A stretch of 64,000 nt of DNA. Source: Roseateles sp. GTDB taxonomy: Bacteria; Pseudomonadota; Gammaproteobacteria; Burkholderiales; Burkholderiaceae_C. Shown one piece after another: positions 1 through 64,000 of the stretch. A program made the position numbers and the translations under genes. Location of the stretch: positions 1-64,000 of the forward strand of contig JAEUPJ010000008.1 of assembly GCA_016790285.1 (NCBI GenBank), written 5' to 3'. The stretch's first letter is position 1. The number at the start of each line of letters is the position of its first letter. The notes beneath the pieces are model-generated. The model did no database searches. It was not told the DNA's origin and worked only from the letters and a program-made list of their open reading frames with translations.

Positions 1-107
1 GCAAGTTCGCGGTGCAACTGCCTGCCGAAGCGCAAACCCTCCACGACATCTTGGCCGAGATGGCGACGCGATACCCAGACCTTGCCCCTGAGGTGATCTA
101 CGCATAG
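1..107 (+). CDS. C-terminal fragment of an unidentified gene cut by the left edge
   Basis: Frame 3 is open from the edge to a TAG at 105-107 and gives 34 residues ending in PEVIYA. The pattern around TLHDILAEMATRYPDL is weakly reminiscent of the first half of MoaD/ThiS-type beta-grasp proteins, but those continue to a Gly-Gly end, which is absent here. It is convergent with, and antisense to, the reading frame of the LysR gene. It may be a real gene end or a remnant truncated by a rearrangement near 108-141. Function cannot be assigned. Confidence 0.35.
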   Translation, partial: KFAVQLPAEAQTLHDILAEMATRYPDLAPEVIYA

Positions 108-920
108 TCGGCCGCCTTGGGGGATAGCCGGACGCTTACGCCACAAGTCCCTGCTGGGCGGTGGATCGGCTACCGGCACTTCCCGCAAGCCCGGAACTCC
201 TGCGGCCAGCACCTTGGGCAAGACCGCCAGGCCGCCACCTTCTGCGCAGTGGCGCGCCTGCGCTTCCCGCGCGTTGCTGGTGAAGGTCACTCTCCCTCGA
301 GGGAACTCTTCTTTCAGCCACAGAACATCCGGAAAGTGCTCGAAAGCGCCGTTCATCGTGATGAGTTCGACGGCTGTCCCGGCACGGGGGTACTGCTTGG
401 GCATCGTTTCCGCGCAGTACAGGCCGTACCGGATTTTGCTGAACCTGCGCTGTTTGACGCCCGCCTCATGGAAGGGCGCAATTCGCAAGGCGATGTCTGC
501 CTCCCTGTGGGTCAAGCTGATCTGCCGTGAATCGGTGAGCAACTCGACGGCCACCCCCGGGTGGCTGCGCCTGAACTCAGCGATCCAGCGCGACAAGACC
601 CGAGCACCGAACCAGTCGGAGGACGCCACGCGGATCTGCCCCTGGAGTTCTGCACTGGCACCCTCGAGTTGACGCTCCATGGCCAGGAACTCTTCCTCCG
701 CGCGGAGGGCGTGTGGCAGGAGCAAGAGGCCCTCGTCGGTCAGGGCGAAGCCGCTTCCCGTTCGCTGAAAGACCTTCTGGCCAAGCGCCATCTCCATGGA
801 CCTGAGCCTTCGGCTCAGGGTGGGCTGACTGAGACCCGTCAGCCCCGCCGCCCCCGTCAGCGTCCCGGCCCGGTGGATGGCCAGCATCAGCCGCACGTCA
901 TTCCATTCAATGCTATTCAT
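1..920 (-). CDS. LysR-family transcriptional regulator, C-terminal end disrupted or beyond the edge
   Basis: ATG at 920-918 opens a protein with an N-terminal LysR winged helix (residues about 1-63; LSQPTLSRRL recognition region) followed by the periplasmic-binding-like effector domain. LysR-like sequence is clear to about residue 260 (PPPSRDLW, near position 141). After that the frame stays open to the left edge but reads RKRPAIPQGG, which does not look like a LysR C-terminus and is partly antisense to the fragment at 1-107. A deletion, frameshift or loss of the stop codon is likely. The gene is divergent from the dehydrogenase at 1000 across 79 bp, the usual layout for a LysR protein controlling its neighbour; the effector is unknown. 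Confidence 0.8.
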   Translation of the reverse strand, partial: MNSIEWNDVRLMLAIHRAGTLTGAAGLTGLSQPTLSRRLRSMEMALGQKVFQRTGSGFALTDEGLLLLPHALRAEEEFLAMERQLEGASAELQGQIRVASSDWFGARVLSRWIAEFRRSHPGVAVELLTDSRQISLTHREADIALRIAPFHEAGVKQRRFSKIRYGLYCAETMPKQYPRAGTAVELITMNGAFEHFPDVLWLKEEFPRGRVTFTSNAREAQARHCAEGGGLAVLPKVLAAGVPGLREVPVADPPPSRDLWRKRPAIPQGGRLCVDHLRGKVWVSRRHLGQDVVEGLRFGRQLHREL

Positions 921-999
921 TTTTGCAATTCAAGCATGCGGCGCCATGCATCGACAACTGAATGGGCGGCAACCACACTGAAGACATCCCAACCCAAGG

Positions 1000-2028
1000 A
1001 TGCAAGACATGACCACCGTTCCCACCACCCTTGCCGCGACGATGAACGTCGCCGTGGCCCCCAGCGCAGGCGCTGACCTGATGCTCCAGATGCGCCCCTT
1101 GCCCGAGCTGGCCCCGGGCGATGTGCTCGTCCAGGTGCGCGCCGCAGGCATCAATCCGCTGGACGGGAAGATCCGCGCCGCACAGGCCGGCCACGCGCAG
1201 CAGCCACTGCCGTCGACCCTCGGCATTGACATGGCAGGCGTCGTGGTCGCCGTCGCCCCGGACGTCACGTCCTTCGCCGTGGGAGACGACGTGTTCGGCA
1301 TGGTCGGCGGCGTTGGAGGAAACCAGGGCACCATCGCCGAGTACATCGCCGCGGATGCCCGCCTGTTGGCCATCAAGCCTGCCGCGCTCAGTTGGCAAGA
1401 AGCCGCCGTCTTGCCGCTCGTCTTCATCACCGCCTGGGAGGGTCTGGTGGACCGTGCGAAGGTCAAGGCGGGTGACAAGGTCCTCGTGCACGGTGGCGCA
1501 GGTGGCGTGGGCCATGTGGCGATACAGATTGCCAAGGCATTCGGCGCCGAGGTCTGGGCGACAGGCACGGCTGCGCAACGCGGTGTGATCGAGCAGCTGG
1601 GAGCGAATGCCATCGACTACGAAGCCGAGACGCTCGAAGACTACGTCGCTCGTGCGACTGACGGCGAGGGATTCGACGTGGTCTACGACACGGTGGGCGG
1701 GAAGACCATTGACGTGTCGTTTGCGGCCGCTCGGGTCTACACGGGCCACGTGGTGACTTCGCTGGGTTGGGGCACCCATTCCCTGGCGCCGCTGTCCTTC
1801 CGCGGCGCGACGTACTCAGGCGTCTTCACGCTCCTGCCCCTGCTCACGGGCAAGGGCCGGCGGCATCACGGCGAGATCATGATGGCGGCTGCGAAGTTGG
1901 CTGCCGACGGCCGACTTCGACCGCTCCTGGCGCCGCAGAGCTTCAGCCTGGCCGAGGCCAATGAGGCATTCGAGCAAATGGCGTCGCGCGACAACGTGGG
2001 CAAGGTTGCGATCACCGTCAGCGCCTGA
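1000..2028 (+). CDS. Medium-chain (quinone-oxidoreductase-type) NADPH-dependent dehydrogenase
   Basis: A 342-residue protein of the MDR superfamily, most like quinone oxidoreductase/zinc-type alcohol dehydrogenase proteins. The N-terminal GroES-like domain (about 15-130) contains AAGINPLDGKI and GIDMAGVV. The Rossmann domain carries HGGAGGVGHVAIQIAK (about 163-178), the NADPH-binding AxxGVG-type loop. The structural-zinc cysteine cluster is absent, so it is probably a zinc-independent enone/quinone or aldehyde reductase. The start at 1000 is the first ATG; ATG at 1012 is also possible. It is divergently transcribed from the LysR gene, its probable regulator. The substrate cannot be told from sequence. 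Confidence 0.88.
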   Translation: MQDMTTVPTTLAATMNVAVAPSAGADLMLQMRPLPELAPGDVLVQVRAAGINPLDGKIRAAQAGHAQQPLPSTLGIDMAGVVVAVAPDVTSFAVGDDVFGMVGGVGGNQGTIAEYIAADARLLAIKPAALSWQEAAVLPLVFITAWEGLVDRAKVKAGDKVLVHGGAGGVGHVAIQIAKAFGAEVWATGTAAQRGVIEQLGANAIDYEAETLEDYVARATDGEGFDVVYDTVGGKTIDVSFAAARVYTGHVVTSLGWGTHSLAPLSFRGATYSGVFTLLPLLTGKGRRHHGEIMMAAAKLAADGRLRPLLAPQSFSLAEANEAFEQMASRDNVGKVAITVSA

Positions 2029-2129
2029 CGGGCACCGCATCACCGGACATTTCGGTAGACCTCATTGAACTCGTCTACCGGGTTTCGGTCAGCGGCAGGA
2101 CACGCCGCCCTCACCTCACGCCACCTCGC

Positions 2130-3284
2130 TCACACCGCCGCTTCCAGCACCGCGCGGCTGACGGCCAGCGTCACGTCGCCGTGCTCGCCGAGCTCCGTCA
2201 TGCCATGCGCCTCCAGCTTGGCGAGGATCGCGTCCAGCTTGGGCTCGCGGATGCCGTGGCCTGACAGCTGCGTGGGCACGCCCATGCGCTCGAAGAAGCC
2301 GCGCGTGGCCTGGATGGCGGCGTCGATGCGGGCGTCGTCGCTGCCCTCGCGCAGGCCCCACACGCGCTCGGCGTACTGCAGCAGCTTGGCGCGCTTCGGT
2401 TCGCGGCGTGCGGCCAGCATGGCGGGCAGCACGATGGCCAGCGTCTGGGCATGGTCCAGCCCGTGCACGGCCGTGATCTCGTGGCCGAGCATGTGGGTGC
2501 TCCAGTCCTGCGGCACGCCGGCGCCCAGGTAGCCGTTGAGCGCCATCGTGGCCGCCCACATCACGTTGGCGCGGGCCTCGTAGTCTTCCGGCGCGGTCAG
2601 CAGCTTGGGGCCTTCCTCGATCAGGGTCAGCAGCAGGCCCTCGGCCATGCGGTCCTGCACCTTGGCGTTGACCGGGTAGGTGAGGTATTGCTCGATGGTG
2701 TGCACGAAGGCGTCGACCACGCCGTTGGCGGTCTGCCGCGGCGGCAGGCTGAACAGGGTGCTCGGGTCCAGCACGGCAAAGCGCGGGAAGACCCTCTCGG
2801 AGCCGAAGAAGAGCTTGTCGCCCGTCTCGCGGCGGCTGATGACGGCGCCGGAGTTCATCTCGGAGCCGGTGGCGGCCAGCGTCAGCACCACGCCCAGCGG
2901 CACGGCGGACTTGACCTTGCCCTGGCCGGTCAGCAGCTCCCACGGGTCGCCCTCGTAGGGCATGGCGGCGACGATGAACTTGCTGCCGTCGGCCACGGAG
3001 CCGCCGCCGACGGCGAGCACGAAGTCGATGCGCTGCTCACGGCCCGTGGCCACGGCGCGCATGAGGGTGGCGTAGTCGGGGTTGGGCTCGATGCCACCGA
3101 ACTCGACCACCAGCCGCTCGCCCAGCGCCTCGCGCACCTGGGCCATCACACCATTGGCCAGCACGCTGCCGCCGCCGTACGTGACCATCACGCGGCTGCC
3201 GGCGGGCACCTGCTTGGTGAGGCTGGCGATCTGGCCCTGGCCGAAGAGGACGCGGGTGGGCACGTAGAGATTGAAGTTGTTCAT
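2130..3284 (-). CDS. yqhD: YqhD-type iron-containing, NADPH-dependent alcohol dehydrogenase/aldehyde reductase
   Basis: A 384-residue group III alcohol dehydrogenase, near-collinear with E. coli YqhD (387 aa). It starts MNNFNLYVPTR and holds FGGIEPNP, the coenzyme-binding AVGGGSVADG and the metal-binding region with ANGVVDAFVHTIEQY, THMLGHE and MHGLDHAQ-like VHGLDHAQTL. The family reduces short-chain and lipid-peroxidation-derived aldehydes (glyoxal, butanal, malondialdehyde-type) in the cytoplasm using NADPH. An in-frame upstream extension exists, but ATG at 3284 matches the family start exactly. In E. coli the gene is controlled by the AraC-type YqhC; no such regulator is next to it here. 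Confidence 0.95.
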   Translation of the reverse strand: MNNFNLYVPTRVLFGQGQIASLTKQVPAGSRVMVTYGGGSVLANGVMAQVREALGERLVVEFGGIEPNPDYATLMRAVATGREQRIDFVLAVGGGSVADGSKFIVAAMPYEGDPWELLTGQGKVKSAVPLGVVLTLAATGSEMNSGAVISRRETGDKLFFGSERVFPRFAVLDPSTLFSLPPRQTANGVVDAFVHTIEQYLTYPVNAKVQDRMAEGLLLTLIEEGPKLLTAPEDYEARANVMWAATMALNGYLGAGVPQDWSTHMLGHEITAVHGLDHAQTLAIVLPAMLAARREPKRAKLLQYAERVWGLREGSDDARIDAAIQATRGFFERMGVPTQLSGHGIREPKLDAILAKLEAHGMTELGEHGDVTLAVSRAVLEAAV

Positions 3285-3397
3285 GAGGGATGCGGGTCGG
3301 TCGTCGAGGACGGGATGATGGCGAACCTCAACTGGGGGCAGACGCCCCGCGCACAAGCCCCCATTCAGCCCGGTCCTGCGCGCCGGGCGGCCCCGCC

Positions 3398-4102
3398 TCA
3401 ATCCTTCAGGCCCGCACGCCAGGCCCGCTCCGCGGCCTCGAACAGTGAGGGCCCCGCCAAGACCGCCGGTGTGGCGGCCAGGCGCAGCCAGTCCAGCGTG
3501 TCATGGTGGCTGCCTGGCAGCCCCTCGGCGCTGCGCTCGGCCACCAGCCAGGCGTGCAGCCGGGCGTAGAGCTCGGGGTGGCGCTCGCGGGTCCAGGCCA
3601 GGCCGACCAGGTCGCCGAAGGCCTCCTCGCGGCGCGTGGAGCGCATGTCGAGCCACGCCTGCTGCAGGGCGGGGCTGAGGCTGGCGGGCGCGCGGGCCGC
3701 CACGAAGCCGGCCGGCATGCCATGCCAGGCACCGTCGAGGTAGCGCACGCAGTGGCCCAGTTCGTGCGCCGCCATCAGCTCCAGGGCAGGGCCGACGAGC
3801 GCGGGGTCGAGGGCATCGAGCTGGCGCTGCGCCTCGGCGTTGCCGCGTGTGGACAGCACCAGCTTGCAGCGCCCCTCCACGAAGCCCAGCGCCAGCGGCG
3901 CCATGCCGGAGGCGTCCTGCGGCTGCACGACGACATCCAGCGGCAGCGACAGCACCTGCCGCGCATGCACCACCACGGGCGCGATGCCCTGCAGCCAGCG
4001 CATCTCCAGCGGGTTGAGGTCGGCGGCGGGCGCCGTCAGCGGCCATGCGGTCGCCACGAGGAAAGACAGGGCAAGGGACAGACGGCGCAACACGACGGAC
4101 AC
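3398..4102 (-). CDS. Secreted HELGH-motif metallopeptidase-like protein
   Basis: A 234-residue protein of no named family that I recognise. The first about 27 residues form a Sec signal peptide (hydrophobic core ALSFLVATAWPL, cleavage probably after APAA). Around residue 114 there is AAHELGHC, an HExxH zinc-peptidase signature with a helical context, so a periplasmic or secreted zinc metalloprotease fold is plausible. A third metal ligand cannot be picked with confidence. The C-terminal half is Ala/Leu/Arg-rich and helical. It stands alone, upstream of yqhD on the same strand with a 113 bp gap that contains a GC hairpin (GCCCGG/CCGGGC) but no T-run. Confidence 0.75.
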   Translation of the reverse strand: MSVVLRRLSLALSFLVATAWPLTAPAADLNPLEMRWLQGIAPVVVHARQVLSLPLDVVVQPQDASGMAPLALGFVEGRCKLVLSTRGNAEAQRQLDALDPALVGPALELMAAHELGHCVRYLDGAWHGMPAGFVAARAPASLSPALQQAWLDMRSTRREEAFGDLVGLAWTRERHPELYARLHAWLVAERSAEGLPGSHHDTLDWLRLAATPAVLAGPSLFEAAERAWRAGLKD

Positions 4103-4201
4103 TCCTTGCCATCCATCTTCGGGCGGCAGGCCGCCGCGCTGAAGGTGGCGCCCGATGCCAACCGTGAACTATGCGGCCCCGAGCGGCCCCAAGGTGTATC
4201 C

Positions 4202-4693
4202 ATGAAGACGATGCGCGACCTGATGACCCCGCCCGCCCACATCCAGGGCCGGGTCGAAGCCCTCGTCGTGCGTGGCCAGCCGCGCGAACGCGCCCGCACC
4301 GTCGAGCAGACCGTGGCCCTGGCCGGCATCGGCCTGGCCGACGACCGCCTCGGCCGGCGCGGCGAGGCGGAGCTCTCCACGCGCCAGGTCACGCTCATCC
4401 AGCAGGAGCACCTGCCCCTGATCGCGGCGTTCGCGCGCAGCGGCCCGCTGGACCCGGTGGACCTGCGCCGCAACATCGTCGTCTCGGGCATCAACCTGCT
4501 GTCGCTGAAGAAGGCCCGCCTGCGCGTGGGCGAAGCGGTCGTCGAGATCGTCGGCCCGTGCGCGCCCTGCTCGCGCATGGAGGAGGTCATCGGGCCGGGC
4601 GGTTATGCCGCGATGCGCGGCCACGGCGGCATGACGGCGCGCATCCTGGAGGGCGGCGTCATCCGCGTCGGCGACGCGGTGAGCGTGGGCTAG
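4202..4693 (+). CDS. MOSC domain protein
   Basis: A 163-residue protein with the beta-strand MOSC core (molybdenum cofactor sulfurase C-terminal domain): LDPVDLRRNIVVSGINL, GEAVVEIVGPCAPC and a terminal GDAV strand. The conserved cysteine of MOSC proteins is in GPCAPCSRM. Family members bind or handle the pyranopterin molybdenum cofactor or transfer sulfur. Small stand-alone versions like this are often YiiM-like and linked to detoxification of N-hydroxylated bases. The ATG at 4202 follows a short leader. Its end overlaps the end of the convergent MocR gene by 4 bp. No other molybdenum gene is nearby. Confidence 0.85.
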   Translation: MKTMRDLMTPPAHIQGRVEALVVRGQPRERARTVEQTVALAGIGLADDRLGRRGEAELSTRQVTLIQQEHLPLIAAFARSGPLDPVDLRRNIVVSGINLLSLKKARLRVGEAVVEIVGPCAPCSRMEEVIGPGGYAAMRGHGGMTARILEGGVIRVGDAVSVG

Positions 4694-6132
4694 GCGCGGC
4701 TGCGCGCGCGCTCCACCACCCGCTGCGCACTGGTGGCGGCGCTGCACTGCTCGCGCAGGAACTCCGCCAGGCGCGGCTGCTGGCTGAAGGCCACGTTGAA
4801 GCGCAGGTGGCGGTCCGCCGCGCCGTCGGCCGCGAAGGTCGCGCCGCGCACCAGCAGGATGCCGCTGCGAAACGCCTCGCGCACGACGCTGTCCACGTCC
4901 ACCCCGGCCGGCAACGCGCCCCACAGGAAGAGGCCGCCCTCGCCCGGGTGTTCCAGTTGCACGCCGGCCTCGCGCAGCTGCCGCGACGCCGCCACGCGCG
5001 CGGCCGCCAGACGCTGCTGCAGCCGGTCCAGGTGCTTGCGCCAGCGGCCGGCGGCCAGCACCTCCAGCAGCACGCATTCGTTGAGCGCCGAGGTGGTCAG
5101 CACGGAGACGATCTTCTCGCGCATCAGCGCGCGGATGTGCGCGGGCTCCGCCGCCATGTAGCCCAGGCGCAGCGCCGGGCTCATCGCCTTGCAGACGCTG
5201 GAGTAGTAGATGACGCGCCCCAGGCCCGAGAGCTGCGCCAGCCGCGTGGGAGAGCCCGGGTGGAAGTGGCCCTGCACGTCGTCCTCGGCGATCAGCAGGT
5301 CGTGCCGCTCGGCCAGCATCAGCACGCGGTGCAGGTTGGCCGCGGTGCTGCCCCAGCCCGTGGGGTTGTGCAGCACGCTCTGCAGGAAGAGCAGGCGCGG
5401 GCGGTGGCGGGCGCAGGCGGTGTCCAGCGCCTCCAGGTCGATGCCGTCGGGCCGGCGCGGCACGGGCACCAGCGTCACCCCGGCCTGGCGCAGGCGGTCG
5501 AAGAGCAGGAAATAACCGGGCGTCTCCACCGCCACCGTGTCGCCCGGGCGCAGGAAGGCGCGGCAGATGAGGTCGATGGCCTGGGTGCCGCCGTAGGTGG
5601 TCAGCACGCGGCTGGCGTCCACCGCCATGCCTTGGCTGCGCAGCATCGTGGCCAGGCGCTCGCGCAGTTCGGGCAGGCCCTGGGGCGGGCAGCGCGAGGC
5701 CATGCCGGCGCTCGCCCGCGCCAGGCCCCGCTGCACGGCGGCCGCGGGGATGGCGTCCTCCAGCCAGGTGGCCGGCAGCGCGCCACTGCTGGCCAGCAGC
5801 ACGCCGGCCTTCTGGTCGTTGGCCTGCTGGGCGAGCCACACGGCCTCCTGCTCCTCGCCGGCCTCCACGCGGCTGGCGTCGGGCATGGCGTCGGCCGGGC
5901 CGTCGTTGACGAAGAAGCCTGCCGTGCCGCGCGAGTCCACCAGGCCCGCGGCCACCAGCCGGTCGTAGGCGACGACCACCGTGTTGGGGCTCACGCCCAG
6001 GCGCTGCGCGAGCTGGCGGATGGAGTTCAGGCGCGCACCGGGCGGCAGCTGGTGCGAGGCGATGAGGCCGTGCAGGCGCTGCTCGATCTGGTCGGCCAGC
6101 GGCGTGGGGGAATCGCGGTCCAGCGAGAACAT
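4690..6132 (-). CDS. MocR-type regulator (GntR winged helix fused to aminotransferase fold)
   Basis: A 480-residue MocR/PdxR-class regulator. The N-terminal GntR winged helix (about 1-75) contains INSIRQLAQRLGVSPNTVV-like sequence. The rest is a fold-type I aminotransferase domain (about 110-475) with the PLP-binding lysine expected in YYSSVCKAMSPALRLGY. Such proteins are PLP-responsive activators or repressors. The ATG at 6132-6130 overlaps the stop of the upstream lysE gene (TGATG), so the two are almost certainly co-translated. That suggests regulation of the exporter operon by an amino-acid or vitamin-derived signal. The C-terminus overlaps the convergent MOSC gene by 4 bp. Confidence 0.92.
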   Translation of the reverse strand: MFSLDRDSPTPLADQIEQRLHGLIASHQLPPGARLNSIRQLAQRLGVSPNTVVVAYDRLVAAGLVDSRGTAGFFVNDGPADAMPDASRVEAGEEQEAVWLAQQANDQKAGVLLASSGALPATWLEDAIPAAAVQRGLARASAGMASRCPPQGLPELRERLATMLRSQGMAVDASRVLTTYGGTQAIDLICRAFLRPGDTVAVETPGYFLLFDRLRQAGVTLVPVPRRPDGIDLEALDTACARHRPRLLFLQSVLHNPTGWGSTAANLHRVLMLAERHDLLIAEDDVQGHFHPGSPTRLAQLSGLGRVIYYSSVCKAMSPALRLGYMAAEPAHIRALMREKIVSVLTTSALNECVLLEVLAAGRWRKHLDRLQQRLAAARVAASRQLREAGVQLEHPGEGGLFLWGALPAGVDVDSVVREAFRSGILLVRGATFAADGAADRHLRFNVAFSQQPRLAEFLREQCSAATSAQRVVERARSRA

Positions 6133-6725
6133 CAGCGCATCAACGACAGGGCGAGCAGCACGAGGGAGGCGGCCATGATGACATTGAAGGCACGCCGCCG
6201 CGCGGGGCTGGACAGGAAGCGCCCGATGCCCGTGCCGAACAGCGCCCACATCGAGATGCACGGAAAGCCCACCACCGCCCCCAGCCCGCTCACGAGCAGC
6301 GCACCCGGCAGCAGGCCGATCTGCGTGGGCATGAACACCGACGCCACCGTCACCGCCCGGATCCAGCTCTTGGGGTTGACCGCCTGGAACAGCGCCGCGC
6401 GCGCAAAGCCGAGCTGCTCGGGCGGGCGGCCGAGCGCGACCTGCGCGCCCGCCAGCCGCCAGGCCAGCACCAGCATGTACAGCGTGCCGGCCAGCTTGAG
6501 CGCCGCATGCAGCGCGGGCCAGGCCACGAAGAGCGCGCCCAGGCCCAGGCAGGCGGCCAAGGTCAGCGTGGCCACGCCGCAGACCATGCCGAGGATGGCC
6601 GGCACCGTGCGCCGGTAGCCGTGGTGCGCACCGCTGGCCACCAGCATCATGTTGTTGGGGCCGGGCGTGCCGGACATCAGTGCGCAGTAGCTCAGCAGGG
6701 GCAGCAGCTCGTTCATGGCGTCCAT
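6132..6725 (-). CDS. LysE/RhtB-family amino-acid exporter
   Basis: A 197-residue inner-membrane protein with six predicted hydrophobic segments. It carries the LysE family signature near the N-terminus, SGTPGPNNMM (residues about 17-27), and NPKSWIRAV in the middle of the protein. The family exports amino acids or derivatives such as lysine, homoserine, threonine and cysteine precursors. ATG at 6725 is used here; a second ATG at 6716 (MNELLPLL) gives a more typical N-terminus. It is the first gene of a two-gene operon with the MocR regulator. Its 5' side faces the sorbosone-dehydrogenase-like gene at 6814 across about 90 bp. Confidence 0.92.
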   Translation of the reverse strand: MDAMNELLPLLSYCALMSGTPGPNNMMLVASGAHHGYRRTVPAILGMVCGVATLTLAACLGLGALFVAWPALHAALKLAGTLYMLVLAWRLAGAQVALGRPPEQLGFARAALFQAVNPKSWIRAVTVASVFMPTQIGLLPGALLVSGLGAVVGFPCISMWALFGTGIGRFLSSPARRRAFNVIMAASLVLLALSLMR

Positions 6726-6813
6726 TGCAGCCGGGCCGCGCCCGTGCGTGAAGCTACAGCGGCCCGTGCCGGCGCCCGCGCTGTATCAGTGCGGCGACCC
6801 ACACAATGCCGGC

Positions 6814-8034
6814 ATGACCCGTCTTCGCCACGCCGCCGCGTTCGCCCTCGCGGCCTTCGCCACCACGGCAGCCGCCGCCGCCCACGCCGAGCCGCCGCCC
6901 TACCGCACGCAGGGCCAGTGCGACGGCCTGCCGGCCATCACCTCCCTCAAGGTCGCCGCCGGGTTCTGCCTGGCCGTGGCCGCCACCGACCTCGGCCGCC
7001 CGCGCGGCGTGCTGGCACTGGACGCGCAGCGCCTGCTCGTCACCGACATGGGCAACTGGAACAGCGGCCGCGGGCGGCTGCTGCAGCTCACGCGCGAGCC
7101 GGGCCAGCCGTTTCGCGTGACGGTGCTGCTGAACGGGCTGGACCGCCCCCACGGCCTGCGCCTGGACGCGCAAGGCCGCGTGCTGCTGGCCGAGGCGCAC
7201 CGCATCAGCCGGGTCGAGCTGCCCGCCGGCCAGCCGGCCCGCCTGCAGCCCTTCGTCACCGGGCTGCCCACGCAGGGGCGGCATCCGCTGAAGTCCTTCG
7301 TCGTGGACGCCAGCGGCGCGCTGCTCGTCAACCTCGGCGCGCCGAGCGACCACTGCGAGGCCATGGACGGCGTGCCCGCCGGAACGCCCCAAGGCTGCAC
7401 GCAGACCGGCGGGCCGCAGTCGCAGGCCGCCGTCTGGAAGTTCACGCCCGGCGCCGACCCGGCCCAGCCCTGGGTGGGCAAGCCGCTGGCCTGGGGCCTG
7501 CGCAACAGCATGGGCCTGGCCCTGCACCCGGCCAGCGGCGCGCTGTGGCAGGCCGAGAACAGCCGCGACAGCCTGCCTGGCGAGACCTACGACAAGGCCA
7601 GCCCGCCCGACGAGCTCAACCTCGTCGAGCCCGGCCGGCACTACGGCTGGCCGCACTGCAGCGGCCGCGACGTGCTCGACACCGCCTATGGCGAGCGCAG
7701 CTGCGACGCCTTCACGCCCCCCGTGAAGCTCATCCCCGCGCATGCCGCACCGCTGGGCATGCTCTTCTACGGCGACGCCGCCCCGGCCGCCTGGCGGGGC
7801 GCCCTCGTGATGGCCTGGCATGGCTACCAGCCCAGCGGCCACCGCCTGATGGCCTGGCGCTTCGACGCCCGCCACCAGCCGGTGGGCAACGCGCTGCCGC
7901 TGATCGACGGCTGGCGCGCGCAGGCCGGCAAGCACCCGATGGGCGCGCCGGTCGACCTGGCCCAGGACGCGCGGGGCCGCCTCTGGATCACCGAGGACCG
8001 CAACGGCAGCCTGCTGGTGCTGGTGCCGCGCTGA
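6814..8034 (+). CDS. Periplasmic sorbosone/glucose-dehydrogenase-like beta-propeller protein
   Basis: A 406-residue secreted protein. The first about 25 residues are a signal peptide (MTRLRHAAAFALAAF, cleavage near AHA). The mature part reads as a six-bladed propeller of the PQQ-dependent soluble sugar dehydrogenase (GDH-B/sorbosone dehydrogenase) superfamily: RPRGVLAL, GLDRPHGLRLD, GLRNSMGLALHP, NLVEPGRHYGWPHC and APLGMLFY are typical blade motifs. The ATG at 6814 was chosen over the further-upstream ATG at 6715 because it begins the signal peptide. PQQ use is inferred from the family, and no PQQ biosynthesis gene is present. It may be an oxidoreductase or a non-catalytic homologue. Confidence 0.85.
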   Translation: MTRLRHAAAFALAAFATTAAAAAHAEPPPYRTQGQCDGLPAITSLKVAAGFCLAVAATDLGRPRGVLALDAQRLLVTDMGNWNSGRGRLLQLTREPGQPFRVTVLLNGLDRPHGLRLDAQGRVLLAEAHRISRVELPAGQPARLQPFVTGLPTQGRHPLKSFVVDASGALLVNLGAPSDHCEAMDGVPAGTPQGCTQTGGPQSQAAVWKFTPGADPAQPWVGKPLAWGLRNSMGLALHPASGALWQAENSRDSLPGETYDKASPPDELNLVEPGRHYGWPHCSGRDVLDTAYGERSCDAFTPPVKLIPAHAAPLGMLFYGDAAPAAWRGALVMAWHGYQPSGHRLMAWRFDARHQPVGNALPLIDGWRAQAGKHPMGAPVDLAQDARGRLWITEDRNGSLLVLVPR

Positions 8035-8061
8035 CGCCGCACTGAAGCTGACCACGCCGCC

Positions 8062-9282
8062 ATGGACTCGCTGATCGCCGCTGCTGCCCGCGCGCTGGCC
8101 GGCGGCGACGCGCTGGCCGCGCTCAAGCACGTGGCGCTGCGCGACGACCCGCCGGCCCTGGCCCTGCGCGGCATCGCCATGGCGCAGCTGGGCGAGCTGC
8201 CGCGCGCGCGGGAGCTGCTGCGGCGCGCCGCGCGCGGGTTCGGCGAGCACGAGCCCCTGGCGCGGGCACGCTGCGTGGTCGCCGAGGCCGAGGTTGCGCT
8301 GGCGCTGCGCGACCTGGGGGCACCCACGCTCGCACTGGGCGCCGCCACGGCCACGCTGCAGGCGCGCGGCGACACGGCCAACGCGGTGCACGCCCAGCTC
8401 GTGGCCGCCCGGCGCGCGCTGCTGCTGGGCCGCCTGGACGACACCGCCGCGCTGCTGGCGCCTCTGCAGGCCGCCCCGCTGGCGCCGCTGCAGGCCGCGG
8501 TCGCGGCGCTGGCCCGGGTGGAGCTGGCGCTGCGCCGGCTGCAGCTCGATGCCGCCGAGGCCGCACTGCAGCAGGCCGTGCAGGCCGCCGCCCAGGCGCG
8601 CGTGCCGGCCCTGCAGGCCGAGGTGGCTGACGCCGGCGCCGCACTCGGCCAGGTGGCGGCACGCCGTTGGCACGCGGGCGGGTGGCAGCCCCTGCGGCTG
8701 CGCGACGTGGCGGCGCTGCGGGCCTCGGGCGAGCTCGTGGTGGACGCCTGCCGGCACCTGCTGCACGCGGGCGACTGGCAGCTGCCGCTGGCGCGCCGCC
8801 CCATCCTCTTCGTGCTGCTGCGCGTGCTGGCCGAGGCCTGGCCGGGCGAGGCGCCGCGCGAGGAACTCATCGCCCGGGCGTTTCGCCTGCGCGAGCCCGA
8901 CGAGACCCACCGCGCCCGGCTGCGCGTGGAGATCGGCCGCTTGCGCCGGCTGGTGGCGCCGGTCGCGGCCCTGGTCGCCACGCCGCGGGGCTTTGCGCTG
9001 CAGCCGCTGGGCAGGCGGGCACTGGCCGTGATCGCCCCGCCCGTGGAGGGCGAGGCGGGCGAGCTGATGGCCCTGCTGGCCGACGGCGCGGCCTGGTCGA
9101 CCTCGGCGCTGGCCCTGGCGCTGGGCGAGAGCCAGCGCAACGTGCAGCGGGCGCTGGCCGAGCTGCAGGCCGAGGGCCGCGTGCGCGCCGTGGGCCAGGC
9201 CCGCGCGCGCCGCTGGGTGGCGCCGCCGCTCACCGGATTCACGACCCTCTTGTTACTCCCCGCTGCGCTGCCGTCTGGCTAA
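8062..9282 (+). CDS. Helical-repeat/winged-helix regulator of unknown target
   Basis: A 406-residue cytoplasmic protein. Residues about 1-200 are Ala/Leu-rich helical hairpins that look like degenerate TPRs. Residues about 225-315 resemble an OmpR/SARP-type winged helix (WPGEAPREELIARAF, then RARLRVEIGRLRRLV). Residues about 335-385 form a second helix-turn-helix (STSALALALGESQRNVQRAL, then EGRVRAVG). This layout is that of a stand-alone transcription factor with an N-terminal helical sensor. I do not know a named family. It is followed by the propeller, DUF899 and membrane-protein genes on the same strand, which may be its targets. Confidence 0.72.
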   Translation: MDSLIAAAARALAGGDALAALKHVALRDDPPALALRGIAMAQLGELPRARELLRRAARGFGEHEPLARARCVVAEAEVALALRDLGAPTLALGAATATLQARGDTANAVHAQLVAARRALLLGRLDDTAALLAPLQAAPLAPLQAAVAALARVELALRRLQLDAAEAALQQAVQAAAQARVPALQAEVADAGAALGQVAARRWHAGGWQPLRLRDVAALRASGELVVDACRHLLHAGDWQLPLARRPILFVLLRVLAEAWPGEAPREELIARAFRLREPDETHRARLRVEIGRLRRLVAPVAALVATPRGFALQPLGRRALAVIAPPVEGEAGELMALLADGAAWSTSALALALGESQRNVQRALAELQAEGRVRAVGQARARRWVAPPLTGFTTLLLLPAALPSG

Positions 9283-9310
9283 GGTGCAGGCCTCGACAGG
9301 AGAGACCGCC

Positions 9311-9955
9311 ATGAGCACCCAGCCCGCAGAGATCGTTCGCGAATACGGCCCCTTCGACGGCACCGACCGCGTGGCCGGCGTCACGCACGACGGCCGCCAC
9401 GTGTGGGCCGCCACCGGCCAGGCGCTCGTCGCCTTCGACCCCGCCACCGGCCAGGAGCAGCAGCGCCTGCAGCGCCCCTGCGACGCGGGCACCGCGTTCG
9501 ACGGCCGCTACCTCTACCAGCTCGCCGAGGCGCGCATCGACAAGATCGACCCGGCCACCGGCGAGGTGCTGGCTTCCATCCCCGCGCCCGGCCAGGGCGG
9601 CGACTCGGGCCTGGCCTGGGCCGAGGGCAGCCTCTGGGTGGGCCAGCACCGCGGCCGCAGGATCCACCAGATCGACCCCGAGACCGGCGCCATCCGCCGC
9701 AGCATCGAGTCCAACCGCTTCGTCACCGGCGTGACCTGGGTGGCCGGCGAGCTCTGGCACGGCACCTGGGAAGACGAAGCGAGCGACATCCGCCGCATCG
9801 ACCCCGCCGACGGCACCGTGCTGCAGTGCCTGCAGATGCCGCCCGGTGTGGGCGTGAGCGGCCTGGAGTCCGACGGCGCCGAGCTCTTCTACGCCGGCGG
9901 CGGCGGCAGCGGCAAGGTCCGCGCCGTGCGCCGCCCCACCCGCGCACGCGGCTGA
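9311..9955 (+). CDS. Vgb/glutamine-cyclotransferase-like beta-propeller protein
   Basis: A 214-residue protein built from about five short propeller blades with repeated D-P-x-T-G motifs (DPATGQ, DPATGE, DPETGA, DPADGT), as in virginiamycin-B-lyase-like and glutaminyl-cyclotransferase-like proteins. No signal peptide is seen, so it is probably cytoplasmic. The ATG at 9311 follows an AGGAGA-type ribosome site (9299-9304). Catalytic residues of Vgb or QC enzymes cannot be confirmed, and a ligand-binding role is equally likely. It lies 28 bp downstream of the winged-helix regulator. Confidence 0.7.
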   Translation: MSTQPAEIVREYGPFDGTDRVAGVTHDGRHVWAATGQALVAFDPATGQEQQRLQRPCDAGTAFDGRYLYQLAEARIDKIDPATGEVLASIPAPGQGGDSGLAWAEGSLWVGQHRGRRIHQIDPETGAIRRSIESNRFVTGVTWVAGELWHGTWEDEASDIRRIDPADGTVLQCLQMPPGVGVSGLESDGAELFYAGGGGSGKVRAVRRPTRARG

Positions 9956-10039
9956 ACGTCCCCTGACGCGACGGACCGCCCGCCCTGCGGGTGGCGCTGC
10001 CGCATGCCCTGTTCCCACCCACCCCACCCTGGAGATGCC

Positions 10040-10786
10040 ATGAACCACCCCACCGTCACCCGCGACCAATGGCTGGCCGAACGCCGCGCCCTGCTGGCCC
10101 GCGAGAAGGAACTCACCCGCCTGCAGGACCGCATCGCCGAAGAGCGCCGCGCCCTGCCCTGGGTGCGCCTGCGGCAGGACTACGTGCTCGACACGCCCGC
10201 CGGCCCGCGCCGCCTGGCCGAGCTCTTCCAGGGTCGGCGCCAGCTGCTCGTGCAGCACTTCATGTTCGGCCCCGGCTGGGAGCAGGGCTGCAAGAGCTGC
10301 TCCTTCATGGCCGACCACCTCGACGCCATGGCGCCGCACCTGGCGCAGCGCGACATCGCCCTGCTCGTCGTCTCGCGCGCCCCGCTGGCCGAGATCGAGC
10401 CCTTCCGGCAGCGCATGGGGTGGCGCTTCACGTGGGCGTCGTCACACGGCAGCACCTTCAACCGCGACTTCAACGTCAGCTTCGCCCCGCAGGACCGCGT
10501 GGACGGCGCCGTGTTCTACAACTTCGAGATGCGGCCCTTCCCGGCCGAGGAGGCGCCGGGCATCAGCATCTTCTGCAAGGACGACGCGGGCGAGGTCTTC
10601 CACACCTACGCCACCTTCGGCCGCGGCGTGGAAGTGATGATGGGCACCTACGGCCTCATCGACCTCACGCCCCGCGGCCGCGACGAAGCCGGGCTGGACC
10701 ACACGATGGCCTGGGTGCGCCACCACGACCGCTACGAGGCCGATGCCGCCCCGGCGCCCGCCGCCTGCTGCGCGGCGCGGGGTTGA
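10040..10786 (+). CDS. DUF899 thioredoxin-like protein
   Basis: A 248-residue DUF899 protein. The family has a thioredoxin-like fold. Hallmarks here are the opening helix (TRDQWLAERRALLAREKELT), FMFGPGWEQGCKSCSF with a C-x2-C at about residues 91-94, SSHGSTFNRDFNVSF and VFHTYATFGRGVE. The function of the family is not established; the CxxC suggests redox or metal handling. The C-terminal tail ends in ACCAARG. The ATG at 10040 starts the conserved helix. It is followed 3 bp later by a membrane-protein gene, so the two are probably co-transcribed. Confidence 0.88.
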   Translation: MNHPTVTRDQWLAERRALLAREKELTRLQDRIAEERRALPWVRLRQDYVLDTPAGPRRLAELFQGRRQLLVQHFMFGPGWEQGCKSCSFMADHLDAMAPHLAQRDIALLVVSRAPLAEIEPFRQRMGWRFTWASSHGSTFNRDFNVSFAPQDRVDGAVFYNFEMRPFPAEEAPGISIFCKDDAGEVFHTYATFGRGVEVMMGTYGLIDLTPRGRDEAGLDHTMAWVRHHDRYEADAAPAPAACCAARG

Positions 10787-10789
10787 GCC

Positions 10790-11344
10790 ATGGCGGACGC
10801 CTGGTGGCCGTGGCTCGCCGTGGCCGGCGCGGGCGCCCTGCACGGGCTCAACCCGGCCACCGGCTGGGCGCTGGCGGCCTGCGCGAGCGACCCGCGCCGG
10901 GTGCTCGCGCCCCTCGCGATCGGGCACCTGGCGACCGTGGCCGGCCTGGCGGCCGTCGTGGCCTTGGCCGGCCCGGTGCCCACCGGGGCCTGGGCCGCGG
11001 GCTGCGCCGTGCTGCTGGCCGTCGCGCTGCTGCGCCGCCGCGGGCGGGCGGGGCTGGCGCTGTGGTCGGGCCTCGTCACGGCCCTGCACGGCAGCGGGTT
11101 GATGCTGGTGCCGGCCCTTGTGCCGCTGTGCCTGGGCAGCGCGCCGGCCCGCACCCTCACGGCCTCGGGCTCGGTGGCGGTGGCCCTGGCCGCCTGCGCC
11201 TTGCACCTGGCGGCCATGCTGGCCATGACGGTCGCGCTGGCATGGCTGGCGCGGCGCGCCGGCCGGCGGTGGATTCCTATACTCGACCGCCATGAGTGCC
11301 ACGCCCGCCCCAGCCCCAGCCCCAACCCCAGCCCCCGCCGATGA
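10790..11344 (+). CDS. Small polytopic membrane protein with HGLNP motif
   Basis: A 184-residue inner-membrane protein with about six hydrophobic segments. ALHGLNPATGW near the N-terminus and LHGSGLM in the middle recall the paired His motifs of NiCoT/UreH/HupE-like metal permeases, but I cannot assign it to that family with confidence. It starts 3 bp after the DUF899 gene. Its last 53 bp overlap the start of the serine acetyltransferase gene in another frame. The C-terminal tail (PSPSPNPSPRR) is simply the alternate-frame reading of the proline/alanine repeat encoded by that next gene. Confidence 0.68.
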   Translation: MADAWWPWLAVAGAGALHGLNPATGWALAACASDPRRVLAPLAIGHLATVAGLAAVVALAGPVPTGAWAAGCAVLLAVALLRRRGRAGLALWSGLVTALHGSGLMLVPALVPLCLGSAPARTLTASGSVAVALAACALHLAAMLAMTVALAWLARRAGRRWIPILDRHECHARPSPSPNPSPRR

Positions 11345-12218
11345 ACTGAGCGCCGTCGTCGACGCGCTGCGCGCCGCGCGCCGGCAGTGGCGCGAGGCCC
11401 ACCGCCGCGGCAGCGACGGCCGCGAGCTGCCTTCGCGCGAGCTGCTCGCGGGCATGGTGCAGTGCCTGTCGGGCGCGCTCTTCCCGATGCGGCTGGGCCC
11501 GCCCACGCTGCGGCCCGAGAACGAGGACTTCTACGTCGGCCACACGCTCGGCGCGGCCATGACGACGCTGCGCCAGCAGGCCGCGCTGGAGTTGCGCCAC
11601 GACGCCCGCCAGCGCGGCGAGGAGACACCGGCCCACGACGCCGGCGAGCTGGCCCACCGCTTCCTGCGCACGCTGCCGCGGCTGCGCGTGCTGCTGGACA
11701 GCGACGTGCTCGCCGCCTACCAGGGCGACCCCGCCGCGCGCAGCGTCGACGAGGTGCTGCTGTGCTACCCCGGCCTGCGCGCCCTCATCAGCCACCGCAT
11801 TGCCCACGAGCTCTACGGCCTGGGCCTGCCGCTGCTGGCGCGCGTGGTGGCCGAGCTGGCCCACGCGGAGACCGGCATCGACATCCACCCCGGCGCCACC
11901 ATCGGCAGCGGCTGCTTCATCGACCACGGCACGGGCGTCGTCATCGGCGAGACGGCCATCCTCGGCCAAGGTGTGCGCATCTACCAGAACGTGACACTCG
12001 GCGCCAAGAGCATCCCGACCGACGGCGACGGCCTGGCCGTCAAGGGCCAGCCGCGCCACCCGGTGGTGGAAGACGGCGTCGTCATCTACGCCGGCGCCAC
12101 CGTGCTCGGGCGCGTCACCATCGGCCGCGGCTCCATCATTGGCGGCAACGTGTGGCTCACGCGCAGCGTGCCGCCGGGCAGCGTCGTCACGCAGGCCGAC
12201 TCAGTCGGCTGCGGCTGA
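11292..12218 (+). CDS. cysE: Serine O-acetyltransferase (EpsC/CysE type)
   Basis: A 308-residue enzyme making O-acetyl-L-serine from serine and acetyl-CoA, the first step of cysteine synthesis. Residues about 1-180 are the helical N-terminal domain. The C-terminal left-handed beta-helix is evident from hexapeptide repeats: IDIHPGATIGSGCFIDHGTG, VVIGETAILGQGVRIYQNVT and VIYAGATVLGRVTIG. The catalytic His/Asp region is FIDHGTG. The first about 17 residues are a proline/alanine repeat (APAPAPTPAPA) typical of length-variable tracts. The gene overlaps the upstream membrane-protein gene by 53 bp and the convergent antiporter by 18 bp. Confidence 0.93.
   Translation: MSATPAPAPAPTPAPADELSAVVDALRAARRQWREAHRRGSDGRELPSRELLAGMVQCLSGALFPMRLGPPTLRPENEDFYVGHTLGAAMTTLRQQAALELRHDARQRGEETPAHDAGELAHRFLRTLPRLRVLLDSDVLAAYQGDPAARSVDEVLLCYPGLRALISHRIAHELYGLGLPLLARVVAELAHAETGIDIHPGATIGSGCFIDHGTGVVIGETAILGQGVRIYQNVTLGAKSIPTDGDGLAVKGQPRHPVVEDGVVIYAGATVLGRVTIGRGSIIGGNVWLTRSVPPGSVVTQADSVGCG
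11302..11340 (+). repeat. CCCCAG-type simple repeat encoding a Pro/Ala N-terminal tract
   Basis: A run of CCCCAG/CCCCAA hexamer-like units at the 5' end of cysE. It encodes alternating Ala-Pro in the cysE frame and Ser/Asn-Pro in the overlapping upstream frame. A similar CAGCCC run occurs at 34495-34512 at the end of the Mla-like ATPase gene. Confidence 0.6.
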
Positions 12219-13451
12219 CTTCTCCTTGGACGCGTCCAGGCCCAGCCAGCGCGCCAGCGGGGCGAGCGTGGGGCCCTGCACCAGCAGCGACAGCAGCACC
12301 ACGACGAACGCCACGTCGAAGAAGCGCCAGCCGTCCGGCAGCCCGGCGAGCACCGGGTAGGTGGCCAGCACGATGGGCACCGCGCCGCGCAGGCCCGACC
12401 ACGCCACGAAGCACTGCGCCCGCCAGCCAAAGCCCAACGGCGCCAGGCACAGCACCACGGCCAGCGGCCGCGCGACGAACATCAGCCCCGCCGCCATCGC
12501 CAGCGCCGGCCCGATGAGCCGCCACACCTCGTGCGGCGTGACGAGCAGGCCCAGCAGCAGGAAGAGCACCGCCTGCGCGAGCCAGGTGTAGCCGTTGAGC
12601 CCCGGCAGGCTCATGACGGCCGGGCGCTCGGCGCGGTGGCGCATCAAGAGCCCCGCGATGTAGACGGCCAGGAAGCCCGAGCCGCCGCTGCGGTTGGTCA
12701 CGGCGAACAGCAGCAGGCCGAGGGCCGCCATCAGCAGCGCGGCCAGGCCGTCGTGGTCGTCCGCCAGCGGCAGCCGCCGCACCCACCAGGCCGCCAGCAT
12801 GCCGCCCACGCCGCCGAACACCACGCCCAGGCCCAGCTGCCCGGCCAGCAGCGGCAGCAGGTCCGCGAGGCTGCGCACCTCGTCCCCGCCGGGCTGGCCG
12901 AGCGGCGTGAGCCAGGCGATGAGCCCGAGCGTCAGCACCATGGCCATGGGGTCGTTCATGGCCGACTCCACCTCGATGGTGGCCGACAGCCGCGGGGCGA
13001 GCTTGAGCCGGCTGGCGCTGAACTGCGCGAACACGGCCGCCGCGTCGGTGGACGACACGGCCGCGCCCAGCAGCAGCCCCTCGGCCCAGGGCACGCCCAG
13101 CACCACCCGCGCGAAGGCCGCGACGATGAGGGCCGTGAGCGCCACGCCGACCGTGGCCAGCAGGCCCGCAGGCACCATGCCCCGGCGCACGTCTTCCCAG
13201 CGCGTGCGCAGCCCGCCGTCGAAGAGGATGAGGGCCAGCGCCAGGTTGCCCACGTTGACGGCCAGGCGGTGGTTGTCGAACGACAGACCCAGCGGGCCGT
13301 CCACGCCGGTGAGCATGCCCACGCCCATGAAGACGAGCAGGTGCGACAGCCCGAAGCGGTGGGTGTAGAGCGCGCCGGCAATGGCCAGCAGCACGAGCGT
13401 GGCGATCGCCGCGGTGAGCAGTTCGGGGCCGGCGGCGACGCTGTGCAGCAT
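12201..13451 (-). CDS. CPA1-type cation:proton antiporter
   Basis: A 416-residue inner-membrane antiporter with about 12 hydrophobic segments. Family features include GVGMLTGVDGPLGL, LILFDGGLRTRW, the paired-acidic transport site region SSTDAAAVFAQF and VESAMNDPMAM, and SGLRGAVPIVLA. This matches NhaP2/CvrA-like K+(Na+)/H+ antiporters, although the cytoplasmic TrkA_C/CorC domains of full CvrA are lacking (416 versus about 570 aa). It follows the mscS-like gene by 2 bp, so the two form an operon suited to osmotic or ionic stress. It overlaps the convergent cysE gene by 18 bp. Confidence 0.92.
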   Translation of the reverse strand: MLHSVAAGPELLTAAIATLVLLAIAGALYTHRFGLSHLLVFMGVGMLTGVDGPLGLSFDNHRLAVNVGNLALALILFDGGLRTRWEDVRRGMVPAGLLATVGVALTALIVAAFARVVLGVPWAEGLLLGAAVSSTDAAAVFAQFSASRLKLAPRLSATIEVESAMNDPMAMVLTLGLIAWLTPLGQPGGDEVRSLADLLPLLAGQLGLGVVFGGVGGMLAAWWVRRLPLADDHDGLAALLMAALGLLLFAVTNRSGGSGFLAVYIAGLLMRHRAERPAVMSLPGLNGYTWLAQAVLFLLLGLLVTPHEVWRLIGPALAMAAGLMFVARPLAVVLCLAPLGFGWRAQCFVAWSGLRGAVPIVLATYPVLAGLPDGWRFFDVAFVVVLLSLLVQGPTLAPLARWLGLDASKEKSAAAD

Positions 13452-13453
13452 GC

Positions 13454-14590
13454 TCAGCCCGCCGCGGCGGGCACCATGTCGGGCGCGTCCGGCGTGGCAC
13501 CGGAGCGGGGAGCGGGTGCAGCGCCGGGCAGGCCGACCACGTTGAGGGTGTTGCTCACGAACGCGAAGCGCAGTCCGCGCGCCTGCAGGGCCCGCATCAA
13601 CGCGAGGTTGAGCGCCTGCTGGCGGTCCATGTAGACGTCGTAGCTCGGGTCCTTCACGCGGTAGACGACCTCGAAGTTCAGCGCGCTCTCGCCGAAGCCC
13701 TTGAAGTGCGCGCGCGCCAGCTCGAGCAGCGGGTCGGCCTCGATGAGTTCCTTCACGAGCGGGGGCACGGCCGCCACGTCGTCGGCACTCGCGTCGTAGG
13801 TGATGCCGAAGGTGAACAGCACGCGGCGCGTCTGCAGCCGCTTGAAGTTGGCCACCGTGCGCTTGAGCAGTTCGGCGTTGGACATGACGATCTGCTCGCC
13901 GCCCAGGCTGCGGATGCGCGTGGTCTTCAGGCCCACGCGCTCGACGGTGCCGGTCACGTCGCCCACGGTGATGGAGTCGCCCACTTCAAAGGGCTTGTCC
14001 ACCGCGATGGCGAGCGACGCGAACAGGTCGCTCAGGATGTTCTGCACCGCCAAGGCGATGGCGATGCCGCCGATGCCCAGACTCGCGACGAAGGCCGTGA
14101 TGTTCACGCCCAGGTTGGACAGCACCGCCAGCAGCACCACCACCCACACCGCCCCGCGCAGGCCCCAGCCCAGCAGCGTGGCGGAGGCCGACAGCGCCGC
14201 GCCACCGCCGTGGCGCTGCTGGTAGCCCGCGAGCAGCCGCCCCACGGCCTCCTGGGCCCACAGGCCCAGCTGCAGCGCGACGACGGCGAACCACAGCTGG
14301 CCGACACGGTCCTGCCAGCGGTCGTCCAGCGGCAGCAGCTTCAGGCCCACGAGCAGGCCGATGATCCAGATCAGCAGGGCGTTGGTGCGCTCGAGCACGG
14401 CCACGAGGTGGTCGTCCACGGTCGTGCGGGTGCGCGATGACAGCGCCCGCAGGCGGCGCACCAGCAGGCCCAGGCCCACACGCAGCAGCAGGATGGTCAA
14501 CAGGCCCGCGAACACGGCGGGCAGCACATCGGTCCAGGCCAGGTCGGGCCAGGCCGATTCGGCACGGGCCAGCACGTCACGCCAGGTCAT
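13454..14590 (-). CDS. MscS-family mechanosensitive channel
   Basis: A 378-residue channel. There are about four or five N-terminal membrane segments, then the pore-lining TM3 region with Ala/Gly packing (NLGVNITAFVASLGIGGIA, then ALAVQNILSDLFAS) and the beta domain (KPFEVGDSITVGDVTGTVE, RSLGGEQIVMSNAEL). The family releases osmolytes on hypo-osmotic shock. It is the first gene of an operon with the CPA1 antiporter. The upstream region contains a perfect 9-bp inverted repeat at 14645-14687 that may be an operator. Confidence 0.93.
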   Translation of the reverse strand: MTWRDVLARAESAWPDLAWTDVLPAVFAGLLTILLLRVGLGLLVRRLRALSSRTRTTVDDHLVAVLERTNALLIWIIGLLVGLKLLPLDDRWQDRVGQLWFAVVALQLGLWAQEAVGRLLAGYQQRHGGGAALSASATLLGWGLRGAVWVVVLLAVLSNLGVNITAFVASLGIGGIAIALAVQNILSDLFASLAIAVDKPFEVGDSITVGDVTGTVERVGLKTTRIRSLGGEQIVMSNAELLKRTVANFKRLQTRRVLFTFGITYDASADDVAAVPPLVKELIEADPLLELARAHFKGFGESALNFEVVYRVKDPSYDVYMDRQQALNLALMRALQARGLRFAFVSNTLNVVGLPGAAPAPRSGATPDAPDMVPAAAG

Positions 14591-14644
14591 CGGCGACTCC
14601 TTCGAACTTCATCCCCCGACCCTAGGGGCCGGGCGTCACGCCGT

Positions 14645-14687
14645 CTGTCAGCGGGCGGCCGCGCGGGCTGTGGGCATGCGCTGACAG
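14645..14687. promoter_or_regulatory. Perfect 9-bp inverted repeat between divergent mscS-like and DUF2789 genes
   Basis: CTGTCAGCG (14645-14653) and its exact reverse complement CGCTGACAG (14679-14687), 25 bp apart. A further half-site GCTGACA lies at 14713-14719. The site sits in the 189 bp divergent promoter region, so an operator for both directions is plausible. The spacing is long for a simple hairpin terminator and there is no T-run. Confidence 0.45.
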
Positions 14688-14779
14688 CCCCGCACAGCGC
14701 AACGGCGCGTCGGCTGACACCGGCCGCCTGCCACCGCCCCTAAGGTCTGGTCACCACGCCTTGCCGTGAAGGAGCCCCC

Positions 14780-15067
14780 ATGGACACCACCACCCACCAC
14801 GACCTGCCCGCCCTCTTTGCCCAGCTCGGCCTGCCCGACGGTCCGGACGAGATCCGCCGTTTCATCCGCCAGCACCGCCCGCTGCCGCAGACGCTCAACC
14901 TCTCGGAGGCGCCGTTCTGGAACGCGAGCCAGGTCGCCTTCCTGCGCGAGCAGTGGCACCAGGACGACGGCGACTGGTGCGGCCAGATCGACCAGCTCAA
15001 CGCACTGCTGCGCGAGCACCCGGACCCGGCGGAGCTCACGCAGGCCGACGACACGGCACCGGCATGA
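14780..15067 (+). CDS. DUF2789 family protein
   Basis: A 95-residue acidic protein. LPALFAQLGLPDGPDEI near the N-terminus, RPLPQTLNLSEAPFW and AQVAFLREQW-like ASQVAFLREQWHQDD are the pattern of DUF2789, a small helical family of unknown function common in Gammaproteobacteria and Betaproteobacteria. The stop overlaps the start of the next gene (ATGA), so it is translationally coupled to the esterase. An AAGGAG ribosome site lies at 14768-14773. Confidence 0.85.
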   Translation: MDTTTHHDLPALFAQLGLPDGPDEIRRFIRQHRPLPQTLNLSEAPFWNASQVAFLREQWHQDDGDWCGQIDQLNALLREHPDPAELTQADDTAPA

Positions 15068-16017
15068 AGATGCCGTCCTGGGGGGCGCTGCTGCATCGCA
15101 ACGCCACCCTGCTGCGCCGCGCCGCCGCCCCGCTGCGCAAGCAGCAGCGCCCGCCCGCGGGCGGCGACGGCGCCTGGCTGGTGGGCATGGTCATGGCCGC
15201 CGATGGCCCGCGGCGTTACTACCTCTACCGGCCGGCCGGCACGCGCTTCGGCGAGAAGCTCCCGCTGCTCGTGATGCTGCACGGCTGCCACCAGGACGCC
15301 CGCACCTTCGCCGCCAGCACGCGCATGAACCTGCTGGCCGCGCGCGAGCGCTTCCTCGTGCTCTACCCCGAGCAGCCGCGCCTGGCCAACGTGCAGGGCT
15401 GCTGGAACTGGTTCGACACCGATGGCCGCGCGGACACCGAGGTCGACTGGATCCTGAAGGCGGTCGACCAGGTCGGCGTGCTCTATGCCGCCGACCGGAC
15501 GCGCACCGCCGTGGCCGGCCTCTCCGCGGGCGCCAGCATGGCGGCCCTGCTGGCCACGCGGCATCCACAGCGCTTTCGTGCGGTCGTCATGCACTCCGGC
15601 GTGCCGCCCGGCATGGCGCACACCGCGGCGCAGGCCTTGGGCGCGATGCGCGGCCGCCATGCCGTCGACCCCACCGCCGCGGTGGGCGAGTGGCCGCCGC
15701 TGCTCGTCATCCACGGCGAGGGTGACGGCGTCGTGTCGGCCCGCAACGGCGTCGCGGCCGCCCAGCAATGGGCCCAGGCCGCGGGCGCCACGGCCGCCGA
15801 GCCGCGCGTGCAGCGCCGCGGCGCGCGCCACCCCATGACGGTGACGGATTTCAAGCGCGGCGCGCAGGTGGCCGCCACGCTCGTGCAGGTCCACGACATG
15901 GGCCACGCCTGGAGCGGCGGCGCGGCGCGCCAGCGCTTTGGCGACGCCCGCGGGCCGGACGCCACGCGCATGGTCTGGCGCTTCGTGGCCCGCCAGTTCG
16001 CGACGCCGAGCCGCTGA
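15064..16017 (+). CDS. PHB-depolymerase-family (esterase) alpha/beta hydrolase
   Basis: A 317-residue hydrolase of the extracellular PHB depolymerase/feruloyl-esterase (LpqC-like) family. Evidence: the oxyanion loop LLVMLHGCHQDA, NWFDTDGRADTEVDW, the nucleophile elbow AGLSAGASM (catalytic Ser), an acidic candidate in VIHGEGDGVV, and a C-terminal His in HDMGHAWSGG. The order Ser-Asp-His is right for an active enzyme. No convincing signal peptide is visible, although secretion by another route is possible; the N-terminus is Arg-rich. The ATG at 15064 overlaps the DUF2789 stop. Substrates may be short polyhydroxyalkanoates or aryl esters. Confidence 0.88.
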   Translation: MKMPSWGALLHRNATLLRRAAAPLRKQQRPPAGGDGAWLVGMVMAADGPRRYYLYRPAGTRFGEKLPLLVMLHGCHQDARTFAASTRMNLLAARERFLVLYPEQPRLANVQGCWNWFDTDGRADTEVDWILKAVDQVGVLYAADRTRTAVAGLSAGASMAALLATRHPQRFRAVVMHSGVPPGMAHTAAQALGAMRGRHAVDPTAAVGEWPPLLVIHGEGDGVVSARNGVAAAQQWAQAAGATAAEPRVQRRGARHPMTVTDFKRGAQVAATLVQVHDMGHAWSGGAARQRFGDARGPDATRMVWRFVARQFATPSR

Positions 16018-16040
16018 CGACGGGTCTTGCGGCCGGGGGG

Positions 16041-16078
16041 TTGCACTCGCATCGATGATTCGATAATAATGGAATCAT
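16041..16078 (+). promoter_or_regulatory. Probable arsR promoter and operator
   Basis: A perfect inverted repeat ATGATTC (16055-16061) / GAATCAT (16072-16078) brackets an AT-rich core and covers the arsR start codon. A -10-like GATAAT (16062-16067) and a -35-like TTGCAC (16041-16046, 15 bp spacing) would place transcription start within a few bases of the ATG. That suggests a nearly leaderless mRNA repressed by ArsR itself. Confidence 0.65.
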
Positions 16079-16403
16079 GGATGAAACAGCCGTCGTCAAG
16101 GCCCTCGCCGCCCTCGCGCAGCCGCTGCGCCTGCAGGTCTTCCGCGCGCTCGTGGTCGTGGGGGATGCGGGGCTGACGCCCGGCGCCATCCAGGAAGGCC
16201 TGGGCGTGGCCCCCGCCACGCTGTCCTTCCACCTGAAGGAGCTGGTGAACGCCGGCCTCGTCACGCAGGAGCGCGCCAGCCGCAACCTGATCTACCGCGC
16301 CCACTACGCACACATGAACGCCGTGCTCGGCTACCTCACCGAGAACTGCTGCCAGGGCGCCCCCTGTGCCGCGCCCGACGCTGCTGCGTCATGCGATTGC
16401 TGA
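16077..16403 (+). CDS. arsR: ArsR-family arsenite-responsive repressor
   Basis: A 108-residue SmtB/ArsR winged-helix repressor. The recognition helix region is VAPATLSFHLKELVNAGLV (about residues 45-63). The metalloid site is not in the DNA-binding helix as in plasmid R773 ArsR. Instead, a C-terminal cysteine set is present: Cys91, Cys92 and Cys97, plus Cys106 and Cys108. This resembles the Cys95/96/102 site of the Acidithiobacillus-type ArsR. It is the first gene of arsR-arsC-arsC-aqpS-arsH and presumably autoregulates through the palindrome covering its start codon. Confidence 0.93.
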   Translation: MDETAVVKALAALAQPLRLQVFRALVVVGDAGLTPGAIQEGLGVAPATLSFHLKELVNAGLVTQERASRNLIYRAHYAHMNAVLGYLTENCCQGAPCAAPDAAASCDC

Positions 16404-16416
16404 CCAGGAGAAGACC

Positions 16417-16911
16417 ATGCTAGTCAACACGTTCAACGTGCTCTTCATATGTACCGGCAACTCAGCCCGCTCCATCATGGCGGAAGGGCTGATGAACCAC
16501 CTGGGAGACCGCCGCTTCAAGGCCTACTCGGCAGGCAGCCATCCCACCGGCGTCGTCAACCCTTTGGCCTTGCAGACGCTGGCTTCGCTTCACGTGCCTG
16601 CCGATGGCTTCCGGAGCAAGCGTTGGGACGAGTTCGCCGTGCTTGGTTCGCCCATCATGGACTTTGTCTTCACCGTCTGCGACTCGGCCGCCGGTGAGGT
16701 CTGCCCCGTATGGCCAGGCCAACCCATGACGGCTCACTGGGGTGTGCCTGACCCCGCAGCGACGCAGGGCAGCGAGGCGGCGAGGCAGCAGGCCTTCCTT
16801 GACGTTGCCGTCACGCTGAAGCGGCGCATCGAGCTGCTTCTGGCGCTCCCACTTCCCAAGCTGGAGCCACTGGCGATCCAGCACGAGATCCAACAGATCG
16901 GCACACGCTGA
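16417..16911 (+). CDS. arsC: Arsenate reductase, low-molecular-weight phosphatase type (copy 1)
   Basis: A 164-residue arsenate reductase reducing As(V) to As(III) in the cytoplasm. The P-loop is CTGNSARS (about residues 13-20). Additional redox cysteines are in VCDSAAGEVCP, and DPA appears as the general acid region (WGVPDPAA). The ATG at 16417 has a strong AGGAGA ribosome site (16406-16411). Base composition and codon use (for example CTA, ATA-type and TGT codons) look less GC-rich than the following copy, which suggests separate acquisition. It lies 13 bp after arsR and 7 bp before copy 2. Confidence 0.93.
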   Translation: MLVNTFNVLFICTGNSARSIMAEGLMNHLGDRRFKAYSAGSHPTGVVNPLALQTLASLHVPADGFRSKRWDEFAVLGSPIMDFVFTVCDSAAGEVCPVWPGQPMTAHWGVPDPAATQGSEAARQQAFLDVAVTLKRRIELLLALPLPKLEPLAIQHEIQQIGTR

Positions 16912-16918
16912 GCATTCC

Positions 16919-17422
16919 ATGACCACTCACGTTCTCATCCTCTGCACCCACAACTCCGCCCGCAGCGTCCTCAGCGAAGGCATGCTCAACCACTGGGCCC
17001 AAAAGCTCGGCAAGGACGTCAAGGCCCACAGCGCCGGCAGTGCCCCGAGCGGCCGCCTCAACCCTTTCGCGCTCGAGGCCCTGCAGCAGGCGGGTGTCGA
17101 CACCACCGGCTACCGCAGCAAGAGCTGGGACGAGTTCACCGGCCCCGAGGCGCCGCCGCTGTCCATCGTCATCACCGTGTGCGACAGCGCGGCGGCCGAG
17201 CAGTGCCCGGTGTTCTTCGGCGGCCAGGGCCAGCCGGTCAAGGTGCATTGGGGCTACCCCGACCCGTCCAACGCCGAGGGCGGCGACGAAGGCAAGCGCC
17301 GCGCCTTCGAGCTGACGCGCCAGGCCATCGGCTACCGCATGCTGCAGTTGCTGGCACTGCCGCTGGCCTCCCTCACGCCCGCCGAGCTGCAGCAGGCTCT
17401 CATCGCCATCGCACGGACCTGA
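16919..17422 (+). CDS. arsC: Arsenate reductase, low-molecular-weight phosphatase type (copy 2)
   Basis: A 167-residue paralogue of the upstream arsC. The P-loop is CTHNSARS at residues 9-16, the resolving cysteines lie in VCDSAAAEQCPVF, and the general acid loop is WGYPDPSN. Codon use is GC-rich like the genome, unlike copy 1. Two tandem, clearly divergent arsC genes in one operon suggest either different electron donors (thioredoxin or glutaredoxin) or stepwise acquisition. Only 2 bp separate its stop from the aquaporin start. Confidence 0.94.
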   Translation: MTTHVLILCTHNSARSVLSEGMLNHWAQKLGKDVKAHSAGSAPSGRLNPFALEALQQAGVDTTGYRSKSWDEFTGPEAPPLSIVITVCDSAAAEQCPVFFGGQGQPVKVHWGYPDPSNAEGGDEGKRRAFELTRQAIGYRMLQLLALPLASLTPAELQQALIAIART

Positions 17423-17424
17423 GC

Positions 17425-18102
17425 ATGGGGCTGCCCCGCCAACTGCTCGCCGAGGCCCTCGGCACCGCGCTGCTGCTGGCCGTCGTCATCGGCTCGGGCG
17501 TCATGGCCGAGCGCCTGGCCGGCGGCAACGTCGCGCTGGCGCTGCTGGCCAACACGCTGGCGACGGTGGGCGGGCTGTACGTGCTCATCGAGGTGTTCGG
17601 GCCCGTCAGCGGTGCGCACTTCAACCCGGCGGTCAGCGCCGTGATGGCCTGGCGTGGCGCGCTGCCGGCGGGCGCGCTGCTGCCCTTCATCGTCGCGCAG
17701 CTGGCCGGCGCCTGGCTCGGCGCGCTGCTCGCCCACGCGATGTTCGACATGACGCTGCTGCAGGCGTCCGCCAAGCTGCGCACCGGCACCGGCCAATGGG
17801 TGGCCGAAGCGGTGGCCACCTTCGGCCTCGTGCTCGTCATCCTGCGCGCGCCGGCCTCCCGCGTGGCGGCGATGGTGGCGGCCTACATCGGCGCGGCCTA
17901 CTGGTTCACCGCGTCCACCTCGTTCGCGAACCCGGCCGCCGTGTTCGGGCGCATGTTCAGCGACAGCTTCGCCGGCATCGCACCGGCGAGCGCCCCCGGC
18001 TTCGTCGTGGCCGAGCTGCTCGGCGCCGCGTTGGCGGTGGCGATGCATCGGCTGCTGGGCGGGCCGGCGCCGGCAAGCGGCACGAAGGCCACCCATGTCT
18101 GA
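17425..18102 (+). CDS. aqpS: Aquaglyceroporin-type channel, probable As(III) exit channel
   Basis: A 225-residue MIP-family channel with six membrane helices and two half-helix NPA boxes: HFNPAVS in the first half and [12 protein letters not shown] in the second. The Arg after the second NPA box, part of the selectivity filter, is present. No ArsB or Acr3 efflux pump is encoded in the island. The arrangement matches the Sinorhizobium meliloti ars operon, in which AqpS conducts arsenite formed by ArsC out of the cell down its gradient. It starts 3 bp after arsC2 and overlaps arsH by 8 bp. Confidence 0.9.
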
Positions 18103-18826
18103 CCGCCTCTTTCCCGACGCCACGTTTCCCGCGCTGCGCGCCGAGCAGTTCGACGTGCCCACGCAGGCGCGGCTCACCGTGCCGGTGCCGTCGCAACACC
18201 GGCCACGGTTCCTGATGCTCTATGGCTCGCTGCGTGAACGCTCGTACAGCCGCCTGCTGACCTTCGAGGCCGCCCGCCTGCTGGAGGCGATGGGCGCGGA
18301 GGTGCGCCTCTTCAACCCCAGCGGCCTGCCGCTGCCCGACGACGCCCCCGAGACTCACCCCAAGGTGCAGGAACTGCGCGAGCTGGCGGCCTGGTCCGAA
18401 GGCATGGTGTGGTGCTCGCCCGAGCGGCACGGTGCCATGACCGGCATCATGAAGTCGCAGATCGACTGGATCCCCCTGTCCAGCGGCGCCGTGCGGCCCA
18501 CGCAGGGCAAGACGCTGGCCGTGATGCAGGTCTGCGGCGGTTCGCAGTCCTTCAACGCCGTCAACCAGATGCGCGTGCTCGGCCGCTGGATGCGCATGCT
18601 GACCATCCCCAATCAGTCCTCGGTGGCCAAGGCCTTCGCCGAGTTCACCGAGGACGGCCGCATGAAGCCCTCGGCGTTCTACGACCGCGTGGTGGACGTG
18701 ATGGAGGAGCTGTTCAAGTTCACGCTGCTCACACGCGACCTGGGGCCGTACCTCGTGGACCGCTACAGCGAGCGCGTGGAGAGCGCCGAGGCGCTGTCGC
18801 GGCGTGTGAACCAGCGCGCGATCTGA
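18095..18826 (+). CDS. arsH: ArsH NADPH-dependent FMN reductase, organoarsenical oxidase
   Basis: A 243-residue ArsH. Hallmarks are the flavodoxin-like phosphate loop [15 protein letters not shown], then [20 protein letters not shown] and [20 protein letters not shown]. The family oxidises trivalent methyl and aryl arsenicals to less toxic pentavalent forms using NADPH and FMN. It is the last gene of operon A; the gene overlaps aqpS and is followed by an intrinsic terminator at 18841. Presence of arsH already suggests exposure to organoarsenicals, relevant to the operon that follows. Confidence 0.96.
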
Positions 18827-18840
18827 ACCCACCCCCACCG

Positions 18841-18865
18841 AACGGGGCCGAGGCCCCGTTGTTTT
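18841..18865 (+). terminator. Rho-independent terminator of the arsR-arsH operon
   Basis: A perfect stem AACGGGGCC / GGCCCCGTT with a 2-nt GA loop (18841-18860), followed by GTTTT (18861-18865). It lies 15 bp after the arsH stop. It separates operon A from the marR-led operon B. Confidence 0.88.
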
Positions 18866-18875
18866 GGCCGATGTA

Positions 18876-18941
18876 GTTGCTATTGACAACCAAACACCCC
18901 TTCGCCACCATGCGCTCACTTCGTTGCTATTCGCATCCAAA
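18876..18941 (+). promoter_or_regulatory. Direct-repeat candidate operator in front of the marR-like gene
   Basis: Two near-identical 19-bp copies: GTTGCTATTGACAACCAAA (18876-18894) and GTTGCTATTCGCATCCAAA (18923-18941), starting 47 bp apart and differing at only three positions. The first contains TTGACA and a GTTG/CAAC dyad. The second ends on the A of the marR start codon. They look like paired binding sites for the MarR protein encoded next to them. Confidence 0.6.
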
Positions 18942-19432
18942 TGACCGACTCCTCCGCCGGCAGCCTGCTGCGCGAAGTGGCCCGCATGTACACCCGCGCC
19001 CAGCGCGTGGTGGCCGACTGCTGCCGCACCACCAGCACCCAGTGCCACCTGCTGACCGAACTCGGGCGCTCGGGGCCGTTGCCGCTGTCGGAGCTCGGCA
19101 CGCGGGTGAGCCTGGAGAAGAGCTGGGTGTCGCGCGCGGTGGAGGCCATGGCAGCCCGTGGGCTGGTGAGCAAGGTGCCGAACCCGTCCGACGCAAGGAG
19201 CTGGCTCGTCACGCTCACCGCCGACGGCGAACGCACCGTGCATGAGCTGAACCAGACCCTCGACGAGCACGCGGCCCAACTCCTCGCGTCCCTGAACGAG
19301 CGCGAACGCGCCGCCGTCGAGGCCTCCCTGCTGACGCTGCTGAAGGCGCTGCGCGAAGACCCGGCAGCCACGTGCTGCCTGCCGCCCACGGCGCGTCAGG
19401 AACCGACCCGAGAGAGCAAACCATGTTGTTGA
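18941..19432 (+). CDS. Cysteine-rich MarR-family regulator of the organoarsenical-type operon
   Basis: A 163-residue MarR winged-helix protein: LSELGTRVSLEKSWVSRAVEAM is the recognition-helix region (about 50-70) and PNPSDARSWLVTLTADG the wing. It is unusual in cysteines: DCCRTTSTQC near residue 27-35, TCC near 147 and a terminal CC. This suggests thiol-based sensing of a trivalent metalloid or oxidant, which is inference. The ATG at 18941 abuts a direct-repeat element. The last 10 bp overlap the next gene, so regulator and fusion enzyme are co-translated. Confidence 0.85.
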   Translation: MTDSSAGSLLREVARMYTRAQRVVADCCRTTSTQCHLLTELGRSGPLPLSELGTRVSLEKSWVSRAVEAMAARGLVSKVPNPSDARSWLVTLTADGERTVHELNQTLDEHAAQLLASLNERERAAVEASLLTLLKALREDPAATCCLPPTARQEPTRESKPCC

Positions 19433-21273
19433 ATGCATCCATTGCCCTGCGCCCGGCGGCTGCGGCCGACTGGCCCGCCATCGAAGCCCTGCTGCGCGCC
19501 CACCAGCTGCCCACCGAGGGCGCGCGCGAGCACCTCGCCACCACCCTCCTGGCCACGCAAGGCAGCGAGGTGGTGGGCTGCGCCGGCGCCGAGGTCTACG
19601 GCAGCGTCGCGCTGCTGCGCTCCGTCGCCGTGGCACCGGGCCTGCACCGGCAAGGCATCGGCCGGCTGCTGGTGGAGCGCCTGCTGCACGAAGCCCGCGC
19701 GCGCGACATCGCCACCCTGTACCTGCTGACCGTCACCGCCCCCGAGTACTTCGCCCAGTTCGGCTTCAAGCGCCGCAAGATGGACGAGGCCCCGGCCGCC
19801 CTCAAGGCCTCCGCCGAGTTCCAGGGCGCCTGCCCGGCTTGCGCGGCACTGATGTCGCTGACGCTGCGCGAGGCGCCGGCCGTTGACCCGGGCCTGCCGG
19901 TGGCCGTGCTCGGCGCCGGCCCCGTGGGGCTGGCGGCCGTGGCCCAGCTGCTGGAGCGCGGCCTGCCGGTGGTGGCGCTGGAGGCAGGTGCCTCGGTCGG
20001 CGCCAACCTGCTGGACTACGGCCATGTGCAGCTCTTCTCACCCTGGCAGTTCAATGTCGACCCGGCCATGGCCCGGCAGCTGGCGCCCACCGGCTGGCAG
20101 GCGCCCCCGGCAGGCGGCCTGCCCCGCGCCGCCGACGTCGTCACGCAGGTGCTGCAGCCCTTCGCCGCACTGCCCGCCGTCGCCGAGGTGCTGCGCCTGG
20201 GCGCACGCGTGACGGCCATCAGCCGCGAGGGCTTGGACAAGGTCAAGAGCGCCGGCCGCGAGCAGGCCGCCTTCCTCGTGCAGTACACCCAGGGTGGCGA
20301 GGCCCGCACGCTGCGCGCCCGCGCCGTCATCGACGCCACCGGCACCTGGAACCAGCCCAACCCGCTGGGCGCCAGCGGCCTGCCCGCCCAGGGCGAAGCC
20401 GAGGCCGCCGCGCAGGTGTTCTACGGCATCCCCGACGTGGCCGGTGCCCTGCGCTCGCGCTATGCCGGCAAGCACACGCTGGTGGTCGGCGCCGGGCACT
20501 CGGCGGCGAACGCGCTGCTGGCGCTGGCCGAGCTGGCCGCTGCCGCGCCCGGCACGCGCCTGGCGTGGGCGGTGCGCTCGGCGTCGCTGCAACGCGTGTT
20601 CGGGGGCGGCAGTGCCGACGCCCTGCCCGCCCGCGGTGCGCTCGGCGCCGCGCTGCGCCGGCTGCGCGACAGCGGCACGCTGGCCTTTCATGGCGGCCTG
20701 CGCATCACGCGCCTCGAGCGCGTGGGCGCGCAGCTGCGCGTGAGCGGGCTGGACACGCGCCAGCAGCCGGTGGTGATCGAGGGCATCGACGAGATCATCT
20801 GCGCCACCGGCCAGCGGCCCGACCTGCAACTGGCCAGCGAGCTGCGGCTGCGGCTGGACCCGGCACTGGAGTCGACCGAAGCCCTGGGCCCGCTGATCGA
20901 CCCCAACGTGCACAGCTGCGGCACGGTGCGCCCGCACGGGCACCGCGAGCTCGCCCACCCCGAGCCCGGCTTCTACACCGTCGGCGTGAAGAGTTATGGC
21001 CGCGCGCCGACCTTCCTGATGGCCACCGGCTTCGAGCAGGCCCGCTCGGTGGTGGCCGCGATCGCCGGCGACCTCGCCGCGGCTGACCGCGTGGAGCTGG
21101 AACTGCCCGAGACCGGCGTGTGCTCGACCGACCGCGGCGATGAAGCCGAGGCCGGCGGCGGCCCGAGCCGCTGCTGCGGGGCCGCCCCCACGGCAGCAGC
21201 AGCGACGGCCGTGGCCGTCGCGCTGCCGGCGCCCCCGGCCACCGCGGCGCGCGCCTCGCGCTGCTGCGGCTGA
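19423..21273 (+). CDS. ArsN2-like GNAT acetyltransferase fused to FAD/NAD(P)-binding monooxygenase-like flavoprotein
   Basis: A 616-residue two-part protein. Residues 1-150 are a GNAT domain of the ArsN2 kind: RSVAVAPGLHRQGIGRLLV is the acetyl-CoA loop and APEYFAQFGFKRR the C-terminal strand, followed by a CPAC pair at 137-140. Residues about 157-575 form a flavoprotein with an FAD fold (AVLGAGPVGLAAVAQL) and a second dinucleotide fold (TLVVGAGHSAANALLAL), plus ICATGQRPDL, as in FMO/thioredoxin-reductase-like enzymes such as ArsO-type proteins. The C-terminal about 45 residues are an Ala-rich linker with two SRCCG repeats, potential metalloid ligands. ATG at 19423 matches the GNAT start. A role in modifying and oxidising an arsenical is inferred from context. 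Confidence 0.82.
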   Translation: MLLNASIALRPAAAADWPAIEALLRAHQLPTEGAREHLATTLLATQGSEVVGCAGAEVYGSVALLRSVAVAPGLHRQGIGRLLVERLLHEARARDIATLYLLTVTAPEYFAQFGFKRRKMDEAPAALKASAEFQGACPACAALMSLTLREAPAVDPGLPVAVLGAGPVGLAAVAQLLERGLPVVALEAGASVGANLLDYGHVQLFSPWQFNVDPAMARQLAPTGWQAPPAGGLPRAADVVTQVLQPFAALPAVAEVLRLGARVTAISREGLDKVKSAGREQAAFLVQYTQGGEARTLRARAVIDATGTWNQPNPLGASGLPAQGEAEAAAQVFYGIPDVAGALRSRYAGKHTLVVGAGHSAANALLALAELAAAAPGTRLAWAVRSASLQRVFGGGSADALPARGALGAALRRLRDSGTLAFHGGLRITRLERVGAQLRVSGLDTRQQPVVIEGIDEIICATGQRPDLQLASELRLRLDPALESTEALGPLIDPNVHSCGTVRPHGHRELAHPEPGFYTVGVKSYGRAPTFLMATGFEQARSVVAAIAGDLAAADRVELELPETGVCSTDRGDEAEAGGGPSRCCGAAPTAAAATAVAVALPAPPATAARASRCCG

Positions 21274-21275
21274 CG

Positions 21276-22493
21276 ATGGCCAGCGCCGGGCCGCGCGTCG
21301 TCGCCACGCTGGGCAGCGCCCAGACACTGGCCTGGGCGTCGTCGTACTACCTGCCGGCGATGCTGGCCCGGCCGATGGCGGCCGACCTCGGCGTGGCCGA
21401 GCCGACGGTGTTCGCGGCGTTCTCGGCGGCGCTGGTGGTGTCGGCCTTCGTCGGGCCGCAGGCGGGCCGGCGCATCGACCGCTGGGGCGGCCGCCCGGTC
21501 CTGATGGCCACCAGCGTCGGCTTCGCCCTGGGCCTGGCGATGCTCGCGCTGGCCAGCGAGCCGCTCGGCCTGTTCGCAGCCTGGCTCGTCATGGGCGTGG
21601 CGATGGGCAGCGGGCTGTACGAGGCGGCCTTCGCCTCACTCGTGCGGCTGTACGGGCACGGCGCGCGCAACGCCATCACCGGCATCACGCTGATCGCAGG
21701 CTTCGCCAGCACGGTGGGCTGGCCGTTGTCGGCCGCGCTGGAGCATGCCTTCGGCTGGCGCGGCGCCTGCTGGGCCTGGGCGGCGCTGCACCTGGCGGTG
21801 GGCCTGCCGCTGAATGCGTGGCTGCCGCGGGCCGTGGCGGCCGATGCGGCACCGGCGCCCATCACCCCATCGTCGCCACCGGCCGCCTCGCAGCCGCCCG
21901 CCGCCCATCCAGCGCCGCCACTGCGCAGCGCCGCGCTGCTGGCGTGGGTGTTCGCCGTGACCTGGTTCATCAGCACCGCCATGGCTGCGCACCTGCCGCA
22001 TCTGCTGAACGCCGTCGGCACCGCGCCCGGGGCCGTCATCGCCATCGGGGCGCTGGTGGGGCCGGCCCAGGTCGCCGGGCGGCTGCTGGAGTTCGGCCTG
22101 CTGCGCCGGCTGCACCCGCTGCTGTCCGCGCGCCTGGCCGCGCTCATGCACCCGCTGGGCGCCGTGCTGCTGGCCCTGGGCGGCGCCCCGCTGGCGGCGG
22201 TGTTCGCGCTGCTGCATGGGGCGGGCAATGGCATCCTGACCATCGCCAAGGGCACGTTGCCGCTGGCGCTCTTCGGCACGGCCGGCTACGGCCACCGCCA
22301 GGGCCTGCTGATGCTGCCGGCCCGGCTCGCCCAGGCCCTGTCGCCCTGGCTCTTCGGGCTGCTGCTGGCCCACCTCGGCGCCGGCGCGCTGTGGTGCTCG
22401 GCCGCACTGGCCCTGAGCGCGCTGGCGGCCCTGCTGTTCATCCACCCCCCGACGCCGGAGGCCCCGCTTGAAGATCCGCACCGCCACCCCTGA
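21276..22493 (+). CDS. Major facilitator superfamily exporter in the arsenical operon
   Basis: A 405-residue MFS protein with 12 predicted membrane helices. The opening AQTLAWASSYYLPAML and the loop 2-3 motif GPQAGRRIDRWGGRPVL identify the superfamily. A long Pro/Ala-rich cytoplasmic loop (about residues 185-215) divides the two halves. It starts 2 bp after the fusion gene and overlaps the next gene by 26 bp. By position it should export the product or substrate of the fusion enzyme. MFS arsenical exporters ArsJ, ArsK and ArsP-independent types exist, but I cannot place this protein in one of them from sequence alone. Confidence 0.85.
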   Translation: MASAGPRVVATLGSAQTLAWASSYYLPAMLARPMAADLGVAEPTVFAAFSAALVVSAFVGPQAGRRIDRWGGRPVLMATSVGFALGLAMLALASEPLGLFAAWLVMGVAMGSGLYEAAFASLVRLYGHGARNAITGITLIAGFASTVGWPLSAALEHAFGWRGACWAWAALHLAVGLPLNAWLPRAVAADAAPAPITPSSPPAASQPPAAHPAPPLRSAALLAWVFAVTWFISTAMAAHLPHLLNAVGTAPGAVIAIGALVGPAQVAGRLLEFGLLRRLHPLLSARLAALMHPLGAVLLALGGAPLAAVFALLHGAGNGILTIAKGTLPLALFGTAGYGHRQGLLMLPARLAQALSPWLFGLLLAHLGAGALWCSAALALSALAALLFIHPPTPEAPLEDPHRHP

Positions 22494-23004
22494 CGACGCC
22501 GCCGCCGTGGCCGCCATCTACGCGCCCATCGTGCAGCACACCGCCATCTCCTTCGAGACGGAGCCGCCCGACACCGCCGAAATGCGCAGCCGCATCGAGA
22601 AGACGCTCGCCCTGCTGCCCTGGCTGGTGGCCGAGGACGAGGCCGGCCACGTCTGCGGCTATGCCTACGCGAGCAAGCACCGCGAGCGCGCGGCCTACCA
22701 GTGGTCGGTGGACACCACCGTCTACGTGCGCGAGGACCAGCGCGGCCGCGGCGTGGGCCGGGCGCTGTACGCGCAGCTGCTGCCGCTGCTGGCCGGCCTC
22801 GGCTACTGCCAGGCCTTCGCCGGCATTGCGCTGCCCAATGCGGGCAGCGTGGCGCTGCACGAGGCGGTGGGTTTCGTGGCCCTGGGCGTGTACCGCGACG
22901 TGGGCTTCAAGCAGGGCCAGTGGCGCGATGTGGGCTGGTGGCAGAAGACGCTGAGCCGGCCCGACGCGCCCGAGCCACCGCGCCCCTTCAGCGCCCCGCG
23001 TTGA
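22468..23004 (+). CDS. PAT/ArsN1-type GNAT N-acetyltransferase
   Basis: A 178-residue acetyltransferase of the phosphinothricin acetyltransferase family, which includes ArsN1, the enzyme that N-acetylates the antibiotic arsinothricin. Diagnostic stretches are PDDAAAVAAIYAPIVQHTAISFET, YAYASKHRERAAYQWSVDTTVYV, the acetyl-CoA loop QRGRGVGRALY, and GFKQGQWRDVGWWQ near the C-terminus. Translation starts at TTG 22468 inside the MFS gene, so coupling is strong. Possible substrates are phosphinothricin, arsinothricin or methionine sulfoximine; position in an arsenic island favours arsinothricin. The end overlaps the convergent halogenase gene by 17 bp. Confidence 0.87.
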   Translation: MKIRTATPDDAAAVAAIYAPIVQHTAISFETEPPDTAEMRSRIEKTLALLPWLVAEDEAGHVCGYAYASKHRERAAYQWSVDTTVYVREDQRGRGVGRALYAQLLPLLAGLGYCQAFAGIALPNAGSVALHEAVGFVALGVYRDVGFKQGQWRDVGWWQKTLSRPDAPEPPRPFSAPR

Positions 23005-24520
23005 TCTGCTGGATCAGCGCCCGGTGCGCGGGCAGGTCGGCCACGGCGCGGTCGGCATAACGCTGGATCTTGGCGAACACCTTGGCGGCCTCGTCCGCGC
23101 GCGGGAAGTCGTCGCGGCCGGCGCTGAGGTCGGTGGCGAAGCCCATGCCGTACAGGATGTACTGGTAGTTGAAGAAGGCGAAGGTCTCGGTGTCGAGCAC
23201 GAAGTCGAAGCGCCCCGGCGGGCGCAGCCGCCATTCCTCCAGCAGGCCGGCCAGGCGCTCGGGGATGGTGGCGGGGTCGGCGTTGTCGCGCCAGAAGGGC
23301 TCGGGGCGCTGGCTCAGGCAGTAGTGCAGCTTCAGGAAGTTGATGATGTTCTCGAAGCGCGCGGTCATCAGCTCGTTGAAGCGCCGCGCAGGCGCGTGCA
23401 TGGGGCCGCTGTGCGGCAGCATCTCGGCAATCATGCCCACCGCCGCCTCGATGAGCACGAGGCCCGTGGCCTCCAGCGGCTCCAGGAAGCCGGCCGACAG
23501 GCCCACCGCGACGCAGTTCTTCACCCACTGCTGCTCGCGGTAGCCAGGGGCGAAGGGGATGCTGCGCAGGGGCAGGTCCTCGTGGCCCGCGCCGCAGTAG
23601 CGATGCAGGATCTCGGCCGCGCGCTCGTCGCTGACGTGGCTGCTGGAGTAGACGCAGCCCACGCCGCGCGCGCCGTTCAGGCCGATCTCCCACAGCCACC
23701 CCGCCTCGTGGGCCGTGGCGATGGTGCAGCTTTCCATGACGGCCTCGTCGCCCAGCGGCACCTTGCAGGCCAGGGCCCGGTCGGCGAAGAGCTGGCCGCG
23801 CGCCGACGTGAAGGGGCTGCCCAGCGCGCGCCCGATGAGCTCGGCGCGAAAGCCGCTGCAGTCGATGTAGAGGTCGGCCTCGAAGCGCTGCGCGCGGTCG
23901 GTGTCGATGTGGCCAATGACGCCCTGGTCGTCCAGCGTGACGGCGCTGACCGTGCCCTGCACATGCTGCACGCCCAGTTGAGCGGCGCGCTCGGCCAGCA
24001 GCCGCGCGAGCTTGATGGCGTCGAAGTGGTAGGCGTAGTTGAGCGGCGCCGTATAGGGCGCCTCGCCGGCGCGCCTGGGGGCACGGTGCGCAGCGGCCAC
24101 GCGGGCCTGCAGCGTCATGGCCTCGGCAAACGGTGCGCGGGCGGCGGGGTCCTGCAGCAGCCAGTAGGGCACGAGGTTGAGGTCCTCGGCGAAGAACGGC
24201 GCCTCGAAGGGGTGGAAGAAGCTGTGCTGGCGCCGCCCGTCGGGGGCGTGTGCCCAGTCGACGAAACGGATGCCCTGCTTGAGCGTGGCCGAGGTCGCGC
24301 GGATGAAGGCCGACTCGTCGATGCCGAGGTACTGCAGCGTGGTGCGGATGGTCGGGAAGGTGCCCTCGCCGACGCCGACGCTGCTGATGTCGGGCGACTC
24401 CAGCAGCGTGACCTCCAGGTGCGGGCGCTCCGCGAGCTTGAGGGCCTTGGCGAGGTAGGCGGCCGTCAGCCAGCCGGCCGTGCCGCCGCCGACGATGAGG
24501 ATGCGTCGCTTGGGAGTCAT
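22988..24520 (-). CDS. Flavin-dependent tryptophan-halogenase-like enzyme
   Basis: A 510-residue protein of the FAD-dependent tryptophan halogenase family, which chlorinates or brominates activated arenes using FADH2 from a separate reductase. The FAD site IVGGGTAGWLTAAYLAK is at the N-terminus. The catalytic lysine of PrnA (Lys79) is conserved in the ATLKQGIRF stretch. The second hallmark WxWxIP appears as WLWEIGL, with Gly for Pro. GLSAGFLEPLEATG is conserved. The ATG at 24520 overlaps the stop of the upstream VapC gene (ATGA), so the enzyme sits at the end of a toxin-antitoxin operon. No flavin reductase or biosynthetic partner is nearby, so the substrate is unknown. Confidence 0.9.
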   Translation of the reverse strand: MTPKRRILIVGGGTAGWLTAAYLAKALKLAERPHLEVTLLESPDISSVGVGEGTFPTIRTTLQYLGIDESAFIRATSATLKQGIRFVDWAHAPDGRRQHSFFHPFEAPFFAEDLNLVPYWLLQDPAARAPFAEAMTLQARVAAAHRAPRRAGEAPYTAPLNYAYHFDAIKLARLLAERAAQLGVQHVQGTVSAVTLDDQGVIGHIDTDRAQRFEADLYIDCSGFRAELIGRALGSPFTSARGQLFADRALACKVPLGDEAVMESCTIATAHEAGWLWEIGLNGARGVGCVYSSSHVSDERAAEILHRYCGAGHEDLPLRSIPFAPGYREQQWVKNCVAVGLSAGFLEPLEATGLVLIEAAVGMIAEMLPHSGPMHAPARRFNELMTARFENIINFLKLHYCLSQRPEPFWRDNADPATIPERLAGLLEEWRLRPPGRFDFVLDTETFAFFNYQYILYGMGFATDLSAGRDDFPRADEAAKVFAKIQRYADRAVADLPAHRALIQQINAGR

Positions 24521-25014
24521 GCGCGGGTGTAGAGGTTCTTGAGCCACTGGTGGCCGGTCTGGGCGCCGTGGCTCCAGTCGTCGTCCTCGTCGCCGGGCGG
24601 GGCGACGTAGCCGGACGGGTTGAGCAGCTTCACGCGCCCGGCCCGGAAGGCCGAGACGCGGTGGGTGACGAAGGTGAGGCCGTGCTCCAGCGCCGTGGCG
24701 GCCAGGAGCCCGTCGCGCGTGTTGGCGTAGGGCAGCTGCGCGCGGCGGCGCACGACGGCGGCGTCCACCGGCAGCACGCGGCCCTCGAAGGCGGGCATCA
24801 CGCGGGTATCGATCCAGTCGCGCACGACCAGGCCCGCGGTGCGGTCCTTGCGGGCGAGCCGCGCGGCGGCGTTCTCGATCTCCAGCAGGTTCAGCGCCGA
24901 GATGAAGAGCTTGTGCCGCGGCAGCCCGGCCGCCCAGGCAGCCAGGCCCGCGTCGGACTGCGCGGCCTTGGCCTTGCGCAGTTCCAGGACGATGCCGGTG
25001 TCGAGCAGGAACAT
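24517..25014 (-). CDS. vapC: PIN-domain toxin (VapC/FitB-like)
   Basis: A 165-residue PIN-domain ribonuclease. Acidic catalytic residues are in FLLDTGIVLELRK (Asp5), LNLLEIENAA (Glu) and TRDGLLAATALEHGLTFVT (Asp). The usual FitB/VapC start DTNVVSELRK is altered to DTGIVLELRK. A C-terminal extension of about 35 residues past the normal LLNP end (YVAPPGDEDDDW and beyond) is unusual. It follows the Phd-type antitoxin gene by 8 bp and overlaps the halogenase start by 4 bp. Confidence 0.87.
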   Translation of the reverse strand: MFLLDTGIVLELRKAKAAQSDAGLAAWAAGLPRHKLFISALNLLEIENAAARLARKDRTAGLVVRDWIDTRVMPAFEGRVLPVDAAVVRRRAQLPYANTRDGLLAATALEHGLTFVTHRVSAFRAGRVKLLNPSGYVAPPGDEDDDWSHGAQTGHQWLKNLYTRA

Positions 25015-25022
25015 GGCCGTCT

Positions 25023-25274
25023 TCAGGCCAGGGGCTCGCGGTGGTCCCAGGCGCCGTCGGCAGACGCGTCGGCGGCATCCAGCGCGATGGCGTCGGGCAG
25101 GGCCAGCAGCTCCAGGATGCTTTCGCCCTCGCCGCTCAGGCGCCGGTACTCGCCGATGCTCATCAGCACGTGCGTGGGCTGGCCGCGGTCGGTGATGAGC
25201 ACGGGCTCGGCCTGGGCGGCGCGCTTGGCCTGGCTGACGTCGCGGTTGAACTCGCGGCTGGTGAGGAGCTTCAT
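25023..25274 (-). CDS. Phd/YefM-family antitoxin
   Basis: An 83-residue antitoxin. The N-terminal DNA-binding half reads MKLLTSREFNRDVSQAKRAA, TDRGQPTHVLMSIGEYRRL is the Phd core, and the acidic C-terminal tail (about 55-83) should wrap the toxin. ATG at 25274 begins the conserved motif; an in-frame extension upstream lacks family similarity. It is the first gene of the antitoxin-toxin-halogenase operon and probably represses it. Confidence 0.9.
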   Translation of the reverse strand: MKLLTSREFNRDVSQAKRAAQAEPVLITDRGQPTHVLMSIGEYRRLSGEGESILELLALPDAIALDAADASADGAWDHREPLA

Positions 25275-25491
25275 GGCCCCGGCAATGTAGCGACATGCCT
25301 GCGCCCGCACAAATGCCATGTAGGTACGTAGGCACAACGCTGCGCGACCCGATGGACAGCGCAACCACGGCTGGCACAGTGCGAAGCGGCAGGCGGGCTT
25401 GGGCCCGACCTGGCGGAGACAACGTTGTCAGCCAAGGGTTTCCCCGGGCAGGCGACGCGCCGCGCAGCACAAGAAACCGACAAGGCTCCCC
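25275..25491. other. 217-bp divergent intergenic region
   Basis: This region separates the antitoxin start from the CPA2 antiporter start. It is noticeably less GC-rich between 25310 and 25440. I see no convincing -35/-10 pair or long dyad. It must carry promoters for both directions. Confidence 0.4.
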
Positions 25492-26856
25492 ATGGATTTC
25501 GACCTCCTGGCCATCCTGGCCGACGTGTTCGCCAAGCACGGCCCCGCCGCCCCGGCGGTGGCGCAGACCTACTCGCCGGGCGACTTCAGCATCCGCTTCT
25601 TCCTGCAGCTGGCCATCATCCTGCTGGCCTGCCGCGTGGTCGGCTGGGCGGGCCGCAAGTTCCTCGCGCAGCCGCAGGTGGTGGGCGAGATGATCGCGGG
25701 CGTCGTCCTCGGCCCGTCGCTGTTCGGCATGCTGGCACCCGAGGTGCAGGCGGCCATCTTCCCGAAGGAGATGCGCAACGTGCTCTACACCGGCGCGCAG
25801 CTGGGCGTGGGGCTGTACATGTTCCTCGTGGGCACGACGCTGCGGCTGGACCATTTCGCGACCAAGGCGCGCAGCGCGATCGGGGTGTCGGTCGCCGGCA
25901 TCGCCGCGCCCTTCTTCATCGCCTTCCTGATCACGCCGCTGCTGCTGACGGTGCCGGGGCTGTTCGCCGAGGGCATCTCCACGGCCAACGCCACGCTCTT
26001 CATGGGCGCCTGCATCGCGCTCACGGCCTTCCCGATGCTCGCACGCATCATCAACGAGCGGGGCCTGGCGAACACGTCGCTGGGCACGCTGTCGCTCACC
26101 GCGGGCGCGTTCGACGACGCGGTGTCGTGGTGCGTGCTGGCGCTGGTGCTGGCGGCCTTCGGGGCGGGCCCGGGTGTGGCGGTGCTGGCGATTGGCGGCG
26201 GGGTGCTGTATGCCGCCTTCATCATGCTGTTCGGCCGCCGGCTGCTGGCGCCCCTGGGCCGCATCGTCGAGCGTGAAGGGCACATGAGCACGACGGTGCT
26301 GGGCATCACGATGGCGCTGTTCTGCCTGTCGGCCTTCGTGATGGACGCGGTCGGCATCCACGCCATCTTCGGCGGCTTCATCCTGGGTTCGGTCATGCCG
26401 CGCGGGCTGTTCGCCGCCGAGCTCAAGAAGAAGGTCGAGCCGCTGGCCGTGGTGCTGCTGCTGCCGATGTTCTTCACCTACTCGGGGCTGAACACGCGGC
26501 TGGACATGATCGACACGCTGGAGCTGCTGCTGATTGCCGGCGGTGTGCTGCTGGCCTCGGTGCTGGCCAAGTTCGGCGCCTGCTACCTGGCCGCGCGCCT
26601 GGCCGGTGAGGACAACCGCACGGCGCTGGGCATCGGCGCGCTGATGAACTCGCGCGGCCTGATGGAGCTCATCATCATCAACATCGGGCTGCAGAAGGGC
26701 ATCATCGGCCCCGCCCTGTTCTCGATGCTCGTGCTGATGGCGGTGGTGACGACGATGATGGCCACGCCGCTGTTCGAGGCCGTCTACGGCCGCAAGGCCC
26801 GCGAGTCCGGCGAGCTGGACGCGCTGCCGCGCAACACGGCCGACTCACCCGCTTGA
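25492..26856 (+). CDS. CPA2/Kef-type cation:proton antiporter
   Basis: A 454-residue inner-membrane protein with about 12-13 hydrophobic segments: AIILLACRVVGWAGRKFLAQPQVVGEMIAG with the family motif GEMIAGVVLGPSLFG, a central ALTAFPMLARII and FDDAVSWCVLAL acidic region, then GIHAIFGGFILGSVMPR and NSRGLMELIIINIGL. This is the sodium/hydrogen exchanger (CPA2) family, without a C-terminal TrkA-N domain. ATG at 25492 was chosen over an upstream in-frame ATG because it precedes the first conserved helix. The stop TGA overlaps a possible TTG start of the HPP gene. Confidence 0.92.
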   Translation: MDFDLLAILADVFAKHGPAAPAVAQTYSPGDFSIRFFLQLAIILLACRVVGWAGRKFLAQPQVVGEMIAGVVLGPSLFGMLAPEVQAAIFPKEMRNVLYTGAQLGVGLYMFLVGTTLRLDHFATKARSAIGVSVAGIAAPFFIAFLITPLLLTVPGLFAEGISTANATLFMGACIALTAFPMLARIINERGLANTSLGTLSLTAGAFDDAVSWCVLALVLAAFGAGPGVAVLAIGGGVLYAAFIMLFGRRLLAPLGRIVEREGHMSTTVLGITMALFCLSAFVMDAVGIHAIFGGFILGSVMPRGLFAAELKKKVEPLAVVLLLPMFFTYSGLNTRLDMIDTLELLLIAGGVLLASVLAKFGACYLAARLAGEDNRTALGIGALMNSRGLMELIIINIGLQKGIIGPALFSMLVLMAVVTTMMATPLFEAVYGRKARESGELDALPRNTADSPA

Positions 26857-26891
26857 ACCGACCGATCCACCCGGGCCACGCCCAGCCGGCC

Positions 26892-27419
26892 ATGAACGAC
26901 CTCGCCGCAGTGCAAGCTGCCGCACCGCCGCGGGACACCGCCGCGCGCTCGCAGGCGCCGCGCCACAGCCTGCGCACGGGGGTGCTCGCCTGTGCGGGCG
27001 TCTTCGCTGCCATCGCGGTGCTGTCGGTGGCGTCGTTTCACTGGGGGACGCTGCTGCTGCTGGGCTCCTTCGGCTCCACGGCGGTGATGGTGTTCACCTT
27101 CCCCGAGCTGCACTTCTCGCAGCCGCGCAGTGTCGTCGGGGGTCATGTCATCTGCACGGCCGTCGGCCTGGGCGCCCTGGCGTTGTTCGGCGCCACGTGG
27201 TGGTCGCTCGCGGCGGCGGCGGCGGCGTGCGTCGCGCTGATGATGTGCACGCGCACGCTGCACCCACCGGCAGGGTCCAACCCGCTCATCGTGTTCCTGA
27301 GCGCGCCGAAGTGGAGCTTCCTGCTCCTGCCGACGCTGCTGGGCGCCGTGACGCTGGTGATCGTGGCCCTGGCCTACCACCGCGCCACGCGCCGCCCCTA
27401 CCCGGCCTATTGGTGGTAG
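26892..27419 (+). CDS. HPP-family membrane protein
   Basis: A 175-residue inner-membrane protein with four or five membrane segments. The family signature HPPAGSNPL is present, as well as LLLGSFGSTAVMVF. HPP proteins have been linked to nitrite transport in plastids and cyanobacteria; in other bacteria the role is not settled. ATG at 26892 is preferred. TTG at 26853, overlapping the antiporter stop, would add 13 residues. It follows the CPA2 antiporter closely, so the two are likely co-transcribed. It overlaps the convergent hydrolase by 13 bp. Confidence 0.87.
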   Translation: MNDLAAVQAAAPPRDTAARSQAPRHSLRTGVLACAGVFAAIAVLSVASFHWGTLLLLGSFGSTAVMVFTFPELHFSQPRSVVGGHVICTAVGLGALALFGATWWSLAAAAAACVALMMCTRTLHPPAGSNPLIVFLSAPKWSFLLLPTLLGAVTLVIVALAYHRATRRPYPAYWW

Positions 27420-28537
27420 GCCACGGGCCGCACCTCCTGCACGAGCTTGACGAGAAAGCGCCCGGGCTCCTCGTGCGGTGCGAGGTGGGCCGAGTGCTCG
27501 AACCAGACGAGCTTCTTGAGCGGCGCCTTGAGCTGCGCGAGCCAGGGCTCGATGACGGACGACGGCGTCGTCAGGTCGTGCCGGCCGAGGAACATGAACA
27601 CGGGAAAGCGCATCTCGCGGATGCGCGTGTGGTCGACCTGGCGCATGTCCGGCAGCAGCGCCGGCACCGAGAGCTGGCCGCCGGCATCGATGGCCACGCG
27701 GTCCTCGAAGGTGTAGTCGGGCGACAGCCGCGCGGCGCGGAAGTAGAAGTTGGCATCGCTGCGGTAGGCCGCCAGGCCCCCATAGGCCATCACCCATTTG
27801 CGCGCCACGTTGACCTTCTCGAACGGGATCTCGCCCTCGCCCGGGTAGGGCGCGATGGCCTGCAGCTCGGCCAGCGCGGTGGCGTCGCCGCGGCGGCGCG
27901 CCTCGGCCAGCAGCGCCTCGTACTGGGCCCGCTCGTTGGCGGCCAGGTTCATGAGCGGCCCCACGCCCACGTAGGCGCTCACCCAGGCGGGCTTGCGCTG
28001 CGCGGCGTCCATGCCGATGACGTTGCCCCAGGAGTGGCCGAGCAGGATGACCCGCTCCACGCCCAGGCGCTCGCGCACGAGGGCCATCAGCTCGACGAGG
28101 TCGTCGGCCATGCGCGCCCGCGTCAGGTGGGCGCGGTTGGCGGCCTCGCCGGCATGGCGCAGCGTCTTGCCGGTGCCCGGCTGGTCCCACTGCACGACGG
28201 TGAAGTAGTCCTCCCAGCCGCGCTGGTAGGGCCAGCTGCGCCCCATCTCCGCCGCGCCGGGGCCGCCGTGCACGTAGATGAGCACGGGGTTGGCGCGGTC
28301 GGCGCCGCGGATGCTCACCCACTGCGGCAGGCCGCCCAGCGTGACCGCCTCGCTGGTCTCCACGGCGCGCGGCGCCACCAGCCGCCGCTGCTCGGCGATC
28401 AGGGGGCGCACGGTGGCGTAGGCCGGCTCGGCAGGCGGCGGCTCGGCGGCGCGGGCGGCGCCGGGCGCGCCGAACAAGGCGGCGATGCTGAGGGACAGGG
28501 CCCCCACGACGGTGTAGAACACGGGCTGGGTCGACAT
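27407..28537 (-). CDS. Secreted proline-iminopeptidase-like alpha/beta hydrolase
   Basis: A 376-residue protein. Residues 1-30 are a signal peptide ending AARAA. The alpha/beta hydrolase fold has the oxyanion motif YVHGGPGAAEMG, WDQPGTGKT, the nucleophile elbow LLGHSWGNVIG (catalytic Ser), an acid in LGRHDLTTP and a His in EHSAHLAPHEEP. The HGGPG and DQPGTGKT strings are typical of the S33 proline iminopeptidase group. It is probably a periplasmic peptidase or esterase. ATG at 28537 begins the signal peptide. It stands alone on its strand, convergent with the HPP gene. Confidence 0.88.
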   Translation of the reverse strand: MSTQPVFYTVVGALSLSIAALFGAPGAARAAEPPPAEPAYATVRPLIAEQRRLVAPRAVETSEAVTLGGLPQWVSIRGADRANPVLIYVHGGPGAAEMGRSWPYQRGWEDYFTVVQWDQPGTGKTLRHAGEAANRAHLTRARMADDLVELMALVRERLGVERVILLGHSWGNVIGMDAAQRKPAWVSAYVGVGPLMNLAANERAQYEALLAEARRRGDATALAELQAIAPYPGEGEIPFEKVNVARKWVMAYGGLAAYRSDANFYFRAARLSPDYTFEDRVAIDAGGQLSVPALLPDMRQVDHTRIREMRFPVFMFLGRHDLTTPSSVIEPWLAQLKAPLKKLVWFEHSAHLAPHEEPGRFLVKLVQEVRPVAYHQ

Positions 28538-28631
28538 GGCTGGCGTTTGGAACGGCAATGCGGCCACGCTAGCACCCCGCCGGGCTGCGCTTGAAAGTAA
28601 GGGTAGGCCGGCTTGCCACGACTGCCACTCC

Positions 28632-29120
28632 ATGCGCCTGACTGCTGCCCTTGCCCTCCTGCCCGTGCTCACGCTGGCCGCCTGCGCCACGCCGCCACCC
28701 GCCGACACCGCCACCCTGCCGCGGCTGCAGGCCTGGGTGGAGGGGCGGCGGGTCGACTACGTCACCACCGACATCTCCGACGCCGCCATGGCCGCGCAGG
28801 CCGGCGTGAACCACGCGCCGCGGCTGCGCGACGCGCTGGGCAGTGGCCGCGGTTCGATCACCGAGCGGGTCTACAAGTTCAGCGACGCGCGGCAGATCAG
28901 CGTCTTCCCGTCGGCCCCCGCCGCGCCGGGTGCGGCGACACCCGACCCCAACTACAGCCCGTTGTGGCGGCTCGTGCTGGTGGCCTGGAAGCCGGGCTCG
29001 ACGGTGCGCGAACTGCGCTCGGAAGAGGCGGTGCTGGCCGCGGCCGAGGCGGGCGAGGTGTCGCTCGCGGTGACGGACATCGTCGTCAACTGCCCCATCC
29101 TGCCCGACGCCCGGCGCTGA
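28632..29120 (+). CDS. Small lipoprotein (DUF7482-like)
   Basis: A 162-residue lipoprotein. The signal peptide ends in a lipobox LAAC at about residues 16-19. The mature domain has RVDYVTTDISDAAMA, NHAPRLRDAL, YSPLWRLVLVAW and a final VVNCPIL. These features recall DUF7482-type proteins of unknown function, moderately sure. ATG at 28632 starts the signal peptide. The last 169 bp overlap, antisense, the apparent end of the acyltransferase gene. Confidence 0.75.
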   Translation: MRLTAALALLPVLTLAACATPPPADTATLPRLQAWVEGRRVDYVTTDISDAAMAAQAGVNHAPRLRDALGSGRGSITERVYKFSDARQISVFPSAPAAPGAATPDPNYSPLWRLVLVAWKPGSTVRELRSEEAVLAAAEAGEVSLAVTDIVVNCPILPDARR

Positions 29121-30259
29121 ATGCCCAGCAGCAGCGCCAGCCCCGGCACGCGCCGCGCGACGAGGTAGGCCAGCGCGCAGAGCGCGGCGGTCAGCGCGAT
29201 GAGCACGAAGGCCTCCAGGCCCCAGGGCAGGGCCAGCGGCTTGAGCGCCTGGGTCAGCAGCACGATGACGCTCTGGTGCAGGATGTACAGGCAGAACACC
29301 GCGCCCGCGGCCTGCCGCAACGCCGGCGACTCGCGGGTGAAGGCGCGCTGCGCCCAGCCGCAGGCCGCCACGATGCACCACCAGGTCTGCGCGCCGCGCG
29401 ACAGGCGTGCAGCCGTGAGCACGCTGCCCGGCGCCGCGATGTCGGCATAGGCGGCATTGAAGGCCACGAGGCCCGCCCACCCCGCCAGCGCCATCGCCAG
29501 CGCGACCCAGCGCAGCCGCAGCGCCGCCGCCCAGAAGCCTTCAGCCACCGGCGTGCGGCTGGCCCAGCCGAGCGCGAAGAGCCAGCCGTATTGCAGGTGG
29601 TTGTAGAAGTCATGGGTGAAGTTGTTCGTGCCCGGGTGGTGCGGCATCACGAAGACACGCAGCAGCGCCAGCGGCACCGCCGGCAGCAGCAGCCAGACCC
29701 AAATGGGCGCGTTCAGGCGCACCACCGGCCGCGCCAGCCACCGCAGCCCGCCCGCCACCAGCGCCCCGAGCACGGCGTACAGCCACAGGTAGGGCAGGAA
29801 CCACAGGTGGTTCCAGGTCGGCACGTCCATGCAGTCGTTGCCGCGGCAGTACTTGCCGCCGCGCAGGTAGGCCGCCCAGAAGTCCAGGTAGCCCCCGTCG
29901 CCGGGCAGCAGCTGCGGGGCCTTGGTCAGCACCTCGAAGTACGCCTGCGGCGTGACGATGACGGCCATGCCGAAGACCAGCGGCAGCAGCAGGCGCAGGC
30001 TGCGGTCCTTGAGCGTGCCCAGCGTGCCGCGCCGCGCGAACAGCCCCTGGCAGGCCGCACCGGCGATGAGAAAGAGCAGGCCCAGCCGCCACGGCGAGCT
30101 GAGCTGCATGAAGGGCTCGAGCGCGCTGCTGGCGGCGGGGCTCTTCACATGCCAGTCCCAGGTCACGTAGTACATGCCCACGTGGTAGGGGATGAGCAGC
30201 GCGAAGGCGGCGACGCGCAGGCCGTCGAGGAAGGGCAGGCGGGGGGAGGCGGTGTTCAT
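28952..30259 (-). CDS. Acyltransferase family 3 (OpgC/OafA-like) membrane protein
   Basis: A 435-residue polytopic protein with about ten membrane helices and the family-3 signature near the N-terminus (RLPFLDGLRVAAFALLIPYHVG). This family O-acylates envelope glycans; OpgC succinylates periplasmic glucans. Homologous sequence should end near GLALLLGIQR (around position 29125). The frame continues about 56 residues of Ser/Thr/Ala-rich sequence antisense to the lipoprotein gene before a stop at 28952. That tail is probably neutral read-on after loss of the original stop. It is downstream of the LytTR response regulator gene by 60 bp on the same strand. Confidence 0.88.
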   Translation of the reverse strand: MNTASPRLPFLDGLRVAAFALLIPYHVGMYYVTWDWHVKSPAASSALEPFMQLSSPWRLGLLFLIAGAACQGLFARRGTLGTLKDRSLRLLLPLVFGMAVIVTPQAYFEVLTKAPQLLPGDGGYLDFWAAYLRGGKYCRGNDCMDVPTWNHLWFLPYLWLYAVLGALVAGGLRWLARPVVRLNAPIWVWLLLPAVPLALLRVFVMPHHPGTNNFTHDFYNHLQYGWLFALGWASRTPVAEGFWAAALRLRWVALAMALAGWAGLVAFNAAYADIAAPGSVLTAARLSRGAQTWWCIVAACGWAQRAFTRESPALRQAAGAVFCLYILHQSVIVLLTQALKPLALPWGLEAFVLIALTAALCALAYLVARRVPGLALLLGIQRRASGRMGQLTTMSVTASDTSPASAAASTASSERSSRTVEPGFQATSTSRHNGL

Positions 30260-30319
30260 GGCCGGCAGCTTGGGCGAAGCCCGCAGCCGGCGCGACAGCG
30301 CAGGGGCGAACGGCGGGCG

Positions 30320-31012
30320 TTACGGGGCGAGTGCGTCCAGCACGTCGCGGTAGCCGCGCGACACCCGCAGCACGGCACCGCTGCCCAGCGTGAGCAGCGC
30401 CTCGCCACCGGGCAGGCGCTCGATGCGCTGCACGTGGTCCGGGTTGACCGCATGGCTGCGGTGCACGCGCAGGAAGCGCGCCGACCAGCCCGGCCGCGCC
30501 AGCGCGTCGCCGAGCGTGGTGCGCTCCAGCAGGCTGCGCGGCGGCAGGTGCAGCTCGATGTAGTTGTCGGCCGCCGAGAGCCACTGCACGTCGGCCAGCC
30601 GCAGCCGCTCACCGTCCACCCACCACTCGCCGGGCGGTGCGGCGGGCCGCGCGAGCTGCTCGCGCACCCGCGCCAGCGCCGCTTGCAGGCGCTCCGGCGT
30701 GTAGGGCTTGAGCAGGTAGTCCAGCGCGGCCAGCTCGAAGGCCTGCAGCGCATGTTCGGCGTGCGCCGTGCTGAACACGATGCTGCGCACCCCCGCAGCC
30801 CGCAGCGCAGCGGCCAGCTGCACGCCGTTGCCGCCGGGCATCTCGATGTCCAGCAACGCGAGGTCGGGCGGCGCCGGCAGTGACTGCACCAGGGCCAGCG
30901 CCGTCGGTGCATCGGGCGCCTCCAGCAGCTCGGCCACCTGCGGCTCGGCCCGCAGCAGGCGGCGCAGCTTGGCGCGCGCGGCCGGCTCGTCGTCGACGAT
31001 CAGCACGCGCAT
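30320..31012 (-). CDS. LytTR-type response regulator
   Basis: A 230-residue AlgR/LytR-class regulator. The receiver domain (1-115) has the acidic pocket LIVDDEPAA, phospho-acceptor Asp in LALLDIEMPGGNG and the conserved Lys in YLLKPYTPER. The C-terminal LytTR DNA-binding domain (about 130-228) shows IELHLPPRSLLERTTLGD and FLRVHRSHAVNP. The gene overlaps the kinase gene by 13 bp. The pair probably controls an envelope function, perhaps the adjacent acyltransferase. Confidence 0.94.
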   Translation of the reverse strand: MRVLIVDDEPAARAKLRRLLRAEPQVAELLEAPDAPTALALVQSLPAPPDLALLDIEMPGGNGVQLAAALRAAGVRSIVFSTAHAEHALQAFELAALDYLLKPYTPERLQAALARVREQLARPAAPPGEWWVDGERLRLADVQWLSAADNYIELHLPPRSLLERTTLGDALARPGWSARFLRVHRSHAVNPDHVQRIERLPGGEALLTLGSGAVLRVSRGYRDVLDALAP

Positions 31013-32070
31013 GGCAGGTCCAGGCTCAGCGTCATGCCCGCCGCGTCGGGGCCGAAGTGCACCTGCGCCGCGCCGCCGTAGCGGGCCTGCAGGCGCTCGC
31101 GCAGGTTGCGCAGGCCCAGGCCGCCGTCCGGGTCCGTCGGCGCGGGCTCGGCCGGGGTGGCATCGGCCACGTTGCTGACCTGCAGCCGCAGCCGGTCGCC
31201 CGCCCGCGCCGCAGCCACGCGCACGGTCACCCGGCCGCGGTGGCGGGCCACGTCGTGCTTGACGGCGTTCTCCACCGGCGCGAGCAGCAGCAAGGCCGGC
31301 AGCCGGCAGGCGCGCGCGGCGTCGTCGGCGTCGATCTCCACGACGAGGCGCTCCGGCCCGAAGCGGGCCTGCATCAGCGCCAGGAAGGGCGCCACCAGCG
31401 CCAGCTCCTCACCGACGCTGTGCTCCGCCCGCTGCTGGGCCGCGAGCGTCTGCCGCAGCAGCTGGGCGAGGTCGCACAGCAGCCGGTCGGCGCGCGGCAC
31501 GTCCTCGTACATGACCGAGGAGATCAGGTTCAGCGTGTTGAAGAGGAAGTGCGGCTGCACCTGGTCGGCCAGTCGGGCCAGGCGCGCCTCGGCCAGCTCG
31601 CGCCGCGCGCGGTCCAGCTCCTGTGCGCGGGCGTTGGCGGCCTGGGCGGCCCAGACACCGCGCGAGATGAGGCAGAAGCTGAGGTAGCTGACCGCGTCCT
31701 TGCCGCCTTCGAACACCAGCAGCGTAGGGACGGCGTCGGGGTGGTATTCAGCGCCGACGAGGGCGTACACCAGCAGCCGGATGCCGAACATGCCGGCGAT
31801 GTGCAGCCCGCTGAAGAGCAGCAGCGCCACGGCATGCACGGCGAGCTGGCGCGGCCAGGGTTGGCCGGCGAGCCGGCCCATCAGCGCATGCACGGCCAGT
31901 GCGAGCGCCCCGATCACGCTGACCGAGCTGAACTCCCACAGGAAGGGCTCCCAGGGGTGCTTGCCGCCTGAGAGCCGGTAGGCCTCCAGCGCCGACGCGC
32001 TGAGCAGCAGGCCGACGACGGTCAGCAGGGCAAGGTAGGGCAGGCGCCAGCGGCGCGGCAGGACGGGCAT
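31000..32070 (-). CDS. LytS/YehU-like sensor histidine kinase
   Basis: A 356-residue membrane kinase. There are about four N-terminal membrane helices (1-145) and a coiled-coil (NARAQELDRARRELAEARL). The His_kinase domain has ADQVQPHFLFNTLNLISS, whose His is the phosphorylation site. The ATP-binding domain has ENAVKHDV as N-box and GLGLRNLRERL as G-box. The ligand is unknown because no extracellular sensor domain is present. It overlaps the cognate response regulator by 13 bp; the two and the acyltransferase appear to form an operon. Confidence 0.94.
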   Translation of the reverse strand: MPVLPRRWRLPYLALLTVVGLLLSASALEAYRLSGGKHPWEPFLWEFSSVSVIGALALAVHALMGRLAGQPWPRQLAVHAVALLLFSGLHIAGMFGIRLLVYALVGAEYHPDAVPTLLVFEGGKDAVSYLSFCLISRGVWAAQAANARAQELDRARRELAEARLARLADQVQPHFLFNTLNLISSVMYEDVPRADRLLCDLAQLLRQTLAAQQRAEHSVGEELALVAPFLALMQARFGPERLVVEIDADDAARACRLPALLLLAPVENAVKHDVARHRGRVTVRVAAARAGDRLRLQVSNVADATPAEPAPTDPDGGLGLRNLRERLQARYGGAAQVHFGPDAAGMTLSLDLPCAC

Positions 32071-32146
32071 GGCGCGAGGTTAGCCCGCGCCCGGGCCTTC
32101 GGGGCGGCGGTTGGCCCCGCCGGCACCCCCGCTCGCCCCGGCGAGG

Positions 32147-32461
32147 TCAGCGCGGCGGCTTGGCGGCGCCGCGTTCGCCGCCGTCGACCAGGTCACCGCG
32201 GCGTTCGGCATCCAGGCCGGGCGTGGCACGCAGGTCGGTGTCGACCTGGCCTTGCTGCAGGTCGCGCGCGGCACGGCGCATGTGCGGGTCGGGCTCGGGG
32301 TTGGTGGCCACGGCCTGCTGGTCGCGGTCGTGCGGCAGCGAGGGGCCGTCGGGCCGCGAGGCGTCCCCGCGGGTGCGGGGGCGGTCGGCGGTCAGGTCGG
32401 CCGGATCGGCCGGCGCTTCGGGGGCGTCGGTGGGCTTCATGGTGGGCTTCTGGGAGTTCAT
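32147..32461 (-). CDS. Small hydrophilic conserved protein
   Basis: A 104-residue, highly charged, probably disordered protein. The block SLPHDRDQQAV, then AARDLQQGQVDTDLRATPGL, resembles short conserved hypothetical proteins I associate with Burkholderiales, which share LPHERDES and QVDTD elements. There are no membrane segments and no known domain. The gene is isolated, upstream of the kinase on the same strand and divergent from the Mla-like operon. A stress-related role is a guess only. Confidence 0.65.
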   Translation of the reverse strand: MNSQKPTMKPTDAPEAPADPADLTADRPRTRGDASRPDGPSLPHDRDQQAVATNPEPDPHMRRAARDLQQGQVDTDLRATPGLDAERRGDLVDGGERGAAKPPR

Positions 32462-32599
32462 GCGAAGACTGTGGACGCGGTGGTGAATCCGGACCGTCGT
32501 CCGGGCGCCCGCAGCGCTGTCGGCCGGCGCGCCGTCCTACACGGCGCGAAGCCGGCGTCCGGGTCGCCGCCTGGGGTGGGGCACGGAGCATGGCGTGTC

Positions 32600-33733
32600 A
32601 TGTCGCATGCCCTCCCTTCGCCCTTGTCGCACCCGCCGCCCGCGCCGGCCCGCGCGGTGGACGCGCCCGCGCGCTGGGAAGGCAGCGGCCGCGAGTGGCG
32701 TCTCGTGCTGGCGGGCGAGTGGGACGCCCCGCTGCCCGAGGTGCCCGCCGCCCTGCCCGCCGAGCCGGACACGCGCGTGAGCTTCGACAGCAGCGGCCTC
32801 GCTCACTGGCAGCCCCCGCTGGCCGGGGCGCTGTGGCAGCTGCTCGCGCCGTTGGCGCGTGCCGGCGTGCAGCTCGACCTGGACGGCCTGCCCCGCGGCC
32901 TGCAACCCCAGCTCGCGCTGAGCCTTCCGAGCGCCAGCGCGCCGCGCAAGCCGGCAGCGGCCGAGGCAGGCGACGGCCCCGAGCCCGAGTGGCGCAAGAC
33001 GCTCAGCTTCGTCGGCGAGACGCTGGCCGCGGTGGGCCGGCTGCTGCGTGGCCGCACGGCCATGCGGCGCTCGGACTGGCTGTGGCAGATCGAGCAGACC
33101 GGCCCGCGCAGCCTGCCCATCGTGCTGCTGGTGAGCTCGCTGGTGGGTCTGATCGTGGCCTACATGGGCGCGGAGCAACTGCAGCGCTTCGGCGCGCAGA
33201 GTTTCATTGCCAACCTCGTGACCATCGGCGTGGTGCGGGAGATTGCGGCGCTGGTGGTGGGCATCGTGCTGGCCGGCCGCGTCGGCGCGGCCTTCGCGGC
33301 GCAGCTGGGCAGCATGCGCGCGGGCGAGGAGATCGATGCGCTCACGACGCTGGGCGTGGACCCGGTGGAGCACCTGGTGCTGCCACGCATGCTGGCCCTG
33401 CTCGTCACGGGCCCGCTGCTGACGCTGTGCGCCGGTGTCGCCGGCCTGGCGGTGGGCTGTGGCGTCGCCGTGGGGCTGTACGACGTGCCCGTGGCGGCCT
33501 ACGTGGCGACGACCCGCGAGGCGCTGGCGGGGTGGGACCTGTTCGTCGGCCTGCTCAAGGGCAGCGTCTACGCGGTGCTCGTGGCCCTGGCCGGCTGCCG
33601 GCAGGGCCTGAACGCCGGCCGCAGCGCGCAGGCCGTGGGCGAAGCGACGACCGCCGCGGTCGTGCAGGCCATCGTCTGGATGGTGGTGGCGGCCTCGGTC
33701 CTGACGGTCGTGTTCCAGCGGCTGGGCGTGTGA
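32600..33733 (+). CDS. MlaE-type ABC lipid-transport permease with N-terminal STAS-like domain
   Basis: A 377-residue permease. Residues about 20-120 resemble the degenerate STAS-like domain (REWRLVLAGEWDAPLPE, FDSSGLAHWQPP) found fused to some MlaE proteins. The permease part (about 140-377) has five hydrophobic segments and the family core IGVVREIAALVVGIVLAGRV, QLGSMRAGEEIDALTTLGVDP and LVLPRMLALL. The system moves phospholipids or other lipids between the inner and outer membranes. First of four overlapping genes; its TGA overlaps the ATP-binding gene start by 1 bp. ATG at 32600 is supported by the start of the STAS-like region. Confidence 0.93.
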   Translation: MSHALPSPLSHPPPAPARAVDAPARWEGSGREWRLVLAGEWDAPLPEVPAALPAEPDTRVSFDSSGLAHWQPPLAGALWQLLAPLARAGVQLDLDGLPRGLQPQLALSLPSASAPRKPAAAEAGDGPEPEWRKTLSFVGETLAAVGRLLRGRTAMRRSDWLWQIEQTGPRSLPIVLLVSSLVGLIVAYMGAEQLQRFGAQSFIANLVTIGVVREIAALVVGIVLAGRVGAAFAAQLGSMRAGEEIDALTTLGVDPVEHLVLPRMLALLVTGPLLTLCAGVAGLAVGCGVAVGLYDVPVAAYVATTREALAGWDLFVGLLKGSVYAVLVALAGCRQGLNAGRSAQAVGEATTAAVVQAIVWMVVAASVLTVVFQRLGV

Positions 33734-34524
33734 TGGGCGGCGAGGTGCTGATGAAGGTCGAGGAGCTCAGCCTGCATGCCGGCGGCCGCGTGCTGCAGCA
33801 CGGGCTGACGTTCGACGTGCGGGCCGGCGAGGTGCTGGCCATTTGTGGTGCCAGCGGCTGCGGCAAGAGCACGCTGCTGCGCCACATGATCGGCCTGCAG
33901 GCGCCCCGCACCGGCCGCGTGCTGTGGACGGCCGGCGGCGCCGAGCGCGACGTGCAGGGCGAAGACCCGCCGCGGCGCGAGATCGGTGTGGCCTTCCAGG
34001 CCGGCGCGCTGTGGAGCAGCATGACCGTCGGGGAGAACCTCATGCTGCCGCTGGAGCTCTACACCGAGCTCGACGCGGCCGAGCGCGAGCGGCAGGCACG
34101 CTTCAAGCTGGCGCTGGCCGGGCTGGACGACCCCGCCACCTTCGACGCCGAGCCCAGCCAGCTCTCCGGCGGCATGAGAAAGCGCGCCGCCATCGCCCGC
34201 GCGCTGATGCTGGACCCGCCGCTCGTGTGCCTGGACGAGCCCTCCGCCGGCCTGGACCCGCTGACCTCGGCCCGGCTGGACGACCTGATCCTGCAGCTCA
34301 AGCGCGAGCTCGGCACGGGCATCGTGCTCGTGACGCACGAGCTGGAGAGCCTGTTCGCCGTGGCCGACCGGCTGCTCTTCCTGGACGTGCAGGCCCGCAC
34401 CGCCACCGCTCTGGGCCCACCGGCCGAGCTGCGCGACCACGGACCCGATGCGGTGCGCGAGTTCCTGACCCGCGGCGCTTACCAGCCCCACTCCCAGCCC
34501 CAGCCCCAGCCCGAATCCGCATGA
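33733..34524 (+). CDS. MlaF-type ABC transporter ATP-binding protein
   Basis: A 263-residue ATPase with Walker A CGASGCGKST, Q-loop VAFQAGALWSS, signature LSGGMRKRAAIARAL, Walker B PPLVCLDEPSAGLDP and switch His in LVTHELESL. It powers the lipid transporter with the adjacent MlaE-like permease and MlaD-like protein. It ends with a SQPQPQPQPESA tail made by a CAGCCC simple repeat (34495-34512), outside the folded domain. It overlaps the next gene by 4 bp (ATGA). Confidence 0.95.
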   Translation: MGGEVLMKVEELSLHAGGRVLQHGLTFDVRAGEVLAICGASGCGKSTLLRHMIGLQAPRTGRVLWTAGGAERDVQGEDPPRREIGVAFQAGALWSSMTVGENLMLPLELYTELDAAERERQARFKLALAGLDDPATFDAEPSQLSGGMRKRAAIARALMLDPPLVCLDEPSAGLDPLTSARLDDLILQLKRELGTGIVLVTHELESLFAVADRLLFLDVQARTATALGPPAELRDHGPDAVREFLTRGAYQPHSQPQPQPESA

Positions 34525-35555
34525 AACCTCGCCGCGCCAACCCCTTCCTCATCGGCGCCTTCGTCGTCGGCGCGCTTGCGGCCCTGGCCGTCGCGCTCGT
34601 CGCACTGCCCGGGCGCCACTGGTTCGACCGCCCCCAGCGCGTCGTCATGTTCTTCTCGGGTTCGGTGTTCGGGCTGCAGAAGGGCGCGCCGGTGGTCTTT
34701 CGCGGCGTGCGCGTGGGCAACGTGACCGACATCAGCGTGCGCTACGACACCAAGACCGACAGCTTCTCCATCCCGGTCGTGGCCGAGCTCGACGACGACG
34801 CCGTGCGCGGCCTGGAGGGGCGTTTCACGCACGACGACATCGGCCACGCCCTGCCCACCCTCATCAAGCGCGGGCTCACGGCGCAGCTGGGCACGCAGAG
34901 CCTGGTGACCGGCCAGCTGTACGTGGACCTGGACTTCCGCACCAAGCCGGCGGGCGTCCTGCACGGCGGCGACCAGGGCGAGGCCACCGAGATCCCGACC
35001 AGCGCCACCGCCTTCCAGGCCCTGAAGAACCAGCTCGAGAGCGTGGACCTGCGCAAGATCCTGGACGACCTGAGCCAGATCGCCAACTCCGCGCGCACGC
35101 TGATCGCCGCGCCTGAGCTGCGCCAGGGCATGAAGGACTTCGCCGCCACCGCCGCACACGCCCGCAAGCTGGCGGCCCAGCTCGAGCAGCGGGCCGTGCC
35201 GCTGACGCGCGGCGCCGAGCGTGCGATGGCCAGCGTGGACCGCGCGGGCGACAAGGTCTCGGGCGCCGCCGACAAGCTCGGCACCGGCGCCGACAAGGCC
35301 AGCGCACTGCTCGACCCCGCCGGCCCGCTGGTGCCCGACCTGCAGCGCACGCTGTCGGAGCTGCAACGCGCCGGCGCGTCGCTGCGCGAGGCGGCCGACA
35401 GCGACGGCCCGCTGCTGCAGCAGACCGAGCGCACGATGCGCGACCTCTCGACCGCCGCACGCGCCCTGCGCCAGCTGGCCAGCACCCTGGACGCGCAGCC
35501 CGACGCGCTGCTGCGCGGCCGCAAGCCCGACCCTGCCCCGGAGCCCGCCCGATGA
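34521..35555 (+). CDS. MlaD/MCE-domain substrate-binding protein
   Basis: A 344-residue protein with one N-terminal membrane anchor (about 8-30). One MCE domain follows (about 40-150: FFSGSVFGLQKGAPVVFRGV, the hallmark). The long C-terminal region is helical and heptad-like (about 170-330, QLESVDLRKILDDLSQIAN) with TLSEL-type repeats, the part that forms a needle or tube across the periplasm in PqiB/YebT-like systems. It is probably the periplasmic lipid shuttle. It overlaps the ATPase and lipoprotein genes by 4 bp each. Confidence 0.94.
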   Translation: MKPRRANPFLIGAFVVGALAALAVALVALPGRHWFDRPQRVVMFFSGSVFGLQKGAPVVFRGVRVGNVTDISVRYDTKTDSFSIPVVAELDDDAVRGLEGRFTHDDIGHALPTLIKRGLTAQLGTQSLVTGQLYVDLDFRTKPAGVLHGGDQGEATEIPTSATAFQALKNQLESVDLRKILDDLSQIANSARTLIAAPELRQGMKDFAATAAHARKLAAQLEQRAVPLTRGAERAMASVDRAGDKVSGAADKLGTGADKASALLDPAGPLVPDLQRTLSELQRAGASLREAADSDGPLLQQTERTMRDLSTAARALRQLASTLDAQPDALLRGRKPDPAPEPAR

Positions 35556-36166
35556 AGCCCGAGTCCCTGCTCAGACGTGATGTGCTGCTGCTGATGGCCA
35601 GCGCCGCCCTGGCCGGCTGCGCCACGCGCGACACGCCGCCCCGGCGCCTGTACGGGCTGACCGGCGCAGCCGCCGCACCGCCGGGCGCGCGGCCTGGCCA
35701 GGACGCGCGGGCCTGGGTGCTGAGCCCACAGGTCGCCCTGCCCGAACTGCTGGACCGCGATGAGCTGCTGGTGGCCGAGGGCAGCGCAGGCCTGCGGCCC
35801 TGGCCCGAGGCGCGCTGGGCCGAGCCCCTGCGCGACGCCCTGCCCCGCGTGCTCGCCGACGACCTCTGGCGGCTTCGACAGCCCTACCCCGTCACGCTTG
35901 GCGCACCGGTGAACCGTGACGTGGAGTCACTGCGACTGCTCGTGCAGGTGGACGAATGGCTGGCCCGTCCCGAAGGCGCGGGCCTGGCGCTGCACCTGCG
36001 CACACGCTGGCACTTCGCCGCCTTGCACGGCCCCGCGGGCACCGCGCTGCCGGCCCCCGGCAGCGCCGAGCTCAGCCTGCCCTGCGCGGCGGACGCCGAC
36101 GCGCTGGCCAGCGCCTACCGCCGCAGCGTGATGCTGCTGGCGGCAAGGATCGTGGCCGCGTCATGA
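35552..36166 (+). CDS. PqiC/ABC-type transport auxiliary lipoprotein
   Basis: A 204-residue lipoprotein with a lipobox AGC at about residues 20-22 (ALAGCATRD). The mature part follows the PqiC (DUF330) plan: RLYGLTGA, WVLSPQVALPELLDRDELLVAEG, WAEPLRDALPRVLADDL and SLRLLVQVDEW. The family is the outer-membrane lipoprotein partner of PqiAB-like lipid transporters. It is the last gene of the operon and overlaps the end of the convergent HEPN gene by 6 bp. Confidence 0.9.
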   Translation: MKPESLLRRDVLLLMASAALAGCATRDTPPRRLYGLTGAAAAPPGARPGQDARAWVLSPQVALPELLDRDELLVAEGSAGLRPWPEARWAEPLRDALPRVLADDLWRLRQPYPVTLGAPVNRDVESLRLLVQVDEWLARPEGAGLALHLRTRWHFAALHGPAGTALPAPGSAELSLPCAADADALASAYRRSVMLLAARIVAAS

Positions 36167-36583
36167 GGGGAGCGCCAGCGCATCCACGGCTGCGGCTACT
36201 TGCCGGCACGCCGAGATCAAGTCCGCCACCAGCCGGTCGTCGATGTTGAGATCGCCTTCGTACTCACCGAGGTTGCGCACGTCGTGGCACTTCGAGAGCA
36301 CCCGCCAGACCGGCGCCCCCAGGCCCAGCGTATGTGGAAGCAGCTGGAAGACGATGTAGCGATTGGTGGAACGGTACCCATGCCATCGCAAGGCGGCCAG
36401 GCACAGCGCATGCGCCGCGTTGTAGGCCAGATCGAAACGTCCCTCCAGCGACAGGACCTCATTGGCAGCATCCTGAAGACGGGCCATGCCGGAGCGCTTC
36501 AAGCCTGCAAACTCTCGCGCGTCGGGCGGCTCGACCTTCAGCGGTTTGCCCGGGCCCGCCAGGTTGTCAAACGGGGAGGTCAT
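36161..36583 (-). CDS. HEPN-domain protein, partner of MNT nucleotidyltransferase
   Basis: A 140-residue all-helical protein. Features are FDLAYNAAHALCLAALRWHGYRS, RYIVFQLL, then CHDVRNLGEYEGD. This has the HEPN signature region, with the R-x4-6-H motif present only as RNLGEY (Tyr in the final place). It overlaps the nucleotidyltransferase gene start-to-stop by 17 bp, forming an MNT/HEPN toxin-antitoxin-like pair. The likely role is a ribonuclease toxin inactivated by AMPylation by the MNT partner. Base composition is below the window average, a sign of transfer. ATG at 36583 was chosen as family-like start. Confidence 0.8.
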   Translation of the reverse strand: MTSPFDNLAGPGKPLKVEPPDAREFAGLKRSGMARLQDAANEVLSLEGRFDLAYNAAHALCLAALRWHGYRSTNRYIVFQLLPHTLGLGAPVWRVLSKCHDVRNLGEYEGDLNIDDRLVADLISACRQVAAAVDALALPS

Positions 36584-37175
36584 CCTCACCCCCCATGATC
36601 CACACCTTGGGCTGCTCACGCACACGGCTCAGGAAAGCATCCGCGGCCTTCTGCGTGAAGGCTGCGCGGGACAGAATCGTCGGATTCACAGCACGCCCCA
36701 GCTCGGCGCTTGCCGCTTCGAGCGCTTCGAAAAGGTCGCCATAACTCAGCGTGTCGCTGAGGATGAGCAGGTCAATGTCACTGCTGCCGGTGTCGGTCTG
36801 CTTGGCGACAGATCCATAGACGAAGGCCGCCACGATCTGGCCTGCGATAGGTGCCAGGGCCGCGCGCAGCGGATCGGCCAGGCCGACCGTCTTGCGCACG
36901 ATGCCGCACAGCTCGGCAAAGATTGGCGAGCTGGCGTTGGCCTGGTAGTGCCTCTGGTTGCCCACGGCACGCACGGTGACGAGGCCGACTTGCGACAGAC
37001 CGGCCAGCTCGCGCTGCACCGCGCCGGAGCCACTGTTGGCCAGCGTGATCAACTCGCTGGCATAGAAGCTCCGCGAGGGCTGCCCGAACAACAGGGCCAG
37101 TACCCGCTGACGGGTCCCGGAAAACAGTGCAGAAGCCAAGCCCTTGGAGGCCTGTGACAAGTCCTTCTTACCCAT
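36567..37175 (-). CDS. Helix-turn-helix/MNT nucleotidyltransferase (antitoxin-like)
   Basis: A 202-residue protein. Residues about 10-90 form a winged helix (TRQRVLALLFGQPSRSFYASELI, then GSGAVQRELAGLSQVGLV). Residues about 110-160 hold a minimal nucleotidyltransferase core with YGSVAKQTDTGSSDIDLLIL, the GS-x9-DxD signature. It should AMPylate or otherwise neutralise the HEPN partner and bind its own promoter. ATG at 37175 lies inside a perfect palindrome. An in-frame TTG at 37196 is a less likely start. The gene begins 33 bp after the stop of the RND outer-membrane factor. It is less GC-rich than neighbours. Confidence 0.87.
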   Translation of the reverse strand: MGKKDLSQASKGLASALFSGTRQRVLALLFGQPSRSFYASELITLANSGSGAVQRELAGLSQVGLVTVRAVGNQRHYQANASSPIFAELCGIVRKTVGLADPLRAALAPIAGQIVAAFVYGSVAKQTDTGSSDIDLLILSDTLSYGDLFEALEAASAELGRAVNPTILSRAAFTQKAADAFLSRVREQPKVWIMGGEDDLPV

Positions 37176-37202
37176 ATTGGGCACGAATATACCCAATATG
37201 GG
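37171..37202 (-). promoter_or_regulatory. Perfect 11-bp palindrome covering the MNT gene start
   Basis: CCCATATTGGG (37171-37181) and CCCAATATGGG (37192-37202), exact reverse complements 10 bp apart. On the - strand a TATATT -10-like element lies in the spacer (37186-37191), and the MNT ATG lies in the distal arm. A nearly leaderless transcript repressed by the MNT helix-turn-helix protein fits. Confidence 0.7.
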
Positions 37203-37207
37203 TTTGA

Positions 37208-38608
37208 TCAGGGCGCGGTCAGCCGGGCCGCGAAGGCCTTGTGCACGCCCAGCAGCGCGGTGGCGCGCTGGGTCTGCACCTGGATGAGCGCGTCCTGCGC
37301 GGCCAGGCGCTCCTGCTCGGCATTGAGCAGCGCGTAGAAGTCGGTCACGCCGGCTTCGTAGCGCTTGAGCGCCAGGTCCCGCGCGCGCTGGGTGGCCTCG
37401 GCGGCGGTGGCCTGGGCGCTGGCCTGCAGCTCGGTCTCGCGCAGCGTCGAGAGGCTGCCTTGCGCGTCCTGCAGCGCGGTGAGCTGGGCCTGCTCGGCGC
37501 CGGCCACGGCGGCGTCGAAGCCCGCACGGGCCGCGCTCTCTTCGGCCTTGCGGGCGCCGAAGTCCAGGAAGTTCCAGTTCAGCGCACCGGCGATGCTGTG
37601 GATCTGCGTGCCGCTCTTGAAGAGGTCGCCGGCCTTGCCCGAACTCCAGCCGATCTGGCCGGTGAGGCCGAGCGTGGGCCAGCGCGCGGCCCAGGCCACC
37701 TGGGCGCGCGCTGCCGCCGCCTGGGCGCGCACGGCGGCGGCCTTGACGTCGGGGCGGGCGGCGAGCAGGCCGGCCGGGTCGGGCAGGGTGCCCAGGCTCA
37801 CGAGACGCGGCTCGGGCATGGCGGGCAGCGGGTCGCTGTCGGCCTTGTCGCAGTCGGCCGGCGGCTGGCCGCGCAGCACGTCGAGCTGCAGGCGCGTGAG
37901 GCAGGCGGCGTTGCGCAGGGCCGGCACGCTGGCCGACGTCTGCGCCACCAGCGCCTCGGCGCGCGCCTGGTCGAGCGCCGTGCCACGGCCGGCGCCCACG
38001 CGGGCCTTGACGAGGTCGAGCAGCTGGTTCTGCACCACCAGCGTTTCCTTGGCGAGCTTGAGGCGGTGGCCCAGGCCGATGAGCTGGGCCTGCAGGTTCA
38101 GCGCGGTGCCGGCCAGGCTGAGCTGGGCGGCGTCACGGTCCAGCGCGGCGCCTTGGGCGTCATAACCGGCGGCCTGGGCGGTGGCCGCCACGCGGCCCCA
38201 GAGGTCGACTTCCCACGCTGCGGTGGCGTTCACGCCGTAGCTGTTGAAGTTGTTGTAGACGCCCTGGTCGTTGGGCGCGCGCTGGCGGCTGGCGTTGGCG
38301 CCGGCACTGACCGACGGCAGGCGGCGGGCGCCGGCGGCGTCGGCCAGGCTTTCGGCCTGCTTGAGCCGCGCGGCGGCGGCGCGCAGGTCGCGGTTGTTGG
38401 CCAGCACCTCGTCGACGACGCGCTGCAGCTGCGCACTGTCGACGAAGGCGGCCGTCATGGTGGCCGCACCGGGGTTGGCCGGCGGCAGCTGGGCGAAGGT
38501 GGCAGGCGCCAGGTTCTTGGGGCCGTCCTTGAGACCGGGGGCGGCACAGCCGGCCAGCAGGGCCGCCGCAGCGGCGGCCAGGGCGAGGGGGGTCAGGCGG
38601 ACGAGCAT
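37208..38608 (-). CDS. RND efflux outer-membrane factor, NodT/OprM type
   Basis: A 466-residue outer-membrane lipoprotein. The signal peptide ends with lipobox AGC (about 20-22, ALLAGCAAPG). Two repeated efflux domains follow: first half RVVDEVLANNRDLRAAAARLKQAE, AAWEVDLWGRVAA; second half LLAARPDVKAAAVRAQAAAARAQ, NWNFLDFGARKAE, RYEAGVTDFYALLNAEQ. It forms the TolC-like trimeric exit duct for the adjacent pump. ATG at 38608 is 1 bp after the stop of the RND pump gene. Confidence 0.95.
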   Translation of the reverse strand: MLVRLTPLALAAAAAALLAGCAAPGLKDGPKNLAPATFAQLPPANPGAATMTAAFVDSAQLQRVVDEVLANNRDLRAAAARLKQAESLADAAGARRLPSVSAGANASRQRAPNDQGVYNNFNSYGVNATAAWEVDLWGRVAATAQAAGYDAQGAALDRDAAQLSLAGTALNLQAQLIGLGHRLKLAKETLVVQNQLLDLVKARVGAGRGTALDQARAEALVAQTSASVPALRNAACLTRLQLDVLRGQPPADCDKADSDPLPAMPEPRLVSLGTLPDPAGLLAARPDVKAAAVRAQAAAARAQVAWAARWPTLGLTGQIGWSSGKAGDLFKSGTQIHSIAGALNWNFLDFGARKAEESAARAGFDAAVAGAEQAQLTALQDAQGSLSTLRETELQASAQATAAEATQRARDLALKRYEAGVTDFYALLNAEQERLAAQDALIQVQTQRATALLGVHKAFAARLTAP

Positions 38609-38609
38609 G

Positions 38610-41600
38610 TCAGTGGCCCTCCTTCTTGGTCGTGGCGGCGTCATCGATGCCGGGATGGAAGGCATGGGCGGCCGCATCGACCTGAGCACGCAGCGCAGCC
38701 GCGCGGGCGCGGCGCTTCTCGGTGCCGGCGCGCAGCAGGCTGTAGAACACCGGCGTCAGGAAGATGCCGAACAGCGTCACGCCCAGCATGCCGGAGAACA
38801 CGGCGATGCCCATGGCACGGCGCATCTCGCTGCCGGCGCCACTGCCCAGGATCAGCGGGATCACGCCGGCGCAGAAGGCGATGGACGTCATCAGGATGGG
38901 GCGCAGCCGCAGGCGGCAGGCCTCGATGACGGCCTCGCGGATCGTGCGGCCCTGTTCTTCGAGTTCCTTGGCGAACTCGACGATCAGGATGGCGTTCTTG
39001 CACGCCAGGCCCACGAGCACGACGAGCGCCACCTGCGTGAAGATGTTCAGGTCGCCCGCCTGCATGAAGGGCGGCAGGTGCGACAGCCACACGCCGAACA
39101 GCGCCGACAGGATGCACATCGGCACGATCAGGATGATGGCCAGCGGCAGCGTCCAGCTCTCGTACTGGGCCGCCAGCACGAGGATGACGAGCAGCACCGA
39201 GAAGGCGAGCACGGCGGCCAGCGTCGGCACCTTCACGGTCGTGCCGGGCAGGGTCACGTCACGCGTCAGGCGGTCCTGGTAGCTCAGGTCGGTGAACTCG
39301 TAGCCGAAGCCGCGCGGCAGCGTCTTGAGCAGGCGCTCGATCTCGACCTCGGCCTGGCCCGACGAGAAGCCGGGCTTGGGCGCGCCGTTGATGTCGGCCG
39401 ACGGGAAGCCGTTGTAGCGCGTGACGCGGGTCGGGCCGAAAGTGGGCTCGACGTTCATCAGCGAGCCCAGCGGCACCATGTCGCCGACTTCGTTGCGGGT
39501 CTTGAGCTGGACCACGTCCTCGGCCTTGGCGCGGAAGGGCGCGTCGGCCTGCACGATGACCTGGTAGGTCTTGCCGAACTTGGTGAAGTCGTTGACGTAG
39601 AGCGAGCCGAGGTTGATCTGCAGCGTGTCGTAGATGGAGCCCAGCGGCACGCCCATCTGCTTGGCCTTCACGCGGTCGACGTTGGCGAAGAGCTGCGGCA
39701 CGTTGATGTCATACGTGGAGTACGGCGTGCCGATCGAGGTATTGGGGTTGCCGTAGATCTGGCCGAGCGTGCCCCAGGTGGCGCCGTACAGGGCCTGTTC
39801 GCCCTGGCTGCTGCGGTCCTGCACCTGCACCTTGAAGCCGCCGGCGATGCCCAGGCCGTCCACGGGCGGGGGCGGCACGACGAACATGCGCGCGCCCTTG
39901 ATCTGCTGGATGGCGCCGTTGACCTGACCGAGGATGGCCTCCTTGCTCAGGTCGCGCGAGGTGCGCTTGTCGAAGTCCGCCAGGCCGAAGAACACGATGC
40001 CTTCGTTGGGCGAGGCCGAGAACCCGGCGACCGAGAGGCCGGGGAAGGCGACGGAGTCGACGATGCCAGGCACCTTCAGCGCGATCTTGCTCATCTCGCG
40101 GATGACTTCCTCGGTGCGGTCCAGGCTCGCACCGGCGGGCAGCTGGGCCACGCCGATCAGGTACTGCTTGTCGGGCGCAGGCACGAAGCCGCTCGGGATG
40201 CGCGAGAACACGAGTGCCGTGGCCGCCAGCAGCAGCGCGTAGACCACCAGTGCCAGCGACTTGCGCTGCAGGATGCCCGTCACGCCACGTCCGTAGGCCG
40301 CCGAGCGGCGCTGGAAGGCGCAGTTGAACCAGTGGAAGAAGCGGCCGAAGAGGCGGTCCATGCCACGCGTGAGCGCATCCTTGGGCGCGTCGTGCGGGCG
40401 CAGCAGGATGGCGGCGAGTGCGGGCGAGAGCGTCAGCGAGTTGAAGGCCGAGATCACCGTGGAGATGGCGATGGTGACGGCGAACTGCTTGTAGAACTGG
40501 CCCGACAGGCCCGGCACCAGCGTGAGCGGGATGAACACCGCACACAGCACCAGGGCGATGGCGATGATGGGGCCGGACACCTCGCGCATGGCCTTGACGG
40601 TGGCGTCATGCGGCGTGAGGCCTTCCTGGATGTTGCGCTCGACGTTCTCGACCACCACGATGGCGTCGTCCACCACGATGCCGATGGCCAGCACCAGGCC
40701 GAACAGCGTCAGCGTGTTGATGGAGAAGCCCAGCAGCAGCAGCACCGCGAACGTGCCGACGATGGACACCGGCACCGCCACCAGCGGGATGATGGACGCG
40801 CGCCAGGTCTGCAGGAAGATGATGACGACGAGCACCACCAGCGCCACGGCCTCGAACAGCGTGTGCACGACCTTCTCGATGGAGGTCTGCACGAAGCGCG
40901 TGGGGTCGTAGACGATGGCGTAGTCCACACCGGCGGGGAAGCTGGGCTTGAGCTTCTCCATGGTCTTGCGGACGTTGTCGGAGATGGCCAGCGCGTTGGA
41001 GCCCGGCGCCTGGAAGATGGCGATGGCCGCGGCTTCCTTGTTGTTCAGCAGGCTGCGCAGCGCGTAGGAATTGGCGCTGACCTCGACGCGGCCGAGGTCA
41101 CGCACGCGCACCATGGCGCCAGTGCGGGTGTCGGTGCGCACGATGATGTCGCCGAACTCCTCCTCGGTGCCCAGGCGGCCCTGGGCGTTGATGGAGAGCT
41201 GGAAGTCGGTGCCCTTGGGCGAGGGCGACGCGCCCACGACGCCCGCGGCGACCTGCGTGTTCTGCTCGCGGATGGCGCCGACGACGTCGGAGGCCGTCAG
41301 GTTGTGGCCGGCGAGCTTTTGCGGGTCCAGCCAGATGCGCATGGCGTAGTCGCCCGCACCGAAGCTCAGCACCGAGCCCATGCCCGGGATGCGCAGCAGC
41401 TCGTCGCGCACGTTGAGCGTGCCGTAGTTGCGCAGGTAGAGCGCGTCACGCGAGTTGTCCGGGCTGACCAGGTGGACCACCATGGTCAGGTTCGGGCTGC
41501 TCTTCTCGGTGGTCACGCCGATCTGGCGCACGATGTCGGGCAGGCGCGGCAGTGCGCGGTTGATGCGGTTTTGCACCGCCGTCTCGGCAGCCTCGGCGTG

Positions 41601-41900
41601 CGTGCCGATCTTGAACGTGACGGTCAGCGTCATGGCGCCGTCACCCGTGGCCTGGCTCTCGAAGTAGAGGACGTTTTCCAGGCCGTTGATCTGCTCTTCC
41701 AGCGGTGTCGCCACCGTCTCGGAGATCACGCGCGGGTTGGCGCCCGGGTACTGGGCGCGCACGACGACCTGCGGCGGCGCGACCTCGGGGTACTCCGAGA
41801 TCGGCAGCAGCGGGATGGCCAGCGCGCCAATGAGGAAGATGAAGAGGGACAACACGGTCGCGAAGCGCGGCCGGTCGATGAAGAAGCGTGAGATGTCCAT
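38610..41900 (-). CDS. RND multidrug efflux inner-membrane pump, AcrB/MexF type
   Basis: A 1096-residue hydrophobe/amphiphile efflux pump, slightly longer than usual (about 1050) because of a charged C-terminal tail (GTEKRRARAAALRAQ and beyond). Start MDISRFFIDRPRFA is typical. TM4 contains VVDDAIVVVENVERN with the paired Asp of the proton relay, and the matching lysine region in TM10 is LACKNAILIVEFAKELEEQG. The repeat LEEQINGLENVLYFESQ and VVPPPPVDGLGIAGGFKVQVQD porter-domain sequences place it nearest MexF/BepE types. It exports drugs, solvents or dyes with the flanking adaptor and outer-membrane factor. Confidence 0.97.
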   Translation of the reverse strand: MDISRFFIDRPRFATVLSLFIFLIGALAIPLLPISEYPEVAPPQVVVRAQYPGANPRVISETVATPLEEQINGLENVLYFESQATGDGAMTLTVTFKIGTHAEAAETAVQNRINRALPRLPDIVRQIGVTTEKSSPNLTMVVHLVSPDNSRDALYLRNYGTLNVRDELLRIPGMGSVLSFGAGDYAMRIWLDPQKLAGHNLTASDVVGAIREQNTQVAAGVVGASPSPKGTDFQLSINAQGRLGTEEEFGDIIVRTDTRTGAMVRVRDLGRVEVSANSYALRSLLNNKEAAAIAIFQAPGSNALAISDNVRKTMEKLKPSFPAGVDYAIVYDPTRFVQTSIEKVVHTLFEAVALVVLVVIIFLQTWRASIIPLVAVPVSIVGTFAVLLLLGFSINTLTLFGLVLAIGIVVDDAIVVVENVERNIQEGLTPHDATVKAMREVSGPIIAIALVLCAVFIPLTLVPGLSGQFYKQFAVTIAISTVISAFNSLTLSPALAAILLRPHDAPKDALTRGMDRLFGRFFHWFNCAFQRRSAAYGRGVTGILQRKSLALVVYALLLAATALVFSRIPSGFVPAPDKQYLIGVAQLPAGASLDRTEEVIREMSKIALKVPGIVDSVAFPGLSVAGFSASPNEGIVFFGLADFDKRTSRDLSKEAILGQVNGAIQQIKGARMFVVPPPPVDGLGIAGGFKVQVQDRSSQGEQALYGATWGTLGQIYGNPNTSIGTPYSTYDINVPQLFANVDRVKAKQMGVPLGSIYDTLQINLGSLYVNDFTKFGKTYQVIVQADAPFRAKAEDVVQLKTRNEVGDMVPLGSLMNVEPTFGPTRVTRYNGFPSADINGAPKPGFSSGQAEVEIERLLKTLPRGFGYEFTDLSYQDRLTRDVTLPGTTVKVPTLAAVLAFSVLLVILVLAAQYESWTLPLAIILIVPMCILSALFGVWLSHLPPFMQAGDLNIFTQVALVVLVGLACKNAILIVEFAKELEEQGRTIREAVIEACRLRLRPILMTSIAFCAGVIPLILGSGAGSEMRRAMGIAVFSGMLGVTLFGIFLTPVFYSLLRAGTEKRRARAAALRAQVDAAAHAFHPGIDDAATTKKEGH

Positions 41901-41918
41901 GGGGCAACCGCCTTGGGA

Positions 41919-43121
41919 TTACTTCGAGGCGGCAGAGGCCGGGGCAGCAGCAGGAGCCGGGGCGGCGCCGGGCGCGCCCGGCTGCGGGGCGGGCAGGGGC
42001 ATGCCCTTGTCGTCCACCTTCAGCACCTGGGGCGTGACCGGGGCGCCGGGGAAGGCGCGCAGCAGGCCGTCGACGATGACGAGCTCGCCCGCCTTGACGC
42101 CCTGCACGACACGCATGCCATCCACCAGCGCGCCCGGGGTGACCGGCCGCGGCTGCACGATGTTGTTGGGGCCGACGATGAGCACGATCTTGTGCGTCTG
42201 GTCGGTGGTGATGGCGCGGTCGGGGACGACGACGCCGGTGTAGGTGGCGCTGCCCCCGAGCTTCACGCGGGCGTACAGGCCGGGCGTGAACTGGCCGTTC
42301 TTGTTGTCGAACACGGCGCGGGCGCGGATGGAGGCCGTGGCGGGGTTCAGGCGGTTGTCGACGAAGTCGAGCTTGCCGGTGTGCGGGAAGCCCTGTTCGT
42401 TGGACAGGCCCATCTGCACCGCGGTGGACACGGGCTTGGCCGCGCGCATGTACTTGAGATAGGTCGCCTCGCTGGCGTCGAAGTAGGCGTAGACCTTGTC
42501 GCTGGAGACGAGCGTCGTCAGCACCGGGTCGCCGACGCCGACGAGGTTGCCGGGCGTGACGTTGGCGCGCGAGGTGCGGCCCGTGACGGGCGCGGTGACG
42601 TTGGCGTATTCGACGTTGAGCCTGGCCTGCACGAGCGCGGCCTCGGCGCCCTTGAGGTTGGCCTCGGCGCTGCGCAGCGTCGAACGCAGCTGGTCGATCT
42701 CCTGCTGGCTCACCGCGTTGACGGCGACGAGCTTCTCGGAGCGGCCGAGGTCGGCGCGGGCCAGGTCGGCCTGGGTCTTGAGCGCGGCGATCTGCGCTTC
42801 GGCACGGGCCACCTCGGCCTTGAAGGCGCGGGCGTCGATGGTGAACAGCGGGTCGCCCTTGCGCACGACCTGGCCTTCCTTGAAGCGCACCGCCTCGACG
42901 GTGCCAGCCACGCGGGCGCGCACGTCCACGGTGTCCGGGGCTTCCAGGCGCGCGGTGAACTCGTCGAACTCCTGCACCTCGCGCTGCGTGGCCGGAGCCA
43001 CCGACACCGGCGGCGGGCCGCCCGGGCCCCCGTGACCACCAGCGCCATCAGGCTTCTGGCCACATGCGGCCAGCAGGGCCAGCAAGACAGGGGTCAGTGT
43101 GAACGCGAGGTTCTTTTTCAT
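41919..43121 (-). CDS. RND periplasmic adaptor (membrane fusion protein)
   Basis: A 400-residue lipoprotein-type adaptor. Signal peptide MKKNLAFTLTPVLLALLAAC ends in a lipobox (LAAC). The chain shows the lipoyl halves (VDVRARVAGTVEAVRFKEGQVV, NVEYANVTAPVTGRTSRANV), an alpha-hairpin (AEVARAEAQIAALKTQADL), beta-barrel and membrane-proximal domains (VVVPDRAITTDQTH). The C-terminus is a low-complexity Pro/Ala tail (about residues 365-400). ATG at 43121 begins the signal peptide. It is the first gene of the efflux operon; no TetR or LysR regulator gene is adjacent. Confidence 0.95.
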   Translation of the reverse strand: MKKNLAFTLTPVLLALLAACGQKPDGAGGHGGPGGPPPVSVAPATQREVQEFDEFTARLEAPDTVDVRARVAGTVEAVRFKEGQVVRKGDPLFTIDARAFKAEVARAEAQIAALKTQADLARADLGRSEKLVAVNAVSQQEIDQLRSTLRSAEANLKGAEAALVQARLNVEYANVTAPVTGRTSRANVTPGNLVGVGDPVLTTLVSSDKVYAYFDASEATYLKYMRAAKPVSTAVQMGLSNEQGFPHTGKLDFVDNRLNPATASIRARAVFDNKNGQFTPGLYARVKLGGSATYTGVVVPDRAITTDQTHKIVLIVGPNNIVQPRPVTPGALVDGMRVVQGVKAGELVIVDGLLRAFPGAPVTPQVLKVDDKGMPLPAPQPGAPGAAPAPAAAPASAASK

Positions 43122-43273
43122 GTGCAGGGCTCCAAGCAAGCGCGCGACTGTAACGAGATCACTGTCGCAGAACCACCGCTACCTTGAAACGCTGCTGACA
43201 GCGAATGGCAACAATCGGCCGGAGATTCCAAGATCGCGGCGATCGGCCGGCGCCGGTTCACGCAGCCAAGAAG
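43122..43273 (-). promoter_or_regulatory. Presumed promoter region of the RND efflux operon
   Basis: A 150-bp relatively AT-richer stretch between the adaptor start and the upstream terminator. It contains a short dyad CGCTG-CTGA-CAGCG (43190-43203) and a near-palindromic CGACTGT/ACTGTCG pair (about 43145-43167) close to the start. No clear -35/-10 pair could be fixed. Confidence 0.4.
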
Positions 43274-43304
43274 AAAAAAGCCGCCCGCACTGTTGTGGGG
43301 CGGC
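43274..43304 (-). terminator. Rho-independent terminator of the peptide-transporter gene
   Basis: On the - strand, stem GCCGCCC (43304-43298) / GGGCGGC (43286-43280) with an 11-nt loop, followed directly by six T (43279-43274). It lies about 120 bp after the peptide transporter stop, past a palindrome-rich spacer. Confidence 0.87.
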
Positions 43305-43311
43305 TCAGTCA

Positions 43312-43412
43312 ACCAGGCCGGCTGGGCCGGCCGTCCCTCCAGCGACTCCCACGGAACCGGCTTTGCCGGGCCGTCGGGAGTGCCCCCTTGAGGGGGCGGC
43401 CGTCAGGCCGTA
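43312..43412. repeat. Palindrome-rich intergenic element
   Basis: Several perfect dyads in about 100 bp: GGCCGGC-TG-GGCCGGCC-like (around 43318-43334), GCCCCC-TTGA-GGGGGC (43382-43397) and CGGCC-GTCA-GGCCG nearby. It lies between the POT gene stop and its terminator. It resembles dispersed palindromic elements of Burkholderiales genomes, but no second copy exists in this window. Confidence 0.5.
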
Positions 43413-43421
43413 GGGGGTGGG

Positions 43422-44978
43422 CTAGTGCACGCCGTGCATCCACTTCTTCATCAGCGGGTTCAGCAGCATCAGCACGATGCCGGCGCCGATCGGGATGGCC
43501 GTGAAGATCAGGAAGAAGACCGACATCGAGTACTGGTTGGAGATCGCGTCGATGTAGGAGCCGGTGGAGCCGGCGATCTTGTTGGCGATGGCGGTGTTCA
43601 GGAACCACACGCCGAACATCAGGCCCAGCAGCCGCGTGGGCGCGAGCTTGGAGATGTAGGACAGGCCCACCGGCGACAGGCACAGCTCGCCCATGGTGTG
43701 GAAGAGGTAGGCCACGCTCAGGTACATCATGCTGACCTGCGCGGTCTTGGCGCCCTGCGGGATGCCGGCCGAACCATAGGACAGCACCGCAAAACCCAGG
43801 CCCAGCAGCACCAGGCCCACGCCGAACTTGACCGGGCCGGACGGGTTCCAATGCTTCTCCCACATCTTGGAGAACATCGGCGCCAGCACCACGATGAAGA
43901 GGCTGTTGAGCACGCTGAACCAGGTGGCGGGCACCTCGGTCTGGTCCATCGCGAACTCGCGGCCCAGCATCCACAGCGACAGGCCCCAGATGATGGCGAA
44001 CGCCACGGCCAGCGACAGGTTGGCCATCAGGTAGTTGCCGCCCGTGGAGCGGTAGAGCTTGAACAGCAGCCACGACAGGATGCCCGCCGGGATCAGCGTC
44101 ATGGCCGTGTTGACGACCTTGAACGCGAAGCCTGCGGTACCGGCGAGCGTGCGGTCGGTGTAGTCGGCCGCGAAGATGGTCATGGAGCCGCCGGCCTGCT
44201 CGAAGGCGAACCAGAAGAAGATCGTGAAGAACGAGAACACGACGATGGCCTTCAGACGGTCGGCCACGACGTGCTCGGGCGTGTCGTCGAGCTTCTCTTC
44301 GACGGCCTTCTTGGCCGCATCGATCTTGTCGCCGATGGTGCCGAACAGGCCCTGGCTCAGCCAGAACTGGATGGCGCCGAGGATCATGAACACGCCAGCC
44401 AGGCCGAAGCCCAGGTGCCAGGAGATCTTCTCGCCGATATAGCCGCACAGCGAGATGCCGAAGAAGGCACCCGCGTTCACGCCCATGTAGAAGAGCGTGT
44501 AGCCACCGTCACGCTGGCCTTCGTTCTGCGGGCCGTAGAGCTGGCCGACGATGGCCGAGATGTTCGGCTTGAACAGGCCGGTGCCCAACACCACGAGGCC
44601 CAGGCCGGCGTAGAAGCTCGGCACCGTCTCCAGGAACAGGGCAATGTGGCCGGCGGCGATGATGAAGCCGCCCAGCAGCACCGAGCGCCGGGTGCCGAGC
44701 ATGCGGTCGGCGATGTAGCCGCCCAGGATGGGCGTCAGGTAGACGAGGCCGGTGTACCAGCCGTAGAGGTTGGTCGCGTCGGCACGGCTCCAGCCCCAGC
44801 CGCCCTTGCTGGCCTCGGTGACCAGGAAGAGCACGAGCAGCGCGCGCATGCCGTAGTAGGAGAAGCGCTCCCACATCTCCGTGAAGAAGAGGACGAAGAG
44901 CTGGTTGGGCTGGCCGAGGATGGTGGCGCCGGCTTGCGGGGTCGCCGCTCGGCCGGATACGGGGGCAGTGGTGGTCAC
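43422..44978 (-). CDS. POT-family proton-dependent peptide transporter
   Basis: A 518-residue PTR2/POT transporter with about 14 membrane segments. It shows the N-terminal family motif FFTEMWERFSYYGMRALLVLF (ExxERFxYY), LGGYIADRMLGTRRSVLLGG and the PTR2 signature region FYMGVNAGAFFG. These import di- and tripeptides with protons. Start GTG at 44978 (MTTTAPVSG when initiated) follows a GGAACGA ribosome site. Longer frames upstream have no family similarity. Single gene, divergent from the glycan locus at 45111. Confidence 0.93.
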   Translation of the reverse strand: MTTTAPVSGRAATPQAGATILGQPNQLFVLFFTEMWERFSYYGMRALLVLFLVTEASKGGWGWSRADATNLYGWYTGLVYLTPILGGYIADRMLGTRRSVLLGGFIIAAGHIALFLETVPSFYAGLGLVVLGTGLFKPNISAIVGQLYGPQNEGQRDGGYTLFYMGVNAGAFFGISLCGYIGEKISWHLGFGLAGVFMILGAIQFWLSQGLFGTIGDKIDAAKKAVEEKLDDTPEHVVADRLKAIVVFSFFTIFFWFAFEQAGGSMTIFAADYTDRTLAGTAGFAFKVVNTAMTLIPAGILSWLLFKLYRSTGGNYLMANLSLAVAFAIIWGLSLWMLGREFAMDQTEVPATWFSVLNSLFIVVLAPMFSKMWEKHWNPSGPVKFGVGLVLLGLGFAVLSYGSAGIPQGAKTAQVSMMYLSVAYLFHTMGELCLSPVGLSYISKLAPTRLLGLMFGVWFLNTAIANKIAGSTGSYIDAISNQYSMSVFFLIFTAIPIGAGIVLMLLNPLMKKWMHGVH

Positions 44979-45110
44979 GTCTGTCGTTCCATGTAAACGC
45001 ACGGAGGGCGGGCGGTGGCCCGCGCGGAAGGCCGGAATTGTCCCGCCGGCAGGGCGTTTTCCACGGTCGGGCACCCCAGGGATTGCCCTCGGTCCGCCTA
45101 AACTGGCCCG

Positions 45111-45890
45111 ATGACCAAAGCCGTGATCCTGGCCGGTGGCCTCGGCACCCGCCTTGCCGAAGAAACCCACCTGCGGCCCAAGCCCATGATCGAGATCGGC
45201 GGGCAGCCCATCCTCTGGCACGTCATGAAGATCTACGCCGCCCACGGGGTGAACGACTTCATCGTGTGCTGCGGCTACAAGGGTTATGTCATCAAGGAGT
45301 ACTTTGCGAACTACTTCCTGCACAGCTCCGACGTCACCTTCGACCTCGCCGAGAACCGCATGGAGGTGCACGAGCGCCATGCCGAGCCCTGGCGCGTGAC
45401 GCTGGTGGACACGGGCGTGGACAGCGGCACGGGTGGGCGGCTCAAGCGCGTGGCGAGCTACCTGAAGGACGAGGCGGACTTCTGCTTCACCTACGGCGAC
45501 GGCGTGGCCGACGTGGACGTGACCGCCCTGCTCGCGCAGCACCGCGCCAGCGGCCTGGCCGCGACCATCACCGCCGCGGTGCCGCCGGCGCGTTTCGGGG
45601 CGCTGGACGTCGACCCCGACACCGGCCTGGTGCGGCGCTTTCGCGAGAAGCCGCAGGGCGAAAGCGGCGGCGTGAATGCCGGCTTCTTCGTGCTCAAGCC
45701 CGAGGTGCTCGGCCTCATCGACGGCGACGCCGCGGCCTGGGAAGCCCACCCGCTGGAGACGCTGGCGGAGCGCGGCCAGCTGGGCGTGTACGAGCACGCC
45801 GGCTTCTGGCAGCCCATGGACACGGTGCGCGACCGCGCGCACCTGGAGCGGCTCTGGGCCGAGGGGCGCGCGCCGTGGAAGGTCTGGTGA
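45111..45890 (+). CDS. rfbF: Glucose-1-phosphate cytidylyltransferase
   Basis: A 259-residue sugar nucleotidyltransferase making CDP-glucose. The N-terminal loop AVILAGGLGTRLAEETHLRPKP and Lys in the RPKPM string, plus GYKGYVIKEYFANYFLHSSD, are characteristic of RfbF rather than of RfbA or GalU. A catalytic Asp lies in FTYGDGVADV. It is the first step in CDP-3,6-dideoxyhexose synthesis and the first gene in the + strand half of the glycan locus. Its stop overlaps the GTG start of rfbG by 4 bp. Confidence 0.97.
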   Translation: MTKAVILAGGLGTRLAEETHLRPKPMIEIGGQPILWHVMKIYAAHGVNDFIVCCGYKGYVIKEYFANYFLHSSDVTFDLAENRMEVHERHAEPWRVTLVDTGVDSGTGGRLKRVASYLKDEADFCFTYGDGVADVDVTALLAQHRASGLAATITAAVPPARFGALDVDPDTGLVRRFREKPQGESGGVNAGFFVLKPEVLGLIDGDAAAWEAHPLETLAERGQLGVYEHAGFWQPMDTVRDRAHLERLWAEGRAPWKVW

Positions 45891-46936
45891 CCGCGCGCGC
45901 CTGGGCCGGCCGGCGGGTGCTGGTGACCGGCCACACCGGCTTCAAGGGCGGGTGGCTCGCGCTGTGGCTGCGCCAACTTGGCGCGCAGGTGAGCGGTTAT
46001 GCGCTGGCCCCGGAAGCGGGCGGCTTCCACGAACGGGCCGGCGTGAGGTCGACGTTGCAGGCCGAATGGATCGCCGACGTGCGCGACCGCGAGGCCCTGC
46101 TGGACGCCGTGACGACGGCACAACCCGAGGTGGTCTTCCACCTCGCGGCGCAGCCGCTGGTGCGCGCCTCCTACGCCGACCCCACCGGCACCTTCGCCAC
46201 CAACATCATGGGCACGGCCCACCTGCTGGACGCGCTGCGCCAGCAAAGCGGCGTGCGCGCCATCGTGGCCGTCACCAGCGACAAGTGCTACCGCGACCTG
46301 GGGCCGCCCTGCCGCGAGACCGACGCCCTCGGCGGCCACGACCCCTACAGCGCCAGCAAGGCCGGCGCCGAGATCGTGGCGGCCAGCTACGCGGCGTCCT
46401 ACGGCCTGCCGCTGGCCACGGCGCGGGCCGGCAACGTCATCGGCGGCGGCGACATCAGCACCGACCGCCTCGTGCCCGACCTGCTGCGCGCCATCGACGC
46501 CGGCACGCCGCTGCACCTGCGACACCCCGACGCCGTGCGCCCCTGGCAGCACGTGATGGAGCCGCTGGCCGGCTACCTCGCGCTGGCCGAGCGGCTGATG
46601 GGCGAGCCCGCCCGCTTTGGCGGCGCCTGGAACTTCGGGCCGTCCGACGGCCACGGCCACCCGGTGCGCGCCGTCGCCGAGCAGCTGCTGGCGCACGCCC
46701 GGGCCGATGGCGCCGCGCTGCCTGAACTCAGCTTCGGCGACGGCAGCGGCGTGCACGAAGCCGGCGTGCTGCTGCTGGATTCCGCCAAGGCCGCTGCTCA
46801 GCTGGGTTGGCGCGGACGCCTGCCCCTGGACGAGGCCCTGCGCCTGACCTGGCAGTGGCACCTCGCCAGCCGCACCGGCCAGGACCTGCAGGCCTTCACG
46901 CTGCAACAGATCGACGCCTACCTGAGCCGCCCATGA
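45887..46936 (+). CDS. rfbG: CDP-glucose 4,6-dehydratase
   Basis: A 349-residue extended SDR that converts CDP-glucose to CDP-4-keto-6-deoxyglucose. The NAD motif [18 protein letters not shown] is diagnostic of Rfb[16 protein letters not shown], the SDKCYRD stretch and [11 protein letters not shown] (YxxxK: Tyr, Lys) complete the active site. Start is GTG at 45887, overlapping the rfbF TGA; a longer frame upstream belongs to no family. Its stop overlaps rfbH (ATGA). Confidence 0.96.
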
Positions 46937-48252
46937 CCCCCGAACAACTCGCGCTGCGCCAGCAGATCCTGCAGCTCGTCGACCAGTACGCGGCGGCAGC
47001 CCCCGCGCCCGGCGCCTTCCAGCCCGGGCAGACCGTCATCCCGCCGTCCGGCAAGGTGGTCGGCGCGCCGGAGATGAAGCTGATGGTGGAAGCCTCGCTC
47101 GACGCCTGGCTCACGACCGGCCGCTTCAACGCCGCCTTCGAGGCGCGCCTGGCCCAGGTGCTGGGCGTGAAGCACGTGCTGACGACCAACTCCGGCTCCT
47201 CGGCCAACCTGCTGGCCTTCTCGGCGCTCACCTCGCCGCTGCTGGGCGAGCGCGCCATCCGCCCGGGCGACGAGGTCATCGGCGTGGCCGCGGGCTTCCC
47301 GACCACGGTCAACCCCATCCTGCAGTGCGGCGCCGTGCCGGTGCTGGTGGACGTGCACCTGCCCACCTACAACATCGACGTGGCCCAGCTCGAAGCGGCC
47401 ATCACGCCGCGCACGAAAGCCATCATGCTGGCCCACACGCTGGGCAACCCGTACAACCTGGAGGCCGTCACGCGGCTCGCCCGCCAGCACGGGCTGTGGC
47501 TGGTGGAGGACTGCTGCGACGCGCTCGGCTCCACCTACAACGGCCAGCTCGTGGGCACCTTCGGCGACATCGCCACGCTGAGCTTCTACCCCGCCCACCA
47601 CATCACGATGGGCGAAGGCGGCGCGGTGTTCACGAACGACGACACGCTGCGCCGCGCCGCCGAGTCGCTGCGCGACTGGGGCCGCGACTGCTGGTGCGCG
47701 CCGGGCAAGGACAACACCTGCGGCCAGCGCTACTGCTGGAAGCTCGGCGCCCTGCCCGAGGGCTACGACCACAAGTACACCTACAGCCACCTCGGCTACA
47801 ACCTGAAGATCACCGACATGCAGGCCGCCTGCGCGCTGGCGCAGCTGGACCGGCTGGACGGCTTCATCGCCGCGCGCCGCCGCAACTTCGCGCGGCTGCA
47901 CGCGCGGCTGCAGGGCTGCGAGGAGTTCCTGCTGCTGCCCGAAGCCACGCCCGGCAGCGACCCGTCGTGGTTCGGCTTCCCCATCACGATCCGGCCCGAG
48001 GCCAACCTGCGCCGCCTGGACCTGCTGACGCACCTGGAGAGCCGGCGCATCGGCACGCGGCTGCTGTTTGCCGGCAACCTCACGCGCCAGCCCTACATGC
48101 AGGGCCGCCACTTCCGCGTGGCCGGGCCGCTCACGAACACCGACATCGTCATGAACGACACCTTCTGGATCGGCCTGTACCCGGGCCTCAGCGACGACCA
48201 GCTCGACTACGCCGCCGACGAGATCGCCGGCTTCGTCGGGGGTGGCCTGTGA
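46933..48252 (+). CDS. rfbH: CDP-4-keto-6-deoxy-D-glucose 3-dehydrase (E1)
   Basis: A 439-residue PMP-dependent [2Fe-2S] dehydrase of the aminotransferase fold. The usual PLP lysine is replaced by His in [16 protein letters not shown], the hallmark of E1. Iron-sulfur cysteines are in EDCCDALGS and in [13 protein letters not shown]. It performs C3 deoxygenation to CDP-3,6-dideoxy-4-keto-hexose together with an E3-type reductase. No E3 (ascD/ddhD) gene is seen in this window, so a reductase must come from elsewhere. Overlaps both neighbours by 4 bp. Confidence 0.97.
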
Positions 48253-50012
48253 ACGCGGCCGAGCGCATCGCGGCCTATCTGGCCGCCCGAGGCCTGGCCC
48301 AGGTGTTCGCCGTCACCGGCGGCGGCGCCATGTTCCTGAACCAGGCCCTGGCCAGCCAGCCCGGCCTGCGCTGCAGCTTCATGCACCACGAGCAGGCCTG
48401 CACGATGGCCGCCGAAGGCTATGCCCGCATCGACGGCCGCCCCGCCATCGTCAACGTGACAACCGGCCCCGGCGGGCTGAACGCGCTCAACGGCGTGTTC
48501 GGCGCCTTCACCGACTCCATCCCGATGCTCGTCATCTCCGGCCAGGTCAAGCGCGCGACGGCGCTGGCCCACACGCCGGTGCCGGGCCTGCGCCAGCTCG
48601 GCGACCAGGAGGTGCCCATCACCGCCATGGTCGGGCCGGTGGTCAAGCGGGCCTGGGCCATCGGCTCGCTGCAGGAGCTCGCCCGCGCCCTGCCCGAGGC
48701 GCTCGCGCTGGCCACCCGCGGCCGCCCGGGCCCGGTGTGGCTGGACATCCCGATCGACCTGCAGTCGTCCACCGAAGCGTTCGAGTTCATCGAGCCCACC
48801 CCCGCCGACCCGGCCCCCGTGCCTGACGTCTCGACCGTGCGGCAGTGGCTGGCGCAGGCGAAGCGCCCGCTGATCCTCGGCGGCACCGGCGTGCGCCTGG
48901 CCGGCGCCGTGGCCGAACTGCACGACCTGGTGGAGGCCAGCGGCATCCCGCTGGCCACGGCCTGGACGCACGACCTCATCGAGAGCAGCCACCCCCTCTT
49001 CGCCGGCCGCCCCGGCACCATCGGCACACGCGCGGGCAACCTGTGCCTGCAGGCGGCCGACCTCGTCATCGTCATCGGCTCGCGGCTGAACATCCGCCAG
49101 GTCAGCTACAACTGGGGCAGCTTCGCCAAGGACGCCCGCGTCGTGCAGGTCGACATCGACCCGGCCGAGCTTGCCAAGCCGCTGGTGCAGCCCACGCTCG
49201 CGATCACGGCCGACGCCAAGGCCTTCATCCAGGCGCTGCGTACCAGCATCACGGCGCCGCGCTACGCACCCTGGGCCGCCTGGTGCCGCGACATCGCCGC
49301 GCGCTACCCCGCGCTGGAGCCCGGCAACGTGAGTGCACCGGGCCTCATCAACCCCTACCGCGCCGTGCAGGCGCTGTTCGAGGCGCTGCCGGCGGACGGC
49401 ATCGTCGCCAGCGGCAACGCCTCGGCCTGCATCCTGCCGTTCCAGATCGCGCCGCTGCAGCGCGGGCAGCGCCTCTTCAGCAATTCCGGCTCGGCCTCGA
49501 TGGGTTACGACCTGCCGGCCGCGCTGGGTGCCGCCATCGCCGCGCCCGAGCGCCGCGTGGTGTGCCTGGCCGGCGACGGCAGCCTGCAGATGAACGTGCA
49601 GGAGCTGCAGACGCTCAAGACCCTGCAGCTCAACGTGGCGGTGGTGGTGCTGGCCAACGACGGCTACCTGTCCATCCGCCTCAGCCACGAGAACTTCTTC
49701 GGCCGCGTCATCGGCGCCGACCGCGCCTCGGGCGTGGACTGCCCGGACTACGTCGCGCTGGCCCGCGCCTATGGCCTGCAGGCCGTGGACCTCGCCACGC
49801 CCGACGACCTCGCCCGCCTGCCCGCGCTGCTGCAGGGCACCGGCCCCGTGCTGGTGCAGATCCACGTCGACCCGGCGCAAGGCTTCAGCCCCAAGCTCAA
49901 GTCGCGCGTGGACGAACAGGGGCGCTTCCTGACGCCGGAACTCGACGACATGCATCCCTTCCTGCCGCCCGAGGAACTGGCGGCGGTGCGGGCGAGCGCG
50001 CAGGCCCTCTGA
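48249..50012 (+). CDS. Thiamine-diphosphate enzyme, acetolactate-synthase-like, possibly YerE-type
   Basis: A 587-residue three-domain TPP enzyme. The N-terminal PYR domain has [19 protein letters not shown] with the activating Glu, and [18 protein letters not shown]. The C-terminal PP domain has the TPP motif GDGSLQMN followed about 25 residues later by ANDGY. In Yersinia, YerE is an AHAS-like protein that adds a two-carbon unit from pyruvate to C4 of CDP-3,6-dideoxy-4-keto-hexose (yersiniose). Position directly behind rfbFGH, overlapping by 4 bp with a GTG start at 48249, favours that role over branched-chain amino-acid synthesis. This is inference, because sequence alone does not separate the two. 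Confidence 0.85.
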
Positions 50013-51046
50013 TGGCAACGCTGCAGGTCTTTGGCGCCGGCGGCTTCGCCCGTGACCTGGCCCGCGCCTTCACCGCCCATGGCGACACGGTGACGGGCTT
50101 TCTCACCTCCGGCCCCCCTGCGGTGGACACGCTGGACGGCCTGCCCGTACACCAGGCAAGCGCCAGCACGCTGGCGGAGGGCCCGGTTGCCATTGGCGTC
50201 TTCAACCGGGAATCGCACAGCGACTACGCTGCCGTCGCGGCCTGGCTGCGCGCGCGACGACCCGATATCCCGCTGCTCTGGCCGCAGGACACCTACGCCC
50301 GGCTGCAGCCGACCCTGGGTGAGCGCTTCTGGCTGGCCGCCCCCGCACAGTTGGCGGCACAAGCCCACGACATCGCCGCCGCCCGCGCTCTCTTCGACCC
50401 GGTAAGTCACGCCACTTTCGACGCACTGATCGCCTTTCGCCAGCACGCGCACGATGCGCCACCGCCCCCCGACCCCGACCTGCAGTACCTGCCCGACTGG
50501 CTGGCCGCCGAGCTGGCCACGCGCGGCCCCATGCGCCTCGTGGACGGCGGCGCCTACCGCGGCGAAACGCTGACCGCGCTGGCTGCACGCTTGCCCATCG
50601 CGCAGGCTTGGAGCTTCGAGCCCGACCCGGACAACCATGCCGCGCTGGTGGCCGCATTGGCCGATTGGCCGATCCCGGCGACTCACATCCCTGCCGGCCT
50701 GTCTGACCACTGCGGGCTGGCCGACTTCCAGGCCGGTGCCGGCGAGGCCAGCCACTTCGGCGGCCAGGGCGGCAGGCCCACGCCTGTGGTGAGCCTGGAC
50801 GCCTGCCTGCACCTTGCGCCGGTCAACTTCATCAAGCTCGACGTGGAGGGCCAGGAACTGGCCGTGCTGGCCGGCGCGCGTCGCACGCTGCAGCGCGAAC
50901 GACCGGCGCTGGCCATCGCCGCCTATCACCGCTGGGACGATCTGTGGCGTCTGCCGCTGTTCCTGGCCGAACTCGGCCTGGGCTACCGCCTGCGCCTGGG
51001 CCTGCATGGCCACAATAGTTTCGACACCGTGCTCTACGCCTACTGA
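50012..51046 (+). CDS. FkbM-type SAM methyltransferase with N-terminal Rossmann-like domain
   Basis: A 344-residue protein. Residues about 1-95 look like a small nucleotide-binding (Rossmann-like) domain: LQVFGAGGFARDLARAF. Residues about 170-344 are an FkbM methyltransferase: RLVDGGAYRGETL (SAM loop), WSFEPDPDNH and FIKLDVEGQELAVLAGA. FkbM enzymes O-methylate sugars and polyketides. The N-terminal part resembles the Rossmann half of sugar acyltransferases such as PglD or NeuD without the beta-helix, an unusual fusion. ATG at 50012 overlaps the previous TGA by 1 bp. Confidence 0.85.
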   Translation: MATLQVFGAGGFARDLARAFTAHGDTVTGFLTSGPPAVDTLDGLPVHQASASTLAEGPVAIGVFNRESHSDYAAVAAWLRARRPDIPLLWPQDTYARLQPTLGERFWLAAPAQLAAQAHDIAAARALFDPVSHATFDALIAFRQHAHDAPPPPDPDLQYLPDWLAAELATRGPMRLVDGGAYRGETLTALAARLPIAQAWSFEPDPDNHAALVAALADWPIPATHIPAGLSDHCGLADFQAGAGEASHFGGQGGRPTPVVSLDACLHLAPVNFIKLDVEGQELAVLAGARRTLQRERPALAIAAYHRWDDLWRLPLFLAELGLGYRLRLGLHGHNSFDTVLYAY

Positions 51047-51055
51047 GGCACCGCC

Positions 51056-52144
51056 ATGGACACCATCTTCCAGAACCTTTTCGTCCTCGAACTCGCCAAC
51101 AACCACTGGGGCAGCGTCGAGCGCGGGCTCAAGATCATCAATGCATTCGCCCAGGTCGTGCGGTTCAACAACGTGCGCGCCGCGATCAAGCTGCAGTTCC
51201 GCGACGTGGACCACTTCATCTCGCCGAGCTTCAAGGGCCGCGAGGACCTGCGCTACGTCAAGAAGACCGAGGCGACGAAGCTGGAGAAGCACCAGTACGC
51301 CACGCTGATCAACGCCATCCGGGACCAGGGCTGCATCCCCATGGCCACGGCCTTCGACGAAGCCTCGGTGGACCTGTGCGAAGAGTTCGATCTGCCGATC
51401 ATCAAGGTCGCCAGTTCCGACCTGAACGACTGGTTCTTGCTGGACCGCATCGCCAAGGCGCGCAAACCGGTCATCGTCTCCACCGGCGGTTCCTCCGAGA
51501 AGGACGTGGACGACCTCGTCACCTTCTTCGGCAATCGCCACATCCCGCTGTCGCTCAACCATTGCGTCTCCCTCTACCCGACCGAGGACGACGAGATGGA
51601 GCTCAATCAGATCGACTACTTGCGCCAGCGCTACCCGAAGCTCGTCATCGGGCACTCCACGCACGAGTACCGCGACTGGCAGGCGTCGATGCTGATCTCC
51701 TACGCCAAGGGCGCTCGCACCTGGGAGCGTCACATCGACATCGAGGACGGCGGCATCCCGGTGTCGCCCTACTGCTCGCTGCCGCACCAGATCGACACCT
51801 GGTTCAAGGCTTTCCACCAGGCGCGCGAGATGTGCGGTGCGAGCGGCGAGACCAAGCGCATCCCCAGCCGCCGCGAGATTGAATACCTCGATCAGCTCGT
51901 GCGCGGCGTCTACCTCAAGCGCGACCTGCCTGCCGGCTACGAGTTCCACCACGCGAGCGTGGACCGCGACTTCTACCTCGCCATCCCTCTGCAAAAGGGC
52001 CAGCTCTCCTGCCGAGAGGTCATGAACGGCCAGCGCACCGCGCGCGAGCTCAAGGCCGACGCGGCACTGATGATCGATGACCTCGACAGCCCCTACGCGA
52101 GCACGCCCACGCTGCGTCAGCTGATCTACGGTCGCGGGCTGTGA
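51056..52144 (+). CDS. NeuB-family (N-acetylneuraminate synthase-like) enzyme
   Basis: A 362-residue protein with a NeuB TIM-barrel (about 8-260): FVLELANNHWGSVERGL, IKLQFRDVDHF, IKVASSDLNDW, VIVSTGGSS, LNHCVSLYPT, IGHSTHEYRDW and ARTWERHIDIEDGG. These match PEP-dependent synthases of nonulosonic acids, though the metal/PEP motif ExHF is changed to ERHIDIED. A C-terminal SAF-like region is shorter than usual. No NeuA, NeuC or Pse genes are nearby, so the product may be a different 3-deoxy sugar. Codon use is a little less GC-rich than flanking genes. Its end overlaps the next start by 4 bp (GTGA). Confidence 0.85.
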   Translation: MDTIFQNLFVLELANNHWGSVERGLKIINAFAQVVRFNNVRAAIKLQFRDVDHFISPSFKGREDLRYVKKTEATKLEKHQYATLINAIRDQGCIPMATAFDEASVDLCEEFDLPIIKVASSDLNDWFLLDRIAKARKPVIVSTGGSSEKDVDDLVTFFGNRHIPLSLNHCVSLYPTEDDEMELNQIDYLRQRYPKLVIGHSTHEYRDWQASMLISYAKGARTWERHIDIEDGGIPVSPYCSLPHQIDTWFKAFHQAREMCGASGETKRIPSRREIEYLDQLVRGVYLKRDLPAGYEFHHASVDRDFYLAIPLQKGQLSCREVMNGQRTARELKADAALMIDDLDSPYASTPTLRQLIYGRGL

Positions 52145-53169
52145 CGCGGGACCTCGCCGGCTTCCTCGCGGAGGATTTCGAACGCATCAGCGCTCACGCG
52201 CCTGCGCTGACGCTGGACGGCCAGCGACTGATGATCAGCGGCGCGACCGGTTTTTTCGGCAAGAACCTGCTGGCCATCCTAGGCTGGCTGTACGACCGCG
52301 GCCAACGCTTTGAGGTCGTCGGGCTGAGCCGCGACCCGGCACGGTTTCTCGCCGCCGAGCCCTGGGCCGCACGGCAGCCATGGCTGCGTCTGCTGACCGC
52401 CGACGTTCGCCGCCCCTGGCCAGGGGACGGGCGTTTCGACGCCCTCGTGCATGCCGCCACCGACACCCACGCGAGCGCCCAAACCGACCTGCAGGCCGTC
52501 TTCGACGACGGCGTGGCGGGCACGCGCGAAGCCCTGGCCTTTGCCTCAGCGCACGGCGTGCGGCGGCTGCTGTTGACGGGCTCGGGCGCCCAGTACGGCG
52601 ACTTGCCGCCAGGCCCGGTCCTCGAGACCCACGGCGCCGCTTGCGACCCCACCCAGCCGGGCAGCGCCTATGGCGAGGCCAAGCGCGTAGGCGAGTTGAT
52701 GGCGGCACTGGCCGCCGCGCGCAGCGGCTTCGAGATCGTGTTGACGCGCTGCTTCGCCTTCGTCGGCCCGGGGCTGGATCTGCATGGGCATTTCGCAATC
52801 GGCAACTTCATCCGCGACGCACTGGCCGGCGGGCCGCTGAGGCTCTCGTCGGACGGATCGGCCGTGCGCAGCTACCTGTACGGCGCCGACCTGGCCTGGT
52901 GGCTGCTTCATCTGCTGCACGCGGCGCCGGGAGGTCGGGCGGTGAATGTCGGCTCGGAGGACGGGCTGAGCGTGGCTGCGCTGGCGGCAATGACGCGAGA
53001 TGAAGTCTGCCCCGGCGCTGCCGTGCAGTTGGGCCCAGCACGGCGCGGAGAGCCTCGCCGCCACTACGTGCCCGCCACCGGCCGTGCCGCCGCCCTCGGC
53101 CTCGCGGCCTGGACGCCGCTGCCCCTGGCCGTGCAACGAACCGCTCTCTGGCACCTGCAGGAGACCTGA
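52141..53169 (+). CDS. NAD-dependent epimerase/dehydratase (extended SDR)
   Basis: A 342-residue extended SDR. LMISGATGFFGKNLLAIL is the NAD(P) loop, LVHAATDTHA the second strand motif, and LLTGSGAQYGD with AYGEAKRVGE (Tyr-x3-Lys) the active site. GTG at 52141 overlaps the NeuB-like stop. The fold suits a sugar-nucleotide 4-ketoreductase or epimerase. If the pathway is yersiniose-like, it is a candidate for the final reduction (YerF-like role), which is a guess from context. Confidence 0.85.
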   Translation: MTRDLAGFLAEDFERISAHAPALTLDGQRLMISGATGFFGKNLLAILGWLYDRGQRFEVVGLSRDPARFLAAEPWAARQPWLRLLTADVRRPWPGDGRFDALVHAATDTHASAQTDLQAVFDDGVAGTREALAFASAHGVRRLLLTGSGAQYGDLPPGPVLETHGAACDPTQPGSAYGEAKRVGELMAALAAARSGFEIVLTRCFAFVGPGLDLHGHFAIGNFIRDALAGGPLRLSSDGSAVRSYLYGADLAWWLLHLLHAAPGGRAVNVGSEDGLSVAALAAMTRDEVCPGAAVQLGPARRGEPRRHYVPATGRAAALGLAAWTPLPLAVQRTALWHLQET

Positions 53170-53172
53170 CCC

Positions 53173-54012
53173 ATGCCACGCCTGGCCACCCGTTGCATCT
53201 GTTGCGAGACGCAAGCGCTGGACCGACAGCCGGCTGTGCTGATGCCCTTCGTCGCCGAACGGGCGTTGGGCTGGCAGGCCTGCGAGATCACTGCCGACTG
53301 GGGCCTGCGCAGCATCCCCACGGGCTGGGCGCAGCCGCTGTGCGCCAGCCTGCATTGCCCGGATTGCGGATGTCTGTTCCTGGACATGCGCTTTGACAGC
53401 GAAGAGATGGGGCGCCTGTACAGCGGGTATCGCGGTCCGGCGTACGAAGCCGAGCGCGAGCGGCACGAGCCCGGCTACACGGCAGTCAATCGCCGGCTGC
53501 TGGGTGGCGACGCGCACATCCCCGCGGTGGAAGCCTTCCTGTGCCCGTGGCTGCCGGCATCGCCTGCCGTGCTGGATTGGGGCGGTGACTCCGGCCTGAA
53601 CACGCCGCTGCGCACCCAGGCGTCGCGCCACGACGTGCTGGACATCTCGGGCCGGTCGCTCGTGGCCGGCGCGCATGCGGTGAACACGCCCCAAGGGCCG
53701 TACGACCTCATCGTGCTGGCCCATGTGCTGGAACATGTGCCGGAGCCGGATGCACTGCTGCGCGACGTGCGGGCCGCCATGGACGATGCCACGCACTTGT
53801 ACGTGGAGGTGCCCTTCGAAGCGTTGATGCGAACCTGCGAGGCCGACCCCGCCGCGTGGCGGCAAAAGCGCCACTGGCATGAACACATCAACTTTTTCAG
53901 CGCCGACGGGCTGCGCCGCCTGTTGCAACGCTGCGGCCTGAACGTCCGTGCCGAGACACGGCACGCCCTGCCCGGCTCAGGCGTGGCCCTCGGTGTGCTC
54001 TGCCGACGCTAG
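53173..54012 (+). CDS. Class I SAM methyltransferase with N-terminal zinc-finger-like region
   Basis: A 279-residue methyltransferase. The N-terminal region has two Cys pairs (TRCICCETQ and HCPDCGCLFLDM), as in sugar C-methyltransferases and related Methyltransf_23 proteins. The SAM region is AVLDWGGDSGLNTP with motif DLIVLAHVLEHVPEPD and HEHINFFSADGLRRLL near the C-terminus. It probably methylates a nucleotide sugar in this locus. It begins 3 bp after the SDR stop and overlaps the convergent glycosyltransferase by 4 bp. Confidence 0.87.
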   Translation: MPRLATRCICCETQALDRQPAVLMPFVAERALGWQACEITADWGLRSIPTGWAQPLCASLHCPDCGCLFLDMRFDSEEMGRLYSGYRGPAYEAERERHEPGYTAVNRRLLGGDAHIPAVEAFLCPWLPASPAVLDWGGDSGLNTPLRTQASRHDVLDISGRSLVAGAHAVNTPQGPYDLIVLAHVLEHVPEPDALLRDVRAAMDDATHLYVEVPFEALMRTCEADPAAWRQKRHWHEHINFFSADGLRRLLQRCGLNVRAETRHALPGSGVALGVLCRR

Positions 54013-54980
54013 CGTTGCCGGGAGCGCCGCTTGGCGGCGACAAGGACCAGGGTCCGCGTCCACGCGTGTGGCAGCAGCAGGGCCACCAGCAAGCGCGGCC
54101 ACACCTGCGGCGAGCGGCGCAGCAAAGGCCAGAGGGCAGGCAGGCTTCGCCACAGGCGAGATCGCGCCGCTCCGCGCACGACATTCCAGACGAACTGGTT
54201 GGCACTGGAGCGTGCAACGAAGGCCTGCATGTCGCGGGTCAGTCGCTCGATGCGCGGTTGATCGCCTGGTGGCCAGGCCTGCAGCACCTCGTCGGCGAGC
54301 AGCCGCGTCTCCAGCGCCCAAGCCGTTACCGGCGTGCCGGTGGATACGTTGTCTGCAGTGATGAAGCTGTAGTGCGACAGCGGCAACGCCACGCAGCCCA
54401 CGTCGCCGAGGCGCGCCAAGCGTGTCCACAGGTACATGTCCCCAAAGATGCGGCCGGGTGGAATGGGGCCGATGGCACGCAAGTCGGCCAAGCGGCTGAC
54501 GGCGGCGCACCAGCACACCTCGCGCTCGCCGGCGAAGAACGCCGCAAGGAAGTCGCACCCTGACTCACGCTCGGGGCCGCAAAGCGCTGGAACGCTGGAC
54601 TGGGCATAGTGCGTCAGGCAGCCGGTGTATAGGAAGGGCAGACCCGGGTGCCGGTCCAACAGCGCCAGCACCCGGGCGGCGAAGTCGGGCTCCAGCCAGT
54701 CGTCGTCAGAAAGCCCGACGAAGTACTCGCCGCGCGCCTGGTCGATCAGGAAGTTGCCGTGGTCTTGCGCGCTGATCGTCTGCGCATGGTGGAACTTGCG
54801 CAGCCGCCGGTCGCTGACGCCTGCGAGCCACGCCGCCGTGCCGTCGTTCGAGCCGTTGTCGGAGATCAGCACCTCGATGTCGTCGGCGGTCTGCGCCAGT
54901 GCGCTTTCCAGCGCGCGGCGAGCCAGCGACAGCCGGTTGAGCGTGGGAATGACGATGCTGAGGCGGGGCGAAGCGGTCAT
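54009..54980 (-). CDS. Family 2 glycosyltransferase
   Basis: A 323-residue GT-A glycosyltransferase. The N-terminal LSIVIPTLNRLSLARRAL, EVLISDNGSNDGT (sugar-nucleotide Asp) and YFVGLSDDDWLEPDF (DDD metal site) are clear. The C-terminal 60-70 residues are basic and hydrophobic (WPRLLVALLLPHAWTRTL), probably membrane-associated. It presumably adds a sugar of the surface glycan. ATG at 54980 overlaps the flippase stop by 4 bp; last gene of the - strand operon. Confidence 0.92.
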   Translation of the reverse strand: MTASPRLSIVIPTLNRLSLARRALESALAQTADDIEVLISDNGSNDGTAAWLAGVSDRRLRKFHHAQTISAQDHGNFLIDQARGEYFVGLSDDDWLEPDFAARVLALLDRHPGLPFLYTGCLTHYAQSSVPALCGPERESGCDFLAAFFAGEREVCWCAAVSRLADLRAIGPIPPGRIFGDMYLWTRLARLGDVGCVALPLSHYSFITADNVSTGTPVTAWALETRLLADEVLQAWPPGDQPRIERLTRDMQAFVARSSANQFVWNVVRGAARSRLWRSLPALWPLLRRSPQVWPRLLVALLLPHAWTRTLVLVAAKRRSRQR

Positions 54981-56233
54981 GGAAGGCTGAGGCGCTGCAG
55001 CAGGCGCCGGTAGTGCCGGTGCGCGATACACAGGCCTGCGAGTGTGCACACGAGATGCGTGGCCGCGACCGCGGGCAGGCCGGCCACCTGGGCCACGGCC
55101 GCGACGAGCACGAGGCTGGCCACACCGCCGAACACGCTCAGTCGCAGCAGCGGCTCCAGGCGTTCGGCACGCAGCACAACGGCCAGGCAAGCCGTCGCCT
55201 GGTGGGCCAGGCCGGCCAGGAGCAGCAGCGCCAGGGTCAACAGATCGGGCAGCCGCTCGGCCAGCCCCGCAAAGATGTGAAGCAGCGCCGCGACAGCCCC
55301 CCAGGCGCCCAGCGCCATCAGGCCCGCCAAACCCAGCGAGGGCCACAGCGTCCGATTCAGCCGCTCACTCACGCGACCCGCCTGCCTCTGCGCGAGCAGG
55401 CCGGCGAAGCGCGCGGCCTGGCTCAGCGGCCAGGCGGTGCACAGCAGCAGCAGCATGTTCATCACCGCCAGCCCGATACCCAGCCGCCCGGCTGCGGCGG
55501 CCCCCTGCGCGGCCAGCACAAGCGGGTTCATGGCCTGGAAGACAAGGAAGCCGGCCAGGGCGCTCAGCCCGATGCGCCACTGGAACGGCCAGAGGTCACG
55601 GCGCCAGTTGAAACCGGTGTCGCCCGACGGGGTCGGCGGCACGCCGCGCAGCCAGGGCAGCGGCACGAGGGCCCGCGTGCCGAAGTACGCCGGCAGGCTC
55701 CACAAGCCGGCGCCGGCGAGCAGTGCACCGATGAAGGCGCAGGCGCCCAGCACCTCCTGCGCGCAGCGCAGCCGCCAGGCCAGGCCCACCGAGCGGGCCC
55801 CTTCCAGCCAGAACAGCTCCACCTGCACCCATTGCAGCGCCAGCGCGGCCAGCGCCAGCGCCGCCCAGGCGCCCAGCCAGCTCTGCGCATTCGGCACCGG
55901 CAGGACCAACGCCACCGCTGCACCGATGAGCAGGCCGCTGCCCACCAGCCAGGCCAGGCCCCGCGCCCGGGCCTGACGACGCAGCTGGGCGGCCGCCTGC
56001 GCCTGCCCGCGCGCACGCAGGTGGCCGGCCATCTGCAGGCTGGCATAGCCCACGCCGAAGTCGCCCAGCTGGATCAGAGCGGCCAAGCTCAGGAAGCTGA
56101 AGAACAGCCCCTGCAGCTCCACGCCATACAGCCGTACCACGCAGGCCACCGCCACCAGCGCTCCCAGGCCCTGCACGCCGCGCGTGAGCAGCGCCCAGCG
56201 GGCTTCCGGCGCCAGCGCTCGCAATGCCGTCAT
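54977..56233 (-). CDS. Wzx-like polysaccharide flippase
   Basis: A 418-residue membrane protein with about 12 hydrophobic segments, in the MOP/MATE-type polysaccharide export superfamily: start TRGVQGLGALVAVACVVRLYG, then FFSFLSLAALIQLGDFGVG. It should flip a lipid-linked glycan unit across the inner membrane. Sequence is divergent, so assignment rests on topology and on location between glycosyltransferase genes with 4-bp overlaps on each side. Confidence 0.83.
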   Translation of the reverse strand: MTALRALAPEARWALLTRGVQGLGALVAVACVVRLYGVELQGLFFSFLSLAALIQLGDFGVGYASLQMAGHLRARGQAQAAAQLRRQARARGLAWLVGSGLLIGAAVALVLPVPNAQSWLGAWAALALAALALQWVQVELFWLEGARSVGLAWRLRCAQEVLGACAFIGALLAGAGLWSLPAYFGTRALVPLPWLRGVPPTPSGDTGFNWRRDLWPFQWRIGLSALAGFLVFQAMNPLVLAAQGAAAAGRLGIGLAVMNMLLLLCTAWPLSQAARFAGLLAQRQAGRVSERLNRTLWPSLGLAGLMALGAWGAVAALLHIFAGLAERLPDLLTLALLLLAGLAHQATACLAVVLRAERLEPLLRLSVFGGVASLVLVAAVAQVAGLPAVAATHLVCTLAGLCIAHRHYRRLLQRLSLP

Positions 56234-57687
56234 CGCAGAACCACCGGTGGCTTCAGCGCCACCCCGGGCATGCCGGGCCGCAGCACACCGACGTAATGCC
56301 AGGGCTGGCCCACGGCGTCGGCCAGGCTACGGCCATCGTCGGGCCAGCGCGCGCCTGGCTGGCTCTGCCGGATCAGCTCCTGGGCCGGCGTGGCGCAGCC
56401 CAGCAGCAGCACGACGAGCGCGAACGCCCGCCAGCGCGGCGCCAGGCGCCCCTCCTGCAACGCGTCCATCGTGCACAGCATCAGCAACGTCACCGGCGCG
56501 ATGCCAGCGCGCATGACGAGATCGTTGCCCGGGCCGAAGCGCAGCAGCGGCAGCACCACGAGCAGCGCACAGGCGGCCCAGAACGTCCAGCCCTGGCGCC
56601 GCCAACCGGCGGACAGCAGGGCGGCCGCCAGCAGCCCCCACTCCAGCAGCTCGAACACCAGCCACTCGTGCCAGCGGGCCGAAGGTGTCGCCACGCTCGC
56701 CAGCGCCTGGCGGTCCGCCGGCACGGTCTCCACCACGATGCCGAAGCTCACGAACACCGCCAGCAGGGCGAGCACCGGCACGGCAGCCAGCACGGCAGGG
56801 CGGGTCAGCTCGCGCAGCCAGGCCGCCGCGCTCCGGCCGCGCGCGGTGGCCCGTGCCAACAGCGGTGTCAACCCCACGCAGGCCAGCGGCGACCAGAACG
56901 CCGCAGCCGTCAGCAGCAACGCCGCCGGCGCAAGTGCCAGCCCGATGTGCCGGTGCCGCCAGACGACCGCCACCCCGAGCCAGGCGGGCAGCGCATGATT
57001 GGGCACCCAGAACAGCAGCGTGGTCTGCGACGAGTACTGCAGCCACGGCGTCCACCACTCGATGTGCTCACCCAGGGAGGGCGTGGAGGCGCGGCCGAGC
57101 AGGAAGCCGAGCAGGTCCATGCCGCTGAAGAGCACGAAGAGCGACAGCAGCCCGGCCACTGCGGCCGGCCGGCGCGACGGCGACGCCTGCACAAGGAGCG
57201 CGAACGCGAGCACCACGCCCAACGCCGTCCACAGGCCCAGCAGCTGCCGGGCAGCCTCGACGCCGCCGGTGAGCGCACCCAGCCCGGCCGGCACGAGGTA
57301 GTAGCCCATCGAGAAGCGCAGCATCGTGTCGCCCCCCGTGGCCGCGCCGTAGCCGACTGGCCAGGTCCCCACGGTGAGGTCGCGCAGCACCCGCATGCGC
57401 ACGCTCCAGTCGTCGTTCAGCGGCAGGCCGCCGAGCACTCCGCTGCTGGCAACCCACAGGAGCGCCACGGCCGTCAGCATGGCCCACAGCCCCATGCCGA
57501 GGCCGGGCGGCTCTCGGCGGCAGCGGCCCAGCACGACACGCACGTTGACGAGCAGCAGCGCGGTCGCCACCACCGCCACGGGCCAGCGCCACCAGCTCCA
57601 AAGGAAGGGCACCAGCGGCAGCAGCAGGTAGGCGGCGGCCGCCAGCTCCAGCCTGTCGAACTCGCGGTCTGCGGGCGCCTCGCTCAC
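56230..57687 (-). CDS. Polytopic membrane protein of the glycan locus
   Basis: A 485-residue protein with about 10-12 membrane helices. A periplasmic loop early in the protein contains LPLNDDWSVRMRVLRDL, with an acidic pair after helix 3, as in GT-C-type glycosyltransferases. WVPNHALPAWLG follows later. It is not a standard Wzy or GT39 sequence that I can name. Position after a GtrB-like gene suggests the membrane glycosyltransferase that uses the polyprenyl-phosphate sugar, a GtrC/ArnT-like role. It overlaps neighbours by 4 bp. Confidence 0.75.
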   Translation of the reverse strand: MSEAPADREFDRLELAAAAYLLLPLVPFLWSWWRWPVAVVATALLLVNVRVVLGRCRREPPGLGMGLWAMLTAVALLWVASSGVLGGLPLNDDWSVRMRVLRDLTVGTWPVGYGAATGGDTMLRFSMGYYLVPAGLGALTGGVEAARQLLGLWTALGVVLAFALLVQASPSRRPAAVAGLLSLFVLFSGMDLLGFLLGRASTPSLGEHIEWWTPWLQYSSQTTLLFWVPNHALPAWLGVAVVWRHRHIGLALAPAALLLTAAAFWSPLACVGLTPLLARATARGRSAAAWLRELTRPAVLAAVPVLALLAVFVSFGIVVETVPADRQALASVATPSARWHEWLVFELLEWGLLAAALLSAGWRRQGWTFWAACALLVVLPLLRFGPGNDLVMRAGIAPVTLLMLCTMDALQEGRLAPRWRAFALVVLLLGCATPAQELIRQSQPGARWPDDGRSLADAVGQPWHYVGVLRPGMPGVALKPPVVLR

Positions 57688-58667
57688 GCGCGGGGCTCGC
57701 CCGAATGCCGCGGCAGCACGTCGCTTGGCGGCAGGTTCACGCGCTCCCGTTCCACCACGAGGGGGCGCTTGCTGAGCTGGGTGTGGAGGGCGCCGACGTA
57801 CTCGCCCACCAGCCCGATGAAGAAGAGCTGCACGGCGCCGAAGAAGAACAGGCCGATGATGATGGGCGCCGTGCCCACGGTGAAGAAGTCCCAGAACAGC
57901 AGCTTGGCCACCAGATAGCCCAACGACACCAGCAAGCTGAGCGCGCTCAGGCAGAAACCTGCCATCGTGGCCAGGCGCAGTGGCAGCTTGGAATGGCTCG
58001 TCAGCCCCAGCATGGCCAGGTCGTACAGCGTGTAGAAGTTGTTCTTGGTGATGCCGCGCACGCGCGCCGGCTGCTCGAACTCCACCGTGGCGTACCGGAT
58101 GCCCAGCTCCGCGATGAGACCGCGGAAGTACGGGTACGGGTCGCCGAGCGCGCGGATCATCTCGATGACCGAGCGGTCGTACAGCCCGAAGCCGGTGAAG
58201 TTGTCGATGAGCGGCACGTCGGCCATGCGGCGCAGGGCGCGGTAGTAGAAGCGGCGCAGCACCGCCATGGCCCAGGTCTCGCGCGAGCGCGGCTTCACGC
58301 CCAGGGCGATCAGCTCGCCGCGCCGCCAGTGCGCCAAGAACTCGCCGATCAGCTCGGGCGGGTCCTGCAGGTCCGAGGCCATGCAGATGACGGCCTGGCC
58401 GCTGGCCTGGTACATGCCGTGCAGCGGCGAGCGCACGTGCCCGAAGTTGCGCGCGTTGACGATGAGCTTGACGCGCGGGTCGGCCGCGGCCAGCGCCTTG
58501 ACGCGGGCGACCGTGTCGTCGGTCGAGCCGTTGTCCAGGAAGATGTGCTCGAAGGCGAAGTCAGCCGCCGGCCCGCCGGGCGAGAACTGGGCCTTGATGC
58601 GCTGATGGAGCTCGGTGACGTTCTCCGCCTCGTTCAGGCAGCTGGTGACGATGCTGATCAGGGTCAT
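57684..58667 (-). CDS. GtrB/DPM1-like polyprenyl-phosphate glycosyltransferase
   Basis: A 327-residue family 2 transferase with two C-terminal membrane helices. GT-A motifs are ISIVTSCLNEAENV, HIFLDNGSTDDT, ICMASDLQDPPELI (DxD-like) and YDRSVIEMIRAL. The paired membrane segments (about 230-300) are as in ArnC and GtrB, which charge undecaprenyl phosphate with glucose or another sugar on the cytoplasmic face. It is the first gene of a four-gene operon with 4-bp overlaps. Its partner is likely the polytopic protein encoded next. Confidence 0.94.
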   Translation of the reverse strand: MTLISIVTSCLNEAENVTELHQRIKAQFSPGGPAADFAFEHIFLDNGSTDDTVARVKALAAADPRVKLIVNARNFGHVRSPLHGMYQASGQAVICMASDLQDPPELIGEFLAHWRRGELIALGVKPRSRETWAMAVLRRFYYRALRRMADVPLIDNFTGFGLYDRSVIEMIRALGDPYPYFRGLIAELGIRYATVEFEQPARVRGITKNNFYTLYDLAMLGLTSHSKLPLRLATMAGFCLSALSLLVSLGYLVAKLLFWDFFTVGTAPIIIGLFFFGAVQLFFIGLVGEYVGALHTQLSKRPLVVERERVNLPPSDVLPRHSGEPRA

Positions 58668-58705
58668 GCGGCCGCATCCTAGGGCCTGGCCGACCGGCCC
58701 GGCGC

Positions 58706-59329
58706 TCAGGGGGCGGCGGCCCGGGGCGCCTTGCCCGCGCCGGCGAGAACGGGTTCACGCTCCGGCAGGATGTAGACGAGGCTCCTGCCACTGCCGAGCA
58801 CGGGCAAGACGACCTCGTCGAAGAAGGCGGGGTCCACGGCGACACAGCCGAGGGTGATGCGCCGGTCTTCCACGCGGGCCGACGCCAGCCGCTCGGGCCG
58901 CTGCTGGCTGGCCGGTGCGGGACGCAGGCGGTGGATGGCGAGGTTGGCGTCGTAGTCGAACCACACGATGCGCTCGCCGCTGAGGTTGCGGCCCGGCTGG
59001 GCCTCGAATCGACCCGCGGGCGTCACACGCTCGTGCACGCCGAGCGCGGCAGGGTCCTTGCCCCGGGCGCTGGCGGGCTCCACGTCTCCGGGCGTCAGGC
59101 CGAGCAGTACGGGGGCTCGGCCGAGAAGCTGGCCATCGGCCGCGTGCACGGACAACGTCGCCTGGCGCTTGTCGACGATGGCAAACGGGCGTCCGTCGTG
59201 CTGGTCGGCGGCCACCGGCCGTGAGATGACCTGCCCGTGCGCGCCACACGCACCCAACACACCCACCAGGGCCATGACGGCCCACACCCCTTGCACCACT
59301 GCTGCCCGACTGCCCACGCGACGCCCCAT
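58706..59329 (-). CDS. YkuD-like L,D-transpeptidase-family protein (copy 2)
   Basis: A 207-residue secreted protein with an N-terminal hydrophobic signal (about 12-32). The YkuD fold is indicated by PFAIVDKRQATLSVH, TPAGRFEAQPGRN, WFDYDANLAIHRLR and the nucleophile motif ITLGCVAVDPAFFDEVV. The usual SHGC is TLGC, but Cys and the upstream His are present. It may crosslink peptidoglycan or attach proteins. It is a paralogue of the gene at 59416-60243, 86 bp upstream on the same strand. Confidence 0.85.
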   Translation of the reverse strand: MGRRVGSRAAVVQGVWAVMALVGVLGACGAHGQVISRPVAADQHDGRPFAIVDKRQATLSVHAADGQLLGRAPVLLGLTPGDVEPASARGKDPAALGVHERVTPAGRFEAQPGRNLSGERIVWFDYDANLAIHRLRPAPASQQRPERLASARVEDRRITLGCVAVDPAFFDEVVLPVLGSGRSLVYILPEREPVLAGAGKAPRAAAP

Positions 59330-59415
59330 ACCGGCTGGTTCCGGGCGGCGCGAGTTTGGCGACCACCCGGGCAGGCAGTCTAGGCAGGCCCGTGGGCAGG
59401 CAGCAGGTCAGGACT

Positions 59416-60243
59416 TCACGGTTTGGCGGTGTTACGTTTGTGCCCGCCGGCCTGTGCGACCAACGTGGCCGCAGCGCCGGGGAAGAACGCCGTTAGTGAG
59501 CTGCGCTCCGGCAGCACGTAGACGACGGCGCGCCCCCGGCCGAGGTGGGGCCAGACGGTCTCGTCGAAGAACGCCACCGGCACGTTGATGCAACCCCAGC
59601 TGATGCGGTTGTCCGCCGGCGTCGGCGTGGCCAGGCGTTCCAACCGCCGCTCCTTGGGGTTGGTGGCGCGCACCCGGTGCATGGAAACGGCGGCTTCGTA
59701 GTCGACCCACACCACGTCGTGCCCCAGCGAGTTGCGACCCGGCTCCGACACGAAGCGGCCAGCGGGCGTCGTGCGCTCCTGCGGCTTGATGTCCTCGATG
59801 GCCTTGTTGCCGATGCCGGCGACGGTGTGATCGCCAGCCGCATAGCCAAGCAGCACCGGGCTCGTGCCCAGCAGGCGCCCCGTGGCGGCGAACACATAGA
59901 CCTGCGCGCGCCGCTTGTCGACGATGGCAAAGGGGGCGCGGCCGTTGTCCGCCTGCGCCACCGCCCAGGCGGCAACACGGTGCACATCGTCGGGCGCGCT
60001 CACGTCCCCGAACTCCAGCGCCCGGGACAGGGGAGGCTCGGCAGGCTGGGCAGCGTGGGTGGGCGAGGTGAGGTGAGCGGCCGCCGGCGCTGGCTTGTGC
60101 CAGAAGCGGTAGCGGTCGCCGAAAAAGAGGAAGAACACGGCCAGGGCCAGGGCGGCAAGCAGCGCGCCCTGGCCGAGGCCGATGAGGATGTCGCGCCGCC
60201 GCTGGGCGGCGGCGCGGTGGTCAGCGCCTTCTCCGGGTGCCAT
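59416..60243 (-). CDS. YkuD-like L,D-transpeptidase-family protein (copy 1)
   Basis: A 275-residue protein anchored by one N-terminal membrane helix (about 20-42). Core motifs are PFAIVDKRRAQVYVF, TTPAGRFVSEPGRN, VWVDYEAAVSMHRVR and NRISWGCINVPVAFFDE, where SWGC replaces the common SHGC. The nucleophilic Cys and downstream INV are kept. The periplasmic linker (about 45-75) is Pro/Ala-rich. It probably acts on peptidoglycan. Together with the downstream copy it forms a small tandem family, with different membrane attachment (anchor versus cleavable signal). Confidence 0.88.
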   Translation of the reverse strand: MAPGEGADHRAAAQRRRDILIGLGQGALLAALALAVFFLFFGDRYRFWHKPAPAAAHLTSPTHAAQPAEPPLSRALEFGDVSAPDDVHRVAAWAVAQADNGRAPFAIVDKRRAQVYVFAATGRLLGTSPVLLGYAAGDHTVAGIGNKAIEDIKPQERTTPAGRFVSEPGRNSLGHDVVWVDYEAAVSMHRVRATNPKERRLERLATPTPADNRISWGCINVPVAFFDETVWPHLGRGRAVVYVLPERSSLTAFFPGAAATLVAQAGGHKRNTAKP

Positions 60244-60276
60244 GGTGGATGCCAGGGGTCAGCGCCGGGTCAGTCC

Positions 60277-60672
60277 TCAGTTGCGGTCGGCACGGGGAGC
60301 CGGCTCGGTGGTGCTGCTCATGCCGTCATTGCCCGAGGGCATCGTGTTGGACGAGGCCGGATAGGCGCTGTTGGTGGACGAGCGCGTCGTGGTGTCGCTG
60401 GGCAGCGGCGTGGTCGTGCTCGGGGTGTCCACGGGCGGGGTCTGCTGCTGCATCTGCTGGGTCTGCTGCATTTGCTGGGTCTGGTCCAGTTGCTGCGACT
60501 GCGCGTTGGGGTCGGCCGGGGTCTGCTCGCTCGGCGCCGGGGTGGCGGCCGTGGCGGCGGTCATCGGCTCGGCGGGCTGGTTCTGGTCGCCGGTCTGGGC
60601 AACGGCCAGGCCGATGCCGGTCACGAGGAAGGCGGCGGTCAGGGCGGTGGTGGCAGTCTTGATGCGGGACAT
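60277..60672 (-). CDS. Secreted Gln-rich low-complexity protein
   Basis: A 131-residue protein with a signal peptide (MSRIKTATTALTAAF, cleavage after AVAQ or nearby). The rest is low-complexity: a Gln run (QLDQTQQMQQTQQMQQQT) and Thr/Ser/Pro-rich sequence. No domain is recognisable. It lies 34 bp upstream of the transpeptidase-like genes on the same strand and may be an extracytoplasmic partner. A good ribosome site AAAGGAG is at 60683-60677. Confidence 0.7.
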   Translation of the reverse strand: MSRIKTATTALTAAFLVTGIGLAVAQTGDQNQPAEPMTAATAATPAPSEQTPADPNAQSQQLDQTQQMQQTQQMQQQTPPVDTPSTTTPLPSDTTTRSSTNSAYPASSNTMPSGNDGMSSTTEPAPRADRN

Positions 60673-60856
60673 GGTGAACTCCTTTGGAAAGCGGGACCGG
60701 CGGTCGGGCCGGGCGGTGAGGCCGGGCTGTCACCGGCTGGAGCTCACTCTAGGACGGGGTCATCGCGGGCGGCGTCGGCCCGGCTTCCAAAGCCATGTAG
60801 GAGGCGCCCCCACCCCGTAGCCGCTCGTTACGCCGCGCAACAGCGGCGTTCGGCGC
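60673..60856. other. Intergenic region, 184 bp
   Basis: The region contains the promoter of the Gln-rich protein and the 3' end of xth. A CGCCGC-TGTTGC-GCGGCG hairpin just after the xth stop (about 60829-60848) lacks a T-run. Nothing else was found. Confidence 0.4.
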
Positions 60857-61651
60857 TCAAAGCTTGAAGTCGTAGTCGATGGTCAGCGGCGCGTGGTCGC
60901 TGAACATCTGGCCCGTGTAGATGGCTTCCTTGCGGGCCAGCGCGGCCAGCGCGGGCGTGGCCAGGTGGTAGTCCAGCCGCCACCCGACGTTGTTGGCGCG
61001 CGCCGCGCCGCGGGCGCTCCACCAGGTGTATTGCTCGGGCTTGTCGTTGAGGGTGCGGAACACGTCCACGAGGCCGCCGCCCGCTTCGCCCGCGTCGAAG
61101 AGCTGCGTGAGCCAGGCGCGTTCTTCGGGCAGGAAGCCGCTGTTCTTCTGGTTGCCACGCCAGTTCTTGAGGTCGATCTCCTTGTGGGCGATGTTGACGT
61201 CGGCCACGAGGATGAACTCGCGTTCGGCCTTGAGCGCGCGCAGGTGGGGCGCCAGCGCCGCGAGGAACCGGAACTTCACGGCCTGGCGCTCCTCGCCGCT
61301 GGTGCCACTGGGGAAGTAGACGCTGATGAGGCTCAACTTGCGGCCGGGCTTGTCGAAGCGCTTCTCGACCCAGCGGCCTTCGCTGTCGAACTCCGCGATG
61401 CCGACCCCGGTGACCACGTCGCTGGGCTCCTCGCGGGTGTACAGACCCACGCCCGAGTAGCCCTTCTTCTCGGCGTAGTGGAAGTGGCCGCGCAGCTTGT
61501 CGCAGTCGCGGAACTTGGCCTCGACCACGTCAGCCTGCGCCTTGAGCTCCTGCACCCCGACCGCGTCGGCCTTCTGCTGGTCGAGCCAGTCGAAGAAGCC
61601 CTTGCTGGCGGCGGAGCGGACGCCGTTGAGGTTGGCGGTGATGAAGCGCAT
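60857..61651 (-). CDS. xthA: Exodeoxyribonuclease III (Xth)
   Basis: A 264-residue AP endonuclease/3'-5' exonuclease of base-excision repair. Exo III motifs are all present: RFITANLNGVRSA, VGVQELKAQ (catalytic Glu), GLYTREEP, ILVADVNIAHKEIDLKN (Asp-x-Asn), RLDYHLAT, and FSDHAPLTIDYD (catalytic Asp-His). The class is that of Xth enzymes (QELK). ATG at 61651 starts the conserved strand; an upstream in-frame extension is not family-like. It is divergent from the TonB receptor gene. Confidence 0.96.
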   Translation of the reverse strand: MRFITANLNGVRSAASKGFFDWLDQQKADAVGVQELKAQADVVEAKFRDCDKLRGHFHYAEKKGYSGVGLYTREEPSDVVTGVGIAEFDSEGRWVEKRFDKPGRKLSLISVYFPSGTSGEERQAVKFRFLAALAPHLRALKAEREFILVADVNIAHKEIDLKNWRGNQKNSGFLPEERAWLTQLFDAGEAGGGLVDVFRTLNDKPEQYTWWSARGAARANNVGWRLDYHLATPALAALARKEAIYTGQMFSDHAPLTIDYDFKL

Positions 61652-61816
61652 CGGAAGTTGGGGAGAGGGATGACCCGCAGAAGTATCGCAGTGCAGCAAA
61701 TGCACAACAGCCCGCGTGCTTTCATCATGAATCCGTCACGTGATCTTTACGATCCCGTAGGAATCCAGAGGCGCAACCAGCGCCCATCGCCCCTCTCCCA
61801 ACCCGAGGACACCCCC
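61652..61816. other. Divergent promoter region between xth and the TonB-dependent receptor
   Basis: A 165-bp region, AT-richer than surroundings in its middle (61677-61760). No Fur-box-like 19-mer with clear symmetry is visible. It presumably holds both promoters. Confidence 0.4.

Positions 61817-64000
<2,184 letters not shown>

Follow-up and report, generated by a model that had tools for sequence, protein, structure and literature searches.

The described systems closest to the locus considered here are the ArsV flavoproteins, whose genes stand in the order arsR - arsV - arsK/arsW, and PpArsN1, which acetylates arsinothricin. A pairing of ArsV with ArsK/ArsW has been published, and reviews, in their accessible portions, connect methylarsenite oxidation with arsV, and export with arsW/arsK. 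The accessible text of PMC6465285 names ArsN2 as clade 2 and studies ArsN1 alone; that of PMC13163355 (2026) merely speculates on ArsN2.

The window, by which we mean the entire 64,000-nucleotide stretch of DNA that was analyzed, contains four plus-strand genes (marR, an ArsN2::flavoprotein fusion, a gene for an ArsK-related MFS transporter and arsN1b) that follow an ars operon ending in arsH:

16077..16403, + strand: arsR, ArsR/SmtB metalloregulator of the preceding ars operon (NF033788, 60.5 bits, cut-off 55)
16417..16911, + strand: ArsC-like low-molecular-weight phosphatase-type protein (PF01451; TIGR02691 75.3 bits, below the cut-off of 174.3)
16919..17422, + strand: second ArsC-like protein (PF01451; TIGR02691 63 bits, below the cut-off of 174.3)
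17425..18102, + strand: aquaporin (AqpS-like) of the ars operon (PF00230; start taken from the ORF)
18095..18826, + strand: arsH (TIGR02690, 408.9 bits, cut-off 292.25)
18941..19432, + strand: marR, MarR-family regulator (PF01047 and alignments)
19423..21273, + strand: bifunctional fusion protein of 616 aa (single continuous frame, profile matches, AlphaFold2 model)
21276..22493, + strand: ArsK-related MFS transporter (NF033733)
22468..23004, + strand: arsN1b, arsinothricin N-acetyltransferase of ArsN1 family B, TTG start (NF040504)

The marR and fusion genes overlap by 10 bp, a 2-bp gap separates the fusion and MFS genes, and the MFS gene and arsN1b overlap by 26 bp; these junctions, and the placement after arsH, had been noted in the first-pass annotation and are confirmed by ORFs and profiles. 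Its marR start at 18876/18877 (TTG), in contrast, is unlikely: homology and dyad positions put the start at ATG 18941, for homologues begin there and 18876-18890 is an exact conserved dyad, and 18876 was therefore rejected. At the TTG start of arsN1b, M occupies the equivalent residue in 6 of 7 aligned relatives. Searching the window's own genome for Acr3 and ArsB, with one query each and no positive control, yielded neither.

The arsH-marR gap holds three elements:

18841..18865, + strand: terminator-like hairpin (AACGGGGCC-GA-GGCCCCGTT) with a short T tail, between arsH and marR (RNA fold z -2.30)
18874..18891, + strand: putative operator 1 (TAGTTGCTATTGACAACC), with a conserved dyad at 18876-18890 and the -35 hexamer inside
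18921..18938, + strand: putative operator 2 (TCGTTGCTATTCGCATCC), a conserved dyad that differs from operator 1 at 4 of 18 letters

The predicted promoter has its -35 (TTGACA, 18883-18888) within putative operator 1 and a weak -10 (CACCAT, 18906-18911), so that the two copies of the dyad, GTTG-N7-CAAC, flank it. Operator 2 lies 47 bp after operator 1 and ends 2 bp before the marR ATG. The -10 hexamer is poor, and a strict scan for sigma-70 promoters and terminators finds no match in this gap. With the terminator-like hairpin, the predicted promoter and the paired dyads between arsH and marR, the four genes are predicted to form a unit of their own and not to be the end of the ars operon. The arrangement recurs: the exact dyad is present in all 21 distinct marR regions (mean of 0.035 in first-order resampled sequence), the 47-bp spacing in 20 of 22 marR regions (two of these regions, L034 and L170, are one contig), and a terminator-like hairpin with at least 4 T in 8 upstream of marR in 13 of 21 cases (mean of 0.24 after resampling). 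In one region, L192, the first dyad copy is degenerate, with 8 of 18 letters off. Among 111 flavoprotein loci, the exact dyad accompanies 20 of the 23 that have MarR versus 6 of the 88 that do not; it was not found in three Bacillota flavoprotein loci with MarR (L058, L063 and L080), nor at the marR genes of Niallia and Priestia. In Deinococcus, exact dyads precede marR-arsN2 (48 bp apart in L164, L222 and L223), and similar dyads lie before ars-linked marR genes in Pseudomonas. The window's genome has three places within one mismatch of the pattern, two of them at marR; with just one further site, a wider MarR regulon in this genome was rejected.

The regulator belongs to the MarR family by its PF01047 winged-helix domain (49.5 bits, gathering score 24.6), and assignment to ArsR/SmtB is ruled out (NF033788, 21.2 bits against a cut-off of 55). 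It has seven cysteines (27, 28, 35, 145, 146, 162 and 163), of which Cys 27, 28 and 35 are kept in close relatives. The set is not universal: the aligned Bacillota MarRs lack the third cysteine, one cysteine of the CC pair remains in Deinococcus gobiensis and grandis (L223, L224) and in L027, and L193 has the third alone. Among 250 sampled genomes from the family, window included, this MarR occurs at 20 places in 19 genomes, and other ars markers are present in all 20 regions, although in L183 these are the flavoprotein, MFS and ArsN1b alone. Farther afield, homologues recur in three phyla with varying sets of ArsN1, ArsN2, ArsV-like, ArsO-like and MFS genes, and accompany ArsN1a, ArsV-like or ArsO-like genes in Niallia, Brevibacillus, Paenibacillus, Arenimonas and Pseudomonas. 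Two relatives lie away from recognized ars genes (L227, 31%; L194, about 40% over partial length). The open-licence PMC literature, which omits many arsenic papers, yielded no description of an arsenic-responsive MarR in its accessible text.

That the module belongs with arsenic is indicated by its flavoprotein relatives. Even with fused ArsN2 left out of account, a diagnostic ars gene turns up in the stretch fetched for 69 of the 80 kept relatives, compared with 1 of 20 control regions, in a comparison whose controls come from a different, narrower genome set and whose contrast, like others drawn from these counts, overstates independence because the loci are related. With ArsR also excluded the count is 49 of 80. 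ArsR lies within 1.5 kb of the flavoprotein at 45 of the 80 loci, and an ArsK-like MFS gene starts less than 900 bp downstream at 39. Homologues lying mainly away from ars genes, which the first-pass annotation had named as grounds for refuting its reading, are not what is seen. The four genes might instead act against a non-arsenical compound (phosphinothricin or another amino-acid antibiotic) and stand beside ars genes by chance or co-selection. The family relations of the acetyltransferases lend this some substance: PAT is close to ArsN1, the arsN1b product scoring 153 bits against the phosphinothricin model (cut-off 300), and ArsN2, in the accessible part of its literature, resembles N-acetylglutamate synthases. 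The curated model favors ArsN1b, however (254.5 bits, cut-off 210), the best solved relative of the protein is PpArsN1 (5jtf, E 1.4e-53), and in several phyla relatives are again located next to ars genes; we regard the non-arsenical reading as very improbable.

The fusion protein divides as follows:

19468..19860, + strand: ArsN2 acetyltransferase domain, aa 16-146 (NF040501, 148.9 bits, cut-off 125)
19894..21123, + strand: FAD/NAD(P)H flavoprotein domain, ArsV-like, aa 158-567 (PF13738, PF07992)
21124..21270, + strand: disordered tail with cysteine pairs (CCG ... CCG), frequent in relatives (pLDDT mostly below 50; alignment)

In the flavoprotein half, an HSCG motif and Cys567 are invariant in the alignment. 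ArsO was ruled out as its identity (NF040505, 32.2 bits, cut-off 425). Flavoprotein relatives form arsR–flavoprotein–arsK triads, including that of Ensifer adhaerens, whose flavoprotein is 50% identical to the window's domain; on two Ensifer adhaerens plasmids the order GNAT-arsR-flavoprotein-arsK stands beside aioBA, and the MFS protein there passes the ArsK model. In the window, marR takes the place of arsR as the regulator gene adjacent to the flavoprotein. Judged by synteny and the Ensifer relative, ArsV fits best as the identity of this half. The MFS protein is filed as ArsK-related and not as ArsK: it scores 240.3 bits on NF033733, whose cut-off is 400, and is 33% identical to an Ensifer ArsK that passes at 515.3 bits. 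The first-pass annotation had proposed a candidate undescribed module; its link to ars genes holds up, but the flavoprotein and ArsK-like MFS pair is probably not undescribed, because it resembles the ArsV and ArsK/ArsW pairing on record in the accessible literature. One unannotated phage record also matches the flavoprotein half.

Structure comparison points partly elsewhere. The fusion model (AlphaFold2, mean pLDDT 84.4) finds YpdA, a bacillithiol disulfide reductase, first among solved folds in Foldseek (TM-score 0.80-0.83 by target, over three chains of 7a76), with monooxygenases next, and in the profile search 7a76 is again on top, thioredoxin reductases also match and flavin monooxygenases are among the matches. 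An alternative draws on these top matches and on the known MarR proteins with redox cysteines: the flavoprotein would be a reductase, thiol-disulfide or other, that mends arsenical-damaged thiols, and MarR would sense thiol oxidation in the manner of OhrR and not arsenic. It is opposed by the monooxygenases matched in the same searches, by the strong ars linkage and by the FAD motif: YpdA has a cysteine there, whereas the window's GAGPVG has none. We hold the reductase reading improbable, if less so than the non-arsenical one. Searches for a solved structure related to the whole fusion found none.

The fusion itself is not an artefact of a single assembly, because ArsN2 is in frame with the flavoprotein at 21 of 111 distinct flavoprotein loci (the window and 20 others). 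Damage is seen at two of these 21: the initial ~35 residues of L036 are in a different frame, and L188 has broken frames for both the flavoprotein and the MFS protein. In the main flavoprotein clade, ArsN2 is missing from seven of 26 rows, and neither MarR nor the exact dyad was seen at the fused loci L035, L037 and L038/L175; neither fusion nor MarR control is therefore obligatory. No description of an ArsN2-flavoprotein fusion was found in the accessible text of the open-licence PMC literature, with its many missing arsenic papers. The same facts can be read as an ordinary ars accessory cluster, in which the flavoprotein oxidizes methylarsenite and antimonite, the MFS protein exports them, ArsN1b deals with arsinothricin, and the fusion does no more than ensure co-expression of halves that have no common substrate. 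ArsV-like flavoproteins do occur without ArsN2 (88 of 110 tree rows are single), ArsN2 has been lost or was never gained in those seven main-clade rows, and tight gene overlaps are frequent in operons. Plain co-expression, however, would not need ArsN2 to turn up so repeatedly: fused to ArsN1-like GNATs (L027, L189, L190, L193), adjoining the flavoprotein gene in Duganella (L045) and a Chloroflexi MAG (L042), and fused to the flavoprotein in Roseomonas (L072). The force of this is limited, in that the tree test does not reject a single origin for the in-frame fusions (p-AU 0.204); an independent origin of the Roseomonas fusion, which stands apart in a quick tree, was accordingly not adopted. 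ArsN2-DUF6428 fusions exist as well. The accessory-cluster reading is unlikely, though the most credible of the three alternatives.

The reading we prefer, with a confidence somewhat above even, is a separate MarR-regulated operon against organic arsenicals. Its targets would probably be amino-acid-like and, in part at least, trivalent, with arsinothricin-type antibiotics and methylarsenite as examples. The MarR repressor would occupy the two dyad operators on either side of the promoter of its gene, and would let go of the DNA when Cys 27, 28 and 35 (possibly also the C-terminal pairs) are bound by a trivalent arsenical or by an oxidant that the arsenical generates. The ArsV-like half would convert R-As(III) to R-As(V) with NAD(P)H and O2, the ArsN2 half would acetylate the amino group of the same or a related molecule, ArsN1b, by analogy, would acetylate arsinothricin itself, and the ArsK/ArsW-like MFS protein would export the product. 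This scheme of sensing, oxidation, acetylation and export had been put forward in the first-pass annotation and is a coherent reading, in which the sensing and the chemistry are inferred. The profile check also confirms its ArsN2-like and ArsN1-type GNATs. The novelty that it located in the two acetyltransferases lies less there: what looks new is a MarR regulator that comes with conserved dyads and is repeatedly accompanied by genes for ArsN1/ArsN2 and flavin monooxygenases.

A bolder proposal, which we put tentatively and somewhat below even, has three parts: that this MarR founds a class of arsenical sensor outside the ArsR family, with CC-x6-C as its thiol site and paired GTTG-N7-CAAC dyads as an operator conserved from Deinococcus to Pseudomonadota; that the genes under its control make up a mobile kit (ArsN1 and/or ArsN2, an ArsV-like or ArsO-like enzyme and an MFS protein) dedicated to organoarsenical antibiotics; and that the fusion reveals the job of ArsN2, acetylating an amino-bearing arsenical in step with oxidation. 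If true, research on arsenic regulation, so far centered on ArsR, would gain a second family of regulators in a MarR-type arsenical sensor that has a defined operator and could be used in biosensing of organic arsenicals. That the module recurs would, in addition, point to arsenic-containing antibiotics as a widespread selective pressure. Numerous ars operons have a gene named for ArsN2; the partners to which it is fused, an ArsV-like flavoprotein and ArsN1-like acetyltransferases, point more narrowly to amino-bearing organoarsenicals as its substrate, a guess that the fusion makes testable with one purified protein.

Set against the known systems, the locus shares with ArsV and ArsW/ArsK, which are arsR-controlled, a flavoprotein followed by an ArsK-like MFS protein, and differs in the fusion to ArsN2, the arsN1b gene downstream and marR instead of arsR upstream. 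ArsO flavin monooxygenases belong to the same broad flavoprotein superfamily, and ArsO and this flavoprotein can share one ars locus. The N-terminal domain of the fusion exceeds the ArsN2 cut-off, but ArsN2 is a separate small protein in one Burkholderia plasmid and some Deinococcus plasmids. The last gene exceeds the ArsN1 family B cut-off, with PpArsN1 as its first match among solved structures; here it belongs to an operon that begins with marR and encodes another acetyltransferase, in fused form. Like the ArsR-type sensors, the regulator is a cysteine-rich protein of an ars-linked unit, and with a CC pair plus a further C it is reminiscent of CgArsR and its Cys15/16 and Cys55 site (PMC11868830, in its accessible text); unlike them, it is of the MarR and not the ArsR/SmtB family and is preceded by paired dyads.

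The four genes of the operon are present as the first-pass annotation read them; its start for marR did not stand, the most likely one being 18941.

Genes of the operon and of the ars operon preceding it
16077-18826, + strand: operon preceding marR (arsR, two ArsC-like genes, an aquaporin gene, arsH)
18941-19432, + strand: marR
19423-21273, + strand: ArsN2::flavoprotein fusion, 616 aa
21276-22493, + strand: MFS gene
22468-23004, + strand: GNAT gene, last of the four

The next gene, on the - strand at ~23001-24500, reads in translation like a flavin-dependent tryptophan halogenase.

Products were assigned by NCBIfam profiles with curated cut-offs. The proposal that the two GNATs belong to ArsN2 and ArsN1 holds: residues 16-146 of the fusion score 148.9 bits as ArsN2 (cut-off 125) and the last gene's product 254.5 bits as ArsN1 family B (cut-off 210). 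The arsH product is ArsH (408.9 bits; cut-off 292.25). The MFS protein, at 240.3 bits, misses the ArsK cut-off of 400, and ArsO is rejected for the flavoprotein half (32.2 bits; cut-off 425). The nearest solved relative of the last product is 5jtf, PpArsN1 according to the deposition as described in PMC6465285. Elsewhere in the same genome, G000:C24:65115-65618 encodes a second GNAT with 43% identity to this ArsN1b. The ars operon at 16077-18826 has an aquaporin gene and neither Acr3 nor ArsB; the genome, queried with one Acr3 and one ArsB sequence and no positive control, gave no match.

The ArsN2::flavoprotein fusion is real and conserved. A genome-collection scan gave at least 590 pattern matches; of the 590 listed, 584 encode a relative, from which the 80 best were taken, a choice that biases this set towards the window. 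Together with a sample of the order (300 genomes), a sample of the family (250 genomes) and four plasmid loci, minus five duplicates, they make 111 distinct loci. In 21 of the 111, the window included, the ArsN2 and flavoprotein domains share one reading frame; two of these fusions (L036, L188) are damaged, and in two more loci (L042, L045) the genes are adjacent yet separate. A quick tree (110 rows, L188 omitted) places 19 fused and seven single proteins, nearly all from Burkholderiales, in one group (SH-aLRT 99). The Roseomonas fusion falls outside this main supported group; a common origin of the fusions including it is not rejected (p-AU 0.204). One protein, L037 6998-9193, is a triple fusion, with a carboxymuconolactone-decarboxylase domain following ArsN2 and flavoprotein; the Priestia MarR locus contains a gene annotated to that decarboxylase family. 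A phage-labelled record from faecal samples (MT835669.1 12569-13726), 50% identical in the flavoprotein half, may be mislabelled or may be mobile DNA. The AlphaFold2 model of the fusion (mean pLDDT 84.4) is confident in the GNAT domain and flavoprotein core, with a disordered cysteine tail. Its top Foldseek match is YpdA, with N-hydroxylating monooxygenases among the next; the predicted fold by itself cannot tell an oxidase from a reductase.

The association with ars genes is borne out: without counting fused ArsN2, a diagnostic ars gene lies in 69 of the best 80 relatives' loci (49 when ArsR is also left uncounted) versus one among 20 control regions, each 15 kb long. The controls were drawn from the window's order, 20 genomes in all, and the loci from many phyla. 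Among loci of at least 15 kb the count is 57/61. ArsR lies within 1.5 kb in 45/80, and in 39/80 the start of an ArsK-like MFS gene follows at a distance of less than 900 bp. The order arsR-flavoprotein-MFS is annotated on Hydrogenophaga and Shinella plasmids; on a Streptomyces plasmid the flavoprotein and MFS genes are paired, and arsR lies two genes upstream in divergent orientation; a Dietzia plasmid has the run Acr3-ArsC-flavoprotein-ArsC. Two Ensifer adhaerens strains carry GNAT-arsR-flavoprotein-arsK, their flavoprotein being 50% identical to the window's half over 432 aligned positions. Statements in reviews assign methylarsenite oxidation to arsV (Paracoccus sp. SY), methylarsenate export to arsW and methylarsenite efflux to arsK (E. 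adhaerens ST2).

A GC-rich hairpin followed by a short run of T (fold z -2.30) lies in the arsH-marR gap; of 21 regions, 13 have one like it, versus a mean of 0.24 in first-order resampled sequence. The gap also holds, twice, the dyad GTTG-N7-CAAC, a putative MarR operator: the -35 hexamer lies within copy 1, TAGTTGCTATTGACAACC, and copy 2 ends 2 bp 5' of the marR ATG. The window's -10 hexamer is poor, and a strict scan of the window reported neither promoter nor terminator. The spacing of the copies is 47 bp in 20 of 22 regions (two of which are one contig) and 46 and 48 bp in the others; in L192 copy 1 is degenerate (8/18 letters differ). The exact dyad occurs in 21/21 distinct regions versus a mean of 0.035 in resampled sequence, and three times in 300 kb of control DNA. 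Among the 111 loci it is found in 20/23 with MarR versus 6/88 without, and the stricter GTTG-N3-TTGACAAC in 14/23 versus 0/88, relatedness inflating both contrasts. The three MarR loci lacking the exact dyad are all Bacillota, and one of the six that have it but were counted as lacking MarR (L024) has a weaker MarR match. With up to one mismatch, GTTGCTATTNACANC occurs in three places in the genome, two of them in this gap; there is thus one further place, and the regulon therefore looks local. The four genes are predicted to form a separate, MarR-led unit.

MarR occurs in 4/300 genomes of the order sample and, in the family sample, in 20 places in 19/250 genomes, the window included in each. 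All 20 family regions hold other ars markers, those of L183 being limited to flavoprotein, MFS and ArsN1b. Cys27, 28, 35, 145 and 146 are retained in 22/22 alignment rows; in more distant proteins they become fewer. One of the CC pair is kept in L223, L224 and L027 and none in L193, and the third cysteine is missing from the Bacillota proteins.

Seven fetched relatives also have ArsN1b: it lies 3' of an intact fusion in four (L167, L168, L172, L177) and of a broken one in L188, whereas in L182 and L183 the flavoprotein 5' of it is single; the complete operon is therefore shared. The plasmid survey took in 10 of 69 matching records, mostly the best ones, and is not a random sample. In six Deinococcus plasmids a more distant MarR lies 5' of arsN2 (with a small ORF between in one), followed in two by an ArsO-like gene; four have an ArsN1a-like stretch upstream, which in L222 is split in two. 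Two Deinococcus loci (L162 8429-9439, L163 8652-9641) encode a fusion of ArsN2 with DUF6428 (PF20001), and in two others DUF6428 has a gene of its own nearby. Exact dyads stand 48 bp apart in L164, L222 and L223; each dyad of L224 has one mismatch. In two relatives within the window's order, MarR with two exact dyads each also precedes a double acetyltransferase.

ArsN2 in frame with an ArsN1/PAT-like GNAT
L027 8631-9509, - strand: MarR and dyads upstream
L189 9525-10448, - strand
L190 9986-10897, + strand
L193 8611-9492, - strand: MarR and dyads upstream; ArsN2 part 106.5, under the cut-off

Pseudomonas sp. XWY-1 has MarR-ArsN1a-like with one exact dyad; the ArsN1a-like stretch (L228 4045-4521, 52% identity), flanked by marR and a gene for an FAD oxidoreductase, is not listed in the gene table of the record, a table known to have gaps. 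Arenimonas has MarR-ArsN1a-like-ArsV-like-MFS, with one dyad 5' of marR and one 5' of arsN1a. Brevibacillus and Paenibacillus have MarR-ArsV-like with no dyad (ArsN1a-like in 2/3, ArsO-like in 2/3), and Niallia has MarR-ArsN1a-ArsV-like-ArsR-arsenic transporter, the exact dyad being absent. Counter-examples are L194 and Bradyrhizobium betae (L227), whose MarR relatives lie apart from recognised ars genes, that of L227 lacking the CC motif and its region the exact dyad, and Priestia (L225), with ArsR nearby and no diagnostic ars enzyme.

Sequence comparison supports the parts, their linkage and the shared control region. In the mechanism that we propose, MarR would let go of its operators when it meets a trivalent organoarsenical; the flavoprotein half would oxidise this compound, ArsN2 and ArsN1b would acetylate amino-bearing arsenicals, and the MFS protein would export the product. 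With ligand, reactions and cargo all inferred, we rate this whole reading slightly better than even. Among the open-licence papers searched, no description was found of the ArsN2::ArsV-like fusion, of a marR control region with paired dyads or of the recurring MarR-centred gene set. ArsN1b, ArsN2 and pairs of the ArsV/ArsK type are already known as kinds. The ArsV-ArsW study reportedly has the order arsR-arsV-arsW, and ArsV beside arsK. This order agrees with the relatives' loci; because of it, the relatives' gene order, the Ensifer identity and the review statements, the flavoprotein domain is named ArsV-like, not ArsV.
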